Positions 1 through 64,000 of a stretch of 64,000 nucleotides of DNA are shown here, piece after piece. Location of the stretch: assembly GCF_000429945.1 (NCBI RefSeq), contig NZ_AUCV01000003.1, forward strand, positions 186,001 through 250,000. Direction: 5' to 3'. The stretch is from Desulfogranum japonicum DSM 18378 (GTDB lineage: Bacteria; Desulfobacterota; Desulfobulbia; Desulfobulbales; Desulfobulbaceae). The notes beneath the pieces were generated by a model that was not told where the DNA came from, did not search any database, and worked only from the letters and a program-made list of their open reading frames with translations. Every line of letters begins with the position of its first letter. The first letter of the stretch is position 1. Position numbers and translations under genes: made by a program.

Positions 1-83
1 TTTGCCAGATTGGCGGCAATGTTACTCATTGCCTGCTCACGCGATACCGCTCCACTGAGAGCCCCATATTTTCCTGAAACCAT
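1..83 (-). CDS. flgF: FlgF/FlgG-type flagellar rod protein, N-terminal fragment (cut by window edge)
   Basis: Only the first 27 codons are present; the gene runs off the left edge. They read MVSGKYGALSGAVSREQAMS, followed by NIAANLA. This is the usual N-terminal helix of rod/hook proteins, in which the SNIAANLAN block polymerises in the rod core. A GAAAAAGG ribosome-binding site lies 5 bases before the ATG. It sits downstream of fliA and the DUF2802 gene, the place where flgF and then flgG usually stand in Desulfobacterota. FlgF is preferred to FlgG on gene order only. Confidence 0.72.
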   Translation of the reverse strand, partial: MVSGKYGALSGAVSREQAMSNIAANLA

Positions 84-215
84 AGATACCTTTTTCAGTT
101 CATTATCTAGATGCTTATATTTTTTTCGGATTTTCCGTTGAATTACTTAACCGGTATTTTGATTTAGATGGATAAAGCGCACCGTTAACAACCAAAAAAT
201 GATGGAAAAATCGGT

Positions 216-632
216 TTATATTTTTCTGCCTTCACTGGCCATATTTTTCAATGTGATCAACTGGGTTACCTCTGCCATGGAAATATCAAGCAGAGAGGCG
301 ATTTCTTCAGGCTCCATGCCTTGGGAAATGAGTTTTGCCAGAATAGTATATTTTTCAGGAGCCTGTGTATGCGCATGGCACTGTTTACGTATCCTTGGAA
401 CTTGCAACTCAGTGGTCATGGAGGCTTTTTCCAGGGAACGTTCAAAGCTCTTGTTTGCAGTGTTTACCCTTGGTGCCTCAAGGGCTGTATCTATCTTTTT
501 TTGAATCCTCTTTAACCGGTTTTCAACCGATGGTGTGTTTTGATTGCGGATTTTCTGGATCAGAATAAACGTAATCAGACTCAGGCAGAAACCCAGCAAT
601 GTGCTACAGATGACAATGATCAGATCATACAT
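216..632 (-). CDS. DUF2802-type membrane-anchored protein of flagellar clusters
   Basis: A 138-residue protein with one N-terminal membrane segment (roughly residues 3-25), a charged coiled-coil-like middle, and a C-terminal helix-turn-helix-like block (MEPEEIASLLDISMAEVTQL). Proteins of this shape, annotated DUF2802, are commonly found between fliA and flgF/G in delta-type flagellar clusters; their role is not established. The frame is open to an ATG at 665, but that codon has no ribosome-binding site. The ATG at 632 is preceded by AAGGTGACAGAA and is chosen as the start. Confidence 0.7.
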   Translation of the reverse strand: MYDLIIVICSTLLGFCLSLITFILIQKIRNQNTPSVENRLKRIQKKIDTALEAPRVNTANKSFERSLEKASMTTELQVPRIRKQCHAHTQAPEKYTILAKLISQGMEPEEIASLLDISMAEVTQLITLKNMASEGRKI

Positions 633-758
633 TTCTGTCACCTTAACGGAGCACCTGTTGCCCATTCTAAAAAATGTTTATTGTCTGGATTGTTCATCCT
701 ACGCAAGACGCTATCTCCAGATAAATATATGCCTGCGGTAAAAGTAAAATACATGGAA

Positions 759-1490
759 CTAATCATACATCTCTGAATTGATGAGTTTTACGCGCAGTTT
801 CAGCAATGCCTGACTGTGCAGCTGAGAAACCCGGCCCTCTGACACACTGAGAACTTCGGCAATTTCTTTTTGGGTCAATTCTTCATAGTAGTACAAGGCA
901 ATAACCAGCCGTTCTTTTTCAGACAGTTCTTCAAGTACCTCGGCGATGAGGTATGTCATCTCCTGCTGTTCTATCAGGTCTGTCGGCATCGGTCCCCCGA
1001 CATCCTCCAGTGCATCGAGAAAACTTCTGCCTTCTTCACTGTGATCAAGGGTTTCATGTAAGCTGACGCACCCCAGGTGGGAAACCTCTGCAAGAAGATG
1101 CTGATAATCGGTCAAACTCATATTCATGGCATCTGCCATTTCCTGTTCCTCTGGAGATCGCCCCATCTGGCGTTCCAGACGCAGCATCGTCTGTGTAAGG
1201 TGATTCTGTTTATCCCGCATGGTCCTGGAAAACCAGTCCATTTTGCGCATTTCATCAAGTATCGCTCCTCGCATGCGATATTCAGCAAAAGTTTTGAATT
1301 TCACGCCTTTGGCGCTGTCAAATCTGTTTGCGGCGTCAAGCAGTCCCATCATTGCTGCACTGGTCATATCATCTTTCGTCATGAATGAAGGGACCTGTGA
1401 GACCATTCTCTGCACGACCAGTTCAACCAGTGACAGGTGATCCTGGATAAGTTGAGAGCGATTATCGAATGGTGGTACAGGTGGATACAT
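759..1490 (-). CDS. fliA: Flagellar sigma factor FliA (sigma-28)
   Basis: A 243-residue alternative sigma factor that directs RNA polymerase to late flagellar genes. Region 2 is visible at about residues 20-90 (LVELVVQRM, DMTSAAMMGLLDAANRFD, FKTFAEYRMRGAILDEMRKMDW). Region 3 lies around 100-150 and the region 4 helix-turn-helix near the C-terminus (LTQKEIAEVLSVSEGRVSQL). Length and motifs are normal for the family. It starts 13 bases after the flhG stop, the standard flhF-flhG-fliA order. No anti-sigma factor FlgM gene is visible in this window. Confidence 0.95.
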   Translation of the reverse strand: MYPPVPPFDNRSQLIQDHLSLVELVVQRMVSQVPSFMTKDDMTSAAMMGLLDAANRFDSAKGVKFKTFAEYRMRGAILDEMRKMDWFSRTMRDKQNHLTQTMLRLERQMGRSPEEQEMADAMNMSLTDYQHLLAEVSHLGCVSLHETLDHSEEGRSFLDALEDVGGPMPTDLIEQQEMTYLIAEVLEELSEKERLVIALYYYEELTQKEIAEVLSVSEGRVSQLHSQALLKLRVKLINSEMYD

Positions 1491-1505
1491 GATTACAGAT
1501 CTGGT

Positions 1506-2411
1506 TTATTTATTGCCGAAATCAAGAAGTCGTTTCCAGAAAAACTGGATTGAGCCCTTGGGTTCCAGTGATTGTGGTTCTTGGATGAGCGTTCTTGCCA
1601 GAGCCTCAAAAGCCATACTTGTTTTCGATTCCGGATAGAGTTCGACCAAAACCTGTTGCTTACGGATGGCATCTATCATCAGTTTGTCACGGGGAATCGA
1701 TCCTATGTAGTCGATTGATATATCGAGGTAACGGTTGGCAACCATAGTTAATTTACGGTAAACGTCCAGTGCTTCTTCTTCATTGCGGATAAAGTTGACA
1801 ATGAGGTTAAAATGCTTTTCATGATACTGGTTTGAAAGCAGTTTCATGAGTGCGTACGCATCTGTAATGGCAGTTGGCTCAGGGGTCGTGACCACCATGA
1901 TTTCCTGGGCTGCGGTATTGAAATAGGTTACGTTTTCTGAAATTCCAGCCTCGGTGTCGATGAGGACAAAATCGAAATCATTGTGCATTGCGTCCAGTGC
2001 TTCCAAAAGCCGCATCTTTTCATGATTGTCCAGACGGGTGAAGCGCTGTACCCCTGAACCGGCAGGTAGAATTTTGATTCCCTGTGGACCTTCCACCAGA
2101 ATGTCGCCGAGTTTCTGTTCTCCTGAAAAAAAGTGATTCAGGTTGTGTTGTGGAGCCAGTCCAAAAACGACATCAATATTTGCCAGGCCTAGATCGGCAT
2201 CAAGGATAAGAACGCGTTTACCCATCGACGCAAGCAGTACTGCCGTATTGGCTACAACTGCCGTTTTTCCCACACCACCTTTGCCGCTGGTGATGGCAAA
2301 AACGCGTGTCGCCGCCATGGGATTTTCAACATTGGGAGTCTCCATCTCCTTTGGATTCATGGCCCGCAACGTATCGGCCTGGTCTGAAGGACGGTTTGGA
2401 TGTTCAGCCAT
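1506..2411 (-). CDS. flhG: MinD-like ATPase FlhG/FleN, flagellar number regulator
   Basis: A ParA/MinD-family ATPase that limits flagellar number and works against FlhF. The deviant Walker A motif KGGVGKT is at residues 44-50 of the chosen form, followed by LILDADLGLANIDVVFGL and the Walker B region DFVLIDTEAGIS. The frame extends to 2432, but the ATG at 2411 has AGGATC upstream and overlaps the flhF stop by 8 bases, so it is chosen (301 residues). Translational coupling to flhF is likely. The C-terminus lacks an obvious amphipathic membrane-targeting helix, though this is hard to judge by eye. Confidence 0.93.
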   Translation of the reverse strand: MAEHPNRPSDQADTLRAMNPKEMETPNVENPMAATRVFAITSGKGGVGKTAVVANTAVLLASMGKRVLILDADLGLANIDVVFGLAPQHNLNHFFSGEQKLGDILVEGPQGIKILPAGSGVQRFTRLDNHEKMRLLEALDAMHNDFDFVLIDTEAGISENVTYFNTAAQEIMVVTTPEPTAITDAYALMKLLSNQYHEKHFNLIVNFIRNEEEALDVYRKLTMVANRYLDISIDYIGSIPRDKLMIDAIRKQQVLVELYPESKTSMAFEALARTLIQEPQSLEPKGSIQFFWKRLLDFGNK

Positions 2412-3657
2412 TATTTCGGATCCTGTGATCATTCATGATATAGTCAGCCACAACCTTTGGGTTAGGGGAAACAATATCCTCCGGAACCCTCTGGCCATTA
2501 GTGAAAAAAGAAATTGGCGTATTGTTATGCACATGGGTATTGAGAATTACCCCTAATCGTTCACATTCATCAATCTTGCTGAAAATAAAGGTTTTAACAG
2601 GTAAGATGCTAAATTTGTCTATGATATCATATATCTCACGATCCCGCGTTGTCGCGGACAGCATGAGATGGTGTTCGATGTTGAACCTTGGACGTAAAAA
2701 TCTCCCCATATCATTCAGGTCCTGCTTGTTTTTCGGGCTTCGTCCTGCCGTGTCGATCAGGATGAGGTCAAAGTGTTCAAATTTGGCGAAAGCCTGCTCC
2801 AGTTCTTCCGGCTTAAGCACTACCTCTACCGGTAATCCCATAATTTCACCGTAGACCTTGAGTTGTTCCACTGCGGCGATACGATACGTGTCGATGGTGA
2901 TGAGACCAACCTTTCCACCAAAACGGCAGAGATAGTTTGCGGCAAGCTTGGCTATGGTGGTGGTTTTACCCACACCGGTTGGACCAATAAGGCTGATACG
3001 TTGCTGCCTGTGACTTTTGTGCTGGAGAATTTTTTCCGTGGTTATCATCCGGGCGAGTGTCGCCTTAACCAATGATTCCATTTCAGCTTGGGATATGGTT
3101 TCATTATAGCCCATCGATTCCTGTGCATGCCAGGCTACTCTCCTGGCAGCAGTAATGTTGATGTCACAGCTTCGCAGAAGTTTGAAAATAGGATCATTAT
3201 GTTCTTCCTTTCCTGCGAATTCAGGTTCGATATAGGGTTTGCGTATCTCCTGTTGCTGTGGCTGAAGGTCGGCAACCTTTTTGGTTAGGGACTGGATGAT
3301 GCCACGCAGTTCTGCAAGTTCATCCTGGACTACGGTGTTTTCCCTGTGAAAATCAATGGACTTCTTCTCGTTCGTTTCCTGTTTGGGCTTCCAGAGATTA
3401 TCATAGGTCAGGTCATCGTCGGCAAGTACCTGAGGCGCAGGTTCAACAGGCTTTGGAGTGGATGGCCTGGCAGGTTTTTGGGGCTTCCATGTGGTGTCGA
3501 TGGCAGCGGTAATTTCCAGAATAGGTTTGCTCATGAGTCCAAGCTTCCCCCGGCGAATCGTGCGGGTGGAGAGGATCAAGGCATCAGGGCCAAAGGTTTC
3601 TTTTACCTTTTTCAGACCCGTTGCCATGTCTGGTGCTTCAAAAACCTTAACTTGCAT
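2404..3657 (-). CDS. flhF: SRP-type GTPase FlhF, flagellar placement
   Basis: A 417-residue signal-recognition-particle-type GTPase that fixes the site of flagellar assembly. The FlhF N-terminal segment MQVKVFEAPDMATGLKKVKE is present, followed by a Pro/charged linker (about 50-140). The NG domain has its P-loop GPTGVGKTTT at 225-234, DTYRIAAVEQLKVY just after, and DTAGR at 302-306. The start codon lies inside the 3' end of flhA (11-base overlap) and the stop overlaps flhG, so the three genes are tightly coupled. Confidence 0.95.
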   Translation of the reverse strand: MQVKVFEAPDMATGLKKVKETFGPDALILSTRTIRRGKLGLMSKPILEITAAIDTTWKPQKPARPSTPKPVEPAPQVLADDDLTYDNLWKPKQETNEKKSIDFHRENTVVQDELAELRGIIQSLTKKVADLQPQQQEIRKPYIEPEFAGKEEHNDPIFKLLRSCDINITAARRVAWHAQESMGYNETISQAEMESLVKATLARMITTEKILQHKSHRQQRISLIGPTGVGKTTTIAKLAANYLCRFGGKVGLITIDTYRIAAVEQLKVYGEIMGLPVEVVLKPEELEQAFAKFEHFDLILIDTAGRSPKNKQDLNDMGRFLRPRFNIEHHLMLSATTRDREIYDIIDKFSILPVKTFIFSKIDECERLGVILNTHVHNNTPISFFTNGQRVPEDIVSPNPKVVADYIMNDHRIRNNG

Positions 3658-5749
3658 CGATGGTTACCGTACCCACGGATTGAATATTGATGTTGGTTGT
3701 AATCTCATTATGGGACAAGACCGCAAGGGTCGGAAAGTAACGTTCGATCAGGCGTCGCACATGGGGCCTGATCTGTGGAATAACGAGAAGTACTGGCTGC
3801 ATTCCTCCTGGATACTCGGCAATGAGGGTACTGAGTCTGTCGAGAATCTTTTGTGCTGTCCTAGGATCAAGGGCCAGATAACTGCCATGTTCACGGTGCT
3901 GAACCGCAGTCTGTATCGCATCTTCAACCTTACGGTCCATGGTAATTACCTGCATGGATCCATCGGGCATGGTATGCATGGCTGAAATGGATCTGGATAG
4001 AGCGTGTCGTACATATTCTGTTAAGATATCAGTGTCTTGGGTTACAGGAGCGTAGTCAGCCATGGTTTCCATGATGGTTCGCAAGTCACGAATGGAGACA
4101 CCCTCCCTGAGAAGGTTTTGCAGAACCCGCATGATGTTGCCCAGGCTGAGAATATTCGGCACCAGCTCTTCAATGAGCTTGGGATAGGTTTTGGCCAGGT
4201 TGTCTATCAGGTTCTGCGCTTCCTGACGCCCGAGGAGTTCATGGGCATGCTGCTTAATAATCTCACTTATATGTGTTGCCATGACAGTGGTGCAGTCGAC
4301 TACTGTATAGCCAGCAATCTGTGCCTGCTCGCGTTTGTCCTCGGTAATCCAGAGAGCAGGCAGTTGAAATGCCGGCTCCATGGTAGGGATCCCTTTAATG
4401 GTTTCCGTGACCATGCCGGGATCCATGGCCATGAAATATCCTGGCATCATTTCTGCGGTGGTAATCTGAACACCCTTGAGACTGAGCGTATACTGATTAG
4501 GGCTGAGTTGCAGATTGTCTTTAATGTGCACGGGAGGGACAATAAACCCACTGGTCATGGCAAATTGCTTTCGAATGGATTGAATCCTTGTCAGTAATTC
4601 ACCATCCTGACTTGCATCCACAAAGGGTATGAGACCATAGCCGACTTCCAATTCAATGAGATCGACCGTGAGCATTCGTTCGTAATCTTCTTCTGGTTTG
4701 GCTACTGGTTCAGGACGCTCAATGATCGATTCTTCCGCCAATCGGGCCTTTTCTGCCTGATCAAGCTTATATGCAGTATATGCAAGACCTGCGGAAATAA
4801 AAAGAAAAGGCAAAAAGGGCAGGCCTGGTATCAGGGCAAAACCGAGCAGAATGGCGGAAACCACCCATAATGCCTTGGAGTAACGCATGAACTGTGCTTT
4901 CAGTTCAGTTCCGAAATCCTGTCGTCCTGCAGAGCGTGTTACCAGCATACCGGCGGCAGTGGATATAATGAGGGCGGGAATCTGGCCCACAAGTCCGTCT
5001 CCAACCGTAAGAATGGTATAGTTGGCAGCAGCCTCTGCCATTGGCATACCCTTCTGTAGAACACCAATAATAAACCCTGCACCGATATTGATCAGGGTAA
5101 TGATGATGCCTGCGATGGCGTCGCCGCGCACGAATTTGGAGGCACCATCCATGGCACCATGGAAATTTGCCTCATTGGAAATTTCTTCTCTTCTTTTTCT
5201 GGCTGTTGTTTCATCTATTAACCCTGCATTGAGATCAGCATCAATGGCCATCTGCTTTCCCGGCATGGCATCAAGGGTAAAGCGGGCTGCAACTTCGGCA
5301 ATCCGGCCTGCGCCCTTGGTGATGACGATGAAGTTGATGATGACCAAAATGATGAAGATAACTAGCCCGACCACATACGAGCCACCAACGACAAATTGGC
5401 CAAAAGCCTGAATAACAGAACCTGCCGCATGCATCCCCTCATTACCGTGAAGAAGGATAAGGCGTGTAGAGGCTACATTCAAAGAAAGTCGAAACAGGGT
5501 AGTGGCAAGCAGGACAGAGGGAAATATTGAGAATTCAACGGCCTTTTCAGTATAAAGGCTTATGATAAGGATCAGCAGGGCCAGTGTGATATTAAACGAA
5601 AGGCAGAGGTCCAGTATCATGGCCGGAAGCGGAATAATCATCAGCATGAGAATGCCGACCAGGCCGAGTGACGCAAGTATATCACTGCGTTGAAACAGTT
5701 CGGCAAAACGTTTACGGCTGAATATGGCTGATGTCTTGGTTGCTTCCAT
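3647..5749 (-). CDS. flhA: Flagellar export gate protein FlhA
   Basis: A 700-residue type III export protein. The N-terminal half carries about eight membrane segments and the conserved cytoplasmic FHIPEP-type loop (IVITKGAGRIAEVAARFTLD, then MPGKQMAIDADLNAGLIDE). The C-terminal half is the cytoplasmic ring domain that docks chaperone-substrate complexes (ELEVGYGLIPFVD and IREVLQNLLREGVSIRDL-type segments). Length is typical. It begins 2 bases after the flhB stop and ends inside flhF. Confidence 0.97.
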   Translation of the reverse strand: MEATKTSAIFSRKRFAELFQRSDILASLGLVGILMLMIIPLPAMILDLCLSFNITLALLILIISLYTEKAVEFSIFPSVLLATTLFRLSLNVASTRLILLHGNEGMHAAGSVIQAFGQFVVGGSYVVGLVIFIILVIINFIVITKGAGRIAEVAARFTLDAMPGKQMAIDADLNAGLIDETTARKRREEISNEANFHGAMDGASKFVRGDAIAGIIITLINIGAGFIIGVLQKGMPMAEAAANYTILTVGDGLVGQIPALIISTAAGMLVTRSAGRQDFGTELKAQFMRYSKALWVVSAILLGFALIPGLPFLPFLFISAGLAYTAYKLDQAEKARLAEESIIERPEPVAKPEEDYERMLTVDLIELEVGYGLIPFVDASQDGELLTRIQSIRKQFAMTSGFIVPPVHIKDNLQLSPNQYTLSLKGVQITTAEMMPGYFMAMDPGMVTETIKGIPTMEPAFQLPALWITEDKREQAQIAGYTVVDCTTVMATHISEIIKQHAHELLGRQEAQNLIDNLAKTYPKLIEELVPNILSLGNIMRVLQNLLREGVSIRDLRTIMETMADYAPVTQDTDILTEYVRHALSRSISAMHTMPDGSMQVITMDRKVEDAIQTAVQHREHGSYLALDPRTAQKILDRLSTLIAEYPGGMQPVLLVIPQIRPHVRRLIERYFPTLAVLSHNEITTNINIQSVGTVTIDAS

Positions 5750-5751
5750 AT

Positions 5752-6819
5752 TTATCGTTTACTTTTAAGAGAATATACATAGGCAAGTATCTCAGCGACT
5801 GCCCTGAATAATTCATCAGGGATAGACTCACCTATTTCAACTTTAGAATGCAATAATCTTGCCACCGGAGGGTTCTCCACAAGGGGGATATTGTTTTCCC
5901 TGGCAAGATTACGAATTTTATTGGCCACCATTTCCTGACCTTTGGCCACAACTTCAGGAGCCTGCATTGTATCCTGGTCGTATTTCAGAGCCACTGCAAT
6001 GTGGGTCGGATTGGTGATTACAACGTCTGCTTCAGGCACTGCGGCCATCATGCGACTTCTGGCTAACTGCTGCTGAATGGAACGAATTTTTGACTTGATG
6101 TGAGGGTCTCCCTCGGTTTCTTTCATCTCCTCCTTCTGTTCCTGCTTAGTCATTTTTAATTTCTGTTCCATCTCGTAGCGAACAAAACCGTAATCAATTG
6201 CAGCCAAAAAGATCATTATAGCAACCACTTTAGCCAAAACCAGAATGGCTGTGAGACCCAGATAGTTCATGGTTTCATGTATATCCATGAGCCCAAGCAG
6301 CAGGGCGTCGTCAAAACGGTCCTGCACGGTTTTAAAGGCCACCCACCCTATGAGGAGCACTTTGAGCAGGGACTTAATAAGTTCCACCAGGGAACGTTTT
6401 GATATAAAACGGCCCATGCCTTTAATGGGATCCAACTTGCTAAGATCAGGTGTTAAAGGCTGGGCAGTGAATAGCCACCCTATCTGCATGAAAGTGGAAA
6501 AAAAACCAACCAGCAGGGCCAGGAAAAACAGTGGGGCCAGCAGGAGACCAAGATTTTTACATAGAAAAAAACTGAGCTGCATTATACCTGGAGGCGTGAT
6601 TTTGAATTCACCTATATTTTTCCACACAGCTATAAGGATTTCCTCTATGTGGCCTATAAAATACGAAGCATAAAAAATCCAGAACAGGAGCAAAACGGTG
6701 AAAAGAAGAGCGGTCTGTACTTCTCTGCTTTGAGCAACCTGTCCTTTTTTTCTGAAATCAGCCCGTCTCTTCGCCGACGGGGCTTCTGTACGTTCGTCTG
6801 ATGAGGTGTTTTCTGCCAT
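5752..6819 (-). CDS. flhB: Flagellar export switch protein FlhB
   Basis: A 355-residue export-apparatus protein that switches substrate specificity from hook to filament. The N-terminus is the family signature (SDERTEAPSAKRRADFRKKGQVAQSRE region). Four membrane segments lie between about 36 and 210. The autocleavage motif NPTH is at residues 270-273, so self-cleavage should occur. It is the first gene of the flhB-flhA-flhF-flhG-fliA run; 285 bases separate it from the fliR stop codon upstream. Confidence 0.97.
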   Translation of the reverse strand: MAENTSSDERTEAPSAKRRADFRKKGQVAQSREVQTALLFTVLLLFWIFYASYFIGHIEEILIAVWKNIGEFKITPPGIMQLSFFLCKNLGLLLAPLFFLALLVGFFSTFMQIGWLFTAQPLTPDLSKLDPIKGMGRFISKRSLVELIKSLLKVLLIGWVAFKTVQDRFDDALLLGLMDIHETMNYLGLTAILVLAKVVAIMIFLAAIDYGFVRYEMEQKLKMTKQEQKEEMKETEGDPHIKSKIRSIQQQLARSRMMAAVPEADVVITNPTHIAVALKYDQDTMQAPEVVAKGQEMVANKIRNLARENNIPLVENPPVARLLHSKVEIGESIPDELFRAVAEILAYVYSLKSKR

Positions 6820-6880
6820 AAGTATCTGCCGGTTATAATCCCGATTTTTCCCGAATATATGGAAAAAATATTTCTTTTAC

Positions 6881-6897
6881 TTGCAAATCACACACCT
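6881..6897 (-). promoter_or_regulatory. Possible weak sigma-54 promoter before flhB
   Basis: On the minus strand the sequence reads AGGTGTGTGATTTGCAA: GG and GC are 10 bases apart and the -12 element TTTGC is good, but the -24 element matches the TGGCAC consensus poorly. It lies about 60 bases before the flhB start in an otherwise empty 285-base gap. It is suggestive only. Confidence 0.22.
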
Positions 6898-7104
6898 GAT
6901 ATCCAACAGAAAGTGTAAAAAATGCAGAGCACTACAGGGAAAAGGTGTACGGAATAAACACGTAGTAATAATGTAGCTTACTATACTTTTGCCGTATTTC
7001 GTTCTGATAATCAAGAGTTGATATTGACGAAATATCAGTGAAATAAATTCTTGTTTCGAGCAGTAGCTTCTGGATGTCAGCAGATTTCCGTAAGAGAGAG
7101 AATA

Positions 7105-7890
7105 CTAGTGAGAGGGAGCAAGCAGGGCAAAAAAATCAAGAAAGGTGTATCCCAGTGTGTCGAATTCTTGACGCAGGATCAGAAGGGCGGCATTAAGTGT
7201 CAAACCAATAACCAGTAAGCTGATGCCAATATTCATGGGAAAGGACAGCATAAAGACATTGAGCTGCGGGAATACCCTGGCCAGAATACCCAGCACCATA
7301 TTGGAGATCAGAAGAAGAACAAGGACTGGCGCACTGAATTTAACACCGAGGAGGAACATGTGACCTGCCAGTTCCATGAGTTTTGGTATGGCTTCATCGC
7401 TGAAGTTCAGGTATCCGGGAGGAAGAAGCTGATAGGATTCGATAATTGTATGGAGATAGAGGTGGTGGATATCCAATGCCAGAAAAATCAGAATGGAAAA
7501 GACATTGATGAATTGGCTCATCAGGGAGAGCTGTTGGGTTGTCTGAGGGTCAAAGATATTTGCTGCGGCAAATCCCATCTGATATCCTATGACAGTTCCA
7601 CCAAAGTTAATGCCGGTAAAGATGAGTTGCGCGGTCAACCCCAGTAGTGAGCCCAGGAGTATTTCATTGACCAGTATAACACCCAGTTCGGTTGTGGAGG
7701 AGATGGATGGTGTGTAGGGTGCCATGAGTGGAAATAGCAGCATGGCGGTCGCAAATCCCAATCCTATTTTCAGGCGGATAGCCATTCTGCTTCCAGCAAA
7801 AACAGGGATTGCGGCAATCAGACCTAAAACACGGGAAAGGCAGAGCAGGAAATTTTGAAACTGTTCCAGTGGAATAAATTGCAGGTCCAT
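7105..7890 (-). CDS. fliR: Flagellar export protein FliR
   Basis: A 261-residue integral membrane protein of the export gate core (FliPQR). About six hydrophobic segments are visible, and the family segments LSRVLGLIAAIPVFAGSRM near the N-terminus and GYQMGFAAANIFDPQ in the middle are present. It follows fliQ by 23 bases in the canonical fliP-fliQ-fliR order. After it the minus-strand block has a 214-base gap before flhB. Confidence 0.95.
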   Translation of the reverse strand: MDLQFIPLEQFQNFLLCLSRVLGLIAAIPVFAGSRMAIRLKIGLGFATAMLLFPLMAPYTPSISSTTELGVILVNEILLGSLLGLTAQLIFTGINFGGTVIGYQMGFAAANIFDPQTTQQLSLMSQFINVFSILIFLALDIHHLYLHTIIESYQLLPPGYLNFSDEAIPKLMELAGHMFLLGVKFSAPVLVLLLISNMVLGILARVFPQLNVFMLSFPMNIGISLLVIGLTLNAALLILRQEFDTLGYTFLDFFALLAPSH

Positions 7891-7913
7891 GGCATGCAGA
7901 TGGGAATATCGGG

Positions 7914-8186
7914 CTAATGACCGACAGTGGCGATATCAGCGATAATGCCGGTGGTGAATGTGATCAGCAGGTTCATTATCCATGGGCCAAAAATCAGCAG
8001 GGTAATAAAGACAGCCACTATTTTGGGAATGAACGTCATAGTCTGCTCATTAATCTGGGTTGCAGCCTGAAATATTGAAATAACCAGACCAACCACCAGG
8101 GCAGCAATGAGCATGGGGGCGGACGCAAGGAGAATGGTTTCCACTGCTTTTCTGCCGATATGGACTACGGATTCAGGGGTTAACAT
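7914..8186 (-). CDS. fliQ: Flagellar export protein FliQ
   Basis: A 90-residue, two-helix membrane protein with the normal family length. Key segments are MLTPESVVHIGRKAVETILLASAP in helix 1 and QAATQINEQTMTFIPKIVAVF before helix 2; the ATQINEQT(M/L)TFIPK signature is diagnostic. It sits between fliP and fliR. Confidence 0.96.
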   Translation of the reverse strand: MLTPESVVHIGRKAVETILLASAPMLIAALVVGLVISIFQAATQINEQTMTFIPKIVAVFITLLIFGPWIMNLLITFTTGIIADIATVGH

Positions 8187-8211
8187 TTTGACGCCTCCAA
8201 GGTATGCAATG

Positions 8212-8952
8212 TCACGCGAAACTTTTCATCAAAGAGCCCACTACCAGTTGCCAGCCATCAACCAGAACAAAGAGCAATAACTTGAAAGGCAATGATATGA
8301 TAATAGGTGGCAGCATCATCATTCCCATGGACATGAGTACCGAAGCGACTAGCATATCTATTACCAGAAAAGGCACATAGAGCATGAATCCCATCTGGAA
8401 GGCCTGCTTCAATTCAGAAAGCATGAATGCAGGAATCAAGATCATGGTGGAGACATCCTCGGCATCTGCAGGTTGCTCTTCTTTGGTGATATCAATAAAC
8501 AACTGCAGTTCACCCTCTTGAACCTGGGAAAACATGAATTCACGCATGACCGCCACTGCCTGTTCCAATGCCATTTGCTGGGTTATTTTTTCCTGTATAT
8601 ATGGCTGGAGAGCTGTACTGTTAATTTTATTAATGGTGGGGGACATAATGAAAAAGGTCAGAAAAAGGGAAAGACCTATTATCACCTGGTTAGGAGGAGT
8701 GTTTTGGGTTCCCATGGCCTGGCGAATGAAGCCCAGTACTATCACAATGCGTGTGAATGCCGTGGTCATCAGCAAAATGGCCGGTGCAACAGACAGGATA
8801 GTCAGGAGGAAAAGAATCTGCAAGCCTGTGGATACTTCCTGCGGGGTCGCTGCTTCTGTTACACCGATGTTGATGTCAGGCAGAGTGACCGCGAGGCAAG
8901 AGCCTGCCCAGGTCAGCAGCGCCACGACAAAAATGGGAATAATCCTGTTCAT
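8212..8952 (-). CDS. fliP: Flagellar export protein FliP
   Basis: A 246-residue export-gate membrane protein. It has an N-terminal cleavable signal (MNRIIPIFVVALLTWAGSCLA), then four membrane segments. FliP signatures include SVAPAILLMTTAFTRIVIVL, GTQNTPPNQVIIGLSLFLT and PFLVIDMLVASVLMSMGMMM. Its start overlaps the fliO stop by 4 bases. Confidence 0.97.
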   Translation of the reverse strand: MNRIIPIFVVALLTWAGSCLAVTLPDINIGVTEAATPQEVSTGLQILFLLTILSVAPAILLMTTAFTRIVIVLGFIRQAMGTQNTPPNQVIIGLSLFLTFFIMSPTINKINSTALQPYIQEKITQQMALEQAVAVMREFMFSQVQEGELQLFIDITKEEQPADAEDVSTMILIPAFMLSELKQAFQMGFMLYVPFLVIDMLVASVLMSMGMMMLPPIIISLPFKLLLFVLVDGWQLVVGSLMKSFA

Positions 8953-9320
8953 TGATTTTCGTCTAATAATTCGGCGAACTCTTTCTGGGTCGAATCTTTT
9001 TCCAACTCAGCAAGGCGTTGAATGCCATTGGGGGAAATGGACAAAAGCAGTTCAGTATCCCTGACTTTAACCAGGGCAAGACTGCTTTTGTGCATCATAT
9101 GCCGCATTTCAAGAATCTGGATGTATTTACCGGTTTTCTGGTGAGGTATGATTTTTTTTACAGCCAGTGCATAAAGTACAAGAATTAATCCGACCACGAT
9201 GAGCAAAGCCGTCCCCATTTTGAGAGACATGGCTGCCATACCGTACTCATCAGCGCAGTATGCAGGGTTGGCAACAAAAATGACCGCCCAGAAAATTGTA
9301 TGTTGCAGAGAGTTGAACAT
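8949..9320 (-). CDS. fliO: Flagellar biosynthesis protein FliO
   Basis: A short (123-residue) FliO. It has an N-terminal signal-like segment ending AYCADEYG, a second membrane helix (GTALLIVVGLILVLYALAV), and a cytoplasmic tail with the family's weak motif (ILEMRHMMHKSSLALVKV...ELLLSIS). FliO helps assemble the FliP ring. Assignment rests on shape, tail motif and its place between fliN and fliP. Confidence 0.88.
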   Translation of the reverse strand: MFNSLQHTIFWAVIFVANPAYCADEYGMAAMSLKMGTALLIVVGLILVLYALAVKKIIPHQKTGKYIQILEMRHMMHKSSLALVKVRDTELLLSISPNGIQRLAELEKDSTQKEFAELLDENQ

Positions 9321-9324
9321 GGCG

Positions 9325-9711
9325 TCAACAAAGGTTTTCCAGTCTATCTGACTGACTGACGATTTCAGTGAGCTTTATCCCGAACTTATCTCCAACCTTC
9401 ACAGCTTCGCCACGGGCAATGAGCCGTGAATTAACGTAAAGGTCCAGAGGTTCCCCTGCATATTTTTCCAGTTCTACCACGTATCCTTCTCCCATTTGCA
9501 GTAGATCCTTGAGGAGTATTTTGGCCCTGCCGACCTCAACCGACACCTGCAGGGGAATATCAAAAAGAAATTCCAGGTCACGGTTGGCGTTTTGGCTCAT
9601 TGCGGCTGATGGCTTGGCTTGGGGTGACGCTTCTTCCAACAGCTCTGCTGTTTCCTCGGCGTTGAGGGTACTTTGAGGACGTGGAGGAATGTTGTTTTCA
9701 GATGGATCCAT
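9325..9711 (-). CDS. fliN: Flagellar motor switch protein FliN
   Basis: A 128-residue C-ring protein. The N-terminal half is a Glu/Ala/Gln-rich linker; the C-terminal SpoA domain starts at LEFLFDIPLQVSVEVGRAKI and contains the GEPLDLYVNSRLIARGEAV block typical of FliN. Together with FliM and FliG it forms the rotor switch. It starts 12 bases after the fliM stop. Confidence 0.96.
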   Translation of the reverse strand: MDPSENNIPPRPQSTLNAEETAELLEEASPQAKPSAAMSQNANRDLEFLFDIPLQVSVEVGRAKILLKDLLQMGEGYVVELEKYAGEPLDLYVNSRLIARGEAVKVGDKFGIKLTEIVSQSDRLENLC

Positions 9712-9723
9712 ATTGTTTCCTGC

Positions 9724-10722
9724 TTAATTGGTGAGTGTTAACCCAGTTATGTGAAAGGCCTTTTTGCCATTTCTTTCCCCTGGAATTGCCCTGAATTTTG
9801 GTTGGTTTTCCACAACTATGCTTATTGGTTGGGTGGGGTCGTATCCCAGGTCAATGATGTCTCCTTTTTTCAACTGAAGAATCTTGCGAATTGTCATGTC
9901 TATGAGGCCTGAGCGGGCAATGACCATGCATTCCATTTCAAGTGCTTCCCGGGTGATGATTTTATTCCAGTTCGACGAGGCCTGAGTAACAGTAACCATT
10001 TCCCGGAAAGCTTCCCGAAAGGGTTCTACTGTGAGGTAAGGGATAATAAAGCACATCTGGCCGGCTCTTTCACCGCTGGCCGAAAGATTAAAGGTCGCAA
10101 CCAGAACTTCGGTATCAGCTTCTACAATGTTAACAAGCCGAAAATTATTTTCAATTTTGGTCAGGCTGGGTTGTACAGGCGTTATGGGCTGCAACGCCTT
10201 TTGGAGATCCTTTCCTATTCCCTCCATGGTGTTGCGGAGAATGCTTATTTCAATGGTTGTCAAGGTCCGAGATACGTTCATGCTCTCATTGGATGTTGAA
10301 CCCAGCATGATTTCCAGAAGGGTAAACGCCATGAACGTGTCAAAGTGGAACAGGCAACCATACTTTAACGGATCGGTATTGAAAATGCCCACTGCCCCCT
10401 GATTATTGAGATTCTGCAGGCTTTGTTGAAAAGAGGTGGAGGTGATGTCCTGTCGTTCAACAAGAAAGGTTTTTTGCAGTGTGTTTGTCAGTGTGGTGCC
10501 GAAGTTTCTGGCAAACATATCAATAATGATATCAAAGTTGGGGATTCGCATCTCCCCGGTGGCGCCGCCATGCTGATATGTCTGGAAGAGGTCGATCTCT
10601 TTGGCGAGCAGGAATCGTGGTGCCTGCACATGTTTATCGTCAACCGAGTCTGTGGATATTTTCCCGGTTTTGAGTGCAGTCAGAAGATCTGCTATTTCCT
10701 CTTTACTGAGTATTGGTTCCAT
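9724..10722 (-). CDS. fliM: Flagellar motor switch protein FliM
   Basis: A 332-residue switch protein. The N-terminal CheY-phosphate-binding peptide is present (ILSKEEIADLLTAL), followed by a CheC-like middle domain (MFARNFGTTLTNTLQK, ILRNTMEGIGKDLQ) and a C-terminal SpoA domain (KKGDIIDLGYDPTQPISIVVENQPKFRA). The intact CheY-binding peptide fits with the CheY encoded about 18 kb away. It lies between fliL and fliN. Confidence 0.96.
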   Translation of the reverse strand: MEPILSKEEIADLLTALKTGKISTDSVDDKHVQAPRFLLAKEIDLFQTYQHGGATGEMRIPNFDIIIDMFARNFGTTLTNTLQKTFLVERQDITSTSFQQSLQNLNNQGAVGIFNTDPLKYGCLFHFDTFMAFTLLEIMLGSTSNESMNVSRTLTTIEISILRNTMEGIGKDLQKALQPITPVQPSLTKIENNFRLVNIVEADTEVLVATFNLSASGERAGQMCFIIPYLTVEPFREAFREMVTVTQASSNWNKIITREALEMECMVIARSGLIDMTIRKILQLKKGDIIDLGYDPTQPISIVVENQPKFRAIPGERNGKKAFHITGLTLTN

Positions 10723-10727
10723 TGTTG

Positions 10728-11240
10728 CTACTGTACCACAAAATCAGTGAGATATATGTTCTTTACCTTGCCTGTTTTCAAAAACGAATTGATTTTGCTC
10801 TTAAGTTCGGCTTTAAGCTGTTTCTTTCCCTGCAGATCCTGAAGTTCTTCAAAGGTTTTATTACCAATGAGCAGAAGTATGGTATCCCGGATCTGGGGCA
10901 TGCGTTTATTGGCTTCTTCAACGGCCGCCTCATCATTCATCTCAAGGGTGATGGAGGCCTTGACGTAGTGAGGTTCCCCCTCTCCGATAATGTTGACGAT
11001 GAACTCTTCTATGTTCACCATTGGACCGATTTCGTTATCTTCCAGTGCGGGCTGAACCATTTCAACCTGCTCGTTTACCTCATTTTCAACTGGGGCAGGG
11101 GCTTGTTTAAGGAATAAAAAGTATACTGCTGCCCCGGCACCAAGGAGCAATATCAACAGTACTATACCAATAATGACAATGAGTTTCTTTTTTCCTCCAC
11201 CTTTTCCGTTTTCCGCATCCTGCGGGGGTTGCTCTGCCAT
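10728..11240 (-). CDS. fliL: Flagellar basal body-associated protein FliL
   Basis: A 170-residue protein with a short charged N-terminal tail rich in Gly/Lys, one membrane helix (about residues 18-44), and a periplasmic FliL domain with the EEFIVNIIGEGEPHYVKASITLE core and the RDTILLLIGNKTFEEL segment. FliL stabilises the stator at high load. It is followed 5 bases later by fliM. Confidence 0.95.
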   Translation of the reverse strand: MAEQPPQDAENGKGGGKKKLIVIIGIVLLILLLGAGAAVYFLFLKQAPAPVENEVNEQVEMVQPALEDNEIGPMVNIEEFIVNIIGEGEPHYVKASITLEMNDEAAVEEANKRMPQIRDTILLLIGNKTFEELQDLQGKKQLKAELKSKINSFLKTGKVKNIYLTDFVVQ

Positions 11241-11262
11241 AACTTTTCCTGAATGTTGTAAT

Positions 11263-12009
11263 TTAGAAAGGGATGACCGGTTGTGACCGGTTACTGGTGT
11301 TTACCTTACGGTTGCTACGCAAAATAAAATCTACTCTTCGGTTTTTAGCTCGATTTTCTTCGCTGGTATTGCTTACCACAGGTCTGCTTGAACCATACCC
11401 CACCGCTGACATACGATCTATGGAGAAAATTTCACCTCTGTTATAAAAACGCATTACAGCAACTGCCCTGGCTACTGAAATATCCCAATTAGACAAGGAG
11501 GGAGATGTCACCGGTGTATCATCGGTATGGCCTTCTATGCGCATACTCATCGGCAGGGGGCGGACAATATCTGCAATTTTTCGTAATAAGGGGTAAGAGC
11601 TGGGGTTAAGTGTAGTCTGGCCTTTGTCAAAAAGAATTGAGTCGTTGATTCGCAATACAATGGAATCATTATCCCGTTCTATTGCGTCAACCTGATCCAT
11701 CAGTTGTGTCATCTTGAGATCATTTTGTATTTTTCGGTAATAATGCATTTTGGTCTCCCGTGGGATGGGAGTGAACTCAGATTTGGGGGGGGAGGGGATA
11801 ATGGGGATGGTGTACCGTTTGGGAGCCGCAGTAGTTCGCCATCCAAAAGAATCCTTGATGGATGTCTTGGCCTGGACAAATTTTACCGGATCCATGCTTG
11901 CCATGGAGAGGAGCAAAACAAAAAAGGTTAGCAGCAGAGTAACCAGGTCACTGAAGGTGGTCATCCACAACGGGGCGCCGGGAGGACATTCTTCCTTTTT
12001 TTTCGCCAT
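11263..12009 (-). CDS. motB: Flagellar stator protein MotB
   Basis: A 248-residue stator subunit. The single N-terminal membrane helix contains the proton/ion-carrying aspartate at residue 21 (TFSDLVTLLLTFFVLLLSMAS). The C-terminal OmpA-like peptidoglycan-binding domain is clear (ILFDKGQTTL, MRIEGHTDDTPV, AVGYGSSRPV, NRRVDFIL). Whether it uses H+ or Na+ cannot be decided by eye. Downstream partner of motA. Confidence 0.96.
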   Translation of the reverse strand: MAKKKEECPPGAPLWMTTFSDLVTLLLTFFVLLLSMASMDPVKFVQAKTSIKDSFGWRTTAAPKRYTIPIIPSPPKSEFTPIPRETKMHYYRKIQNDLKMTQLMDQVDAIERDNDSIVLRINDSILFDKGQTTLNPSSYPLLRKIADIVRPLPMSMRIEGHTDDTPVTSPSLSNWDISVARAVAVMRFYNRGEIFSIDRMSAVGYGSSRPVVSNTSEENRAKNRRVDFILRSNRKVNTSNRSQPVIPF

Positions 12010-12020
12010 GGCATTTCCTG

Positions 12021-12785
12021 TTATTTAAAAACGGATTCACGTTGTTTGGGAGCAATGTAGGCATGTAGCTTTTGCTCCATGACCCTGGGATTTTCTCCGG
12101 AAAGAATAGATTCCATGCCTTCGACAATGACTGTTTTTTGTAAAAGTTCTGTTTTAGATCTGGTTTTCAATTTACCGGCCATGGGATTGAAAAGGATATT
12201 AGCCAGCACTGCGCCGTAGAATGTCGTAAGCAGGGCGACAGCCATGGCCGGACCAATGGAGGCAGGATCACTCATATTCTGGAGCATTTGTACCAGACCG
12301 ATCAACGTACCCACCATACCCATGGCTGGTGAGATCATTCCCAGAGATACGAATATTTCTGCACCTCCGCTGTGTCGTTCCGATATGTAGTCGATTTCAG
12401 TGTTTAGCATGGCTTTCAAATCTTCAGGTTCCTGTCCATCAACAGCCATCTGCAAAGCTTTAACCATGAAATCATCGTCCACAGTGTCAATGGACCCCTG
12501 GAGAGACAGTATGCCTTCTTTGCGTGCTTTATTGGCAAATTCCATCAGCTGAGCTATCAGATTATTGGTATTTGCCTCCTTGATCAGTACTGTTTTTTTG
12601 GCTACTCCTATGGCACTGATTACGTCACCTAAAGGGAAGTTGATCAGGGCGACCCCGGCAGTACCACCAAAAACAATAAGAATAGAAGGTAGGTCTATGA
12701 ACATGCCGATGCCTCCACCCTGGAGAATAGCCATGACCATGAGGCCAAAGGAGGCGACAATACCGATAAGGGTTGCAATATCCAC
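12021..12785 (-). CDS. motA: Flagellar stator protein MotA
   Basis: A 254-residue stator subunit with four membrane helices. Family landmarks are GGGIGMFIDLPSILIVFGGTAG near the N-terminus and the last helix pair with SPAMGMVGTLIGLVQML and AMAVALLTTFYGAVLANILFNP. It is the first gene after a sigma-54 promoter, so motAB and the switch/export genes behind it probably share one early transcript. Confidence 0.97.
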   Translation of the reverse strand: MDIATLIGIVASFGLMVMAILQGGGIGMFIDLPSILIVFGGTAGVALINFPLGDVISAIGVAKKTVLIKEANTNNLIAQLMEFANKARKEGILSLQGSIDTVDDDFMVKALQMAVDGQEPEDLKAMLNTEIDYISERHSGGAEIFVSLGMISPAMGMVGTLIGLVQMLQNMSDPASIGPAMAVALLTTFYGAVLANILFNPMAGKLKTRSKTELLQKTVIVEGMESILSGENPRVMEQKLHAYIAPKQRESVFK

Positions 12786-12871
12786 GTATACGGTCCTTGG
12801 ACGGTTTGAGTTTACGAAATGCTAATCTATGATAGTAGCAGGATACCTAAAAGAACAGGTAAAGACAAGAA

Positions 12872-12887
12872 TGCAAGTTCGATGCCA
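12872..12887 (-). promoter_or_regulatory. Sigma-54 (-24/-12) promoter for the motA operon
   Basis: The minus strand reads TGGCATCGAACTTGCA: TGGCA, then exactly 10 bases between GG and GC, then TTGCA. This is nearly the full RpoN consensus. It lies about 87 bases before the motA start, just after the flgE terminator and in the right orientation. It should need an enhancer-binding activator; the receiver-less one at 33-34 kb is a candidate. Confidence 0.75.
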
Positions 12888-12957
12888 GTGAAATTGAATG
12901 GCAGGTTGAAAAATGGCGGGACGAATATTCGATATTTTAAAGGGATAGAAAACAGAA

Positions 12958-12984
12958 AAGCGCATTCCTGGGAAGAATGCGCTT
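12958..12984 (-). terminator. Rho-independent terminator after flgE
   Basis: A perfect 10-base inverted repeat (AAGCGCATTC / GAATGCGCTT) with a 7-base loop, about 27 bases past the flgE stop on the minus strand. A T-rich stretch (TTCTGTTTTC) follows it. It ends the flgB-to-flgE transcript and separates it from the motA promoter. Confidence 0.8.
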
Positions 12985-13010
12985 GAAACCGTCAGAAAAA
13001 TGACAGTAAA

Positions 13011-14261
13011 TTATCTTTTCAGATTAATGAGTTCACTGAGCATTTCATCAACAGTGGAGATAATTTTCGAGTTGGCTTGAAAACCTCTTTGGGTGGTGAT
13101 CATTTTGACAAATTCCTGCCCCATATCAACATTGGACTGTTCCAGGGAATTGGTGAAAATACGACCCAGCTCCGGTCCTGGTAATCCGACCCGTATCTGA
13201 CCAGCATCCTCTGTATAGGCATAGTGATTTGACCCAGCCAGGCTCAATCCGCCGGGATTTTGAAATTTGGCCAGCACCAGTTGGGCAATTTTCACCTGTT
13301 CGCCGTTGGAATAGCTGGCAACCACAATACCCTCTCCATCAATGGCCACATTGGTCAGTTCGCCAGCAGCGTAACCGTTCTGGTTCTGGCCGATAACAAC
13401 TGATTCGCTGTCGTACTGGGTACAATCAAAGGTGACATCTATGGCCTGGTTCAATTCTGAGCCATTACCCCAGTCAGCCACGACGATGTTATTGACTGGA
13501 GGTGCCGCAAGGTTACCATCGGCATCAAATGTTATATCAGGCAGAGCTGCAAAGGTGGCAGCATCGCCATCCAGGGTATATCCTGAGGCCCAGGTGTTGG
13601 TCGCCGAATCCAGAAGACGCCAGTAGACCGAGACCATGTGGTCTTCTCCAAGGCTGTCATATATTGTGCTTGAGGCTGTATAGTTATAGGTGGCCACATC
13701 GTCAGGATCGATATCCGCTGCAGCACCGCCGAGTTCATCCGAAGCCGCATCCAGGTTGGTGGTAAAGGTCAGTTCAGTTGTGGGGTTGGCTTCTATCAAT
13801 CCCACATTCTTCACTTGAATGTTTCCGGGGTCATTTGGGAGCAGGTTGCCATTAACATCGAACGCTTTTCCCTGGACGATAAATCCTTCAGGGTTTACCA
13901 GGTACCCCTCGTCATTAAAACGGAATGCTCCTGCCCTGGTATAGAACATAGTGTCATTGCCTAACTCACTGACAATAAAAAAACCCTCGCCTTCAATGGC
14001 TACATCGGTATCTGAAGAAGTGGTTTCAAAGGTTCCCTGGCTGAAAATATTATCAACAATGGAAAGCCCCACTCCACGACCAACCTGGGAAATACCGCCA
14101 GAGCCGAAAATGGAACTGGAGAGAAGGTCGGAGAAAACTGAGCGGGCGCCTTTGAAACCAAGGGTATTGGTATTGGCAAGGTTATTACCGATGACACTCA
14201 TGGCCTGGGAGTTCGTATTGAGTCCACTTACTCCGCTAAACATTGCACTTTGAATGCCCAT
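13011..14261 (-). CDS. flgE: Flagellar hook protein FlgE
   Basis: A 416-residue hook protein. The N-terminal rod/hook motif (MGIQSAMFSGVSGLNTNSQA, then VIGNNLANTNTLGFKGARS) and C-terminal motif (SLEQSNVDMGQEFVKMITTQRG) are both intact. The middle is Asp/Asn-rich, as in surface-exposed hook domains. The frame is open to 14357, but the ATG at 14261 has CAGGAGGTTCTA upstream and starts exactly at the conserved N-terminus. It is the last gene before the terminator. Confidence 0.95.
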   Translation of the reverse strand: MGIQSAMFSGVSGLNTNSQAMSVIGNNLANTNTLGFKGARSVFSDLLSSSIFGSGGISQVGRGVGLSIVDNIFSQGTFETTSSDTDVAIEGEGFFIVSELGNDTMFYTRAGAFRFNDEGYLVNPEGFIVQGKAFDVNGNLLPNDPGNIQVKNVGLIEANPTTELTFTTNLDAASDELGGAAADIDPDDVATYNYTASSTIYDSLGEDHMVSVYWRLLDSATNTWASGYTLDGDAATFAALPDITFDADGNLAAPPVNNIVVADWGNGSELNQAIDVTFDCTQYDSESVVIGQNQNGYAAGELTNVAIDGEGIVVASYSNGEQVKIAQLVLAKFQNPGGLSLAGSNHYAYTEDAGQIRVGLPGPELGRIFTNSLEQSNVDMGQEFVKMITTQRGFQANSKIISTVDEMLSELINLKR

Positions 14262-14322
14262 TAGAACCTCCTGGGGGTTATATTCAATGGATAATTGATT
14301 AGTTACGTGTGTCTGGAGAAGA

Positions 14323-15129
14323 TTATCCTTCTTCCAGCGCGTCAACCACATCCTCAATTATCCCCGCGCCGTCCTTTGCAGCAGAGACAGTTTCTTCAGT
14401 CGTGGTAGTATCAGTTGCATCATCCTCTTCTGACTCTTCGCTGTCAGCAGACGATTTAGAGCGGTCATACGCTCCATATACTTCATCTATGGTGTAGTTA
14501 CCGCTTACCGTAATCAATAAGGGTTCACTTCCATTCAGGTCTACACCTGTAACCTCTGTTTTGATGAGAGATTTGACAGTTGTACTGGTAGGATCTCCAT
14601 CTATCTTGGCTTTGATGACCAGTGTGTAGGTGCCTGCTTCCACATCATCTCCGGATGCATCCTTGCCATTCCAGGTGAGTGTGTGATTGCCTTTCGAGGT
14701 ATCTGTTCCAGAGAGTGTTGTGATCGTGTTTCCATCCTTATCCTGGATAATGGCGTCTACATCTGTGACGGTCCCGTCAATAGAGTAGCCTATTTCTACA
14801 GGATCTCCGGAATAGGCGAATTCAGATCCTTCCACCAATACTTCTTTTCCTATGAGGGAAAGGGCTGAAATTCTTTGCGAATTGTTTTGAGCAGCTGCCA
14901 GCTGGTCCATGGAATCATTCAGGTTGAAGAGTTGTTCCAATTGGCTGTACTGAGCGAGCTGGGCTGTAAACTCTGTTGCATCAGAGGGATTCAGAGGGTC
15001 CTGGTTCTGCAACTGCGCAACCAGAAGCGTCAGAAAATCCTCCTGGCCCAGGGTGTTACTACTGCTTTTGGTTGAACTGGTGTTACTCGTCGAGCTGGTA
15101 GTTTTGGTAAGTGCAGATATATCAGCCAT
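14323..15129 (-). CDS. flgD: Hook assembly scaffold protein FlgD with acidic C-terminal tail
   Basis: A 268-residue hook-cap protein. The conserved N-terminal block is LGQEDFLTLLVAQLQNQDPL, followed by the AQYSQLEQLFNLN segment; the C-terminal part holds the FlgD Ig-like fold (GNHTLTWNGKDASGDDVEAGTYTL). The last ~45 residues are an unusual tail rich in Asp, Glu, Ser and Thr (from about residue 222), longer than in common FlgD proteins. It lies between fliK and flgE. Confidence 0.92.
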   Translation of the reverse strand: MADISALTKTTSSTSNTSSTKSSSNTLGQEDFLTLLVAQLQNQDPLNPSDATEFTAQLAQYSQLEQLFNLNDSMDQLAAAQNNSQRISALSLIGKEVLVEGSEFAYSGDPVEIGYSIDGTVTDVDAIIQDKDGNTITTLSGTDTSKGNHTLTWNGKDASGDDVEAGTYTLVIKAKIDGDPTSTTVKSLIKTEVTGVDLNGSEPLLITVSGNYTIDEVYGAYDRSKSSADSEESEEDDATDTTTTEETVSAAKDGAGIIEDVVDALEEG

Positions 15130-15141
15130 GGTCGTGTCCTG

Positions 15142-16932
15142 TTATGCTGTTACTCTCAGAGTGTGGTCCTCAGAAAGATCTGAACTGTCTTCGCCTTCTT
15201 CGTTCAGGCTGAAGGTATCCTGTGATGCTGTAGACCGGTAGTTTTTTCCGAGTTGATGACGCTCTTCATTTTGTTGAAAATGGCTTCCATCGTAATCATT
15301 GCTGGCTGCTATGGAAATTTCTATTTCATTGAGGAAAAGACCCTGCTGTTCCAGTGCTTCCCGCAGTTTGGGGAGATGTCTGTCAAGGGCTTCCTGGGCC
15401 TGTGGAGTTTGGGTGGTTATGTGGGCCCGTATATTGTCCTGATCCACTTTGATTTCCATACGTAGCTCGCCAAGTTCTCGAGGGTGCAGGCTCAAGGTAA
15501 CCGAACCACTCTCCAGTTTTCGGTTGTTGTTGAAATAGTGGACTACCTGATCCATTACCGAACTCTCGGGAACCGTTGCACCTGAAGGAAGACGCATCAT
15601 GGTGGTAGTCGTTGCCGAGGCTTGGGATGTGGAGCTGGTTGATGGGGACTGAGAATCAAAATTCAGTGGTGTAAATGTATTATCGCTTCTGAAAAGAGTC
15701 TCTGTTTTATGCAACTGTTCCCCTGTAAAACCCTTTTCCGGATTATTTTGTTGGCCTGTATCATCAGCCAACTGTTGTTCCTGTTCGTTGAGGACCGCTT
15801 TCACAGAGTTGTTGGGCAAATTGGAGTGGATATAGTTGCTGGTCGCATCCTGACGCTGTCCGCTTGGATCTGTTGTTAATGGCTGGCCTGATGCCATGGT
15901 TTTAGCAGCAACTTCTTCTGTGATAGTACTCTGGTAGACCGTTATGACCTGACCTTCAGCAGTCTGGGTGCTCAGTTGCGGGGAGTTGTTGAGTAACCCA
16001 TTCGTCTGCTGTTGCATTCCTTTATTTTGGGCAGTTTGCTGGGTATTGGCAAATGTTGCTGACCACTGTTCGACCACAACTTGCTGCCCAGCAGTTTCCT
16101 GACTGGCCTGGAGCGGCTGGGAAGCTGCGGTAGCTGTGGTAGCTGTGGTAGCTGTTGGTGTAGCCATTGAATCAATGATTTGCTGGAGTTGTGTAGTGGT
16201 TAATGTTACCTGTTCTCCTGTGCCAGCTGCAGCAGGTCGGGAAAAGTGATACTGACTGGTTCCAGGTGTTTCGAACAAAAGAGCTGCCGCGGTGGAGTTG
16301 GTTTTTACATTACCATTTGTATCAACCTGGGTAATGGTATTGTCCACAGCAGTGTTTGTGGTTTCTGATATGGTTATGGGGTTTTGGGTTGCTGGTATGG
16401 TTATGGTGTTTGGGGTGGCGTTGATAGGTGAATCGTGTTTTCCAACGGTCTGCTCAAGCACCTGGGATATTATCCGTGCTTCAGAGTCGGTCATGTATGT
16501 GGAGATGATTTCAGAGGACAGTGCTTCCTGGAATCCATCGCCGGCAATATCATCATTTTCATCATTTACTGATGTTGCATCTGTGTTGCTGTTGAGATCA
16601 GGTGTAACGGTGTTTGAAGTAGTTTGATCTTCTTGGTTTGAAGACGATGGGTTTTGATCACGCTCCACATTGGCGGTATCTGATGATACTTTTTCGTTGG
16701 TATGCTTTTCTCCTTGAACAGTGGCAGCAGTTTTCTCGTTGTTTCCGGTGCGATCAGAGGTTGAGGTCGTGGCAGCTTTTTTTGCTGACGATTGTCGTGC
16801 CGATTGGGTCGCGAGGTGAGAGGCAAAAGAGTTCTCGTCGCTGGCACTGGAACGGCTGTTGCCCGCAGATGTGTTCCCCGTTGGTTTGATCGGGGCAATG
16901 CTTTCTGCTGCTGAAAAGGCAAAAGTCTGCAT
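15142..16932 (-). CDS. fliK: Flagellar hook-length control protein FliK
   Basis: A 596-residue ruler protein. Residues 1 to about 460 are low-complexity (Ser, Thr, Asn, Gln, Ala) with no fixed fold visible, as expected for the ruler part. The C-terminal substrate-switch domain is recognisable (GSVTLSLHPRELGELRMEIK, then EALDRHLPKLREALEQQGL). Its partner FlhB is encoded in the same window. Confidence 0.9.
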   Translation of the reverse strand: MQTFAFSAAESIAPIKPTGNTSAGNSRSSASDENSFASHLATQSARQSSAKKAATTSTSDRTGNNEKTAATVQGEKHTNEKVSSDTANVERDQNPSSSNQEDQTTSNTVTPDLNSNTDATSVNDENDDIAGDGFQEALSSEIISTYMTDSEARIISQVLEQTVGKHDSPINATPNTITIPATQNPITISETTNTAVDNTITQVDTNGNVKTNSTAAALLFETPGTSQYHFSRPAAAGTGEQVTLTTTQLQQIIDSMATPTATTATTATAASQPLQASQETAGQQVVVEQWSATFANTQQTAQNKGMQQQTNGLLNNSPQLSTQTAEGQVITVYQSTITEEVAAKTMASGQPLTTDPSGQRQDATSNYIHSNLPNNSVKAVLNEQEQQLADDTGQQNNPEKGFTGEQLHKTETLFRSDNTFTPLNFDSQSPSTSSTSQASATTTTMMRLPSGATVPESSVMDQVVHYFNNNRKLESGSVTLSLHPRELGELRMEIKVDQDNIRAHITTQTPQAQEALDRHLPKLREALEQQGLFLNEIEISIAASNDYDGSHFQQNEERHQLGKNYRSTASQDTFSLNEEGEDSSDLSEDHTLRVTA

Positions 16933-16939
16933 AAGAAGA

Positions 16940-17449
16940 TTATTGGGTATCCAGGGTTGAAAAATCAGTGGTCAGTCTGGCAGCTTTGTCTCGATTGAGA
17001 TTATTTAAAATCTTTGCCGCAGATTTGGTTTTCATGCGTTGGAGCAGAGAAACCGCCAGATCTGGTTCCAGGCTATCGAATACTTGAGCTGCTTTTTCTG
17101 CTGACATCTTCTCGTACATTTTACTGAGTTCATTTATCCGTTTTTGCTCGACCATATCTTTTTCAGCAAGGAGCTTTTCCAAGGCAATTCGTTGCTGCTG
17201 GAGTTGGTCAAGTTTCTTATCGACCTCCTCCTCCAATCTCTTTAGCTCCTTTTTTCTCTCTTCTACCGCTCTCCGTTCCTGTTCCAGCGAATTTCGTTCA
17301 TTTTCAAGGGCCGTCAGCAGTCTGCGTTCCTCAACAGATGAATATTGGGCTGTGTTTTCGGCAGCATGAGAGACATGGTAGACAGGAATAAGAAAAAGGA
17401 GTGCAGCAAGACAAAAGATGGATTTGAAGGATACTGTTGAAAGGTTCAT
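16940..17449 (-). CDS. MotE-like / MgtE-N-domain periplasmic protein
   Basis: A 169-residue exported protein. A signal peptide ends around YHVSHAAEN, a long charged coiled coil covers about 30-100, and the C-terminal MgtE_N-like helical domain follows (MSAEKAAQVFDSLEPDLAVSLLQRMKTKSAAKILNNL). Genes like this sit after fliJ in many flagellar operons and have been linked to stator or FliG-like functions (MotE). The frame opens at 17542, but the start at 17449 puts the signal peptide at the N-terminus and lies 7 bases after the fliJ stop. Confidence 0.8.
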   Translation of the reverse strand: MNLSTVSFKSIFCLAALLFLIPVYHVSHAAENTAQYSSVEERRLLTALENERNSLEQERRAVEERKKELKRLEEEVDKKLDQLQQQRIALEKLLAEKDMVEQKRINELSKMYEKMSAEKAAQVFDSLEPDLAVSLLQRMKTKSAAKILNNLNRDKAARLTTDFSTLDTQ

Positions 17450-17456
17450 GAGTGTT

Positions 17457-17909
17457 TTATTGATCAGGATTTTTGTGAAAAAGAACAGCCAGTTCGTCCA
17501 GCATTGCGCGCTCTTTTTTGTTAAGGTATTGTTTGTAGGCATTGTTCTGCTGTTCTTTCATTTTTTCCATAATTTTGAGGTCTTTGCTGGCCTTGAGCAC
17601 TTTTTGTCGTTTGCTTTCTGTTTGCCGTTTTGCCGTGAGTACTTCCTGTTCGGCTTTTTTAATTTTTTGCTTAACTACGCTTATCCAGTTTTCAATAAGC
17701 TCCAGTTGGGTGACTGACGTACCCTGGCTGTATTGAGATTGCAGGTTCATATACAGGTCTTCCAGTTCTTGCTGAGCAGCCTGAAAAATATCCTTTGCCT
17801 GTTGCTCTTTTTCCATTGCTGCAAACAGGGCTTGTCTGGCTTTTTCCTCAGCCTGACGCCGGATTCGAAGCACAGTGTCGAGTTTGAAAGGTTGCATGGC
17901 CCTTATCAT
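17457..17909 (-). CDS. fliJ: Flagellar export chaperone FliJ
   Basis: A 150-residue all-helical protein that is coiled coil along almost its whole length, with the N-terminal MQPFKLDTVLRIRRQAEEKARQ block typical of FliJ. FliJ links the FliI ATPase to FlhA and escorts chaperones. A start at the internal Met (17897, with AAGGG just upstream) is equally possible; the difference is four residues. It follows fliI by 55 bases. Confidence 0.85.
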   Translation of the reverse strand: MIRAMQPFKLDTVLRIRRQAEEKARQALFAAMEKEQQAKDIFQAAQQELEDLYMNLQSQYSQGTSVTQLELIENWISVVKQKIKKAEQEVLTAKRQTESKRQKVLKASKDLKIMEKMKEQQNNAYKQYLNKKERAMLDELAVLFHKNPDQ

Positions 17910-17964
17910 CCAGTGTATTGACGGAAATGGATAGTTACCTGATGTTCATGGGGGCTAACTGCTT

Positions 17965-19338
17965 TTACTGACCCTGTTTTCGTCGGTCCACAGACCGCCT
18001 TCCCGGTCTGCGCCGGTCTGGTCCCTGACGATCGCTGACAAGGGATCCCATGGCAGCCAGGGATTCATCCAGAGATGAAGCTTCATCCATGCGTTGGGTA
18101 AGAAATGCATTGATAGCGTCTATGCGGTTGATGGCATAATCAATTTCAGGATTGCTTCCTGCAGCGTAGGCCCCAATATTAATCAGGTCTTCGGATTCTC
18201 TGTAGACGGCCATGACACTGCGAGTGCGGCCAGCCAATTCCAGGTGTCTGGGGCTGACGATATCACGCATGACGCGACTTGTGGACATCATGACATCAAT
18301 GGCAGGATAATGGTTTTTTGCTGCAATGGCCCTGGAAAGAACAATATGACCATCAAGAATGGAGCGAACCGCATCAGCCACCGGCTCTGTAAGGTCATCC
18401 CCATCTACAAGTACAGTATAGAGCCCGGTAATTGAGCCCTGGTTTTTAAATTTTCCTGCGCGTTCAAGCAGTTTGGGCAGGGTGGCGAAAACCGAGGGCG
18501 TGTACCCTTTGGTGGTAGGCGGTTCTCCGATGGCAAGACCTATCTCTCTCATGGCCATGGCAAACCGGGTTACGGAATCCATCATCAACAGAACATTGTG
18601 TTTTTGTGCACAGAAATATTCAGCTATGGCCGTGGCCAGATACGCCCCACGCATTCTCAGAAGGGGAGGTTGGTCTGAAGTCACTGCAATAATTACTGAG
18701 CGGGCCAGGCCTTCCTTGCCAAGGTCACGTTCGATGAATTCGCGAACTTCACGTCCACGTTCGCCGATCAGGGCGATGATATTGATATCTGCACGGGCAT
18801 ATTTTGCCATCATGCCAAGGAGCACACTTTTCCCCACACCTGATCCGGCCATGATACCCATGCGTTGGCCCACACCACAGGTGATCATGCCGTTGATTGC
18901 GCGAATACCGAGATCAAGGGGCGTGTTAATATTGTCACGCAGCATCGGGCTCGGAGGGAGGGCGTATAATGGCTGTTCGTCGGGTAGATGCAGGGGAGGC
19001 CCATTGTCCACAGGCATTCCCATGCCGTCTATGACGCGCCCCAGGAGTTCGTTGCCGACCTTGATGGTAGCTAGTTGTGTTTTGACACATATAAGCGAAC
19101 CCGGTCCCAGGCCGCGTACTTCTCCCAGGGGCATAAGCTGGGCCTGATTGTTATTGTACCCTACGATTTCTGCGGCTATTGGTGCGGTTTCACCCTGAAG
19201 TGGATAAATTTCACAGAGTGAACCAATGGATGAAGCTGCACAGGTGCCCTCTATGACAAGCCCGACTATACGCGTGACCTTTCCATACACATCTATGGTC
19301 GAGAAGCTGTCAATGGTGGCAGGTGCAGGTAAAATCAT
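17965..19338 (-). CDS. fliI: Flagellar export ATPase FliI
   Basis: A 457-residue F1-beta-like ATPase that powers export. Walker A GSGVGKS is at residues 165-171, followed by the ALIGERGREVREFIE signature, the Walker B segment NVLLMMDSVTRFAMAMREIG, and GEPPTTKGYTPSVFATLP. The C-terminus ends in a short Arg-rich tail (RPGRRSVDRRKQ) that looks like an extension. Upstream neighbour fliH is its regulator. Confidence 0.97.
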   Translation of the reverse strand: MILPAPATIDSFSTIDVYGKVTRIVGLVIEGTCAASSIGSLCEIYPLQGETAPIAAEIVGYNNNQAQLMPLGEVRGLGPGSLICVKTQLATIKVGNELLGRVIDGMGMPVDNGPPLHLPDEQPLYALPPSPMLRDNINTPLDLGIRAINGMITCGVGQRMGIMAGSGVGKSVLLGMMAKYARADINIIALIGERGREVREFIERDLGKEGLARSVIIAVTSDQPPLLRMRGAYLATAIAEYFCAQKHNVLLMMDSVTRFAMAMREIGLAIGEPPTTKGYTPSVFATLPKLLERAGKFKNQGSITGLYTVLVDGDDLTEPVADAVRSILDGHIVLSRAIAAKNHYPAIDVMMSTSRVMRDIVSPRHLELAGRTRSVMAVYRESEDLINIGAYAAGSNPEIDYAINRIDAINAFLTQRMDEASSLDESLAAMGSLVSDRQGPDRRRPGRRSVDRRKQGQ

Positions 19339-19415
19339 TGCTCTTAAACCTCGGTAGACATCGTTCAGGTGCAGGTTGAACTAAGCGGTATATCCACTCT
19401 CTCCGGAAATGTGGG

Positions 19416-20216
19416 CTACTGGCTGCTTTCCGTAGTGTCATCCACTGGCTCGGTAATCGGCGCAGTATGTTCGAGAAGGAATTGCTTTGCCTTTTCCAGT
19501 TGTGCTGCAACTGTGGCATCGACCAGGCAGGTTTTTGAGTCAAGTATGCATCCTCCCCGTTCAATGGTGTTGTCTTTTTTAATCAAAATATGGTTTAGGC
19601 TGCTCATCTTATTTAAAAGCTCTGGCCGCATCTCTTCAACAGTCTGCAGGTCGTCGGGATGCAGTCGAATAACGAATTCATCACTCTCTATGGCTTTATC
19701 TATCGCCATCTCTACGGTGTGTGCAATGAGATCTCTGCCGGTTGCAATTTCCTGGGCTACAATTTTGTGAGTCAGTTGGATGGTCGTGTTGATAATTTCT
19801 TCTCTGCATTGAACAAGGATCTTTGAACGAAGGGTGTCGATTTTTTGACTGGCCAGCTCCAGTGCCTGCAGGGTTGTATCAAATTGATTGTGACATTGCT
19901 GCATGGCATCAGCCACTCCCTGGTTATAGGCCTCTTCCTTTATGGCCTCTACGTCAATGGGGGGAGCAGCCGGTTCCTCCTCCACAGAGAGTGAGGGAGG
20001 ATCTGCTGTTTCAAGTGGTTCAGAGACCTGAGGAGAACCAGTATCGGTTTCTTCGAATTCTTCTGTAAAACCCTCAGTCAGGGATGGCTCAGCCTCTTCA
20101 ATGATGGCGGGCTGCTCACCCTCCATTTCTTCGGGAAACATCGCAGCTATTTCTTCCTGAACCAGATTGGTAGGTTGGAAAAAATCGTCTTTGGGAAAAA
20201 TTTTAGACGAGCTCAT
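19416..20216 (-). CDS. fliH: Flagellar export regulator FliH
   Basis: A 266-residue FliH. The N-terminal ~100 residues are acidic and Pro/Glu-rich. The C-terminal part is the FliH/V-ATPase E-subunit-like domain (ILVQCREEIINTTIQLTHKIVAQEI, FVIRLHPDDLQTVEEM, GGCILDSKTCLVDATVAAQLEKAK). The frame extends to 20234, but the ATG at 20216 overlaps the end of fliG (14 bases) and follows a GGGGTGG stretch, so coupling to fliG is likely. Confidence 0.9.
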   Translation of the reverse strand: MSSSKIFPKDDFFQPTNLVQEEIAAMFPEEMEGEQPAIIEEAEPSLTEGFTEEFEETDTGSPQVSEPLETADPPSLSVEEEPAAPPIDVEAIKEEAYNQGVADAMQQCHNQFDTTLQALELASQKIDTLRSKILVQCREEIINTTIQLTHKIVAQEIATGRDLIAHTVEMAIDKAIESDEFVIRLHPDDLQTVEEMRPELLNKMSSLNHILIKKDNTIERGGCILDSKTCLVDATVAAQLEKAKQFLLEHTAPITEPVDDTTESSQ

Positions 20217-21216
20217 CGCCGCCACCCCGACCAAGAACCAATTTGCCTTCTTCTTCGAGCTTCATGGCAATTTTGACTATGGTCTGTTGCATTGCTTCAA
20301 CTTCAGAGAGGCGAACCGGACCCATGGCTTCAAGATCGTCTTTGATCATATCTGCTGCGCGAGCTGACATGTTGGAGAAAATCTTTTCTTTCAGTTCATC
20401 AGATGCGGTTTTCAGAGCCATGGTGAGGGAATCATTGTTGACTTCACGAAGGATCATCTGCATGGACCGTCCATCCAGGGCGCAGAGATCCTCAAACGTA
20501 AACATCAGTTTGCGGATATCTTCAACCATGTCAGGATCCACTTCTTCCAGGTTGTCGAGGATGTCGGAATCCAGGTTGTCTGTCATGTTATCCAGAATAT
20601 CAACAACCTTGCTTATTCCACCGACCTGCCTTTGATCCTGTTCTCCCACCACTACACCGATTTCTTTATTCAGTGCATCTTCGATACGATCAATGACATT
20701 GGGAGATACAGTGTCCAGGGTGGCTATACGATAGATGACATCAGCCCGGATTTCTTCAGGAAGAAAGGCCAGGATTGCGCTGGAATGTTCAGGAGTTTGC
20801 GTGGAGAGAACCAGGGCAACCGTTTGGGGGTGTTCACGTTCCAGAAGTCCCGCGACCATGGCTGGCTGCATTTTGGCAACCGTTTCCAGGGGGCGTCCTT
20901 CGGTGCCTGATATAAATTGTCTCATCAGGTTGGATACCCGGTTTTCGTCACCGGAGCTGGCTATGGTTTTTTTGGCAAAGTCCTGTCCTCTCACCACCAG
21001 GCCCGCCTGTGATTCCGTTGCCAGTTCAAAGTCTTCCAGAACACGTAATTTTACGTGTTCTGGAATATGTTCAACCGTGGACATATATCGTGTGATTCTG
21101 AAAACCTCTTCATCGGTCATTTCCCGCATTATTTTTGACGCTGTATCCTCTCCCAAACACATGAGAAGTATGGCAGCTTTCGCTACCCCGTCGAGTTGTT
21201 TTTCTGCTGCAGCCAT
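20203..21216 (-). CDS. fliG: Flagellar motor switch protein FliG
   Basis: A 337-residue rotor protein. The N-terminal domain binds FliF (LDGVAKAAILLMCLGEDTAS). The middle and C-terminal armadillo-like domains include EHPQTVALVLSTQTPEHSSA, MFTFEDLCALDGRSMQMILR and the torque helix region KIFSNMSARAADMIKDDLEA with the charged residues that contact MotA. The start is the only reasonable one: an in-frame stop lies 33 bases upstream. Confidence 0.97.
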   Translation of the reverse strand: MAAAEKQLDGVAKAAILLMCLGEDTASKIMREMTDEEVFRITRYMSTVEHIPEHVKLRVLEDFELATESQAGLVVRGQDFAKKTIASSGDENRVSNLMRQFISGTEGRPLETVAKMQPAMVAGLLEREHPQTVALVLSTQTPEHSSAILAFLPEEIRADVIYRIATLDTVSPNVIDRIEDALNKEIGVVVGEQDQRQVGGISKVVDILDNMTDNLDSDILDNLEEVDPDMVEDIRKLMFTFEDLCALDGRSMQMILREVNNDSLTMALKTASDELKEKIFSNMSARAADMIKDDLEAMGPVRLSEVEAMQQTIVKIAMKLEEEGKLVLGRGGGDELV

Positions 21217-21306
21217 AAATGGTTCGTGTAACTTCCTTGTTTAATATGTTCCTGAACAGGTGAAAAATCAGCACCTGGGCTTGCAGGCATTTCATCTGCA
21301 CCTTTT

Positions 21307-21327
21307 CCGAACGTTCAGACGTTCCGG
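21307..21327 (-). other. Hairpin in the fliF-fliG intergenic gap
   Basis: The 172-base gap between fliF and fliG is unusually long for this operon. It holds an inverted repeat (CCGAACGT / ACGTTCCGG with a one-base bulge, loop TCAG). No T-run follows, so it is not a clear terminator; it may stabilise or process the mRNA. Nothing else was seen in the gap. Confidence 0.3.
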
Positions 21328-21388
21328 CAGGTTTTCCTCATTCAGGCTGCCACAAACAGGAGGGAATAGTCAAGTCTCCTGAGGCTGA

Positions 21389-22993
21389 TCAGCGTTCGTG
21401 AATCCAGTTTTTCAGGATATGTGCACTGAAAACCGGGTTTTGATCAATGGCTCTGCGAACCCTGAGAACAGGATCTTTGAGTATGAGTTCTTCCAACTCC
21501 TGCTCTTCAGTAAGCCTGGCCTTTTCTTCCTGCTCGGCTTCCATCTCTTCGACGGTTTTCATGTGCTTCTCTTCAGCTTCACCCTGCAGGGTTTTGATAA
21601 CTGGCCGGATCAGTAGAAAATACACGATCAAGCCTGCGAGAAAAAGCAGTACCCAGCGGATAACCGGCATATACTGATACAGGGTTGATGCCACCTGGCT
21701 TTGGGTGTCAGCAAAATCTGTCGGTGCCATGAAAGGCATGGATGTCACTTCAATGGTATCTCCCCTGGTCGGATCAATGCCCAGGGCTGAAGAAATCATT
21801 TTTTCCACAGCAGCAAGCTCCGCTTCTGACCTGGGTTCAATCTTTTCCGGTGCATCCTCTGCTGCTGGTGTCACTTTATCGGCAACCAGCACAGACACCG
21901 AAATTTTCTGCACAGTACCCACCGGGTTTATGGTCTTTGAGATGACCTTGCTGATTTCATAGTTGGTTGTTCGCTGTGAACGGGATGAAGGGGGCGTGGC
22001 GCCAGCGGCCTGTGTGGTGTTTCCCTGCAGATTTGATTGTACCCCCGGGATTCCTCCTACGATTTCAGATCCGGATTTCTCTTCAACCAGTTGTTCACTG
22101 CGGATGATCGGCTCTTCCGGGTCAAAAATTTCTTCGGTCTTTTCTGTCTGGGCGAAATCCAGCGTTGCGGTTACCCGCACCATGGCGTTTGTCTGACCCA
22201 AAGCTTTATCCAGAAGTGCCTGGGCACGCTCTTCAAGGTGCTGTTCGACCTGGAGTTGAAACTGGAGCATGTCAGGAGACAGATTACCCAGGAGTCCGCT
22301 GTCAGCGGGACGGGTAAGAACATTACCGTTTTGATCGATAACGGTTACGTTTTCCTGGGTTAATCCTTCTATGGAACTTGAAACCAGGTGCACAATACCG
22401 TTAACCTGTGATTCTCCTAGTCTTCTACCTGGCAGAAGCTTAATGGTTACCGAGGCTGTGGAGGGCTTCTGCTGATTTTTGAATAATCGCTTTTCCGGTA
22501 GAACCAGGTGAACTCTTGCGTTTTCAACTGGTCCCAGGCTGGTGATTGTCCTGGCCAGCTCTCCCTGGAGTGCTCTGACATAGTTGACCTTCTGTACAAA
22601 GTCGGTCAGGGCAAAAGACTGCTTGTCAAATATTTCAAATCCGATACCTCCCCCTTGGGGCAATCCAGACGAGGCGAGGCCCAGCCTGGTTTCGTGAACC
22701 AGTTCACTGGGAATAAGGATGTTTTTCCCGTTATTGGCAAGTTGGAAAGGGATGTTCTGCCCTTTGAGCCACTCAACCATTGCTCCTGCATCCGCTTCAC
22801 TGAGGCTACCGTACAGTAATTGGTAATTCGCTGAACGTGCCTGGAGTATTATGAACGCAAACAGTGCTATGGAAATCGCAGCAACTGCACCGAGGGCAAT
22901 TTTTCTAGGTAAGGGCCACGCCTTAATGGAGGAGACAAAGTTTTGCCATCCGCTTTGTTGAGGCGTCTCGTTTGCCGTAGTTTCTTCAGCCAT
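21389..22993 (-). CDS. fliF: Flagellar MS-ring protein FliF
   Basis: A 534-residue MS-ring protein. There is a first membrane helix near residues 32-50, then secretin-like ring-building motifs (YQLLYGSLSEADAGAMVEWL, LASSGLPQGGGIGFEIFDKQ, YVRALQGELARTI, VENARVHLVLPEKRLF). A second helix lies near 440-460 and a short C-terminal FliG-binding tail follows. Length is normal. Confidence 0.97.
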   Translation of the reverse strand: MAEETTANETPQQSGWQNFVSSIKAWPLPRKIALGAVAAISIALFAFIILQARSANYQLLYGSLSEADAGAMVEWLKGQNIPFQLANNGKNILIPSELVHETRLGLASSGLPQGGGIGFEIFDKQSFALTDFVQKVNYVRALQGELARTITSLGPVENARVHLVLPEKRLFKNQQKPSTASVTIKLLPGRRLGESQVNGIVHLVSSSIEGLTQENVTVIDQNGNVLTRPADSGLLGNLSPDMLQFQLQVEQHLEERAQALLDKALGQTNAMVRVTATLDFAQTEKTEEIFDPEEPIIRSEQLVEEKSGSEIVGGIPGVQSNLQGNTTQAAGATPPSSRSQRTTNYEISKVISKTINPVGTVQKISVSVLVADKVTPAAEDAPEKIEPRSEAELAAVEKMISSALGIDPTRGDTIEVTSMPFMAPTDFADTQSQVASTLYQYMPVIRWVLLFLAGLIVYFLLIRPVIKTLQGEAEEKHMKTVEEMEAEQEEKARLTEEQELEELILKDPVLRVRRAIDQNPVFSAHILKNWIHER

Positions 22994-23002
22994 GGATTAT
23001 GC

Positions 23003-23302
23003 CTACACCTGCATTTGCATGATTGTCTGATAGGCGTCAAGAGCCTTGTTGCGGACCTGGACCAGATAACGCAGGCTTATGTCAGCCTGCTCCATGAGGA
23101 TCATGGCTTCATGCAGGTTCTTTTCCTCTCCGGTATGCAGCTTCTGTATTGCATGATCAGCCTGCTGTTCCTGGTTGCTCACGTCGCTGACCAGATTGCC
23201 GAGCATATCCTGGAAGGTTCCTGCTGCCTGGGTTGCCGGTGATACCTGTTTTTCGTTCTGACTCTGCGAAAGAGGCAGAGGGGGAAGGTTTTGAATTTGC
23301 AT
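23003..23302 (-). CDS. fliE: Hook-basal body protein FliE
   Basis: A 99-residue protein that joins the MS ring to the rod. The family C-terminal block is present (LHEAMILMEQADISLRYLVQ, followed by VRNKALDAYQTIMQMQV). It lies between flgC and fliF with 7- and 9-base gaps. Confidence 0.95.
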   Translation of the reverse strand: MQIQNLPPLPLSQSQNEKQVSPATQAAGTFQDMLGNLVSDVSNQEQQADHAIQKLHTGEEKNLHEAMILMEQADISLRYLVQVRNKALDAYQTIMQMQV

Positions 23303-23309
23303 AGGCTAA

Positions 23310-23741
23310 TTAGCTCCCTATATCCAGTGCCTTAAGTGCCATTCGTTTGGCTGATTTGATGGCTGTCGTATTCGCTTCATACGAGCGGGTAGCTGACATC
23401 ATATCCACCATCTCTTTTAATACATTGACATTTGGCATGGCCACGTAGCCGTTTTCATCGGCATCGGGGTGAGATGGATTGTATATCTGTTGAGGTGGAT
23501 CATTGTCCTCGATAATTTTGGCAACCTTAACACCTTCTGCATGTCGGTTCATCACCGTGTTGAGCTGGTTTTTAAAAGAGACCGGTTCTGACTGAAAAAC
23601 AACAGATTTTTTTTTGTACGGTCCACCTTCTGGTGTCGATGTGGTTTCTGCATTGGCAAGATTGGCACTGATAGTGTTCAATCTGGTTCGCTGGGCGCTT
23701 AATCCTGATGCTGCAATGTCAAAAGTCGTAAATATGTTCAT
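23310..23741 (-). CDS. flgC: Flagellar proximal rod protein FlgC
   Basis: A 143-residue rod protein with the N-terminal motif FDIAASGLSAQRTRLNTISA followed by NLANAETT, and the C-terminal block YVAMPNVNVLKEMVDMMSAT. These are the standard FlgC signatures. Confidence 0.97.
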   Translation of the reverse strand: MNIFTTFDIAASGLSAQRTRLNTISANLANAETTSTPEGGPYKKKSVVFQSEPVSFKNQLNTVMNRHAEGVKVAKIIEDNDPPQQIYNPSHPDADENGYVAMPNVNVLKEMVDMMSATRSYEANTTAIKSAKRMALKALDIGS

Positions 23742-23778
23742 GGGGCTCCCTTTTCAAGATTTGCTTCTTTTATGCAAA

Positions 23779-24192
23779 TTATGCGCCAGTACTTAACGTG
23801 TATTTAATGAATGATAATTTCTTTTTCAACATGGTAATAGCGGTTTCATAGAGCAACTCATTGGTTGACAATTTAACCATTTCCTGGTCAACGCTGACAC
23901 TGTTTTCATCTCCAATACCTGTGTTGTCTCTGGTTGTTGACAACGTGCCTTGAACCTGTGACAGGCTGGAAGGAGCCAGGGGGATATGTTTAGGGTGGCT
24001 GGTTACCGGTTTCATATCACCTTCTGTCAGGGCGCTTCGTAATTGATCTTCAAAACTAAAGGTTTTGGCAGAATATCCAGGAGTTTCAGCATTGGCCAGG
24101 TTAGAGCTGATAACCTGCTGGTTTTTAGCTCGTAAGTCCAGTACCTTGCTGAGTAGTTCGATGGAGGTGTCTGTCTGGCGTATATCTGTCAT
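23779..24192 (-). CDS. flgB: Flagellar proximal rod protein FlgB
   Basis: A 137-residue rod protein with the motif DLRAKNQQVISSNLANAETP, followed by GYSAK, and a C-terminal helix DQEMVKLSTNELLYETAITM. It is the first rod gene of the operon and starts 51 bases after the TPR-protein gene. No promoter was recognised in those 51 bases, so it may be read through from upstream. Confidence 0.95.
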   Translation of the reverse strand: MTDIRQTDTSIELLSKVLDLRAKNQQVISSNLANAETPGYSAKTFSFEDQLRSALTEGDMKPVTSHPKHIPLAPSSLSQVQGTLSTTRDNTGIGDENSVSVDQEMVKLSTNELLYETAITMLKKKLSFIKYTLSTGA

Positions 24193-24243
24193 GCTTTTTC
24201 CTCGCCGTGTATTTCAGGTAAATTGGCTGCTGGTAGACGGTTA

Positions 24244-26700
24244 TTACTTCTTTTTAAGCTGCATGATCGCCACTTCCTCAATTGCAAGTTTTTTCCATAA
24301 GGGGCTTGTTCCTGTTTCGGCAATTTCCTGAAACATTTTTAGAGCTTCTTCCCGCTTGCCGTCAGCCTGGGCAATTTGTGCCAGGCGGAATCTGGCCTGA
24401 TCGTTCTGTTCTTCACCGTTTACGACCAGAAGAAAAAAAATTTCAGCTGCTTGTGGTTGGCCACTCTGGTAGTAGGCTTCTGCAAGCATAAAGGCTTTTG
24501 CTCTATCTGTTTCCACTTGCGAGGAGAGAGAGGTTTCCGTTAAGCCATGAATAACTTCAGGCCACCTTCCAAGATTAAAGTAAACCTGCACGGCGTAATC
24601 TTCTATTTCATCGGATGTTGGCCTGTTGTCCGTGTCGAGCAGTGCCTCAGCCTGTGTTGCTTTCCCCTGGGAAACCAGCGCCTTGAGTTGGAGAAGAAAT
24701 ACCGGAGGCCGCAGAGCGGAGTTGGGGTAGCGAAAGCTGAATCTGTCAGCGTAGTCTTCAATGGTTTTGTACTGACCGTCGAAGTAGAGTGATTGCAGCA
24801 GGGGCAGGTAAACCTGTTCCTGCTCAGAGCCTGAGGATACATCAAAGAGATACTGGTAGGTTCTTGCAGCCCGGTCAAAAAAACCGAGGTTTGTATAGGC
24901 TGTTGCGAGATTATAGAGCATATTTCTCGAGATCCAGCCGCGGATAAACAGGTTTCGATTCTGCTGGGCAAGGACCAGTGCGTCGGTATAGCGTTTATGA
25001 GCAACCTGATCTGCAATAACATCTTCCAGTTGTTGAATAATCAGTGCCTGGGCTTCTGTTTTCAGATTGCCGGCCTGGAATTCACGAAGAAGGCGCATAC
25101 ACTGGTGTATACTCAATTCTTTATTTCCCTCAAGGTGATTGACAAGTGCTGTTTTGAAATACGCCTCTTCACGCAGAGCCACCGTATTGGCAACGCTGCC
25201 CAGTTGTGTGAATTTTGAAATTGTTTCTTCAGAACCGGCCGTTGTGTTCAGGTAATCCAGGTCAGCCTGCTTCATGGTGGCACGGTACCCTCCTTCTGTG
25301 TCTGCAAATGCCTCGCGAAGTTGCTGAAGTGAGTTTTCCGTTTCTTTCAGAGAGGTTCCATTATGCATCCTGCTCATAATCAGGCGGAAAAGCACCAGGT
25401 CGTGCTGGGGTTTTTCGTCAAGTAGCTCACTGAGTCTGACATATGCCGCAACAGCTTGTTTGTATTTTTTTTGATTATATAGCAGGTCGCTGAATTTACT
25501 GAGAGATTCAGGGTATTCATTTATGATGTCAGATTGCTCATTGAGCTGTAGATAGGATACCAGCGCCTTGATTTTCTGGTCTTGGATATAGCGTATGTCA
25601 CCCAGTCGCATCCTTCTGATCGCATTCGCTCTGGTGTAAAAGGCGATATCGTCTCTGGTGAGTAACTTTTGAGCCTCGTCAGGTCTGCCGATATCCATGG
25701 CTGCTTCTCCCAGCAGCAACGTGAAATAAGAGGCATAGGGGGTGGTTTTTGCCAGTGGCGCTATGGCTTGTTCCAGTTCGTAAAACCCCAGAAAATCCGG
25801 TTCATGTATGTTGCGTAAATACACAAAGAGAAAATTGGCCAGGTCTGCCATGGCTGTATCAGGATGACGCTGTATGATCTGTTGCAGCAGGGTGTGAGGA
25901 TTTCGATATTCACCGGAGCGTACCAGTGATTCCGCATAGGTGAAAAGCAGCAGGTCCCTTTTATGTTCATCTTTTTCAGTTGCCAGTCGTTCTCGCAGTA
26001 ACTGGAGTACCTGACCCCACTGGCCTTGTCCGGCCAGTTGAATTACAGGTGCAGGCAACCATTCTTCCACGAGCATTTCATCTTTGATCGCACTGTACAG
26101 TGGAAATGGCGGTAAGGTAAAAGTTATTGGGGGGGAAATGGATATGGACGTTTCATAGTTCTGGAAAAATGACCGCCAATCATTTGCATATGGAGAGACA
26201 TTCACAGGATTGGTGTAATCAATACTGTTTCTGTCCAGTTGCGTGATCCCCTGGAGTTTGTCCGACAAATCTGGGTACATTGATGAAAATTCGTTTCCCA
26301 GGACTATATCAAGCATCAGGGAAGCAGGTTCCTGTCGTGTGTTTTCCCTCACTGATTGTGGTTTGTAACGAAAAAACAGTGAAAAAATAGTTTGTTCGCC
26401 TTTTTGTTTAATCAGCATTCTGATAAGGCGATCATCAGGAGGAAATGGGGTGACATTCTTTGATACTATTGTGTTGTCTAAAATCAGGTCGATTCGTTTT
26501 TCCCTCTGATCCAATTTGTATTCAGGCATGGTGGTGAACCGAAAATAGATCTGGAGGCTGGTGTTTTCATCGGTCCTGTGAATGGATTCGATCAGATGGG
26601 CAGCACTGCATATACTGGTCTGAAACACTATCAGCATAGAGCAGAGAAGTATGATGCGCGTTTGTTTTTGAGGTATCTGCATGGGTATAAAGTGTATCAT
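24244..26700 (-). CDS. Exported TPR-repeat protein at the head of the flagellar block
   Basis: An 818-residue protein. There is an N-terminal signal peptide (about residues 1-33), then a region that resembles an AMIN-like beta domain (about 35-140: IYFRFTTMPEYKLDQREKRI, LILDNTIV). Many TPR-like helical repeats follow from about 260 to the C-terminus (for example NLATAYTNLGFFDRAARTYQ and AEAYYQSGQPQAAEIFF). It likely acts in the periplasm as a protein-binding scaffold. Its place before flgB, on the same strand and only 51 bases away, suggests a role in flagellar or motor assembly, but no specific function is recognised. An internal start at 26682 is possible; neither start has a clear ribosome-binding site. 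Confidence 0.75.
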   Translation of the reverse strand: MIHFIPMQIPQKQTRIILLCSMLIVFQTSICSAAHLIESIHRTDENTSLQIYFRFTTMPEYKLDQREKRIDLILDNTIVSKNVTPFPPDDRLIRMLIKQKGEQTIFSLFFRYKPQSVRENTRQEPASLMLDIVLGNEFSSMYPDLSDKLQGITQLDRNSIDYTNPVNVSPYANDWRSFFQNYETSISISPPITFTLPPFPLYSAIKDEMLVEEWLPAPVIQLAGQGQWGQVLQLLRERLATEKDEHKRDLLLFTYAESLVRSGEYRNPHTLLQQIIQRHPDTAMADLANFLFVYLRNIHEPDFLGFYELEQAIAPLAKTTPYASYFTLLLGEAAMDIGRPDEAQKLLTRDDIAFYTRANAIRRMRLGDIRYIQDQKIKALVSYLQLNEQSDIINEYPESLSKFSDLLYNQKKYKQAVAAYVRLSELLDEKPQHDLVLFRLIMSRMHNGTSLKETENSLQQLREAFADTEGGYRATMKQADLDYLNTTAGSEETISKFTQLGSVANTVALREEAYFKTALVNHLEGNKELSIHQCMRLLREFQAGNLKTEAQALIIQQLEDVIADQVAHKRYTDALVLAQQNRNLFIRGWISRNMLYNLATAYTNLGFFDRAARTYQYLFDVSSGSEQEQVYLPLLQSLYFDGQYKTIEDYADRFSFRYPNSALRPPVFLLQLKALVSQGKATQAEALLDTDNRPTSDEIEDYAVQVYFNLGRWPEVIHGLTETSLSSQVETDRAKAFMLAEAYYQSGQPQAAEIFFLLVVNGEEQNDQARFRLAQIAQADGKREEALKMFQEIAETGTSPLWKKLAIEEVAIMQLKKK

Positions 26701-27207
26701 GTCATATTTTATGCAATAAATATTCCCGTTTTTACATGGCGGTTGATGCCTGAGAAGATGCTAATTTTTACAACAAAAATTACATGATTAACAATATGAT
26801 CGTGTACGATTTTCTGACAGTGTTGACATGTTTCGTTTTGGTGTGTCGAATTATTGTCTTGGGAAAGATCTGGTAAAGAACAGAGAAATAATTGAATTTT
26901 ATTCTTTCCTCACCGTATAATCATCACATCAGGAGAGTCAAACATGACCGGGAAGGTGAAAATTTTCCAGGATGAATATGTCTGCTCTCATTACTCGCGC
27001 CTCTCCGTACATGGTCTTTAAACAACCCTATTTTTGCGCTATGCGTAAAATATTATCCTCGAAGGTAAGCGTAGACTCCGATATCAACCATATGACTTCG
27101 ATACATTGTATCGCATGCCCCGGAATCTACGCTTTCCTATACCTGAGCAAAGATCCTCATTTACGGACAGGCACTAACTCTGAATAGGTACAACAGTAGA
27201 ATATAGG
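26701..27207. other. 507-base divergent intergenic region, AT-rich, with nested inverted repeats
   Basis: This separates the minus-strand flagellar block from the plus-strand chemosensory genes, so promoters for both must lie here or nearby, but none is convincing. A TTGACA at about 26824 has only a poor -10 partner. The right part holds the structure described at 27063-27137. The small open frame at 26972-27187 shows no coding character. Confidence 0.5.
27063..27137. repeat. Nested inverted repeat upstream of the CheA-like gene
   Basis: The arms at 27063-27080 and 27121-27138 pair over 16 of 18 bases (cores GCGTAGACTCCG and CGGAATCTACGC). Between them is a perfect interrupted palindrome, CGATACA-T-TGTATCG (27099-27113). 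As RNA this would form a long stem topped by a second hairpin about 70 bases before the next start codon. It could be a cis-acting RNA, a protein-binding palindrome, or a small mobile-element remnant. Confidence 0.45.
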
Positions 27208-29019
27208 ATGGTTATACGGAACAGGGCCGCCTTACCTCTCAATATGCAAGGCATACATAGCCAGGCGTATCAGCTGGAACCGTTTGTTCTTGCTCTCAAA
27301 GAAGATCCGGAACGACATGAACTTGAGGAGAAAGTTGTCCAGGATTGTCGTTACTTGATATCTACCCTGCATGCAGTCGCCCGGGAGCATGGTCTGGTTT
27401 ATCTCCTGTATATGGCAGATTCTTTCGAGTATGTCTTCAATCTGGTGGATACTGGGAAAATTATACTGAATCTGGTTCATCTCGGTTTCGTGGTTGAGCT
27501 GTGTCATGTACTGGTGGCAAATAGCAAATCCATCGCTGATTTTGAAAATGATGCCCAGCTGGAGAAAGTATGCAAAAAGCTTGCTTTTGAACTATTGCGC
27601 ACCGTACCGAGAGAAGACAGCAGAGAAAAAGACGGTCAAAAAGGGCAGGGCGGCCTTGACGTGTCTGGCGGAAATGCTTCATTCCTGTCTGAGATTACAG
27701 CCATGCTGGATACTGTAGAGCAGGAACTGGTATTGTGGGATTATATTGCTTTGGATTTATCCCGTGTGGATATATTGGCTGGTCTTTTTGGTCGTTTAGA
27801 CAGCCATTTTTCCCTTTATGGTTTTCCGGAAGCAGCAAGAATTTGTCAATGTGTAGAAGCTACTTTAAAACGATTTACTCAAGGGGAACATTTTTATGGT
27901 GAGTATCCCGAACGTGTATTGATTCGTACACTGGATGCCTTGAGGACAGGCGTTGATCAGTTAACTGTCTGGGAACACAACGATATTCAGGATGCTGAAA
28001 AGCATTTGCAGGCCATACAGGGGCTTATGCATAAACCGATCGGCGAGTTACTCGTTCAGGCCGGTCTGGTTGCTCAGGAGAGTGTCGATGAAGCGCTGGA
28101 GTTGCAGAAGCAGGAAATTTTGCAGGACAGGCCACGTCGTCTGGGTGAACTGCTTATAGATATGGGGATTGTTTCCGAAGATGAGTTGAATCATGTTCTC
28201 GGTAAACAGCTCGAAATCAAGAATCAATTATCATTCATTGAAACAGAATCCGATGGGAAACGGCTCTCTGCTCTATCCGTTGGCATACAGGAAGAGGACC
28301 TGCAACTCCAGATTCCCTCGACCGTGGCAACACCTCTGTTTTCTTTAACGACGCAACTATGGAACCATTATTCTACTGACAGTCAGGCTCCGGACGCATT
28401 ATTGCAACTGAAACAATTGTGCGAGAAATTGTGCAAGGCCCAGCCCGACCAGATTGTTCAGAGGCTTAAGCAGGCAGCACACGACCTTGCTGTACTCCAT
28501 GGAAAACGCATTCATTTTGTCGTTCGCGGGGCAGATCTGGACATGGATCGAATGGTATTGTATCACTCGTTTCCTCTTATCTGCGAACTGCTTGCCAACA
28601 GTATCGAGCATGGGATTGAGTCTGAGAAGGAGCGGATATCTCAGGGTAAGGATATAACCGGCCAGGTGGCGTTGTCTTTTCTTAATCAGGCCAATGAACT
28701 CTGGATCAGTGTGGAAGATGACGGATCTGGGTTGCTGTTGGATGCCATACAGGATGTTGCCCGTAAACACCTTGACCGGAAAAGCATTGATGGATGTCTG
28801 GCCTCTGGAAATGGTGCGGCGGATTTGATTTTTTACCAGGGAGTAACCACTGCTTCAGCCTCTGGAAGAGGCAATGGTTTGCTTGGAGCCAGGGATAGCG
28901 TGGAGAAAATAGGAGGACATATCAAGGTGCTGAGCCGGCAGGGGAAAGGGACCAAAATAACATTACAGTTGCCTTTTTACCGGGGTAAGATGCAGCCTGA
29001 TGTAAAAAATCATTCTTGA
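27208..29019 (+). CDS. CheA-like ATPase with MshEN-like domain and degenerate Hpt domains
   Basis: A 603-residue protein. Residues about 20-130 and 155-245 are helical and look like two Hpt-type domains. In the second, the position of the usual phospho-accepting His appears to be Gly196. Residues 277-335 hold a tandem motif of the MshEN/GspE-N type (IGELLVQAGLV...EALELQ, then RLGELLIDMGIVSEDELNHV), a fold known to bind cyclic di-GMP. Residues 400-595 form a CheA-type GHKL ATPase: N464 in ELLANSIEHGIE, DDGSG at 504-508, GRGNGL at 553-558. No CheW-like P5 domain is present. It could be a kinase for the CheY just downstream. Ribosome-binding site is weak. Confidence 0.7.
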   Translation: MVIRNRAALPLNMQGIHSQAYQLEPFVLALKEDPERHELEEKVVQDCRYLISTLHAVAREHGLVYLLYMADSFEYVFNLVDTGKIILNLVHLGFVVELCHVLVANSKSIADFENDAQLEKVCKKLAFELLRTVPREDSREKDGQKGQGGLDVSGGNASFLSEITAMLDTVEQELVLWDYIALDLSRVDILAGLFGRLDSHFSLYGFPEAARICQCVEATLKRFTQGEHFYGEYPERVLIRTLDALRTGVDQLTVWEHNDIQDAEKHLQAIQGLMHKPIGELLVQAGLVAQESVDEALELQKQEILQDRPRRLGELLIDMGIVSEDELNHVLGKQLEIKNQLSFIETESDGKRLSALSVGIQEEDLQLQIPSTVATPLFSLTTQLWNHYSTDSQAPDALLQLKQLCEKLCKAQPDQIVQRLKQAAHDLAVLHGKRIHFVVRGADLDMDRMVLYHSFPLICELLANSIEHGIESEKERISQGKDITGQVALSFLNQANELWISVEDDGSGLLLDAIQDVARKHLDRKSIDGCLASGNGAADLIFYQGVTTASASGRGNGLLGARDSVEKIGGHIKVLSRQGKGTKITLQLPFYRGKMQPDVKNHS

Positions 29020-29173
29020 ACAAGAAAATTTGATTTCTTTCATTCTCTATTGATATGATACAACTAATGAAACGAAGGATTTCAACTCGTTGATCTCTAA
29101 CCGATTACATACAAACAACATTACTACAAATACGAAGTCGCATAAGTATACAACCCTTTAGGAGGTATGAAGG

Positions 29174-29545
29174 ATGGCAAAGAATGTTCTGCTCGTTGAT
29201 GATTCCAGCACCATGCGTAAAATAATCAGCCGCTCTCTGAGACAGGCTGGACTGGAGTTCGGCGATATCTTTGAGGCTAGTGATGGAGCAGAAGCCCTTG
29301 ACGTTCTGGAAAAAGAGTCCGTTGATATCGTTCTGAGTGATATTAATATGCCCAATATGAACGGCATTGAATTTCTTCGTGAAAAAGCTAGTCGCGATGC
29401 CATTAAAGATATACCTGTTTTCATGATCTCCACTGAGACCGGGGATGATATTATCGGAGAGGCTAAGAGTCTGGGGGCGGTAGGAGCTCTGAAAAAACCG
29501 TTTACCCCGGACAAGGTCAATGAAGTACTTGGCCCTCTTATGTAA
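29174..29545 (+). CDS. cheY: CheY-type single-domain response regulator
   Basis: A 123-residue receiver with no output domain. The acidic pocket D9-D10, phospho-acceptor D56 (VLSDINMPNMNG), S86 and K108 (KKPF) are all intact, so it should be phosphorylated normally. A strong ribosome-binding site (AGGAGG) precedes the ATG. It lies between the CheA-like gene and two CheX-type phosphatases, which points to a complete kinase-receiver-phosphatase unit. Confidence 0.92.
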   Translation: MAKNVLLVDDSSTMRKIISRSLRQAGLEFGDIFEASDGAEALDVLEKESVDIVLSDINMPNMNGIEFLREKASRDAIKDIPVFMISTETGDDIIGEAKSLGAVGALKKPFTPDKVNEVLGPLM

Positions 29546-29620
29546 TAGAGGTACCGGTATCCAAGAATATGATTCCGGTCGACTTGGTCCAGTTGGCCGG
29601 ACAATCCAGGAGGTAAGCGG

Positions 29621-30088
29621 GTGAGCAACTTTGATGGCGTTACTGAGCAGTTAATTGATTCAACCATTGAAATATTTACCGGCATGGTCATGATGGAGGT
29701 CGCCCCGACTGGGCAAGTGATGAACAGAATGAATCCTCTCAAGGATTCCATTACCGGTATGGTCGGCCTGGCAGGAATCCACAAGGGCCTTTTGGCGGTA
29801 CATCTTCCCAAAGCAGTGGCCACAGCAATTACTAGTAACTTTCTAGGTATTGAAGTGGATGCGATTACTGAAGACGTTGAAGATGCCATTGGTGAAATTG
29901 CCAATATGCTGGGTGGTAATCTCAAGTCGATCCTTTCTGATAAAGGCAAGGATATCCAGCTTTCTTTGCCTTCAACCATCTCCGGAGATGAATATAACTT
30001 TGCCTCTCAGGCTGATGTTGATACGCTTATTCTCGAATTTAAAGCACCTGAAGGTGAGTTTTATGTAGAAGTCGAACTGGAGGCATGA
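29621..30088 (+). CDS. cheX: CheX-type CheY-phosphate phosphatase (first copy)
   Basis: A 155-residue single-domain CheX/CheC-family protein. The catalytic motif with the conserved Glu and Asn three residues apart is clear (DAIGEIANMLGGNLKS). The start is GTG with CAGGAGG upstream. It ends in a 4-base overlap with a second, similar gene. Confidence 0.85.
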   Translation: MSNFDGVTEQLIDSTIEIFTGMVMMEVAPTGQVMNRMNPLKDSITGMVGLAGIHKGLLAVHLPKAVATAITSNFLGIEVDAITEDVEDAIGEIANMLGGNLKSILSDKGKDIQLSLPSTISGDEYNFASQADVDTLILEFKAPEGEFYVEVELEA

Positions 30089-30588
30089 AAATGCAAACAG
30101 ATGCGTCATGTAATGAGCATGTTTTACAAGAAAACTGCACGCAGTACCTGATAGCTGCAACCCAGGATGTCTTTGCCAGCATGATATTTATGGATATAGA
30201 ACCAGGTGAGCCGTTAACTGGCAGTGATATTCGATTTCAGACAAGCTTGAGCAGTATGATAGGGCTGGCAGGAGACCTGCGGGGACTTGTCGCGGTACAC
30301 TGCACAAGAGAGGCTGCGCTGGGTATCACATCATCCATGCTTGGGATGGATGTGGAAGAATTGGATGACGACGTCAAGGATGCCATTGGTGAAATCGCAA
30401 ACATGGTGGCTGGTGGAATGAAAGTCAGCCTTGCTGATCATAATGTAAAAATTGATCTGGCTATACCTTCAACAGCTGTGGGGAAATCCATACGGGTGAG
30501 TTCTCTAAGTAAAGGCAACAGAGTTCTTGTTCCTTTTACAACCTCTGCCGGTACGTTTGGAGTTGAATTGCAATATATCTTTGCTTAA
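30085..30588 (+). CDS. CheX-type CheY-phosphate phosphatase (second copy)
   Basis: A 167-residue paralogue of the gene before it, with the catalytic motif DAIGEIANMVAGGMKVSL retained. Both contain the pattern SMIGLAGDLRGLVAVHC / GMVGLAGIHKGLLAVHL, which shows a tandem duplication. The ATG overlaps the previous stop (ATGA), so translation is coupled and the two may act as a heterodimer, since CheX proteins dimerise. Confidence 0.82.
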   Translation: MKMQTDASCNEHVLQENCTQYLIAATQDVFASMIFMDIEPGEPLTGSDIRFQTSLSSMIGLAGDLRGLVAVHCTREAALGITSSMLGMDVEELDDDVKDAIGEIANMVAGGMKVSLADHNVKIDLAIPSTAVGKSIRVSSLSKGNRVLVPFTTSAGTFGVELQYIFA

Positions 30589-31140
30589 CCCCCCCCTCAG
30601 TTTACTCGGTCTTTTTAGGAGGTTTTTTTAACTTGCTGAAATAGCATCGTTTGTAGGGGCATGATCTTATTGTTCACTACAACGGCATATCCGGTTCCTT
30701 CAATCCCATTGCACGATATATTTCCAGGAAATTCAGGCTGGCTTCCTTTATATTTTCCCGTGAGGATACATCGCAGGCGCCTTATGCCACTTCCAGGCGC
30801 CTGCGATGAAACCTGTAGCGAATCCCCTTGCTCCCACGGGCCTGTCAATGTATGTTTCCTTGCATGACTTTGTCATATTTCTTCAACCTGCCGGAAGTCT
30901 TTTCGGCATTCTTTCTGTGTAAAGATTATTGGGAAATCTGCCGAAAAAAATAAGAGAGATTCTTTAAAAAAAGGATAACTGTGGGGTATGGCAAAGTTGA
31001 GGAAACATGAGGTAACGCTCTATTTATTTGCACAAAGCTTCTGCATGTCTTACGTTTGAAATGTATGCTCTGTCTGTTGTCGTCGTAACCTGATTTTCAG
31101 TCCAATAGAACTAAAAAATTCCGGATAGCTGACCAATTTC
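30589..31140 (+). other. 552-base intergenic region with a perfect 13-base hairpin
   Basis: No coding frame with gene-like character was seen. It contains the inverted repeat at 30769-30808 and a smaller hairpin near 30889-30910 (TGCCG/CGGCA). No clear promoter for the downstream CheC-type gene was identified. Confidence 0.4.
30769..30808. repeat. Perfect 13-base inverted repeat
   Basis: The arms are CATCGCAGGCGCC (30769-30781) and GGCGCCTGCGATG (30796-30808), with a 14-base loop. The arms are GC-rich compared with the AT-rich surroundings. There is no T-run on either side, so a classical terminator is unlikely; it looks like a REP-type or protein-binding palindrome. Confidence 0.55.
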
Positions 31141-32997
31141 ATGAAAGCCCGAGAAAGACTAGATAAAATAATCAACTCCTGTCAAAAGCGAATTCAGGAT
31201 GAGGTGTCTGCGCTTTTGGGAAAAGAGATTATCATCGGGCAACCAGTGACAGCGGTACACGACAAGGAGGCTTGTTTTGATGAAGTGATCGGTAAAACAG
31301 TTGTTGCTCATCTGCAATTTGAGGGTGAAATTGAGGGGCAGGGAGCGATCATGGTTTCCATTCAGGATGCCATTCGTGTTGGTGGAACCCTGATCATGCT
31401 GCCTGAATCAGAATTACAACTGGCCATAACCGATGAAAACTATTCAGAAGAGTTGCAAGACTCCTATGGAGAGATAGCCAATATTATTTCAGGCTCACTT
31501 ACTTCAGCATTCGAAGAGCAGTTTCCCAAGAGTTTCAGGATTGTACGTACAGAGCAGGAGGTTTTGACTCCTACCAAGGTAGACATTGATTCAGAGCAAC
31601 CTTTTCCCCCTGCTCAGTATCATCATACGACCTTTTCCATGTCCATGGCAGGAAACGCTATGGGAAATCTGCATTTGGTATTGGCGGCAGCGCCACTTGG
31701 CCTGGCAGATGCTGTTGCAGACGATTTACCAGAGCAGGAGGAGGCTGTACCAGAAGAACCTGCGGCACAGCCCCTTGAATCCGAGGCTTCTCCTGCTGAA
31801 GAGCCCGTATCAGAGGAAAAGGAAGAAGCGCCACAAAAAACAACGGCTGAACCCACTGCTGCGACTACCCCTAAACCCAAATCTCCAAAAGACCTTCAGA
31901 AGCAAAAGAAACTTATTGATGGTTTGCTCAAACTGTGTGCTGATAAGGTAGGTGAAGAAGTTACAGCCCTTGTCGGCGATCAGTTAAAACTCAATAACGT
32001 TACCCATAATATCTATACTAAAGAGGAGGTGCTGGAAATTCCCCAGGGGAAACAAGCCCTGACCAGAATGGATATCCGTGGTGACAAGACAGGGGAAGCA
32101 TACCTGCTTGTGAATGTTTCATCGGCAATTTTTATGGGGGGATCGCTGATCATGCTCCCTGAACAGGAGCTTGATGAAACTGTTCGAAATGAGGTTTTTG
32201 GTGATGATGCTCAGGACGCGTTTGGGGAAATAGCCAATATTATCGCAGGGGTATATACATCTGTATTTGAGGAGCAGTATCGGAAAAAGATAGGTTTTGT
32301 CAAGACAACGATGGAAACCCTTATTCCTGTTAAGGTTGATCCTGATTCCGACGATATAATGCCTAACCAGCTCTACTATGCAACGAGTGGTGAGGTGGTC
32401 TTTGCCGAAAAGGAAATGGGAACCTACGTGGCAGTTTTTCCAGCTGTAGCGTTCGATCTGGAAGGCCTGGCTGCAGCTGATGAAGAGGAAGTAAAGAAAG
32501 AGGCTAAAAAAGCACCTTCTGTTCCAGAGACTCCTGCCACAGAAAAGTCGGTTTCACAGGAAAAAGTTGAGGCAACAGGTGGTACCACGGGGCCCGCGCA
32601 ACCAGCCCAACCACTCCGCCAGCCTGATATACCACCCGATATATTGATATTCAGCGATGATCCGGAAGAGGGGCGTAACCTGACAACCTGTCTCTCACAA
32701 CTTGGATATCATCCCAGAGAGTTGGCCTATAAAAGTTCGGTAACAGGCAACCTGAATACTCATATCAGACTGGTCTTCATCATCATGAAAGAGGTGAGTG
32801 AGCAGGGATTTGGTGTTGCTATTAAGGTGAGCAGTGCCGGCTATCAGGTACCTTTGATTGTTGCAGGACCAGCCTGGACAAGGACATTGGTTATCAAGGC
32901 CGTAAAGTACGGGGCTGACGATATTTTGGTAACGCCAAGCATGCTTGAGGATGTTCAGGCAAAGGTAGAAATGAATTTGGGTAAAATAGCGGCTTGA
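31141..32997 (+). CDS. Double CheC/CheX-domain protein with degenerate C-terminal receiver
   Basis: A 618-residue protein. Two related domains, each about 190 residues, carry the CheC/CheX active-site motif: DSYGEIANIISG with E111/N114, and DAFGEIANIIAG with E363/N366. An acidic Pro/Ala-rich linker (about 200-250) separates them. The C-terminal ~110 residues have a receiver-like fold (DILIFSDDPEEGRNLTTCLS, YGADDILVTPSM). The usual phospho-Asp strand reads LVFIIMKE, without the Asp, so it is a pseudo-receiver. It probably dephosphorylates CheY-type proteins and senses something through the receiver-like end. Convergent with the sigma-54 activator 13 bases away. Confidence 0.75.
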   Translation: MKARERLDKIINSCQKRIQDEVSALLGKEIIIGQPVTAVHDKEACFDEVIGKTVVAHLQFEGEIEGQGAIMVSIQDAIRVGGTLIMLPESELQLAITDENYSEELQDSYGEIANIISGSLTSAFEEQFPKSFRIVRTEQEVLTPTKVDIDSEQPFPPAQYHHTTFSMSMAGNAMGNLHLVLAAAPLGLADAVADDLPEQEEAVPEEPAAQPLESEASPAEEPVSEEKEEAPQKTTAEPTAATTPKPKSPKDLQKQKKLIDGLLKLCADKVGEEVTALVGDQLKLNNVTHNIYTKEEVLEIPQGKQALTRMDIRGDKTGEAYLLVNVSSAIFMGGSLIMLPEQELDETVRNEVFGDDAQDAFGEIANIIAGVYTSVFEEQYRKKIGFVKTTMETLIPVKVDPDSDDIMPNQLYYATSGEVVFAEKEMGTYVAVFPAVAFDLEGLAAADEEEVKKEAKKAPSVPETPATEKSVSQEKVEATGGTTGPAQPAQPLRQPDIPPDILIFSDDPEEGRNLTTCLSQLGYHPRELAYKSSVTGNLNTHIRLVFIIMKEVSEQGFGVAIKVSSAGYQVPLIVAGPAWTRTLVIKAVKYGADDILVTPSMLEDVQAKVEMNLGKIAA

Positions 32998-33010
32998 TAC
33001 CTGTCCGAGG

Positions 33011-34099
33011 TCAGTTTTCCTGGCTCCAACTGGCCTGAAGCTCTTTTTTCTTTATTTTTTCCAGCAATGTTGTGCGTTTCAGGTTGAGTATACGCGCAGC
33101 TTCCTTCTTGTTTCCCTGGGTCATTTTCAGCGCCTGAACAATGAGTTGGGTCTCAAAATCGTTTACCATGGCGTTAAAATCAATACCTTCTTCCGGCCAC
33201 ATATCTTGAACCTGGGACCCTGAAGCTGGAGAAAACAACGGGAGTTGTTCCGGAGTGGCTGTCATTGAATCCTGGGCCTCACCGTTTTTGGGAGAAGCAT
33301 TTAGATTGTTACCTGCAACCGCTTCTTCACTTCGATATTTTTCAGGCAGGTCATTGTAACCGACCCGTTGCCCGCTATATAAAATTGTCATATGCTGGAC
33401 AAGGTTCTCCAGCTCTCGTACGTTACCTCTCCAGTAGAGATTTGTGAGCGTCTGCATAGCAGCCAGGTCAAAGCCCTGCAGTTTTTTGGATCGCTTTTTT
33501 CCCAGGCTGTGAATGAAATAATCAACCAGCAGGGGAATGTCTTCTTTACGTTCCCGAAGCGGTGGTATGGAAACCGGAATAACACTGAGGCGGTAGTAAA
33601 GGTCTTCTCTGAATTTTCCGTCTGTAACCATTTCCTCAAGATTTCTATGTGTGGCAGCGATTACACGCACATCCACAGGAACTGGCTTTAATGCACCGAC
33701 CGGTTCAAATTCCCTTTCCTGCAAGACTCGCAGCAGCTTGGCCTGTAGGGTGGGTTTCATGTCGCCAATTTCATCTAGAAATAGAGAACCGCCATTGGCA
33801 TATTCTATTCTTCCTATTTTTGAAGCGGTGGCACCTGTAAAAGCGCCCTTGGTGTGTCCAAACAGCTCGCTTTCAAGAAGATCCTCGGGAATAGCGGCAC
33901 AGTTAACAGGGACAAAGTTATTTTTCCCGCGGGGACTGTGATTGTGGATTGCCTTGGCGACCAGCTCTTTTCCGGTACCAGACTCACCTTGAATGAGTAC
34001 TGTGCTTAAATCATCTTCAGCGAGTTTTGCGATGAGATGAAACAAGCTTTGCATACAGTCACTTCGACCAATGATGCCGTAAAATGAATCCGTTGCCAT
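33011..34099 (-). CDS. Receiver-less sigma-54-dependent activator (FleQ/FlrA-like position)
   Basis: A 362-residue enhancer-binding protein made of an AAA+ domain that begins almost at residue 1 and a C-terminal Fis-type helix-turn-helix ([20 protein letters not shown]). Walker A GESGTGKE is at 38-45, the sigma-54 contact loop GAFTGA at 85-90, and Walker [12 protein letters not shown] just after. There is no N-terminal sensory domain, so control must be by a partner or by expression. The gene 7 bases upstream encodes a cyclic-nucleotide-binding protein that could be that partner. It may drive the sigma-54 promoter found before motA; this is inference. Confidence 0.88.
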
Positions 34100-34106
34100 A
34101 AGATGA

Positions 34107-34598
34107 TCAGATTGGTGTTATATCGGCGAGTTTACTGGTGGTTCGCCTCATGTTCAAACTGAGGAGCCGCATAATTTTCTTCAATAAGGTTACACCTAAT
34201 GCTGGATATTGCTTGGTAAGAATATCAAAACCTTTTTTGGTGAGGATAATAACCACAGTGGGTTGCCTGGCAACAACACTGGCCGACCTGGGAGATTTAT
34301 CGATGATTGCCATTTCCCCAATGGTATTGCCTTTCCCAAGCCTGGCTACGACACGATAATCCCCAGTGTTTGTTTTTTTGAGGACATCGAGTAATCCCCG
34401 TACGACAAAACACATATAATCCCCTTTCTCTCCCTCTGTGAAAAGGTAATTTCCTCGCATAATTTCCATATAATTCATATGTTTGGAAAGTGTATCCAGC
34501 TCATCCATTTTAAAAGAATCAAAGAGGGGCAGAGTTAAAATGAGATCTCTGGTTTTTTCTTCGTTCTCGGTCAGGGGCTGGTCAGCGATGAAATCCAC
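34107..34598 (-). CDS. Cyclic-nucleotide-binding-domain protein
   Basis: A 163-residue protein that is essentially one CRP-type cNMP-binding domain ([20 protein letters not shown], then the phosphate-binding cassette [15 protein letters not shown] with its Arg). A C-terminal helix follows; there is no DNA-binding domain. The frame stays open to 34709 through a hydrophobic, AT-rich stretch without a good start. GTG at 34598 is chosen, with GGAG about 12 bases upstream; the start is uncertain. It is co-oriented with, and 7 bases before, the sigma-54 activator gene. Confidence 0.72.
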
Positions 34599-34776
34599 GA
34601 TATAGGATATCTCCAGATTTTGTAAGCTGAATGGAAAAAATATGAGTAGTACTCTGTTGTAGTATGTCAAATATAAATAACAGTACCACACAAATACCTG
34701 TGAAGACAAGGTGTAGAGTGAAATTGTGTCATTTTCTTGACAACGGGTTGATGTCTTTTAAGGAAAGAGGATTGTT

Positions 34777-35355
34777 TTGAAACAAATATCACGTAAAATT
34801 GATATGTTATCTTTTGTAAGGGTGTTCCCATTATCGGAAATGTGCTGGATAAAAACCCTGACATTTTCTTTGTTTTGCATTTTTCTTCTTACTGTCTATG
34901 CCTGCGCCGGAAGTACGGCTGGTGTTGGCATGTCAGAAGCCAAATCCTGGACAGGCAATGTGTATCAGGTTTTGGATGGCGACTCCATTCGTGTGAAAAA
35001 CGGTAAAAATCGCGTGGAGGTGAGATTATACGGAATAGATGCTCCAGAATACAACCAGCCTTACGGCATTGCTGCCAAAAAGTATGTTAAAGCCAGTATA
35101 CTTGGGAAAAAGGTGACTGTAACTCCAATGGATAAAGATCGCTATGGGCGCACCGTTGCCTGGGTCCAGAATGATGAGGAGAGTGTGAATGCAGGCCTGG
35201 TTCGTAACGGGTATGCCTGGGTATATGGGAAATACTGTGTAGACAAGGTGAACTGCAACAATCTCAAAAAACTGGAAAGGAAAGCGCGGAGAGCGGGCAA
35301 AGGTCTTTGGCAATCCAAGGAGTCCATACCTCCTTGGCAATGGAAACGGCGTTGA
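34777..35355 (+). CDS. Staphylococcal-nuclease-type secreted nuclease
   Basis: A 192-residue thermonuclease-fold protein. An N-terminal hydrophobic export segment ends near VYACAGS, which could be a lipobox. The SNase catalytic residues are visible: VLDGDSI, the Arg/Asp/Glu of VRLYGIDAPE, and the Arg of DKDRYGRTVAWV. TTG at 34777 with AGAGG upstream is taken as the start; the first ATG (34804) lacks a ribosome-binding site. It is divergent from the cyclic-nucleotide gene. Confidence 0.88.
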   Translation: MKQISRKIDMLSFVRVFPLSEMCWIKTLTFSLFCIFLLTVYACAGSTAGVGMSEAKSWTGNVYQVLDGDSIRVKNGKNRVEVRLYGIDAPEYNQPYGIAAKKYVKASILGKKVTVTPMDKDRYGRTVAWVQNDEESVNAGLVRNGYAWVYGKYCVDKVNCNNLKKLERKARRAGKGLWQSKESIPPWQWKRR

Positions 35356-35417
35356 AATATATTTTTCACCGTTCACCTGCATCCTCGACCGAGTCGCCCC
35401 TCCGGCGTCTGCCTCTG

Positions 35418-35466
35418 GCACAATTTGACTGACACCAGGCCATTGCTCGGCTCAGTCAAATTGTGC
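35418..35466. repeat. Perfect 15-base inverted repeat between convergent genes
   Basis: The arms GCACAATTTGACTGA (35418-35432) and TCAGTCAAATTGTGC (35452-35466) surround a 19-base loop. It sits in the 162-base gap between the convergent nuclease and octaheme cytochrome genes, where a two-way terminator would be expected, but no T-run follows on either strand. Confidence 0.5.
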
Positions 35467-35517
35467 AGATGTAGCGTCTTTACTCAGTGCGAATGGTTAC
35501 AGCTTAAATGTTCCTAT

Positions 35518-36963
35518 TCAGGGCTGCTCAGTAGTATTCACTGCCGGTAATACTGTTTCCTGAATCTGGTTGATGCCTGTTGAAGGAAACGTAGAGGGGG
35601 GCTGTGTTTTTACTGGTATTTTCGCACCATCAGAACCATTGTCATCGTGCCAGGGATCCGATTCGTATCCCAACTGCTGCCAGTTCATGTGGCTGTTTGC
35701 ACCATGACAACTCATACAGTCAAGGGTCTGCTCAATGGGAACAACACCATGGTTAAGCCGGCTGTAGGTAAGTGTTGTAATGATTTCAGTTTGACCGCTG
35801 AATGGCAGACGTAGCTTGTTCATGCCCTCCTGTGCAGCTTCGTCCCAGTTGCTTGCGAGGGGATGCAGGTCACTGTTTTGCTCAAGGACCGGAGATATAA
35901 GATATCGGTATTTTTTATCGATAAACTGGGTTCCGAAAGTGACGGTGAAGGGGGTGATTTTAGATGTCATTGTCCGTTTTCCGGGTCCGAGAAGAATTAC
36001 CGGCTTATCCCTTTCCACTTTTTCTCCCCGTTGGTAATACTGGTCAGCTCCATCGTCCCATAAATATACAGGTCTCAAGTTCTTTGCCATCAGTACGCCA
36101 AGGGAAGAATACAGCAAGCTGGATCTACCATCGTGTGCCTGATAAATATCTGGTGTTCCCTGTTGTAGCCAGTTCCAGCTGAGAAGAGCTGCCTCTGATT
36201 GCCCGTATGTAGGAATGTGACAGGTACCACAGGCGATAATTTCCGCATGTTCATTGAGTTGCTTTTGGATATGGGGAGTCTCTGTGTGGCATACGGCACA
36301 TCCTGTTGTCTGCCTCATGCCTGGTTTTGATTTCAGAGTTCTCTGGAAGGCATGGCCCCCATCTGCCGGGTGGCAGGTATTGCACGTCAGGTTAGCTCCA
36401 TCCGGTTGCAGGTGGATATCGTTTTCAATGCCACCGTGCATTTTTTCTCCTTGGGTCCGTGCATTTATACCATGACAGCTCATACAATTTTGGATGGTTG
36501 TTTTTCCGGCTTTTCTGGCAAGAACCGCGAGGTCCTGTTCGTTTTCCTGGGCACTGTTGTCGCGTGAATAGGTGCCGGTAGTATCATGGCAGATCAGGCA
36601 GTCAATATTCATTGCAGCTGTTGTATCGGAATCTTCTTCGAGTGGGGTGCTGCTGATGTGACATGTTAAACACTGGTTCGGGTTAGCTCCAGCGGCAAGC
36701 GCAAAAGCTGTAAGACCGTTTTTCTTGCTGAATTTTTTAAGCCCAGTGTCTGTCTTTCGTTGCCTTGTCCATGTCCAGTGGGAGCTATGGAGAATTTCCT
36801 CTCCCTGTTTACTGTGGCAGGAAAGACATTGGGCGGTCACCTCTGATATGGAAGCATAGGGACCGGTAAGTTGAGAATGGTCCTGTGGTGCAGCATAGGC
36901 TGGCGTGATCGCAAATACGGTGATTGGCAGCAGAATAGTGAGAGAAAATAGATTGTTTTTCAT
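35518..36963 (-). CDS. Octaheme c-type cytochrome, OTR (tetrathionate reductase) family
   Basis: A 481-residue periplasmic cytochrome. A signal peptide (residues 1-24, ending AYAAPQ) is followed by eight CxxCH haem sites: CLSCH, CLTCH, CLICH, CMSCH, CNTCH, CAVCH, CGTCH, CMSCH. Length, haem number and the QCLSCHSKQGEEILHSSHWTWTR opening match the Otr-type octahaem family, whose founder reduces tetrathionate, nitrite and hydroxylamine in vitro; the physiological substrate here is unknown. The frame opens at 37053 inside ftsH, but the ATG at 36963, 4 bases after the ftsH stop, places the signal peptide at the N-terminus. There is no clear ribosome-binding site, so it may depend on coupling to ftsH. 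Confidence 0.87.
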   Translation of the reverse strand: MKNNLFSLTILLPITVFAITPAYAAPQDHSQLTGPYASISEVTAQCLSCHSKQGEEILHSSHWTWTRQRKTDTGLKKFSKKNGLTAFALAAGANPNQCLTCHISSTPLEEDSDTTAAMNIDCLICHDTTGTYSRDNSAQENEQDLAVLARKAGKTTIQNCMSCHGINARTQGEKMHGGIENDIHLQPDGANLTCNTCHPADGGHAFQRTLKSKPGMRQTTGCAVCHTETPHIQKQLNEHAEIIACGTCHIPTYGQSEAALLSWNWLQQGTPDIYQAHDGRSSLLYSSLGVLMAKNLRPVYLWDDGADQYYQRGEKVERDKPVILLGPGKRTMTSKITPFTVTFGTQFIDKKYRYLISPVLEQNSDLHPLASNWDEAAQEGMNKLRLPFSGQTEIITTLTYSRLNHGVVPIEQTLDCMSCHGANSHMNWQQLGYESDPWHDDNGSDGAKIPVKTQPPSTFPSTGINQIQETVLPAVNTTEQP

Positions 36964-36967
36964 GGTG

Positions 36968-38758
36968 TTAGTGTTGATGTTGTTGAACAAGGTGGCTGAT
37001 CTCATCTCGAGAAATGGTTTCCTTTTCCATGAGCGCCGTGGTGAGTTCGTCAAGTAATTGCCGATGTTGGGTAAGAATGGTTGTTGCGGTATTTTGTGCG
37101 CTGTCTACGAGGGCGCGTACTTCTTTGTCGATCATCAACGCTGTTTCGTCACTCATAATTTGACCAGGCTGGCCGCTAAGTGGGTCGCCTGCCTTGAAGG
37201 CAAGGGGGCCAACGGTACTGCTCATCCCCCATTCGCAGACCATTCGGCGGGCAATATCAGATACACGTTCGATATCATTGGCTGCTCCAGTGGTTATTTC
37301 CTGGAACACTACAGTTTCAGCAACTCTTCCACCAAGGAGAACACAGAGCATATTCGTCAGGTAGGTCTTGTCTTGCGAGTTACGTTCCTCTTCAGGAAGT
37401 TGCATGGTAACGCCAAGCGCTTTTCCCCTGGGGATGATAGTCACCTTATGAACAGGATCTGTGCCGGGTAACATCCACGCGACCAGTGCGTGCCCTGCTT
37501 CGTGGCAGGCGGTAATACGTTTTTCCTGTTCTGTGATAATAAGGCTGCGTCGTTCAGCCCCCATGAGCACTTTATCTTTGGCTGCTTCCAGGATATCCAT
37601 AGTGATGGCCGGTTTCTTCAGGCGTGCCATGAGTAATGCAGCTTCGTTCACCATGTTTTCCAGTTGGGCTCCTGAAAAACCCGGGGTGCCCTTGGCAATG
37701 GTGTGCCAGTTGACTGTGGCATCAATTTTAGTTTTTTTGGCATGGACCTGGAGAATTTTTTCCCTGCCCCCCACATCGGGAAGGGGAACCATGACCTGCC
37801 GGTCAAAACGTCCTGGCCTGAGAAGAGCAGGGTCAAGAATGTCCTGTCTGTTGGTGGCTGCAATAACAATAACATGATCATTTTCTTCAAAACCATCCAT
37901 TTCCACCAGAAGTTGGTTGAGTGTTTGTTCCCGTTCATCATTACCACCTCCTGGGCCACCAGCACTTCTGTGACGGCCCACAGCATCAATTTCATCGATA
38001 AAGATGATGCAGGGAGCTTTCTTTTTCCCTTCAGCAAAGAGATCGCGTACGCGGGATGCTCCTACCCCGACATACATTTCTACAAAGTGAGAACCGCTTA
38101 TGGAAAAAAATGGAACCCCGGCTTCACCGGCAATGGCTTTTGCAAGCAGGGTTTTTCCTGTACCCGGTTCTCCGTAAAGAAGAACTCCTGTGGGAATACG
38201 AGCTCCAGCCTCGGCAAAAACTTCCGGATTTTTGAGAAAGTCGATTATTTCTGTAATTTCGTCTTTTGCCTCTTCTATACCCGCAACGTCATCCAGGGTT
38301 ATTTTAGACTGTTCAGGATCTATCAGTTTTGCACGACTTTTTCCAAATGCCATGGCTCTGGGGCCACCTCCGCCGGCATTGTTGTTTCTTCTCATATATA
38401 TTAGCCATACCATAATGAGCGCGAGAAAGGGAATCCATTGAAGAATGGTTTTCATGAGCCAGCTGGGTTCCTTTTTCTTTTCCACATAGGTTGCAATGTT
38501 ATTTTGGACCAGTTTATCCAAAATTGGCATTTGCGGAGGGATGACGGACCGATAGGTGGTGCCATCGGAGCCTTTCCACGTGGCGACATTGTCTGTCAGG
38601 TTGATTTCCGATACAAATCCACCGTTCACTTTTTCCAGAAATGCGTTGTAGGAAACCGTGTGATAATCTGGAGTGTTCTGATTGAGAAAGTTAAAAAGAA
38701 GGAGGACCGCCAGGGCGACGATCAGCCAGATGGAAAGATTTTTATAAAGATGCTGCAT
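36968..38758 (-). CDS. ftsH: Membrane AAA+ metalloprotease FtsH
   Basis: A 596-residue membrane protease. Two N-terminal membrane helices lie at about 10-24 and 104-121, with a small periplasmic domain between. The AAA module has Walker A GEPGTGKT at 196-203, the pore motif FVEMYVG, Walker [15 protein letters not shown] and the second-region-of-homology ATNR...LLRPGRFDR. The zinc site HEAGH is at 419-423. It is slightly shorter than the usual ~640 residues because the C-terminal tail is reduced. Being directly ahead of the octaheme gene, it may be a second, specialised FtsH. Confidence 0.95.
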
Positions 38759-39410
38759 CGTTTCCTCACTGGTAAAAGATAAGGTGACGGACGTGTTTCA
38801 GTTACTCAATATTTAACCCTCGTTCTCTTTGAGAATGAGGCTGGGCGCAGTTCAATCCCGTGGATAACTTAGCTCTGGCGTTCCTGCTCGCCATTTATTT
38901 ACGGTTGTGATGTGGGCATGTGGTAGAACTTTGTCCCGAGGTAAATAAGATCGGCGCATTTTACGCCCCTTCTGAGGCAACTGTTCGGAGGGGTGCCACC
39001 ACGTTTCCTAGAGACACGATCTCATATTATCTCGATTATACTCGATACATACCGCATTGAGCTAACACAAAAAACAGGAAACGTAAAGTGTTGAAGGCGT
39101 TGCTAATCGCCAAACAAATGATACGAATTCTGGAGAGGAACAATGATGTGAAAAGTGTTGGATGCACTGAAGGGAGAGCCTGGGGAGGGAATTCCCCTGC
39201 TGGGCCGCCACCCGGCAGGGGAAAAGCAGTCTCGTTGTATGGTTATTTGAGATTTGCTCTTTTGTTATATTTAAGCAATATTAGTGCCTTTTTGTCAGTA
39301 AGATAGGGGTTGATCGTGAAAATTGCGTGTCTTCAATGAATTATGATGTGTATTTTTGTAACCCTAAGATGGAAAGCTTACAGGGGATACGTGTTTGGTA
39401 CAGCTCTATT

Positions 39411-39435
39411 GGGCTCGTTTTAAGTCGTTAAGTTG
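39411..39435 (+). repeat. Copy 1 of a ~25-base element upstream of the NrfD modules
   Basis: Begins GGGCTCGTTTTAAGTC and matches the copy at 39594 in 19 of 25 positions. A partial copy (GGGCTTATTTTG) lies at 39442-39453. Candidate activator-binding site. Confidence 0.4.
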
Positions 39436-39593
39436 TTTGCTGGGCTTATTTTGCTTTTGTGTAGTATTTGTGAATTGGTGTGGGTGGGCTGATTTTTTTT
39501 GTGGCATGTGTCTGATATTTTGTGATATTAAACTTGTTCATCTTTGTCCGTTATGCGAAATAATTATTTACGGTTTTCACTAAGAGTTATTTT

Positions 39594-39618
39594 GGGCTTA
39601 TTTTGAGTCATTAATTTA
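39594..39618 (+). repeat. Copy 2 of the ~25-base shared element
   Basis: Begins GGGCTTATTTTGAGTC and ends ATTAATTTA. It matches the copy at 47090-47114, upstream of the second NrfD module, in 21 of 25 positions. It lies about 55 bases before the promoter at 39650. Shared upstream sequence in paralogous modules suggests a common regulator. Confidence 0.5.
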
Positions 39619-39649
39619 TAAAAAATATTAAAATTGAGTTTTGTTTTTC

Positions 39650-39679
39650 TTGACACTTGGTAAGTGTATCAGCTATTAA
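39650..39679 (+). promoter_or_regulatory. Sigma-70-type promoter overlapped by a palindromic operator
   Basis: A TTGACA -35 and TATTAA -10 are separated by 18 bases. Overlapping the -35 and the spacer is the palindrome ACACTT-GGT-AAGTGT (39653-39667). A dyad in this place suits a MerR-family regulator, and such a regulator is encoded at the end of this module. It should transcribe the small membrane protein and NrfD-like gene. Confidence 0.5.
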
Positions 39680-39938
39680 AATATTAAGAGGTTCTCAGAT
39701 GAGTGATAAATATAAATTGAATTACGTAAGGAGGTATCGGGTAGAGTTCCATGACCAGATGTGTAAAGTCTTCTTCTGAACCATGGTGTAATGCAAAACA
39801 TATCATGGAACCTGGTTATGTGTTGTACGTAAGCCGGGAGCTGTTGAAGAAAAGGTCAGTTCGGGACTGGGTCGTCGTGTTTCATCCGCCAATGAATGCG
39901 ATGACATTGGGTGTTGAAGCCTGTAATAGGAGGAAATT

Positions 39939-40055
39939 ATGGAAGCTGTAGTATTTCTCGTTGTTTGGTTAGGTGGCGCTGCTCTCCATACATTGTTTGA
40001 TGTAAGAGTAAGGCCCGTACTGCAATCGCTTAAAGAAGAAAGTGATTTCTATTGA
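39939..40055 (+). CDS. 38-residue membrane microprotein ahead of the first NrfD gene
   Basis: Starts at an ATG preceded by a strong AGGAGGAAATT ribosome-binding site. It has one hydrophobic helix (VVFLVVWLGGAALHTLF) and a short charged tail (LQSLKEESDFY). The second NrfD module also has a one-helix small protein in the same position (47307-47540), which supports this being a real gene. It may be an assembly or stability subunit. No family is recognised. Confidence 0.5.
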   Translation: MEAVVFLVVWLGGAALHTLFDVRVRPVLQSLKEESDFY

Positions 40056-40139
40056 TCAATGCCTGTTTGTTGATCGTTTTGAGCGGTTGTTTCGTTCTTG
40101 GTTAATGATTGTAAAACTTTGTCTGGAGAGTACGATATC

Positions 40140-41333
40140 ATGGAATCAATACTTACCAAAGTAATACCCCAGGAAGGGGGATTGGTTGGAAAGGAATCAG
40201 GCGTATATAAGGGGTTTCTGTATATATTCATGTTCGGGACCTTGCTGGGGGTTGCTTTTGGCCTGCATGCCATGTGGATCGGGCATGAGCATGCCTATGG
40301 TGTAACGCGCGAAGTTCCCTGGGGATTATTACTGGCCGCCTATGTGTTTTTTGTTGTCACTTCAACAGGGTTGTGTCTGGTTTCTTCAATTGGGCATGTC
40401 TTTGGCTATGAGGCATTTAAGCCCATTGCAAAGAGGTCTGTTTTTCTGGCTATTGCCACTATTATTTCTGGTTTTTTCGTTATTGCGTTTGAAATCGAAA
40501 ATCCTTGGAGAATGGCGATTTATAATGTCATATCTCCCAACCCCACTTCCAGTATCTGGTGGATGGGAACATTGTATGGCGCTTACCTTTTTTTCATGAT
40601 GGTTGAATTTGCATTGCTGCAGGCTGGAAAACACAAACTGGCCGGAGCCCTTGGTTTACTAGGGGTGATTTCAGGTGTTGCCGCCCATTCCAATCTGGGT
40701 GCTGTTTTTGGGTTGCTCAATGCCAGGGAATTCTGGCATGGGCCATATATGCCTATTTACTTTATAACCTCGGCCATGATGTCTGGCTGCGCAACGGTTA
40801 TCTTTTTCCATTACCTTGGATATAAAATCAATGGCTGGAAGATGAGTAAAGAGCTCGAAAATTCTCTGTACTCCGTTGCGAAACTCGGTGCCCTTTTATA
40901 TGTGGTCATCATGTTTTTTACAACCTGGAAGTTTATCTCCGGGATTTCCGGCCAACCGGCTGGAAAATATGAAGCCATTATGTCCCTTGTCAATGGCCCT
41001 TATGCTAAAAACTTCTGGATTGGAGAAGTTGCCCTTGGCCTGGTGATCCCTTTTGTTATCATTCTTGCCGTGCGTGCACGTAATCTTGCAGCTCTCGCCG
41101 TTGGCTCTGCATCCAGTATTATCGGAATTTTCTTTATGCGGTATGATCTGGTTATCGTGGGGCAGATTGTTCCAGTATTTCATGAGTACAATATCTTTGG
41201 TGCTCCGCATCTGCTGCCTTACACTCCGACGTTGCATGAATGGGTGATTACACTGTCAGGTTTTGCTTTATGTGCAGTTTTGTTCATGGTCGGTGAACGT
41301 ATGTTTCGCGGTCATCTTTCCGAATCGCATTGA
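40140..41333 (+). CDS. NrfD/PsrC-type membrane quinone-interacting protein (first copy)
   Basis: A 397-residue integral membrane protein with about ten helices. The NrfD-like signatures GHEHAYGVTREVPWGLLLAAYVF and PWRMAIYNVISPNPTSSIWWMG are shared almost residue for residue with the protein at 47582-48769. NrfD proteins exchange electrons between menaquinol and a periplasmic ferredoxin-like partner. The frame opens at 40098, but the ATG at 40140 has GGAGAG upstream and begins the shared N-terminus. The matching ferredoxin and cytochrome are about 4 kb downstream rather than adjacent. Confidence 0.88.
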   Translation: MESILTKVIPQEGGLVGKESGVYKGFLYIFMFGTLLGVAFGLHAMWIGHEHAYGVTREVPWGLLLAAYVFFVVTSTGLCLVSSIGHVFGYEAFKPIAKRSVFLAIATIISGFFVIAFEIENPWRMAIYNVISPNPTSSIWWMGTLYGAYLFFMMVEFALLQAGKHKLAGALGLLGVISGVAAHSNLGAVFGLLNAREFWHGPYMPIYFITSAMMSGCATVIFFHYLGYKINGWKMSKELENSLYSVAKLGALLYVVIMFFTTWKFISGISGQPAGKYEAIMSLVNGPYAKNFWIGEVALGLVIPFVIILAVRARNLAALAVGSASSIIGIFFMRYDLVIVGQIVPVFHEYNIFGAPHLLPYTPTLHEWVITLSGFALCAVLFMVGERMFRGHLSESH

Positions 41334-41398
41334 CCCTGTAAAAGACGTACAAGTGTCCTTATCAGGACGACATGGCAGTTAACCCGGAGGTCGAGTGG

Positions 41399-41842
41399 AT
41401 GGCTAGAAAGAAGACAGAGATAGTTCCTGTACGGTCAGATGTTCCTATTTATCCTATTGGGGTGGCCGCAAAATTGCTCAATGTTCATCCTAGAACATTG
41501 CGCATCTATGAGAAAGAAGGACTGATTGAGCCAGCGCAACAGGGGAATCGCCGAATGTTCTCAGCCGATGACATTCAATGGATCAGCTGTATCAGGCGTT
41601 TCATCCACGAAGATGGTATCAGTATCCCCGGGCTGAAGAAACTTCTGGAATTTGTACCCTGTTGGGAAATTTCTGATTGTCCCGAGGATGTTCATCAATG
41701 CTGTGGAGCCAAGGTGGATAAAGCCGTCCCGAAAACTCTGCACAGGGTAGGCAACGCACAGGCTCGAGCAGAAGCCAAAGAGCAGGATGTGCAGAAAAGG
41801 AAGAGTGCAGCTTCTGCAAAAAAGCACCAATCATCCGGCTAG
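41399..41842 (+). CDS. MerR/HspR-like regulator with C-terminal Cys cluster (first copy)
   Basis: A 147-residue regulator. The winged-helix DNA-binding domain is IYPIGVAAKLLNVHPRTLRI followed by YEKEGLIEP and the wing GNRRMFSADDIQWI. The C-terminal part has PCWEISDCPEDVHQCC, a cysteine pattern shared with the second copy and resembling 'CW'-type metal or redox sites. The tail is Lys/Ala/Gln-rich. The ATG at 41399 has GGAGG 8 bases upstream and is preferred to the one at 41372. It likely controls the promoter at 39650, whose spacer carries a dyad. Confidence 0.82.
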   Translation: MARKKTEIVPVRSDVPIYPIGVAAKLLNVHPRTLRIYEKEGLIEPAQQGNRRMFSADDIQWISCIRRFIHEDGISIPGLKKLLEFVPCWEISDCPEDVHQCCGAKVDKAVPKTLHRVGNAQARAEAKEQDVQKRKSAASAKKHQSSG

Positions 41843-42031
41843 CCCGAATAGCTCGCGGTCCCATTGTGAGGCTGCAGCAAGGGGGTGGGGGGTGAATTGC
41901 TCTGCCCTGCAGGTGAGTCGGATGACTTGTGTATTGTTTCGCCGTGTTTTGCTATAGCGGAACAGTTCGGGCATGCAGAGATAGTACAAAAAGCATGCCG
42001 TCATGGCGGAATGAAACGTTTGTCAGATCGC

Positions 42032-42060
42032 AAAAGCCGGGCCCCGTGCCCGGCTTTTTT
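42032..42060 (+). terminator. Rho-independent terminator after the first MerR gene
   Basis: Perfect stem AAGCCGGG / CCCGGCTT with a 7-base loop, followed by a T-run on the plus strand. The minus strand also has TTTTG after the stem, so it may serve the convergent activator gene ending at 42096. Confidence 0.85.
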
Positions 42061-42095
42061 GTTTGTGGATGTTGCAGGTCGCCCTCACGCAATAA

Positions 42096-44477
42096 TCACT
42101 CGCTTAGAGGATTGGTAAGCCTGTATTTTTTGATTTTTCTGCGCAGGGTGTCCTTGGAGATGTTCAGCTCTTCGCAAGTGCGCATCTTGCGCCACTTGTT
42201 GCGTTCCAGGGCAATCATGATTGCCTGTTTTTCCACTTCTTCTAGCGTTTGGCCTCCGTCGCTACTGGCTGTTGATCGTCCTTTCGGCTGCTGGGTCAAA
42301 CCGGTGGAGAATGGTTCGGGCAGATGTTCCGGTTGAATATAGCCGCCTTCGCAGAGAATAAATGCATACTCGACTATGTTTTCCAATTCCCTGATGTTCC
42401 CTGGATAATCATATTGCATTAACTGCCCGAGAGCAGAATTGACTATGCCTACAATATCTTTGCCCTGCTGTGCGCTGTATTTTTTTATAAAATGATCAAC
42501 CAGCAGAGGGATGTCTTCCTTTCTTTCCCGCAAGGGGGGGAGGTTTATTTTTACCACATTGAGCCTGTAAAACAGATCTTCGCGAAAAGTGCCTTCCTGC
42601 ACCAGATTTTCCAGGTTGCGGTTGGTTGCAGTTATGATTCGCACATCGGCTTTCAGCGGTGCGTTGGATCCCAGAGGCTCGTATATTTTTTCCTGGAGAA
42701 CTCGAAGGAGTTTGACCTGTACGCTGGGGGGGATATCTCCGATTTCATCAAGAAAAAGTGTGCCGCCCTCTGCTGCAGCAAATCGTCCCAGCTTGTCGCG
42801 CCTGGCATCGGTAAACGCGCCGGCTTTATACCCGAAAAGCTCGGATTCGAGTAAGGTTTCGGGCAGAGCTCCGCAGTTTACAACGACAAATGGTTTATCT
42901 CGGCGTTCACTTGCATTGTAGAGTGCGCGTGCGATGAGTTCCTTTCCTGTGCCGCTTTCTCCAAGAATCAGTACCGTGCTCGGGCTCCTGGCAATATCGG
43001 GCAGAATGCTGAACAAACGTTGCATGATTGTCGCTTTGGAAATAATTTCATCAAAAGTATACTTTTGATTCAGCTGTTTGCGCAGGCTGGTAATTGTGGA
43101 CAGATCCCGGAATGTCTCAACTCCTCCAATAATGTTGCCTTCATGATCTGTCAGGGGTGCTGCACTGATACTTATGGGAACTTTCTCGCAGCCCTTGTTG
43201 ACAATGGTGATGGATCTGTTTCCAGCAATATCGCCGGTATAGAGACATTCTGCGATGGCGCAGTTTTTCCCGCAGATGGATGACTGGAAGATTTCCGAGC
43301 ATGATTTCCCCATGGCCTCTTCTCTGTCCCATCCGGTTATCTCTTCAGCAGCGCGATTGAAGGAGGTGATTTTCCAGTTTCTATCAACTGTAAATACGCC
43401 ATCTGCAACTGAATCAAGTATCAGGCTCTCCCTGATGGACGTGGTGTTGTCGCGGAAAGTTTCTATGCCGCCGGTAATGTTGCCAAAATCATCAAGCAGA
43501 GGAGCCGAACTTATGGTCACTGGAATAACATTGCCAGCTTTGCCTTTAATGAAAATGGCTCTGTCGATGTACATGTTGTTGTGCTCAATGGCTTTTTGTA
43601 GGAGACAGCCACCTTCGCAAACGCTGGAGTGGAAAATGGTGTGGCAAGGTTGCCCTAAAACCTCGTCCTTTGTCCAGCCTGTGATACGCTCTGCTGCTTT
43701 ATTGAAGGATGTGATGTGGTGTTCACGGTCAATGGTGAATACCCCGTCTGCCAGGGAAGAGAGCAGCAGGTCATGGTGCAGGGCGTCTGTGCAGTCATGA
43801 AAGGTTTGGACGCCGCCGATAATCAGTCCGTTCGGATCATGGAGAGGCGAGGATGTCAGGGATAGAGGAAAAGTGTGCCCGTTTTTATTGGTCATGAAAA
43901 CGGTTTGAACACTTATGGGGCATTCTTTGGCTATGGATTCCTCTATCAGGCACTGTTCTCCGCATATCTCACGGGGAAAAATAACATTGCATTTTTTACC
44001 CAGAACATCGTTTTTTTCCCAGCCGGTCAGTTTTTCTGCCGCACGGTTGAAGGAGGTGATTTCCAGGTTACGGTTTACCGTGAGCACTCCCTCTGCAACC
44101 GAGTCGAAAATGGTCTGATCCGTTGATGCCTGAAAGGAGGGGTCAATGGTGATGGCTGTCAGTCCTGAATGGCTAGCTATACCGGGCAGGGGGACAATGG
44201 ACAATAATGCTGATATATGCTGCTTGCGTGTAATGGAATAGAGGTGTACAGCCTGCTTGGTAAAAGCTTGCCCTTTTGTGGTCTTTGTCAGGAGTTCTAC
44301 GAGGGATGTGCTGTTTGGATCCGGCGGGAAGACCTCTCCAATGGATTTGCCGATGAGTTCGTCGGCTGATTTGCCTGAAAGATTTTCTGCGCAGGCATTT
44401 GCTCCTGTGATAATTTGATCGGGATCTACGAGTAAAACAGAGATATTGCTAAGTGCATGTGTTTTTTGCTGGGTCAT
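42096..44477 (-). CDS. Sigma-54-dependent activator with tandem Cys-bearing PAS domains
   Basis: A 793-residue activator. After an N-terminal PAS-like domain (residues 10-115), three PAS domains follow at an exact 115-residue period. Each carries a Cys triad of the form C..IF....C...C: C163/C172/C176, C278/C287/C291, C393/C402/C406. Then comes the AAA+ domain: Walker A GESGTGKE at 506-513. The sigma-54 loop reads GAFTDA (553-558) instead of GAFTGA. A Fis-type HTH ends the protein (MRTCEELNISKDTLRRKIKK). The Cys triads suggest redox or metal/Fe-S sensing. The frame extends to 44597; Met at 44477 is chosen because the PAS-like region begins there. It is divergent from the ferredoxin gene and may activate the -24/-12 promoter at 47236. 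Confidence 0.88.
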   Translation of the reverse strand: MTQQKTHALSNISVLLVDPDQIITGANACAENLSGKSADELIGKSIGEVFPPDPNSTSLVELLTKTTKGQAFTKQAVHLYSITRKQHISALLSIVPLPGIASHSGLTAITIDPSFQASTDQTIFDSVAEGVLTVNRNLEITSFNRAAEKLTGWEKNDVLGKKCNVIFPREICGEQCLIEESIAKECPISVQTVFMTNKNGHTFPLSLTSSPLHDPNGLIIGGVQTFHDCTDALHHDLLLSSLADGVFTIDREHHITSFNKAAERITGWTKDEVLGQPCHTIFHSSVCEGGCLLQKAIEHNNMYIDRAIFIKGKAGNVIPVTISSAPLLDDFGNITGGIETFRDNTTSIRESLILDSVADGVFTVDRNWKITSFNRAAEEITGWDREEAMGKSCSEIFQSSICGKNCAIAECLYTGDIAGNRSITIVNKGCEKVPISISAAPLTDHEGNIIGGVETFRDLSTITSLRKQLNQKYTFDEIISKATIMQRLFSILPDIARSPSTVLILGESGTGKELIARALYNASERRDKPFVVVNCGALPETLLESELFGYKAGAFTDARRDKLGRFAAAEGGTLFLDEIGDIPPSVQVKLLRVLQEKIYEPLGSNAPLKADVRIITATNRNLENLVQEGTFREDLFYRLNVVKINLPPLRERKEDIPLLVDHFIKKYSAQQGKDIVGIVNSALGQLMQYDYPGNIRELENIVEYAFILCEGGYIQPEHLPEPFSTGLTQQPKGRSTASSDGGQTLEEVEKQAIMIALERNKWRKMRTCEELNISKDTLRRKIKKYRLTNPLSE

Positions 44478-44971
44478 AATGTCGGGCTGAAAATAAAAAT
44501 ACAGAGTGCAACGGGTTGGCATAAAAGACGTAGTGTCTGCAGGCAGGTGATCATTATGCGCCGTCGTGTGGAAGTTGAGGCTCCCTGTAAACACCATAGT
44601 ATCAGGGGCCTGATGTTTATGATCCTATTTTTTAAAGATTTTTCCATCGTGTCATACCGTAATAATCATTCGTCTTTTTTGCCATGTAAAACCTTCGTTC
44701 AGGTATGATGTTTCCGTTGTTGTATCTTCTGCGCAGGATGGCTTGCTTTCCCTGCCTGCAGGAGGCACAAGGTGGTCTCCTGATGAATCGCCATTCAGCT
44801 GTCCGATGTTGGCTTGCCCTTCTTAAATAATTGGGTTATGTTTAAAATTTATTTTTTCGGTGTGAAGCGATATACTTGAACCTTATGAGCTTGAAGGGGA
44901 TTTTCTTGATGCCCTGTAGCGTGTCAAAATCCTTTTGTGCCTATATTCAAATTGAGTCTTGAGGGTATGTA
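44478..44971. other. 494-base divergent regulatory region
   Basis: Lies between the PAS activator (minus) and the ferredoxin gene (plus). It must hold at least two promoters, but I found no convincing sigma-70 or sigma-54 match. A TTGGGTTATGTTTAAAATTT stretch (44829-44848) loosely resembles the shared 25-base element. No gene is seen. Confidence 0.35.
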
Positions 44972-45733
44972 ATGAACATTAGTGAACTGGAAAAATTAGA
45001 GAATGAAGGAGTTGACAATCTGCCTTCCTTGGAGCGTCGCACCTTTCTGCGTGCAGGGTTGACGATCACAGGTCTGTTCATGGGGGGCTCTGTCCTGTCG
45101 CTTACTTCAGCCGGAGAGGCCTTTGCGGAAATCAGTGAGCAGAAGCAGGCATCTGTTGGCAAATATCCTTACAAGCCGCATTACAGCATGGTCATGAGAC
45201 AGAATCTCTGCGTTGACTGTGAACGGTGTATGGAAGCCTGTGTTGAAACCAATCATGTACCATCTTATGGATACAGGACCATTATTCTTGAGCGGTACCG
45301 GGAGGTATCACCATCTTCCAAAGAACGTATTTTCATGCCTGTGCTGTGTAATCAGTGCAACAGGCCTCCCTGTGTTCGGGTGTGTCCTACCAGGGCAACC
45401 TATAAGGACGAGACCACAGGCATTGTCATGATGGAGTATAAAAAATGTATTGGCTGTAAAACCTGTATGGCTGCTTGCCCGTATAATGCTCGCTATTTCA
45501 ACGAAGAAAATCGTGCGGTCGATAAATGTAATTTTTGCTTTGACACCAGGTTGTCTCAAGGGAAAAAAGACACTGCCTGTGTTGAAGCCTGTCCAGCTAA
45601 AGTCCGGGTATTTGGCGATCTCAGTGATCCTTCCAGTGAAGTGTACAAGCTGATTCATGAACCTGGAAAGGTTGTTTGGGTATTACGCCCCGAAACAGGA
45701 GCACTGCCCAATGTCTATTACATGAACGCCTAA
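44972..45733 (+). CDS. Tat-exported four-cluster ferredoxin-type subunit (DsrO/NrfC/QrcC-like)
   Basis: A 253-residue iron-sulfur protein. A Tat signal is present (ERRTFLRAG at 21-29, then a hydrophobic stretch). Sixteen cysteines in four groups fit four [4Fe-4S] clusters: C80/83/86/90, C126/129/134/138, C159/162/165/169, C186/189/203/207. Such subunits pass electrons between a periplasmic cytochrome or catalytic subunit and an NrfD-type membrane protein. A GAGGG ribosome-binding site precedes the ATG. The next gene, 19 bases on, is a hexaheme cytochrome. Confidence 0.9.
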   Translation: MNISELEKLENEGVDNLPSLERRTFLRAGLTITGLFMGGSVLSLTSAGEAFAEISEQKQASVGKYPYKPHYSMVMRQNLCVDCERCMEACVETNHVPSYGYRTIILERYREVSPSSKERIFMPVLCNQCNRPPCVRVCPTRATYKDETTGIVMMEYKKCIGCKTCMAACPYNARYFNEENRAVDKCNFCFDTRLSQGKKDTACVEACPAKVRVFGDLSDPSSEVYKLIHEPGKVVWVLRPETGALPNVYYMNA

Positions 45734-45752
45734 TTCCTGGAGGAAGCAAATA

Positions 45753-46469
45753 ATGAGATCAAGAACGAAACTATATGCCGCCCTTACTGTAGCTATAGCT
45801 GCCTGCGGTTTTTTTACGCTTGCATCAGTGCAGGCAACAGAAGAAGGCGAAAAGACAGAACAAAAAGCTGTTGAGCAGGAGCAGCAGGTGCTTCATGCTT
45901 ATGGTGATTCACTTGTTGTTGCGCAGGAACCTGTTGAAGAGATGTTCAGTCATAAGTCGCATGTTATAAATTATGAATTTTCCTGCGATACCTGTCATCC
46001 GGATATATTTGAAAAAAAGCGTGGTGCAGCTGAAGCAAAGGGCGATTACACCATGGCCTCATTTGAAGAGGGAATGTACTGTGGTGCGTGTCATGATGGA
46101 TCTACCGCCTTCAGTACCACCGAGCCCGACTCCTGCGTGACATGTCACAATAATGATATGGTAGCACCTGAAACAGTTGTTTTCACCAAACCTGTTAAAG
46201 CTGTGATTTTTGAACATAAGGAGCATGTCGAAATGGGACTGGAGTGCTCCAGTTGCCATAGTGAGGTGTTTGAAATGCGGGTAGGTGCCGCAGAAGAGAA
46301 GCCTGAAGAGTTTACGATGCAAGCTCTGTATGATGGCAAATATTGTGGAAGCTGCCACAACGGAGATGATGCTTTTGCTTCAGATACAATGTGCAACAGT
46401 TGCCACATAGGGGTGAAAGGATATGAACGACTCCATGGTGAAGGCGAAAAAACAAAAGAAGCACATTAA
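45753..46469 (+). CDS. Hexaheme c-type cytochrome made of two c7-like triheme repeats
   Basis: A 238-residue periplasmic cytochrome. After a signal peptide (about 1-28) there are six CxxCH sites: C78, C110, C128, C165, C198 and C214 (first Cys of each). The two halves align: FSHKSH...CDTCHPDIFEKKRGAAEA...CGACH...CVTCH, and FEHKEH...CSSCHSEVFEMRVGAAEE...CGSCH...CNSCH. It is therefore an internal duplication of a three-haem c7-type unit. A strong GGAGGAAG ribosome-binding site is present. It probably delivers electrons to or from the ferredoxin and NrfD subunits. Confidence 0.9.
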   Translation: MRSRTKLYAALTVAIAACGFFTLASVQATEEGEKTEQKAVEQEQQVLHAYGDSLVVAQEPVEEMFSHKSHVINYEFSCDTCHPDIFEKKRGAAEAKGDYTMASFEEGMYCGACHDGSTAFSTTEPDSCVTCHNNDMVAPETVVFTKPVKAVIFEHKEHVEMGLECSSCHSEVFEMRVGAAEEKPEEFTMQALYDGKYCGSCHNGDDAFASDTMCNSCHIGVKGYERLHGEGEKTKEAH

Positions 46470-46494
46470 GCCCTGATTCGTAGATTTTTTGAAA

Positions 46495-46535
46495 GGAGAA
46501 AGGAATTGCGAGTTCTTTGAAGCATTCCTTTCTCC
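46495..46535 (+). terminator. Possible terminator after the hexaheme cytochrome gene
   Basis: Perfect 12-base inverted repeat (GGAGAAAGGAAT / ATTCCTTTCTCC) with a 17-base loop, 26 bases past the stop. The T-rich tract comes only ~18 bases later, so it may be a terminator or an mRNA-stabilising stem. Confidence 0.45.
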
Positions 46536-47235
46536 CTTGAGTAGCATGTACACCTTTTTTACCATAATTCTTTGGTAAAACACTTATAAGGCATCGTTGG
46601 CAATATGGCCCTGTGGCCAGCCAATATTCGATGATGTCTCCTGCCGTAGGTTGATGAGCTTTTTAATGTTATCGGCTTTTCTCATACATTTCTTTTTAAA
46701 TCAAGCTGTTATTGTTCTGTTTGAAGTCTTGTGATCTTTTGTGTTGGCCCATTGTTTGTGTCTTATATGCACCAGGGTGCCTCTGCAAATATCTCATTGT
46801 TCGTCAGGTTTCACGGTTGCATTCGCGAGAGAGAAACCTTTGTTGGACGTGTATTGCTTCCTGGTTTTTTGCTTTTGTTTGTTAAGTTGCTGAAAAGTAT
46901 CGGTTTTTTTGCTGTTGTTAGATTGTGAATGGTGATGCGTTTGGATCGTTGAAAAGTAGTGTCTGTGAAGTTGTTTTCCCGCATCTTTTCGCTCTTCTGT
47001 AGAAGAAACGGTATGTTGCGTGAAAACGCGAGCTTTGATCTGCACTTGAGGTGACCTGGAGTATAATGATGCCATGTGTCTTTATACGAGGGCTAGTTTT
47101 GCGCCATTAATTTAAATTAGTTGTAACTGACTGCTTCCTGAAAAAGCTGCCAATCCTCACTGGCATGTTTAAATAAATATGAATTATTAGCGTGTTAGGA
47201 TTTTTGACTGATTTTGAGAAAGCTTTTTCCTGCTA
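46536..47235. other. 700-base T/G-rich intergenic region
   Basis: No gene-like frame was found. A TTTTACCA / TGGTAAAA dyad lies around 46557-46580. The base composition (T/G-rich on the plus strand) resembles 39400-39650 upstream of the first NrfD module. The shared element at 47090 lies here. Confidence 0.35.
47090..47114 (+). repeat. Copy 3 of the ~25-base shared element, upstream of the second NrfD module
   Basis: Begins GGGCTAGTTTTGCGCC and ends ATTAATTTA; 21 of 25 bases match the copy at 39594. It lies about 120-145 bases before a -24/-12 promoter, the usual distance for an enhancer-type site bound by a sigma-54 activator. Confidence 0.5.
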
Positions 47236-47250
47236 TGGCACGCCCTTTGC
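47236..47250 (+). promoter_or_regulatory. Sigma-54 (-24/-12) promoter of the second NrfD module
   Basis: TGGCACGCCCTTTGC is a full match to the RpoN consensus TGGCACG-N4-TTGC, with GG and GC 10 bases apart. The expected start site near 47262 leaves a ~45-base leader before the small membrane protein. The PAS-type activator encoded 3 kb upstream is the natural candidate regulator. Confidence 0.85.
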
Positions 47251-47306
47251 CATTTAAGGGGTAAAGGACGCGAACACCAGCGACCACAACGGGAAAGAGG
47301 TTCAGT

Positions 47307-47540
47307 ATGAACAGTAAACATGCTCATTCAGCGATAATTGGGATTCAGAGTGGCGGCTCTGGTCCGATTGCATGGTACAGATCCCATTCAGCAAAGATCA
47401 GCGAATTTTTCTGGTTCTGTCTGTGTTTTCTTTTATTCCTCATTTTAGGTCCGTTTTCTTCTATCGCCGTGCTTTTCGGCTTGAAGTCAATTGCCTCTGA
47501 GGAGAACAGGCAGCACATGACGGAGCCAGCCAAAGTTTAG
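47307..47540 (+). CDS. Small one-helix membrane protein ahead of the second NrfD gene
   Basis: A 77-residue protein with a polar N-terminus and one strong hydrophobic helix (FFWFCLCFLLFLILGPFSSI). A charged C-terminal tail follows. An AAAGAGG ribosome-binding site precedes the ATG. It sits 41 bases before the NrfD-like gene. No family is recognised; its position matches the 38-residue protein of the first module. Confidence 0.68.
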   Translation: MNSKHAHSAIIGIQSGGSGPIAWYRSHSAKISEFFWFCLCFLLFLILGPFSSIAVLFGLKSIASEENRQHMTEPAKV

Positions 47541-47581
47541 GGGAACCACAACTAATAATTACGGAGTTCAGGAGGTAGATC

Positions 47582-48769
47582 ATGGCAAATAACTCTATCC
47601 TTGCAGCAACTGCTGAGCCATTGGTGGCGCGTCCATCAGTGAATGTGCTCACCGGGGCGTTCGGTATTCTTTTGGCCGTAGGCATCGTAACAGGGCTTTA
47701 CGGGTTCATCGTTGGACATGAACACGTGTATAACGTGTCCAGAGAGGTACCTTGGGGATTATTGATTTCAACCTATGCATTTTTTGCAATAACGTCCACA
47801 GGGCTCTGCTTGCTAGCAGCTATCAGTCATGTTTTCGGAGGTAATAAACTCGCGCCATTGGCCAATCGAATGGTCTGGATGTCATTGGCTACAATACTCA
47901 GTGCTTTTACTGTTATTGGTATGGAGATAGCCAGCCCATGGAGAATGGCAATTTACAATATCATTTCTCCCAATGTTACTTCAAACATCTGGTGGATGGG
48001 TACCTTGTACGGTATGGCACTTGGTTTTATATTGCTTGAGTTCTGGTTGATTCTGACCAAGCATTATAAGCTGGCCCTTGCCTTGGGAATCTTGGGTGCT
48101 TTGGCTGAAGTTGCTGCCAACACCTGCCTTGGAGGCGTATTTGCCACCCTGGCTGCACGTCCATTCTGGTATGGGGCTCAGTTGCCGGTATATTTTCTCG
48201 CCTGTGCATTTTTGTCAGGGGCTGCGGCATCCATTATTTTTACACATTATGCGTATGCAATCCGTGGTAAGAAAATGGAAAAACAGATGTTTGAAGGAGT
48301 ACAGGCTGCAGGTAAGGTGCTGCTGCTCATGCTGATCCTGGTAAGTGTTTCTACTTTTTGGAAAATGGCTTCTTTTTATGTCGGTGGTGCTGATGGCGGC
48401 CGGACAGCAGCAGATGCCCTGTACACAGGTCCTCTGTCGACAAATTTCTGGGTTATCGAGGTGGGTGTTGGTCTTGTAGGCCCCATTGTATTGTTGGTAA
48501 TTACACGAATGAAAAGCCTGTATGTGATGTCTCTTGCCGGTCTGATGGCCCTGGTAGGAATGTTTATCTCCAGGCTCGATATGGTTACCGCTGGACAGAT
48601 AGTTCCTGTTTTTTCAGGGATGGATTCCAGTCTGCCTGAATATCTCAACTATGTACCCTCTGGGCCTGAATGGATTGTCACCATGGCCGGCATCGGGTTG
48701 ACCGGAGTTCTTTTCCTGCAGGGCGAACGGTTCTTCGGGAAACGTTTCGCCGACAACGAGGAGCATTGA
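47582..48769 (+). CDS. NrfD/PsrC-type membrane quinone-interacting protein (second copy)
   Basis: A 395-residue membrane protein with about ten helices, clearly paralogous to the protein at 40140-41333. Shared segments include GHEHVYNVSREVPWGLLIST, TSTGLCL, PWRMAIYNIISPNVTSNIWW, the ARxFWxG loop and AGQIVPVF near the C-terminus. A strong CAGGAGG ribosome-binding site precedes the ATG. It may pair with the ferredoxin and hexaheme cytochrome encoded just upstream as the quinone-reactive subunit. Confidence 0.9.
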   Translation: MANNSILAATAEPLVARPSVNVLTGAFGILLAVGIVTGLYGFIVGHEHVYNVSREVPWGLLISTYAFFAITSTGLCLLAAISHVFGGNKLAPLANRMVWMSLATILSAFTVIGMEIASPWRMAIYNIISPNVTSNIWWMGTLYGMALGFILLEFWLILTKHYKLALALGILGALAEVAANTCLGGVFATLAARPFWYGAQLPVYFLACAFLSGAAASIIFTHYAYAIRGKKMEKQMFEGVQAAGKVLLLMLILVSVSTFWKMASFYVGGADGGRTAADALYTGPLSTNFWVIEVGVGLVGPIVLLVITRMKSLYVMSLAGLMALVGMFISRLDMVTAGQIVPVFSGMDSSLPEYLNYVPSGPEWIVTMAGIGLTGVLFLQGERFFGKRFADNEEH

Positions 48770-48899
48770 TTAATCTGATGATGTTTATCCGGAAGGTCTC
48801 TTGGCCCTATTTCCGGGAGGCAGCATAAAAGAGGATCACTCGATTCTCCCCTCTGGCCGGCGGTAGAATTTACCAAGCCTGCCAGGGGGTGAACACCAC

Positions 48900-49280
48900 A
48901 TGAGGAAGAACATGGTAGATGAGAAAAAGGCGATCTTCACCATAGGTGTTGCGGCTCAGATGCTGAATGTCCATCCCAGGACGCTGCGGATTTATGAAGA
49001 AGAAGGGTTGGTGGCCCCCATGCGCAAAGGGAAGTGGCGCTATTATACGATGAATGATATCAAATGGATAGAGTGTCTACGTGAGATGATCCATGAACAT
49101 GGTGTATCTATTGCCGCTGTGAAAAAGTTGCTGATGTATACGCCATGCTGGAATATTACAGATTGTCCTTATGATAAACGGAAGGAATGTACGGCTTTTA
49201 TGGCTAATGCGCTTGTTCCGAAAAAAATTGATAAACAGAAAAAACAGAAAAAGCATAATTTACAGTATAAGGTGGGCTGA
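48900..49280 (+). CDS. MerR/HspR-like regulator with C-terminal Cys cluster (second copy)
   Basis: A 126-residue regulator paralogous to the one at 41399. The helix-turn-helix reads FTIGVAAQMLNVHPRTLRIY, then EEEGLVAP; the C-terminal part has PCWNITDCPYDKRKEC, keeping three cysteines in the same spacing. The tail is Lys-rich. A second ATG at 48912 with AGGAAG upstream is an equally good start. It closes the second module and is followed by a strong terminator. Confidence 0.82.
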   Translation: MRKNMVDEKKAIFTIGVAAQMLNVHPRTLRIYEEEGLVAPMRKGKWRYYTMNDIKWIECLREMIHEHGVSIAAVKKLLMYTPCWNITDCPYDKRKECTAFMANALVPKKIDKQKKQKKHNLQYKVG

Positions 49281-49318
49281 TTGTTCAGTTGTCTTTTTGC
49301 TTATTGTGTAGCGTCATG

Positions 49319-49352
49319 TCCCGAACCCTTCAGTGGTTCGGGATTTTTTTTT
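49319..49352 (+). terminator. Rho-independent terminator after the second MerR gene
   Basis: Perfect 9-base stem TCCCGAACC / GGTTCGGGA with a 7-base loop, followed by nine T residues. It lies 38 bases past the MerR stop. Confidence 0.92.
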
Positions 49353-49494
49353 CGGTTTTGAATTTTGAGCGTAAGACAACAAACGGGTGAAAAGACCATT
49401 TATGGACATGCACTATTGGAAACTGAGCAGGATAAAACCTCTTTAGGGTCGCGGAATATACTACATATCCAAAAAATGCGTAGGATATCGGTTT

Positions 49495-49559
49495 GGTAAC
49501 GTCGTCGCTTCAATGGTTCCATACTGGCAGTATTGAGCCATTGACGAGGCGACGTTACC
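49495..49559. repeat. 65-base near-perfect palindrome
   Basis: Symmetric blocks pair around a single central G at 49527: GGTAACGTCG with CGACGTTACC, CAATGG with CCATTG, and ATACTG with CAGTAT. The blocks between them (6x6 and 4x4 bases) also pair partly. It lies between the terminator and the convergent small membrane gene. There is no T-run, and no integron attC core sites (GTTRRRY / RYYYAAC) at the ends. It could be a cruciform-forming site, a MITE-like remnant, or a stable RNA hairpin. Confidence 0.6.
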
Positions 49560-49606
49560 GAGTTGAGAGACAAGCAAGATTGGATACTGTATTTTTTCCG
49601 TGACCC

Positions 49607-50005
49607 TTATATTTCCTTGCCGTGAAATATTGAGTAATATCTGAATTTTGCAGGAGCGTGGGAAGTTATACCTGACAGGAAGATAATAAAGATAATAATC
49701 CATATATTAAGCAGTTGAGTATGTGTCAAAATGCCTAAAACAAAGACTTTGAAGAGAACAGAAGCTCCCCTGTTTTGAAATATCCATTTACCATTGCCAA
49801 AAATATCCAGCGCCATTAAGAACATACCGGTTACAGCAGTAAAGATATACCATGGCATAAGGTCCTGTCGTGGAATTTGAAAGTAAAGTCCCCCGCTGAA
49901 AATTGAGACTCCTATCAAGTGTAGGCTGCGTATCATTACGTTACCCCATCTTTTTCCTGGAAAATGGCGAGACTGTTCGGGGAATAGAAGTTGTTTCAGT
50001 GTCAT
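49607..50005 (-). CDS. Conserved small membrane protein of unknown function
   Basis: A 132-residue protein with about four hydrophobic helices. The N-terminus (LLFPEQSRHFPGKRWGNVMI) and C-terminus (LSGITSHAPAKFRYYSIFHG) look like those of an uncharacterised family of small proteobacterial membrane proteins, recognised from memory of the pattern only. No ribosome-binding site is visible before the ATG. It stands alone, on the opposite strand from both neighbours. No function is assigned. Confidence 0.6.
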   Translation of the reverse strand: MTLKQLLFPEQSRHFPGKRWGNVMIRSLHLIGVSIFSGGLYFQIPRQDLMPWYIFTAVTGMFLMALDIFGNGKWIFQNRGASVLFKVFVLGILTHTQLLNIWIIIFIIFLSGITSHAPAKFRYYSIFHGKEI

Positions 50006-50530
50006 GGTTATAAAAATATGCTAGATTTTTCAGATGGATTGCTTATAGATTTTATGGAAATAATAAAGGGTTATGCACATACCTGTTCTGCTTGCATCCC
50101 TTTTATTGGGTTGGTAGTGATAAGCATATTCCCGGATAAGAGCTATCCCGTCAATGGAAACGTGTTAACCAACTGTAAAATCATGTGACTAAAGATAAAA
50201 GCAGGGTATACAGGGATTGCTTTGTTGCCGCAAATACGTTTGTCGAGTATAGAACAATCGTTATCTTTTTTGTTTTTAAAACACCATCCTTTACCTGAGT
50301 GAATATTTTTATGTGAATCTGGCCGCAGTGTTGCGTGATCTGCACGTGGCTATTTGTGACATATGGCGGGGGAACGATATCTGTCCAACGCAATCTGTCT
50401 GTGATTTTTCATAAAAAATACACAACGTTTCCAGATTGCAGAAGTAAAAAAACGTAGCATGTACAGTTGTACTACCTTTGCAAAGGGTGATGAGACGTAT
50501 AAAAGGCTGGTGCCGACCATAGGTGTATAT
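50006..50530. other. 525-base intergenic region, nothing recognised
   Basis: AT-rich, divergent between the small membrane protein and the pentapeptide-repeat gene. Short open frames at 49991-50188 and 50181-50393 show no coding character. No clear promoter or structure was seen. Confidence 0.35.
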
Positions 50531-52282
50531 ATGAAAGGTATTATATTTTGCGCAGGCTATCTGGTCCTGTTGATAGTCGGCCAGGCTGTGGTTTTGTTTG
50601 CAGCAGATTCCGGATCGCCTCGAGCTGAAGTGCAGAAAAATTTTGACCAGTTAGTTGCATCTAAAAACTGTCCCGGATGTGATCTGGCCGGTGCTGTTTT
50701 AAATCGACTGGACCTCCGGGGAGCCAACCTCGAGGGGGCAAACTTGGCCGGAGCCAGAGTACAGTTGGCTGATTTGAGCCGGGCCAACTTGAAGAATGCC
50801 AACTTGCAGGGGGCCAGGCTTGGAGGAACGGATTTTGCCGAGGCAGACTTGAGGGGGGCAAATCTTACCGGTGCAGTACTTGAGGGAGCTTTTCTGGCAA
50901 CGGCTTTGATGGATGGAAATATTGTCACCAGGTCACCTGACGAAGATGATGAGTTCTCTGGTTCGGGTGAAAAGGTATATGTTCCAACTGAATCAGCATC
51001 CAAACCCCTCCCATATACAGAAGAGATTGCTGCAGAAAAAGAGAATTCTGCAAAGAAAGAATTGGCTGCATCTGAAGAAGTTGTTGTGGGAAAACGTATG
51101 GATCTGGCATCGCCGCCTCCTGAAGTTCAGGTTGAACGAGAAGTAAAAGCTGCTGAACAGAAGCAGGCAGTTTCTGTACATGCAACCCGGTCAGAGGCAG
51201 AAAGCAATGCTGCCCAAAAGGGTAAAATTCCTGCCATTAGTGAACCAAGCAGTGTTGCCGCCATTGATGGCGGAAGTGCGAATAGTGCCAAACAGATTAC
51301 CCCTATGGCTGATCTGGAAATCAGTGAAGAAATTATTGCTTCACAACAGAAAAAGCTCCAAATACATCAGCAGCAAGGAAAGGTTCTGCCCGTTGATGTT
51401 AAAGGTGCGCCAATCTCCTCTCGCACAGATATCAAAGCCAGTAAGCGCAAAGAAGTAATTGCGACTGGTGTTCCCATAGAAGATGGCTTGCCTGAGCTGG
51501 AGGATTACAAAAAACGAAAACCTGGTCAACCAGTTCCCTCGGTTACTGCTGCCCCTCTCCACAAAAAAACTGGCTCGGAGCCTGCAGTAACAGATGAGCC
51601 TGTGGTAACAGAGGAGCCTATTCAGGCAGAGGTTGGAAACGTTACAGAAACAACCAGGGAGCAGGATGTTTCTACACGTGAAACTGAAGGAACTGATGAG
51701 CAGGAAGAGGCGGAGACTGTACAGGCTGAAGCAGAAACTCCAGTGGGGGATACAGCTTCACCACAACATGTTTCCGTGCAGCCATCAACCGAAATCGAAA
51801 GTCCGCCAATACAACAAAGCAAGGAATCCAAAGAACCTCTCCCCCTTGACCAGGCAGCAGAGGATAACACGCCGTCGGCCAATGTAAATCAGGGGATGAT
51901 GTATTCTGTTCAAACTCCATCGGAGGCCTCTGCAGAGAAGGTAGATCGTATTGAAGAAATGCTTGACCGGAAAGGGTGTGTATCATGCGATTTTGCAGGG
52001 GTGGACCTCTCGGGCAAACGACTTAAGGGGTTTGACCTGGAACGGGCAAATTTTTCAGGAAGTAAGCTGGTGGATACTGATTTCAGGGAAGCGAATTTAA
52101 AAGGTGTTGACTTCACTGGCGCAGATATGCGGGAAGCTGATTTGCGTAAAGCAGATCTGTATCGGGCTGATTTCAGCGGCGCAGATCTTACTGATGCCAG
52201 GCTCGAGGGAGCATTGAAAGATAGCGCGATTTTTTCAGATGTAACTGGCCTGAAACCTGAAGAGAATAATGGAGATGACTGA
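50531..52282 (+). CDS. Exported protein with pentapeptide repeats at both ends
   Basis: A 583-residue protein. An N-terminal hydrophobic export segment is followed by a first pentapeptide-repeat block (about 58-125; A(D/N)LxG pattern, e.g. ANLEGANLAGA). A ~370-residue low-complexity linker rich in Glu, Ala, Thr, Val and Ser follows, then a second repeat block near the C-terminus (DFREANLKGVDFTGADMREA). Each block is introduced by a Cys pair and Asp (KNCPGCDLAG; KGCVSCDFAG). Pentapeptide repeats fold as a right-handed beta helix; the ligand is unknown. The frame opens at 50459, but Met at 50531 gives the export segment and has AGGTG upstream. Confidence 0.8.
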   Translation: MKGIIFCAGYLVLLIVGQAVVLFAADSGSPRAEVQKNFDQLVASKNCPGCDLAGAVLNRLDLRGANLEGANLAGARVQLADLSRANLKNANLQGARLGGTDFAEADLRGANLTGAVLEGAFLATALMDGNIVTRSPDEDDEFSGSGEKVYVPTESASKPLPYTEEIAAEKENSAKKELAASEEVVVGKRMDLASPPPEVQVEREVKAAEQKQAVSVHATRSEAESNAAQKGKIPAISEPSSVAAIDGGSANSAKQITPMADLEISEEIIASQQKKLQIHQQQGKVLPVDVKGAPISSRTDIKASKRKEVIATGVPIEDGLPELEDYKKRKPGQPVPSVTAAPLHKKTGSEPAVTDEPVVTEEPIQAEVGNVTETTREQDVSTRETEGTDEQEEAETVQAEAETPVGDTASPQHVSVQPSTEIESPPIQQSKESKEPLPLDQAAEDNTPSANVNQGMMYSVQTPSEASAEKVDRIEEMLDRKGCVSCDFAGVDLSGKRLKGFDLERANFSGSKLVDTDFREANLKGVDFTGADMREADLRKADLYRADFSGADLTDARLEGALKDSAIFSDVTGLKPEENNGDD

Positions 52283-52308
52283 AAATCAGCTGGTCAATAT
52301 TATTTCAC

Positions 52309-52337
52309 TTGACATGTTCGATTTAAGCTGATATTAA
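52309..52337 (+). promoter_or_regulatory. Sigma-70 promoter of rpsT
   Basis: TTGACA and TATTAA separated by 17 bases, about 65 bases before the rpsT start. Confidence 0.7.
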
Positions 52338-52402
52338 AGAAGGTTTGAATCGGAAAAAATTACGTTGATGTTCTTATTCTTATAAGGAGTTAGGAGTACT
52401 TC

Positions 52403-52675
52403 ATGGCCAATCACAAGTCAGCCCTTAAAAGGGACCGCCAGTCCAAGGTCCGTCGCTTGCGCAATCGCATGATCAAGTCAACGATGAAAACTGCTGTTCG
52501 CAGAGTCGAAGAAGCTCTTGTTGCCGGATCTGAAGAACAGGCACGTGAGGCGCTTCAGCTCGCAATACCAGTTATTCAGAAAACGGCTAAAAAGGGAACC
52601 ATTCATCAAAATACTGCATCCCGTAAGATTTCTCGCCTGACCAGACGGGTAAATAAGATGCAGCCCCTTGGGTAA
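52403..52675 (+). CDS. rpsT: 30S ribosomal protein S20
   Basis: A 90-residue basic protein with the S20 N-terminus MANHKSALKRDRQSKVRRLR, helical bundle, and the conserved IHQNTASRKISRLTRRVN end. S20 binds 16S rRNA early in 30S assembly. It has its own promoter, an AGGAG-type ribosome-binding site and a strong terminator, so it is a one-gene transcript. Confidence 0.97.
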   Translation: MANHKSALKRDRQSKVRRLRNRMIKSTMKTAVRRVEEALVAGSEEQAREALQLAIPVIQKTAKKGTIHQNTASRKISRLTRRVNKMQPLG

Positions 52676-52718
52676 GGTGAAATTCACTTTATTCGGCTCC
52701 ATAGCCTTGGATTACATT

Positions 52719-52755
52719 AAAGCCATGAAAGCAAAAAGCTTTCATGGCTTTTTTT
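52719..52755 (+). terminator. Rho-independent terminator of rpsT
   Basis: Perfect 14-base stem (AAAGCCATGAAAGC / GCTTTCATGGCTTT) with an AAAAA loop and a T-run after it, 43 bases past the stop. The A-rich left flank could let it work in both directions. Confidence 0.92.
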
Positions 52756-53017
52756 ATTCTGGTATATATAGCCGGTGACATATCGTTTCGATGGTCAATG
52801 CTTCTGTATCCGCCCCTCCTGTTTTTCGGATATTGAACAGAATAACAAATAGATGGTTTACAGTAGCAAGTCCCCTGCATTGGATGACGTTTTCAACGTT
52901 ATTCCCCTACAATGAAACCGCACCGTCTGTTTACAGGGAAGATGTGGATGATGCATAGCTCCCGGTAGAAAAGGGCAACGGTGCCTTCGCTGTTAATGTT
53001 TAAGATAAAGAAGAATT
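52756..53017 (+). other. trp operon leader region
   Basis: About 260 bases before trpE. A possible eight-residue leader peptide (52942-52968, MWMMHSSR) has an AGGGAAG ribosome-binding site but contains only one Trp codon, and no attenuator stem with a T-run follows it. No T-box or trp operator was recognised. Confidence 0.3.
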
Positions 53018-54505
53018 ATGTATTTCCCGACTGAAAGTGATTTTTCTGCCATGTTGGATGAAGCTGACCTGGTTCCGCTGTATCGTACAATCATTGCTGA
53101 TCTTGACACTCCCCTGACCATTTTTGCAAAAGTTGCGGGTACTAAAAAACATGCGTTTTTGTTTGAGTCCATGGAGGGAGGTGAAAAATGGGGCAGGTAC
53201 TCATTTATAGGTTTGGATCCCTTGGCAACTATCACCAGCTTGAAAGATAGTTTTTCCGTTGTCTATCCTGATAATCCTGATGCCGATGTTCATCTCAGTG
53301 GTGTTAACCCACTGCGTGAACTCCAGAAACTACTAGGGTCTCTTAATGTCCCCGATTCATCTGAACTGCCCAGGTTTTATGGCGGCGCTGTCGGGTTTAT
53401 GGGGTATGACATGATCCGTTTTATTGAAGAGATCCCTGATCAACATCCTGTAGGATCAACACCGGACAGTGCCTTTATGATTCCCGGTATGGTTCTTATT
53501 CATGATTCTGTAGAGCAATCCTTAACCATTGTCTGTAATGTACGCAAACAGGACTCTCTTTCTGCTCAAGAACTCTATAAGCGCGGATGTGGATTAATTG
53601 ATGAGGTTGAGCAATGCATAAAAGGACCAGTTCCTGACAATGTGGTAGAGCAGGGGAAGCCTGTGGCTGCTCATGACTTCCATTCGAATATGGAACCAGA
53701 AATCTTTCACAATATGGTCAATAAAGCAAAGGAGTATATACTGGCGGGTGATGTCATTCAGGTCGTGCTCTCCCAGAGGTTTCATTCCAAGACCAATCTT
53801 AATCCCTTTGTTTTGTACCGTGCCTTACGTCATATTAACCCCAGTCCATATCTGTTTTATGTTCGACATGACGACCTGGTGTTAATAGGTTCTTCTCCAG
53901 AGATCCTGGTACGCCTTGAAGGTAGGGAAATTGAGTTACGGCCAATTGCGGGAACCAGAAAGCGTGGTAAGGATCTGGAAGACGATCTCGCCCTGGAAAA
54001 GGAATTGCTGGCAGACCCTAAAGAACGCGCCGAGCATTTGATGCTGGTTGATCTTGGGCGTAATGATGTGGGCAGAGTTGCTGAAGCAGGATCTGTCAGA
54101 GTGGACGATCTGTTGGTCATAGAGCGGTACAGCCATGTTATGCATATTGTTTCCGGTGTACGGGGGACTCTCAAAAGCGATCTTGATCAATTCGATGTCT
54201 TTGAGGCCTGCTTCCCTGCTGGAACTGTCAGCGGTGCCCCCAAAATACGTGCTATGGAAATCATTGACGAACTTGAGGTGGAGAGGCGTGGGCCATATGC
54301 CGGTGCTGTCGGTTATTTTGGCTTTTCCGGTAACATGGATTTCTGTATAACCATCCGAACCTTTGTGGTTCAGGATAACACTCTTTGGGTGCAAGCTGGC
54401 GCAGGGATTGTAGCTGATTCAGATCCCAATAAGGAGTTTGAAGAAACCGTTAACAAATCCATGGCACTGCGAAAAGCAGTTGAGTTGGCTGAACAGGGGT
54501 TTTAA
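53018..54505 (+). CDS. trpE: Anthranilate synthase component I
   Basis: A 495-residue enzyme that converts chorismate to anthranilate with ammonia from TrpG. The N-terminal Trp feedback site is present ([19 protein letters not shown]). The chorismate-binding catalytic domain shows [41 protein letters not shown] and [18 protein letters not shown]. The start has an AAGAAG site upstream. It is the first gene of the trpEGDCF operon and abuts trpG with a 2-base gap. Confidence 0.97.
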
Positions 54506-54507
54506 CA

Positions 54508-55119
54508 GTGATAGTTCTGATAGATAACTACGATTCATTTACGTATAATATTGTTCAGGTGCTTTCCACAGCCCCTGAGGATAACATGGGAACCTGGAGT
54601 ATGCCTGAACTGCAGGTGTATCGTAATGATAAGATTACGGTTACAGAGATTGAATCTCTTAATCCTGAAAAGCTGATCATTTCTCCCGGGCCATGTACGC
54701 CTTCTGAAGCAGGCATATCCATTGAGGCCATTGGTGCTTTCAGTGGGAAAATTCCAATTCTTGGCGTTTGTCTTGGGCACCAATCCATAGGTGAAGCTTT
54801 TGGGGGGAAAGTTATTCGCGCCGATCGCCTCATGCACGGGAAAACCAGCCCGGTAACCCATGATGGTAAAGGGGTCTTTACTGGCCTGAAAAATCCTTTT
54901 GACGGAATGCGTTATCATTCCCTTGTTGTTGAAGAGAAAAGTCTTCCCGATTGTCTCATAGCCACAGCACACACTGATCAGGGAGAATTGATGGGAGTCC
55001 GGCATGTGTCTCTTCCCATAGAAGGTGTGCAGTTCCACCCGGAATCTATCATGACCCCGGAAGGCATGCAGCTGTTGCATAATTTTCTGCGTGCAGACTA
55101 TGAACAACTTCTACGCTAA
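54508..55119 (+). CDS. trpG: Anthranilate synthase component II (glutamine amidotransferase)
   Basis: A 203-residue class I amidotransferase with the triad nucleophile C88 in [15 protein letters not shown] and the His-Glu pair in VQFHPESI. The start is GTG, 2 bases after the trpE stop. It is not fused to TrpD here. It could also serve p-aminobenzoate synthesis, but the operon context favours TrpG. Confidence 0.96.
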
Positions 55120-55146
55120 TTTGAGATATTTACAGGTTGAGCAATA

Positions 55147-56181
55147 ATGATAAAAGATGCAATTGGTAAGGTGATTACAGGCACCGATCTCACAGAAGCT
55201 GAAATGATTGATGTCATGCATGAAATAATGAGCGGTGATGCCACTCCCGCCCAGATAGGTTCGTTTATTACAGCCTTGCGAATGAAAGGAGAGACAATCG
55301 ATGAGATTGTAGGTGCTGTGCGGGTGATGCGTGAAAAGGCAACCTTTGTTGACACCGGTATAGATACAGCCGGAGGTGAGGTGCTCGTCGATATTGTGGG
55401 AACAGGAGGAGATGGATCGGGCAGTTTCAATGTTTCCACTACCACCAGTTTTGTAGTCGCTTCAGCGGGTATTCCTGTGGCTAAACATGGCAACAGAGCG
55501 GTTTCTTCGCACTGCGGCAGTGCCGATGTGCTGGAAGCTCTTGGAGTGGATCTTTCCCTGAGTGCGGAGCAGGTCGGTCGTTGCGTTGGGGATATTGGCA
55601 TTGGCTTTCTTTTTGCGCCTATGCTTCACGGGGCAATGAAATATGCCATAGGTCCACGCAGGGAAATCGGTGTTCGTACTATTTTCAATATCCTTGGACC
55701 AATGACTAACCCGGCCGGTGCGAATGTACAGTTGACCGGTGTTTTTGCGCGTGAATTGACCACCAAGCTTGCCGATGTTCTTGTGAGATTGGGTATGAAA
55801 AGGGCCATGGTTGTATGGGGAGAAGGTAATCTAGACGAACTGACCGTAACAGGTAAATCATATATTGCTGATGGTTACGACGGTAAAGTCGAGGAAATGG
55901 TTATTACACCGGAACAGTTTGGTTTGCAAACAGCCAGCATGGATGATATTCGAGGTGGTGAGACTGCTGAGGAATCTGCAGAGCAGGTGAGAAAGGTACT
56001 GAGTGGTGAACGAGGTGCTAAATTGGATATGGTACTCCTTAATGCAGGAGCTACCTTACATGCAGCAGGTAAAGCCAGTGATATAGGGTCGGGTGTAGAA
56101 TTGGCACGTGAGCTTGTTGATTCCGGAGCCGCGATGCAGAAGCTGGAACAATTGACAGGATATACGCCGGTGGAAGGGTAG
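55147..56181 (+). CDS. trpD: Anthranilate phosphoribosyltransferase
   Basis: A 344-residue enzyme that joins anthranilate to PRPP. The PRPP-binding loop GTGGDGSGSFNVST, AKHGNRAVSSHCGSADVLEALG and the GPMTNPAGANVQLTGVF segment are all intact. It starts 27 bases after trpG. Confidence 0.97.
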   Translation: MIKDAIGKVITGTDLTEAEMIDVMHEIMSGDATPAQIGSFITALRMKGETIDEIVGAVRVMREKATFVDTGIDTAGGEVLVDIVGTGGDGSGSFNVSTTTSFVVASAGIPVAKHGNRAVSSHCGSADVLEALGVDLSLSAEQVGRCVGDIGIGFLFAPMLHGAMKYAIGPRREIGVRTIFNILGPMTNPAGANVQLTGVFARELTTKLADVLVRLGMKRAMVVWGEGNLDELTVTGKSYIADGYDGKVEEMVITPEQFGLQTASMDDIRGGETAEESAEQVRKVLSGERGAKLDMVLLNAGATLHAAGKASDIGSGVELARELVDSGAAMQKLEQLTGYTPVEG

Positions 56182-56192
56182 GTGAGCAGAAC

Positions 56193-56957
56193 ATGATCTT
56201 AGATACCATTGTTGCACGGAAAAAAGAAGAAGTTCAGGAACTTCGCGTACGCGGAGTGCTTCATCCTCCCGAAGAGTTAGATCCTCCCCGTGGGTTTATG
56301 CGCAGTCTGACCGAAGCACCTGGGGTTGCCATTATTGCGGAAGCCAAAAAGGCCTCTCCTTCCAAGGGCGTGATTCAGCCGGATTTTGATCCTGTGGCCA
56401 TAGCCAGACATTATCAGGCCAATGGTGCCCATGCCATGTCTGTTCTCACTGATATTGATTTCTTTCAGGGTGCCCTGGCATACATTCCGCTTGTGCGTAG
56501 TGTGGTTGACCTTCCTGTTCTTCGTAAAGATTTTATCATTGACCCCTTGCAGATTGCAGAGGCGAGAATGGTCGGTGCAGATGCTATTTTATTGATAGCA
56601 GCTATCCTGGATGTGAACCAGTTACGAGATTATCGCCAGCAGGCTGAAGCATCTGGTATGGATGTTCTGGTTGAGGTTCACGATGAAAAGGAGCTGGACT
56701 CTGCGTTGGAGGCTGGTAGCAGATTGATCGGTATCAATAACAGAAATCTTAATGATTTTACCGTTAGCCTGGATACCACTTTTCGTCTCTTGAAACTCAT
56801 CCCCGAGAATATACCCGTGGTGAGCGAATCAGGAATTGCGACAGTGGAAGATATCCGCCGTCTGAAGGAGCATAATATAACAGCAGCTCTCATTGGAGAG
56901 AGTCTCATGCGAGGCGGTACAACAAGTGATTTATTGCGGGAGTTCACTTTGCTATGA
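56193..56957 (+). CDS. trpC: Indole-3-glycerol-phosphate synthase
   Basis: A 254-residue TIM-barrel enzyme. Visible motifs are IIAEAKKASPSKGVI with its catalytic lysines, SVLTDIDFFQG, PVLRKDFIIDPLQI, LIGINNRNLNDF and VSESGIATVEDI. It overlaps trpF by 4 bases. Confidence 0.97.
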   Translation: MILDTIVARKKEEVQELRVRGVLHPPEELDPPRGFMRSLTEAPGVAIIAEAKKASPSKGVIQPDFDPVAIARHYQANGAHAMSVLTDIDFFQGALAYIPLVRSVVDLPVLRKDFIIDPLQIAEARMVGADAILLIAAILDVNQLRDYRQQAEASGMDVLVEVHDEKELDSALEAGSRLIGINNRNLNDFTVSLDTTFRLLKLIPENIPVVSESGIATVEDIRRLKEHNITAALIGESLMRGGTTSDLLREFTLL

Positions 56958-57628
56958 TTGGGAATCAAAGGGTAAGAGTGAAGATATGCGGCATCACCAG
57001 GTTTGACGATGCAGTGACTGCTGTCAGGGCTGGAGTTGATGCCCTTGGCTTTATTTTTTACGAGCAAAGTCCACGCTATATTGATCCCGAAGAAGCTAAA
57101 ATCATTCTTGATGAATTACCTCCTTTTGTAGACAGCGTCGGGGTTTTTGTTGATAAAAAAAGAAAAGAGGTCGAAGAAATCATCGATTACTGCAGGCTGG
57201 ATTATGTGCAGCTGCATGGTGAAGAATCGCCAAAATACTGTGAGCGGCTGGCCCGCTTTGCATCGCCCTGTGAAGTGTTGAAGGCGTTCCGCGTCGGGCC
57301 TCATCTCACTCCGGAAACCATTGTCGATTACTCTCCCTATGTGAGAGGCTTTCTTTTTGACACCTACAAAAAGGGTGAAAAAGGAGGGACAGGAGAGGTC
57401 TTTGACTGGTCGGTAATCAAGAAATTGAACTTGCGTAAACCATACCTGTTAGCAGGCGGTCTGGATGTCGAGAATATCAGTAAGGCTCTGAAATCGGTCA
57501 AACCGTTTGGTGTTGACGCCAATTCAGGACTTGAGACTGCACCTGGAAGGAAGAATCATGCGTTAATCGTCGACTTTATTCAGAAGGTCAGGGCTTTTGA
57601 ATATCAGCAGTTAGTACGCCACGAGTAA
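56954..57628 (+). CDS. trpF: Phosphoribosylanthranilate isomerase
   Basis: A 224-residue TIM-barrel isomerase with the N-terminal KICGITRFDDA motif (catalytic Cys), YVQLHGEES, and the phosphate-binding LLAGGLDVENI and GVDANSGLETAPG segments. The ATG overlaps the trpC stop. The expected trpB and trpA do not follow: the next gene is convergent rlpA. Confidence 0.96.
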   Translation: MIGNQRVRVKICGITRFDDAVTAVRAGVDALGFIFYEQSPRYIDPEEAKIILDELPPFVDSVGVFVDKKRKEVEEIIDYCRLDYVQLHGEESPKYCERLARFASPCEVLKAFRVGPHLTPETIVDYSPYVRGFLFDTYKKGEKGGTGEVFDWSVIKKLNLRKPYLLAGGLDVENISKALKSVKPFGVDANSGLETAPGRKNHALIVDFIQKVRAFEYQQLVRHE

Positions 57629-57736
57629 TCCTGAAATTCAATTGTTACAGTGGTCCGTGCTGTAGAGCCGATGTTCCCACGCGTTTATCGGCCAGTGGGA
57701 AACTCCGTTGAGTAACTGTGATCGGTTATCTCTAGC

Positions 57737-58522
57737 TTAACGAGCAAGAACCAAAGCATAGGGAAAACCGTTTTGCTCCAGGTGCTGTTCAAACGCCTTG
57801 GCTTTGGTCAGTGTGTTACCGGCATACACCAAAACCCTGTAGAGGTTCATGCCTGCTGCAGGGTATTGCTGGATAATCACATCTCTCCCTTTATCTGCAA
57901 AGTTGTGTGCAAGTTTTCTGGCATTTTCTAGCTTAACAAATGCACCTGTCTGTACATAGAAGTTACCCCGTTCAAATCGGTTGGTTGGAGAAGGCGGTGC
58001 ATCCTCGTCCTGCCTGGATTTTGAAGGAGCATACTTTTTAGTGCTCATGGCAATAATTTCTACAGGATCTGTTCCAGGACCGATCATGTCTATCTGATCA
58101 GCCGCGGTATAGGTCAAATCAATAATCCTGTCGTTGACAAACGGCCCCCGGTCATTGACACGCACAGTACAGCTTTTGTTGGTTCGCAGATTTTTCACCA
58201 GTAATATGGTACCCATGGGGAGTGTTTTGTGGGCAGCGGTTTCACCATACATGTCGTAGGTTTCTCCGTTAGCGGTCTTCCGTCCGTGAAATTTACCTCC
58301 GTACCAGGAAGCATACCCTTTTTCACGAAACCCTTCTGCTGAAGGAATAGGATAATATTTTACTCCTTTAATCACATATGGTCGTTGCGTTGCCCTGCTG
58401 TACTTGCGGGATTCCTGCTTTTTGGCAGGAGCCTTGTGAGAGATCGGGGCTTTGCTGCTGCAACCTGGGAATATGCTTCCCAGCAGAATAACAAGTACAA
58501 ACGGGACTATTTTTTGTGTCAT
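57737..58522 (-). CDS. rlpA: Septal-ring lipoprotein RlpA (DPBB plus SPOR)
   Basis: A 261-residue lipoprotein. The lipobox is FPGC with Cys at residue 21. The double-psi beta-barrel lytic domain is clear (GYASWYGGKFHGRKTANGE, CTVRVNDRGPFVNDRIIDLT). The C-terminal SPOR domain binds denuded glycan strands (NFYVQTGAFVKLENARKLAH). Its start overlaps the stop of the cytochrome gene upstream, so the two are in one transcript. Confidence 0.95.
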   Translation of the reverse strand: MTQKIVPFVLVILLGSIFPGCSSKAPISHKAPAKKQESRKYSRATQRPYVIKGVKYYPIPSAEGFREKGYASWYGGKFHGRKTANGETYDMYGETAAHKTLPMGTILLVKNLRTNKSCTVRVNDRGPFVNDRIIDLTYTAADQIDMIGPGTDPVEIIAMSTKKYAPSKSRQDEDAPPSPTNRFERGNFYVQTGAFVKLENARKLAHNFADKGRDVIIQQYPAAGMNLYRVLVYAGNTLTKAKAFEQHLEQNGFPYALVLAR

Positions 58523-60012
58523 GGGTGCTGCTGTTGGTGGTTCTGGGGGAAAGGTGCGCTGTCTGTGTTCAGCAGGTGGCTGAACCGGTTGGCGTAAAAC
58601 AAACCGGCTGGCCCTGTAGTGTGAGGAATGTATGCTCGGTACCCGTTATCTACTCCTTTTATATTATCAAATAGTACTTCGTCGTCTTCGTCCACCATGG
58701 AAAGTCTGAGGTCCAGAATAGGGCGGAACACTTTTATTATACCGTCACTGTCCCGTGCAATAACCATATCTTCCCAACGGCGTTGACCATAGCCTTTATA
58801 CCATACTCCGGGAGAACTCATTCCGGTGATGCCATCTCGCATGGTAGGTTCAAGTTCTTCGTCGTATGTGTACAGGTTGTGTTCAAGAAGTGCTTCGACC
58901 TCTGAACTTCCCTGTACAGTGAGTCGTTCCCACATTTCCATTTCGTCTGAAGCAGAGCGAAGCAGGTGAGTTGGTGAATCTTTGAAAGCCCATTGAGCAT
59001 GGCATACAAGGCAGTCAACCTGACTATTGTATTGCCTGTGGGCAGGATTTTTCATAGCCGGAATGGACAGGGAATCACCTCTTAAGGTGTTCAGAACCAG
59101 GTGATCACCGCTACGCACCAAGCCATCTACTGGCGGAACCGGATCATTGGTTTGCCATGCATGACAGGTGATGCATTGAGGAGATGTTTGCTCACCGTGT
59201 CCAACCTGATTGTGACAATCCTGGCACACCATTCCTCGCTGGAGGTGAATATCACTACTCAAGTTAAGATATTCAACCCCATAAGGCCTGTCATAGGCGT
59301 TGAGAGTGATGTAAGGCGTACGATATTCCCAGTTGAAGTCGTTTTCGAAACGCCCCTGAAAATCGCTGCCGACGTAGTTTCCATAATGGCAGCTGTTACA
59401 GTTTTCCATCGTTGGAGGCCGGAAGGTGTGGGACGTTAGTTTTCCCTGCTCAAATTTAAGGTGGCAGCTGGCACATCCTGTACCATGCTGTACAAGAGGA
59501 TAGGTGTCACCGGAACTGTAAGGATGGCAACGCAAGCATCGTTTGCGAAGCAGGTCGTCAGCCAAATCAAGTGAGCTTTGAATTACATCGTGCTGAGGAA
59601 CATCCAGAAGCCCTGCCAGGTCTGATGAAGCTCCAAAATGGCGTCGGACCATATTCACTTTGTTGCTCAGGGTAAAATGCAGATCGTTTAATGCCCTTTG
59701 AACCTGCTTCTGGTGGCAAGAACCACAGCTCTGTTGCATATGGTCCGGATGGGTGGGCTTTGCAATTATCCCCTGGTGAGCTATTGTTTTATCATGAGTT
59801 GTGTTGTCCCCTTGATGACACGAGGTACAAGACAGATCATGGGGAGGAGCCAGGGTAACCTGGTTGTGACAGGCCGCACAACCGGGAGCCAGCTGAACCT
59901 CTGACACTGTGGCTGAAATACTTGCTTTCTCCTGCTCGGGCATTCGTTTTTCCTCGCGACAACCTGGCAAAGAGACAAGAAATATGAAGAGAATGATAAA
60001 ATAGCGTTGCAT
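58519..60012 (-). CDS. Nonaheme c-type cytochrome lipoprotein
   Basis: A 497-residue protein with a lipoprotein signal (FLVSLPGC) and nine CxxCH sites: CAACH, CTSCH, CGSCH, CLRCH, CASCH, CNSCH, CQDCH, CITCH, CLVCH. The last ~140 residues are haem-free. It is probably anchored in the outer membrane or facing the periplasm. No named family is recognised with certainty. The frame opens at 60081, but the Met at 60012 has AAGG upstream and starts the signal. It overlaps rlpA by 4 bases. Confidence 0.85.
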   Translation of the reverse strand: MQRYFIILFIFLVSLPGCREEKRMPEQEKASISATVSEVQLAPGCAACHNQVTLAPPHDLSCTSCHQGDNTTHDKTIAHQGIIAKPTHPDHMQQSCGSCHQKQVQRALNDLHFTLSNKVNMVRRHFGASSDLAGLLDVPQHDVIQSSLDLADDLLRKRCLRCHPYSSGDTYPLVQHGTGCASCHLKFEQGKLTSHTFRPPTMENCNSCHYGNYVGSDFQGRFENDFNWEYRTPYITLNAYDRPYGVEYLNLSSDIHLQRGMVCQDCHNQVGHGEQTSPQCITCHAWQTNDPVPPVDGLVRSGDHLVLNTLRGDSLSIPAMKNPAHRQYNSQVDCLVCHAQWAFKDSPTHLLRSASDEMEMWERLTVQGSSEVEALLEHNLYTYDEELEPTMRDGITGMSSPGVWYKGYGQRRWEDMVIARDSDGIIKVFRPILDLRLSMVDEDDEVLFDNIKGVDNGYRAYIPHTTGPAGLFYANRFSHLLNTDSAPFPQNHQQQHP

Positions 60013-60016
60013 AACC

Positions 60017-60045
60017 TTGACACCATACCATAAAATTGATACATC
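60017..60045 (+). promoter_or_regulatory. Possible promoter of the tRNA-Thr gene
   Basis: TTGACA, 17 bases, TACATC, about 45 bases before the tRNA. The -10 element is poor, so this is tentative. Confidence 0.3.
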
Positions 60046-60090
60046 AATAAACCTCAAAATTATGCATGTCCAGATATGCAATATTCCAGA

Positions 60091-60167
60091 GCCGATATAG
60101 CTCAGTTTGGTAGAGCGGCTGATTCGTAATCAGTAGGTCACCGGTTCAAGTCCGGTTATCGGCTCCA
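60091..60167 (+). tRNA. tRNA-Thr (anticodon CGT)
   Basis: A full cloverleaf can be drawn. The acceptor stem is GCCGATA / TATCGGC with T discriminator and encoded CCA. The anticodon loop is TTCGTAA (CGT, reads ACG). The T-arm is CCGG-TTCAAGT-CCGG. Length is 77 bases including CCA. No other tRNA is adjacent. The DNA after it turns AT-rich. Confidence 0.95.
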
Positions 60168-60181
60168 GTATTTTTAGATAG

Positions 60182-60252
60182 TTAACCTATCTGTCAACGA
60201 ACTCTGTTCCCTGTTCTATTTATGGTTCTATGTGGGTTCTATGATAGGTTAA
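60182..60252. repeat. Phased direct repeats inside an inverted repeat, just after tRNA-Thr
   Basis: TTAACCTATC (60182-60191) and its exact reverse complement GATAGGTTAA (60243-60252) flank three copies of GTTCTAT at 60213, 60225 and 60236, spaced 12 and 11 bases (about one helical turn). Such an arrangement beside a tRNA resembles integrase arm sites or an att region. No integrase gene is in the window. Confidence 0.4.
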
Positions 60253-60955
60253 AGTCTTGTCATTTTCGCATAGAGCGATTTCGATGCAATCGTGCACTCA
60301 TCTGATTAAAGAAATAGCGTCAAAAGCTCGGTTGCTGTAGGGCAAAATAATCAGCGGCATATATTACTCTAACCCCTTTTCTGAAAAATGAGGGGGAGGG
60401 GAGTATTGAGAGGGTCGTTTTTTTGAATTGTTTGACGTATTATTTTACGACCGGCTTGCATAAAGAAATTGTTAGCCATGCAGGTATTGTCCAGATGTCT
60501 ATCAATATATGTTATTTCTTTTCTATCGTGTGAACTGAAATGATGGATAATAGTGCAGGAAAAGATAGAAAAGAAAGGATGTTCCATGAGAAAGGAATTC
60601 TAAAATTTTTCCCTTAATTCACATGAACATTATCAGTCACTCAATTTCATTGCTTTAAAAATAGGAATACAATTTGTTGATTAACGTAATTTCTTGGAAA
60701 CATTTTTTTGAAAATTATCAAAAAAGATTTCACCTTGTGGAGAGAGAAAAGTCAGTATTATATATTTTACCCCATTTATAGAGGGAATTGATTGAACTTG
60801 AGCTGAAAATTATCTGACAGGGTGTCGTGTTGATAGCAAAAAAAACAACCAAACATTTCAATGAACAAAAAATATTTTGCCATTTCTGTAAATAGGCCCC
60901 TTAAGTACAAAGATTTGATAAAGTTTCAACTATCTTAGAACTTGAATCAAAATTT
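60253..60955. other. 700-base AT-rich region without a clear gene
   Basis: Markedly AT-rich compared with the core genes to the left. A 72-codon frame (60369-60587, minus) has no recognisable features. It probably belongs to the acquired segment carrying the restriction-modification gene. Confidence 0.4.
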
Positions 60956-60983
60956 ATTCCTGAAGAAAATAAATTTCAGGAAT
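60956..60983 (-). terminator. Probable terminator of the methyltransferase-endonuclease gene
   Basis: A 9-base inverted repeat (ATTCCTGAA / TTCAGGAAT) with a 10-base loop, starting 4 bases after the stop codon on the minus strand and followed by AAATTTTG. Confidence 0.5.
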
Positions 60984-60987
60984 GAAA

Positions 60988-63117
60988 TTATAGTGTACCT
61001 ATTACTTTTCTAATTGCATTATCTAGGTCGTCACCTGATGGTAAATTAGGTCCAGATATGAAACGGTTTGAAAATTCTTCTAATGTAAATCGGAGGCTGC
61101 GAACTTTAAGTAAATCCCTTTGATTTCCTAATGGTACTTCTTTCCCAAGTTCATATGTAAATACCGTCAGTGTATCATGGGAGGCATTTTCAACGGTTTG
61201 AATATCATTGCCAACAACGTCTTCAAATTTTTTATACACAATCTCTGGAAGAATAAAATATAGACCCTTTTTGACAAGAGAAGACCTTGAGTAAATAACT
61301 CCTTTTCTTATTAGTTGAGGGATCAACCTTTTATGAACATTGGCCCAATTTAAGCCGTGGCTTGAGGATGGTATATTTTCGATTGGTGTGTTTGTCATTG
61401 GAAGATTTTTATAGCCATGCCATGCATCCCTATAATTTCCTGTAATGTCAATACTCTGAATCTCAATCCCTACATATTCTACCAGTTTAGTGTTCTTTAT
61501 TCTGGCCAATACCCAATCCATTGAAAGGTGACGTCCTACTTGTACCTCTTTGCCTGAGTTTTTTCCAAGAGCTACTATGCATTCATCTATCTTTGTCCTG
61601 TTTTTTACATACTCGTCAAAAAGATAAAACTGAACATCCCCAAAAGCATCCTTTGCCACTCTTTTTAATGTTTCATAATTATTGGCATAAAGACGATTGG
61701 GGCAGATAATAATGTGTCCATAAGGTGAGGTTACTGAGCAAGTACCGTATATGATACTTTGATCATGATTGATTTTAATACAGCTCTTGTTGAGAAAGGG
61801 ACAGGCTCCAATATTCCACAATGACCGTGATTCTTTTGATAAATCATCAGGTGCATATCCGAATATCTCAACTAAATCTTTTTTCTTTCTCATTGATGTT
61901 CTGATAATGTGTTGATTTGCGTTCTCTTCTCGTTCGCCATGATACTGATCTAGTAATATATTGATCTGCTTTCCTATTTCATATGCCATAAGAGGGGGAA
62001 CAGCATTGCCAACTTGTTCATATTGCTGAGTGATAGAACCTGTAAAATGGTAACGGTCGGGGAATGATTGGATTCTTGCTGCCTCTCTGACAGATATAAC
62101 CCTATCTTGTGTAGGGTGAAAAAAGCTCCCCCAATGAGGGTCACATTTGGTGAGCACAGTTGAACATAGTCCTTTAGGGTCTAATCTGCCATACCTCTTT
62201 GTATGGTCACTCCTTCTAGCACGTTTCAATCCCGCGGGTAATAACTCAAAAGGAATATCACGCCAGCTACCCCCTTGAGGAATATGTTTTAGCCTTTCTA
62301 GGTTAATCTTCCCGAGATTATTACAGCTATGGTTAAATACAAATTCACTCCCATTTCTAAGTATTTTCTGATATTCGCTTAACGGTTGTAGTGACTTATA
62401 TTCTATCTTGTCATTTCTTTCACCCGATCTAATATCTGGTAAATCAGAAATTGCATCCCATACAGTTGTCTGTGGTTTTAATTTGGCGGCAAAAAGTGGC
62501 GTAATATCTAAACAAAGTTCTTTTGCTCCTGTGAAATTGGCAACCGCTTTTGAATTGTATTTGGGTTCCGGAAATAAAATTTTTTCATTGAAAGATTGAA
62601 TAGCAATAAATATCGTTCTAAATCTCATTTGCGGCACGCCGTAGTGTCCAGCAAATAAGATTTTATGATTGACTTTGTATCCTAATTCTTCTAATTCTCT
62701 ATAGATTTGTTCAACGACAGTTCCTTTACCAAGAGATACAATTCCCGGAACATTTTCTATGAGGACAGCTTTGGGGAGTAGTTCTTGTGTGACTCTTATA
62801 AACTCTTTAAATAAATGGTTTCGGTCATCGTCAAGGGATCTTATAGGGGCATTGATAGAAAATCCCTGGCAAGGTGGTCCTCCGGCTAAAAGGTCAATTT
62901 CCCCTTTTTCCACTTTTAATCTCTTACGAATTCCTGAAGCGCATACTTGGCGCACATCACCAACAATAATATCAATATTTGGGTGATTATCTCTATAGGT
63001 TTGGGCATAGATTTCCTCTAATTCATTTGCAAGAACGGGTTGAAAACCAGCCATTTTTAAACCACATGATAAGCCACCTGCTCCAGCAAATAAATCAACA
63101 ACTGTCCTCTTGCTCAA
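60988..63117 (-). CDS. Fused m5C DNA methyltransferase - NotI-family restriction endonuclease
   Basis: One uninterrupted 709-codon frame. Residues 1 to about 395 are a complete C5-cytosine methyltransferase: AdoMet motif DLFAGAGGLSCGL, catalytic PPCQG at 91-95 (C93), ENV at 121-123, QMRFR at 163-167, a target-recognition region at about 175-330, and GNAVPP at 371-376. Residues about 412-709 resemble NotI: FGYAP, then four cysteines (C439, C446, C460, C472; GACPF, SCIK, GTCSV, ICPNR) like the iron-binding Cys4 site of NotI. They continue with MDW (D534) and EIQ (E552/Q554) like its PD-(D/E)xK-type centre. TTG start with AAAGGAG 8 bases upstream. An internal Met409 has no ribosome-binding site. 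AT-rich and next to a tRNA, so probably acquired. Confidence 0.85.
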   Translation of the reverse strand: MSKRTVVDLFAGAGGLSCGLKMAGFQPVLANELEEIYAQTYRDNHPNIDIIVGDVRQVCASGIRKRLKVEKGEIDLLAGGPPCQGFSINAPIRSLDDDRNHLFKEFIRVTQELLPKAVLIENVPGIVSLGKGTVVEQIYRELEELGYKVNHKILFAGHYGVPQMRFRTIFIAIQSFNEKILFPEPKYNSKAVANFTGAKELCLDITPLFAAKLKPQTTVWDAISDLPDIRSGERNDKIEYKSLQPLSEYQKILRNGSEFVFNHSCNNLGKINLERLKHIPQGGSWRDIPFELLPAGLKRARRSDHTKRYGRLDPKGLCSTVLTKCDPHWGSFFHPTQDRVISVREAARIQSFPDRYHFTGSITQQYEQVGNAVPPLMAYEIGKQINILLDQYHGEREENANQHIIRTSMRKKKDLVEIFGYAPDDLSKESRSLWNIGACPFLNKSCIKINHDQSIIYGTCSVTSPYGHIIICPNRLYANNYETLKRVAKDAFGDVQFYLFDEYVKNRTKIDECIVALGKNSGKEVQVGRHLSMDWVLARIKNTKLVEYVGIEIQSIDITGNYRDAWHGYKNLPMTNTPIENIPSSSHGLNWANVHKRLIPQLIRKGVIYSRSSLVKKGLYFILPEIVYKKFEDVVGNDIQTVENASHDTLTVFTYELGKEVPLGNQRDLLKVRSLRFTLEEFSNRFISGPNLPSGDDLDNAIRKVIGTL

Positions 63118-64000
63118 CTGCGATACTCCTTTAAAATCAAAAACTTAAATAGGTTTGTCGATTCAGGCTACATCTCCTGCTCGTCCCTATATATACCAAT
63201 AAAACAGACAGAAGTCAGTCGATGATATTAAGTGCAACACAAAAAGTATCATCGAAAACACAATCCACCATAGGCAATCAACGTGATTTCAATGCAAATG
63301 ACCAAATATTCTAAGGCGATCATGTCGGAAATTACACCATTTTGCCATTCTGTGGCGGTTTCAAGGGCAAAACTATACTTTGGCTTGCATTTGAAAAATA
63401 TTCGTTTCTGAGGGCAGATTAGACAAGCCCGACAAATGATGAGACAGAGAAGAAAACAATAGTGGCGGCAATGATAATTATTAAGACCATGCATCCATAG
63501 GCTATTTCCAGAGATTTTAGGTTCACATTGCTTTGTTCAGGATATCTCTATAAAAACCAAATACCAATCCCTGTTTCAATACTTAAAACCGGAATATGTC
63601 ACGTTGTGATATCTGCCGGGTAAAGATGAGTGATTGAGGACAAGGGTTGTTATGCTTCTTTGATGAACAGGGCAAATATATTGGTTTTGGACAAGGATGG
63701 ATAAATGTGGATAAACAAGGACAAATCCTATTCATCCCCTTGCTTACCGGACTACAAAACACTCGTCAGAGTGTTATATTGCTTTAAAGGCTACAAGTAG
63801 GTGAAGAATTAAACGGTAGTGCTTTTATGAATATAAAATTATTCAAGCCTGTGGTATGTAGTCGTTAAGGCGATATTCTATAAGAAACGTTAATTTCCTG
63901 AAAAGGATTGAAGTGTAAAAACCCCTGTTAATTCAGGGCTACCATTGTTGTCTCAAAAAAATCCGTTGCGTTTGTTAACAAAAGACAACCGCAAAACAAC
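63118..64000. other. 880-base AT-rich region at the right edge; no clear gene
   Basis: It should hold the methyltransferase-endonuclease promoter. On the minus strand a TATATA at about 63191-63196, with CTGACT 17 bases before it, is possible but weak. A perfect DnaA-box nonamer TTATCCACA (minus strand, 63706-63714), next to a 7/9 match, and a small hairpin AACACTC / GAGTGTT (63758-63775) are visible. The frame at 63249-63494 has no gene-like features. Confidence 0.35.

Follow-up and report, generated by a model that had tools for sequence, protein, structure and literature searches.

Can a cytosine methyltransferase and a restriction endonuclease merge naturally into one protein that both protects and cuts? 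This question is raised by a gene of Desulfogranum japonicum, found within a 64,000-nucleotide stretch of DNA (hereafter the window). The first-pass annotation had read one frame here as a methyltransferase joined to a NotI-like endonuclease. That architecture is confirmed by the open reading frame, which has no internal stop and lies on the minus strand, a detail that the annotation had left unstated; the plus strand of the same interval contains many stops. From stop to stop, the frame spans 718 codons in the genome, and its TTG start has a predicted anti-Shine-Dalgarno pairing of -8.2 kcal/mol. Type IIC enzymes are defined by having both domains in one polypeptide, and in the assembly sequence a stop-free frame encodes both. 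We propose that the gene probably encodes a naturally fused Type IIC/IIP enzyme, derived from a gene pair that was merged by an insertion at the junction, so that a single chain would both methylate and cut. The features of the locus are listed in Table 1.

Table 1. Features of the fused gene and its surroundings, in window coordinates.
Feature	Position	Strand	Details or basis
Fused methyltransferase-endonuclease gene	60988..63117	-	709 codons + stop, TTG start
Shine-Dalgarno AAAGGAG	63126..63132	-	8 nt upstream of the TTG start
C5-cytosine methyltransferase domain, residues 1-391	61945..63117	-	PF00145, TIGR00675, PADLOC MTase_II
Predicted catalytic Cys83 of PPCQG	62869-62871	-	Motif reading
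Linker, residues 392-408 (YHGEREENANQHIIRTS)	61894..61944	-	Junction comparison with relatives
NotI-type endonuclease domain, residues 409-709	60991..61893	-	PADLOC, PDB NotI profile, Foldseek, VIA-align
Four-cysteine cluster Cys439, 446, 460, 472, expected metal site	61702..61803	-	Alignment A5 and NotI contexts
Predicted catalytic residues Glu524, Asp534, Glu552, Gln554	61456..61548	-	Alignment A5; aligned to NotI
tRNA-Thr(CGT), island attachment site	60091..60167	+	Repeat search

By profile and motifs, the N-terminal half is a complete C5-cytosine DNA methyltransferase. Pfam PF00145 matches residues 5-385 (9e-68) over profile positions 2-322 of 324, and the half is also matched by TIGR00675 (1.6e-60) and PADLOC MTase_II (2.9e-136). 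The motifs claimed for it are present: motifs I, IV (PPCQG), VI (ENV), VIII (QxRxR, here QMRFR), and X (GNAVPP) are complete, and FAGAGG is found as well. A Type IIG enzyme, of gamma class and cutting at a distance, is ruled out, as the methyltransferase is of the C5 type and not an NPPY/F-type amino-methyltransferase. A whole-genome search with PF00145 detected no second C5 methyltransferase in the host genome (5.8 Mb, scored 100% complete). An active nuclease would therefore leave protection of the host to the fused methyltransferase.

The C-terminal half is, by profile, predicted fold, and conserved residues, a NotI-type endonuclease, with a match far beyond chance. PADLOC REase_II covers residues 409-708 (2.8e-144), beginning exactly at Met409, the methionine that starts the separate nuclease in relatives. 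The Pfam NotI family PF12183, with a cut-off of 22 bits, is borderline: it scores 19.8 bits on the whole fusion protein, 22.0 bits on the C-terminal part alone, and 22.2 bits from the genome search. A single-sequence search gave PDB NotI at 0.004 (phmmer), and a family profile built from a 25-member alignment had NotI as its sole match in the PDB (1.1e-17). The predicted structure points the same way. A fold model of the nuclease half (pLDDT 88), based on an alignment of relatives from which plasmid-derived rows were left out, found NotI by Foldseek (1.3e-15), with no further significant match. VIA-align superposed it on NotI structure 3c25 over 288 residues (Z 24.9, 3.1 A; next fold at Z 7.3). 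XisH, Can2/Card1, and BamHI (VIA-align, Z 4-7) were set aside as specific relatives, since they share the general PD-(D/E)xK fold only.

The residues expected of a NotI-type enzyme are also retained. Numbered within the nuclease domain, Cys31, 38, and 52 are invariant and Cys64 is at least 90% conserved (alignment A5, 25 relatives), in contexts that agree with NotI. Glu116, Asp126, Glu144, and Gln146 are invariant in the same alignment and correspond to Glu145, Asp160, Glu182, and Gln184 of NotI (counted on the phmmer alignment). In NotI, Gln replaces the catalytic Lys, and the Cys4 site holds iron (review, PMC4081073). The NotI pattern reported by the first-pass annotation therefore stands: the four cysteine contexts and the MDW and (V/I)EIQ residues are conserved across the 25 relatives, with the Asp/Glu/Gln center intact. 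The nuclease half thus resembles NotI (PDB 3bvq, 3c25; PF12183) in fold, catalytic residues, and Cys4 pattern. In contrast, NotI is a free protein of 383 residues, compared with 301 here, and the two are about 20% identical.

A real fusion could nevertheless contain a crippled or silent nuclease, leaving a methyltransferase-only protein as an early step toward an orphan modification enzyme. In an engineered fusion of the Eco29kI system, nuclease activity fell by two-thirds and phage restriction was 100 times weaker than with the split system (PMC3039593); in the present gene, the start signal of the nuclease has been lost. However, the nuclease half is retained at full length with all of its catalytic and cysteine residues, and it has no clear excess of changes (15-21 unique substitutions on the fused lineage vs 13-19 in sister sequences). 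The differences are concentrated at third codon positions. The nuclease half thus appears to be without visible decay, which agrees with continued function, although a very recent fusion would be beyond the resolution of this comparison; early decay of a recent fusion might leave no trace. Given the retained residues, we consider a silent nuclease unlikely.

In all of the close relatives that we compared (10 from species genomes, 1 from the same family, and 9 from viral contigs), the methyltransferase and nuclease are separate frames; typically, the two overlap at an ATGA that holds both the nuclease start and the methyltransferase stop. Programmed frameshifting is not needed to explain these split pairs, because the overlaps fit coupled translation. 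Pairs on plasmids are annotated alike, with a NotI-family nuclease adjoining a DNA cytosine methyltransferase. We surveyed NotI-family frames in 57 relatives and in genomes of the phylum (395), the class (258), and the phylum of L002 (Ca. Venteria; 398). These frames (about 55) span 206 to 417 codons, vs 718 for the fusion. The larger ones (350-417) were rejected as fusions, being too short to include a methyltransferase. No other fused NotI frame was found in these genome sets, in viral contigs, in phages, or in the plasmid matches opened, and the fusion gene is absent from six genomes of the same genus. The pairing of methyltransferase and nuclease is therefore common, while their covalent fusion is, at the level of sequence, new and confined to one genome as far as searched. 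This qualifies the earlier description of an unusual self-contained enzyme: the single chain and the lack of another C5 methyltransferase in the host agree with it, but the pairing is ordinary, occurring as adjacent genes in all close relatives.

Three further observations concern the wider family. The fusion and the pairs in L001, L002, and L010 (genomes labeled as Zetaproteobacteria, Ca. Venteria, and the cyanobacterium Prochloron) are almost 80% identical, pointing to recent horizontal spread. In two viral contigs (L051 and L052), the nuclease and methyltransferase genes are convergent and not in tandem, so gene order is not fixed in the family. Within the same bacterial family, a split NotI-type pair (L015:2653-7333) has as neighbors a second C5 methyltransferase and a weakly matching EcoO109I-like endonuclease (0.0003), with an AAA_21 gene after them; by gene content, this is a double restriction-modification cluster.

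The junction suggests how the two frames were joined. Between the conserved methyltransferase end (LLDQ) and the nuclease Met lie 51 nt, vs ~2 nt in close relatives, and this net gain of ~49 nt brings the nuclease into the methyltransferase frame. No other copy of the 51-nt linker was found in the same genome or in viral contigs. When the frame is moved by one base, these 51 nt give MANEKRTQINTLSEHQ, a short frame that runs into the nuclease start through an ATGA overlap. A longer ancestral tail followed by a one-base shift is thus a possible route to the fusion.

A sequencing error would look alike. The fusion might be an artifact of assembly or sequencing, with the real methyltransferase stopping within or close to the 51 nt and the nuclease using its own ATG. 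This is consistent with the shifted frame and its overlap, with the split state of every relative, and with the fact that the junction rests on the assembly of a single genome. However, no base run in the junction exceeds 3, and even a one-base error would leave an insert of ~50 nt. Neighboring genes are intact, with long frames of up to 810 codons, and a ribosome-binding site is missing at the nuclease ATG. The lack of a homopolymer and the integrity of the neighboring genes lead us to regard an artifact as improbable, and to place it below a silent nuclease.

The start signals indicate what would be translated from the joined frame. At the internal nuclease ATG, the anti-Shine-Dalgarno pairing is 0.2 kcal/mol, vs -3 to -10 in most relatives (L049 and L050 were left out of this comparison). 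The L002 nuclease start also lacks Shine-Dalgarno pairing, yet it retains the stop-start overlap. With neither a ribosome-binding site nor an upstream stop for coupled restart, the full-length fusion is expected to be the main product. For this reason we judge least probable of all that the working system is two proteins, in which the full fusion is accompanied by nuclease translated separately from the internal ATG at 61893 or by methyltransferase released through proteolysis of the linker, even though the nuclease ATG stays in frame and is preceded by a long, charged linker.

The reading that we prefer, a single-chain enzyme, would have arisen and would work as follows. Its ancestor would be a mobile Type IIP pair, in which a C5 methyltransferase gene was followed by a NotI-family endonuclease gene with an ATGA overlap. 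A net insertion of ~49 nt at the junction would have made the two into one gene, now carried on an island within a tRNA-Thr gene, and the cell would produce a single 709-residue chain. The N-terminal half would methylate cytosine in the recognition site, the C-terminal half would dimerize and cut unmethylated sites, and both halves would share one specificity. Domain compatibility within one chain is weakened as an argument by the poor full-length model (pLDDT 58.8), which counts against this best explanation and was not used for domain arrangement.

Such an enzyme must not cut its host before protecting it. NotI-type enzymes cut both DNA strands, so nicking, which the first-pass annotation had feared would precede protection unless the enzyme had internal control, is not the expected hazard. 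The methyltransferase half would work as a monomer on each new chain, while the NotI half would require dimerization on the site. As the protein accumulates, it would then first cross a range in which it methylates but does not cut. A delay of this kind, from the assembly of a monomeric methyltransferase and a dimeric Type II nuclease, has been proposed for Type IIC enzymes generally (PMC12707154). The internal control that the annotation called for would thus require nothing special, as assembly could supply the delay.

The fusion is housed by a 9.3-kb island at L014:6118-15459 (genome C3:246118-255459; window 60118 to beyond 64000). An exact 50-nt repeat of the tRNA-Thr(CGT) 3' end lies at 60118-60167, and its second copy is 9.3 kb off, outside the window. 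Besides the fusion, the island carries an HTH_17 excisionase-like gene, a P4-type integrase, and an 810-residue SIR2-nSTAND defense protein (SIR2_2, 6e-25; PADLOC ThsA, 1e-23). Past the second attachment copy, L014:15463-15755 contains a degenerate repeat of the tRNA-flanking DNA (82% over 44 nt) and a 74-codon frame that resembles an integrase C-terminus by eye, with no Pfam match. This region suggests that an older element sits in tandem at the same tRNA.

Comparison with known systems places the fusion more precisely. The nearest precedent was made by hand. In 2011, a C5 system was fused, and it was proposed that natural relatives might exist unidentified (PMC3039593). In the resulting RM.Eco29kI, methyltransferase activity remained at 80% and nuclease activity at 33%, and phage were restricted 100-fold in vivo (PMC3039593). 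Thus, a C5 methyltransferase and a Type IIP nuclease are able to function in one chain, although restriction is reduced. As in our fusion, RM.Eco29kI joins overlapping neighbor genes for a C5 methyltransferase and a Type IIP endonuclease, with no separate specificity part (PMC3039593). It differs in being engineered, with the nuclease first, a GIY-YIG nuclease, and a two-glycine joint, whereas the fusion here is natural, with the methyltransferase first, a NotI-type PD-(D/E)xK nuclease, and a 17-residue linker.

Type IIC enzymes nearly all methylate adenine and cut at a distance. BtgZI and other Type IIC/IIG enzymes (PMC4081073) have both activities in one chain, as predicted for the fusion, and in BtgZI the methyltransferase again comes first and the PD-(D/E)xK nuclease again contains Gln. 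However, their methyltransferases are of the alpha or gamma class, not C5, and they cut outside the site. CR.NsoJS138I (PMC3850674) is likewise a natural merger of neighboring restriction-modification genes and is active as both parts, but its fused partner is a regulator (a control protein), not a methyltransferase. The split pairs of L002 (Ca. Venteria), L010 (Prochloron), and L015 (same family) have domains that are 60-81% identical to those of the fusion and in the same order, and they differ in being two genes with a stop-start overlap.

No published natural fusion of a C5 methyltransferase and a nuclease was found in the open-access literature, with REBASE and subscription papers outside the scope of the search. 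On sequence and model evidence, the architecture appears to be real and uncommon, and it is best filed as a variant of Type IIC restriction-modification. The fusion is probably a natural case of the type that was predicted, and engineered as RM.Eco29kI, in 2011. We advance more tentatively, at a little short of even, that it could be the first natural Type IIC enzyme to combine a C5 methyltransferase with a palindrome-cutting NotI-type nuclease, both active, and alone protecting the host.

If our reading is correct, Type IIP pairs can merge naturally into single-chain systems through one small insertion. About a dozen close split relatives, together with the lack of a second C5 methyltransferase in the host, would offer a clean test of the origin of fused systems and of host survival, making both origin and self-protection directly testable.
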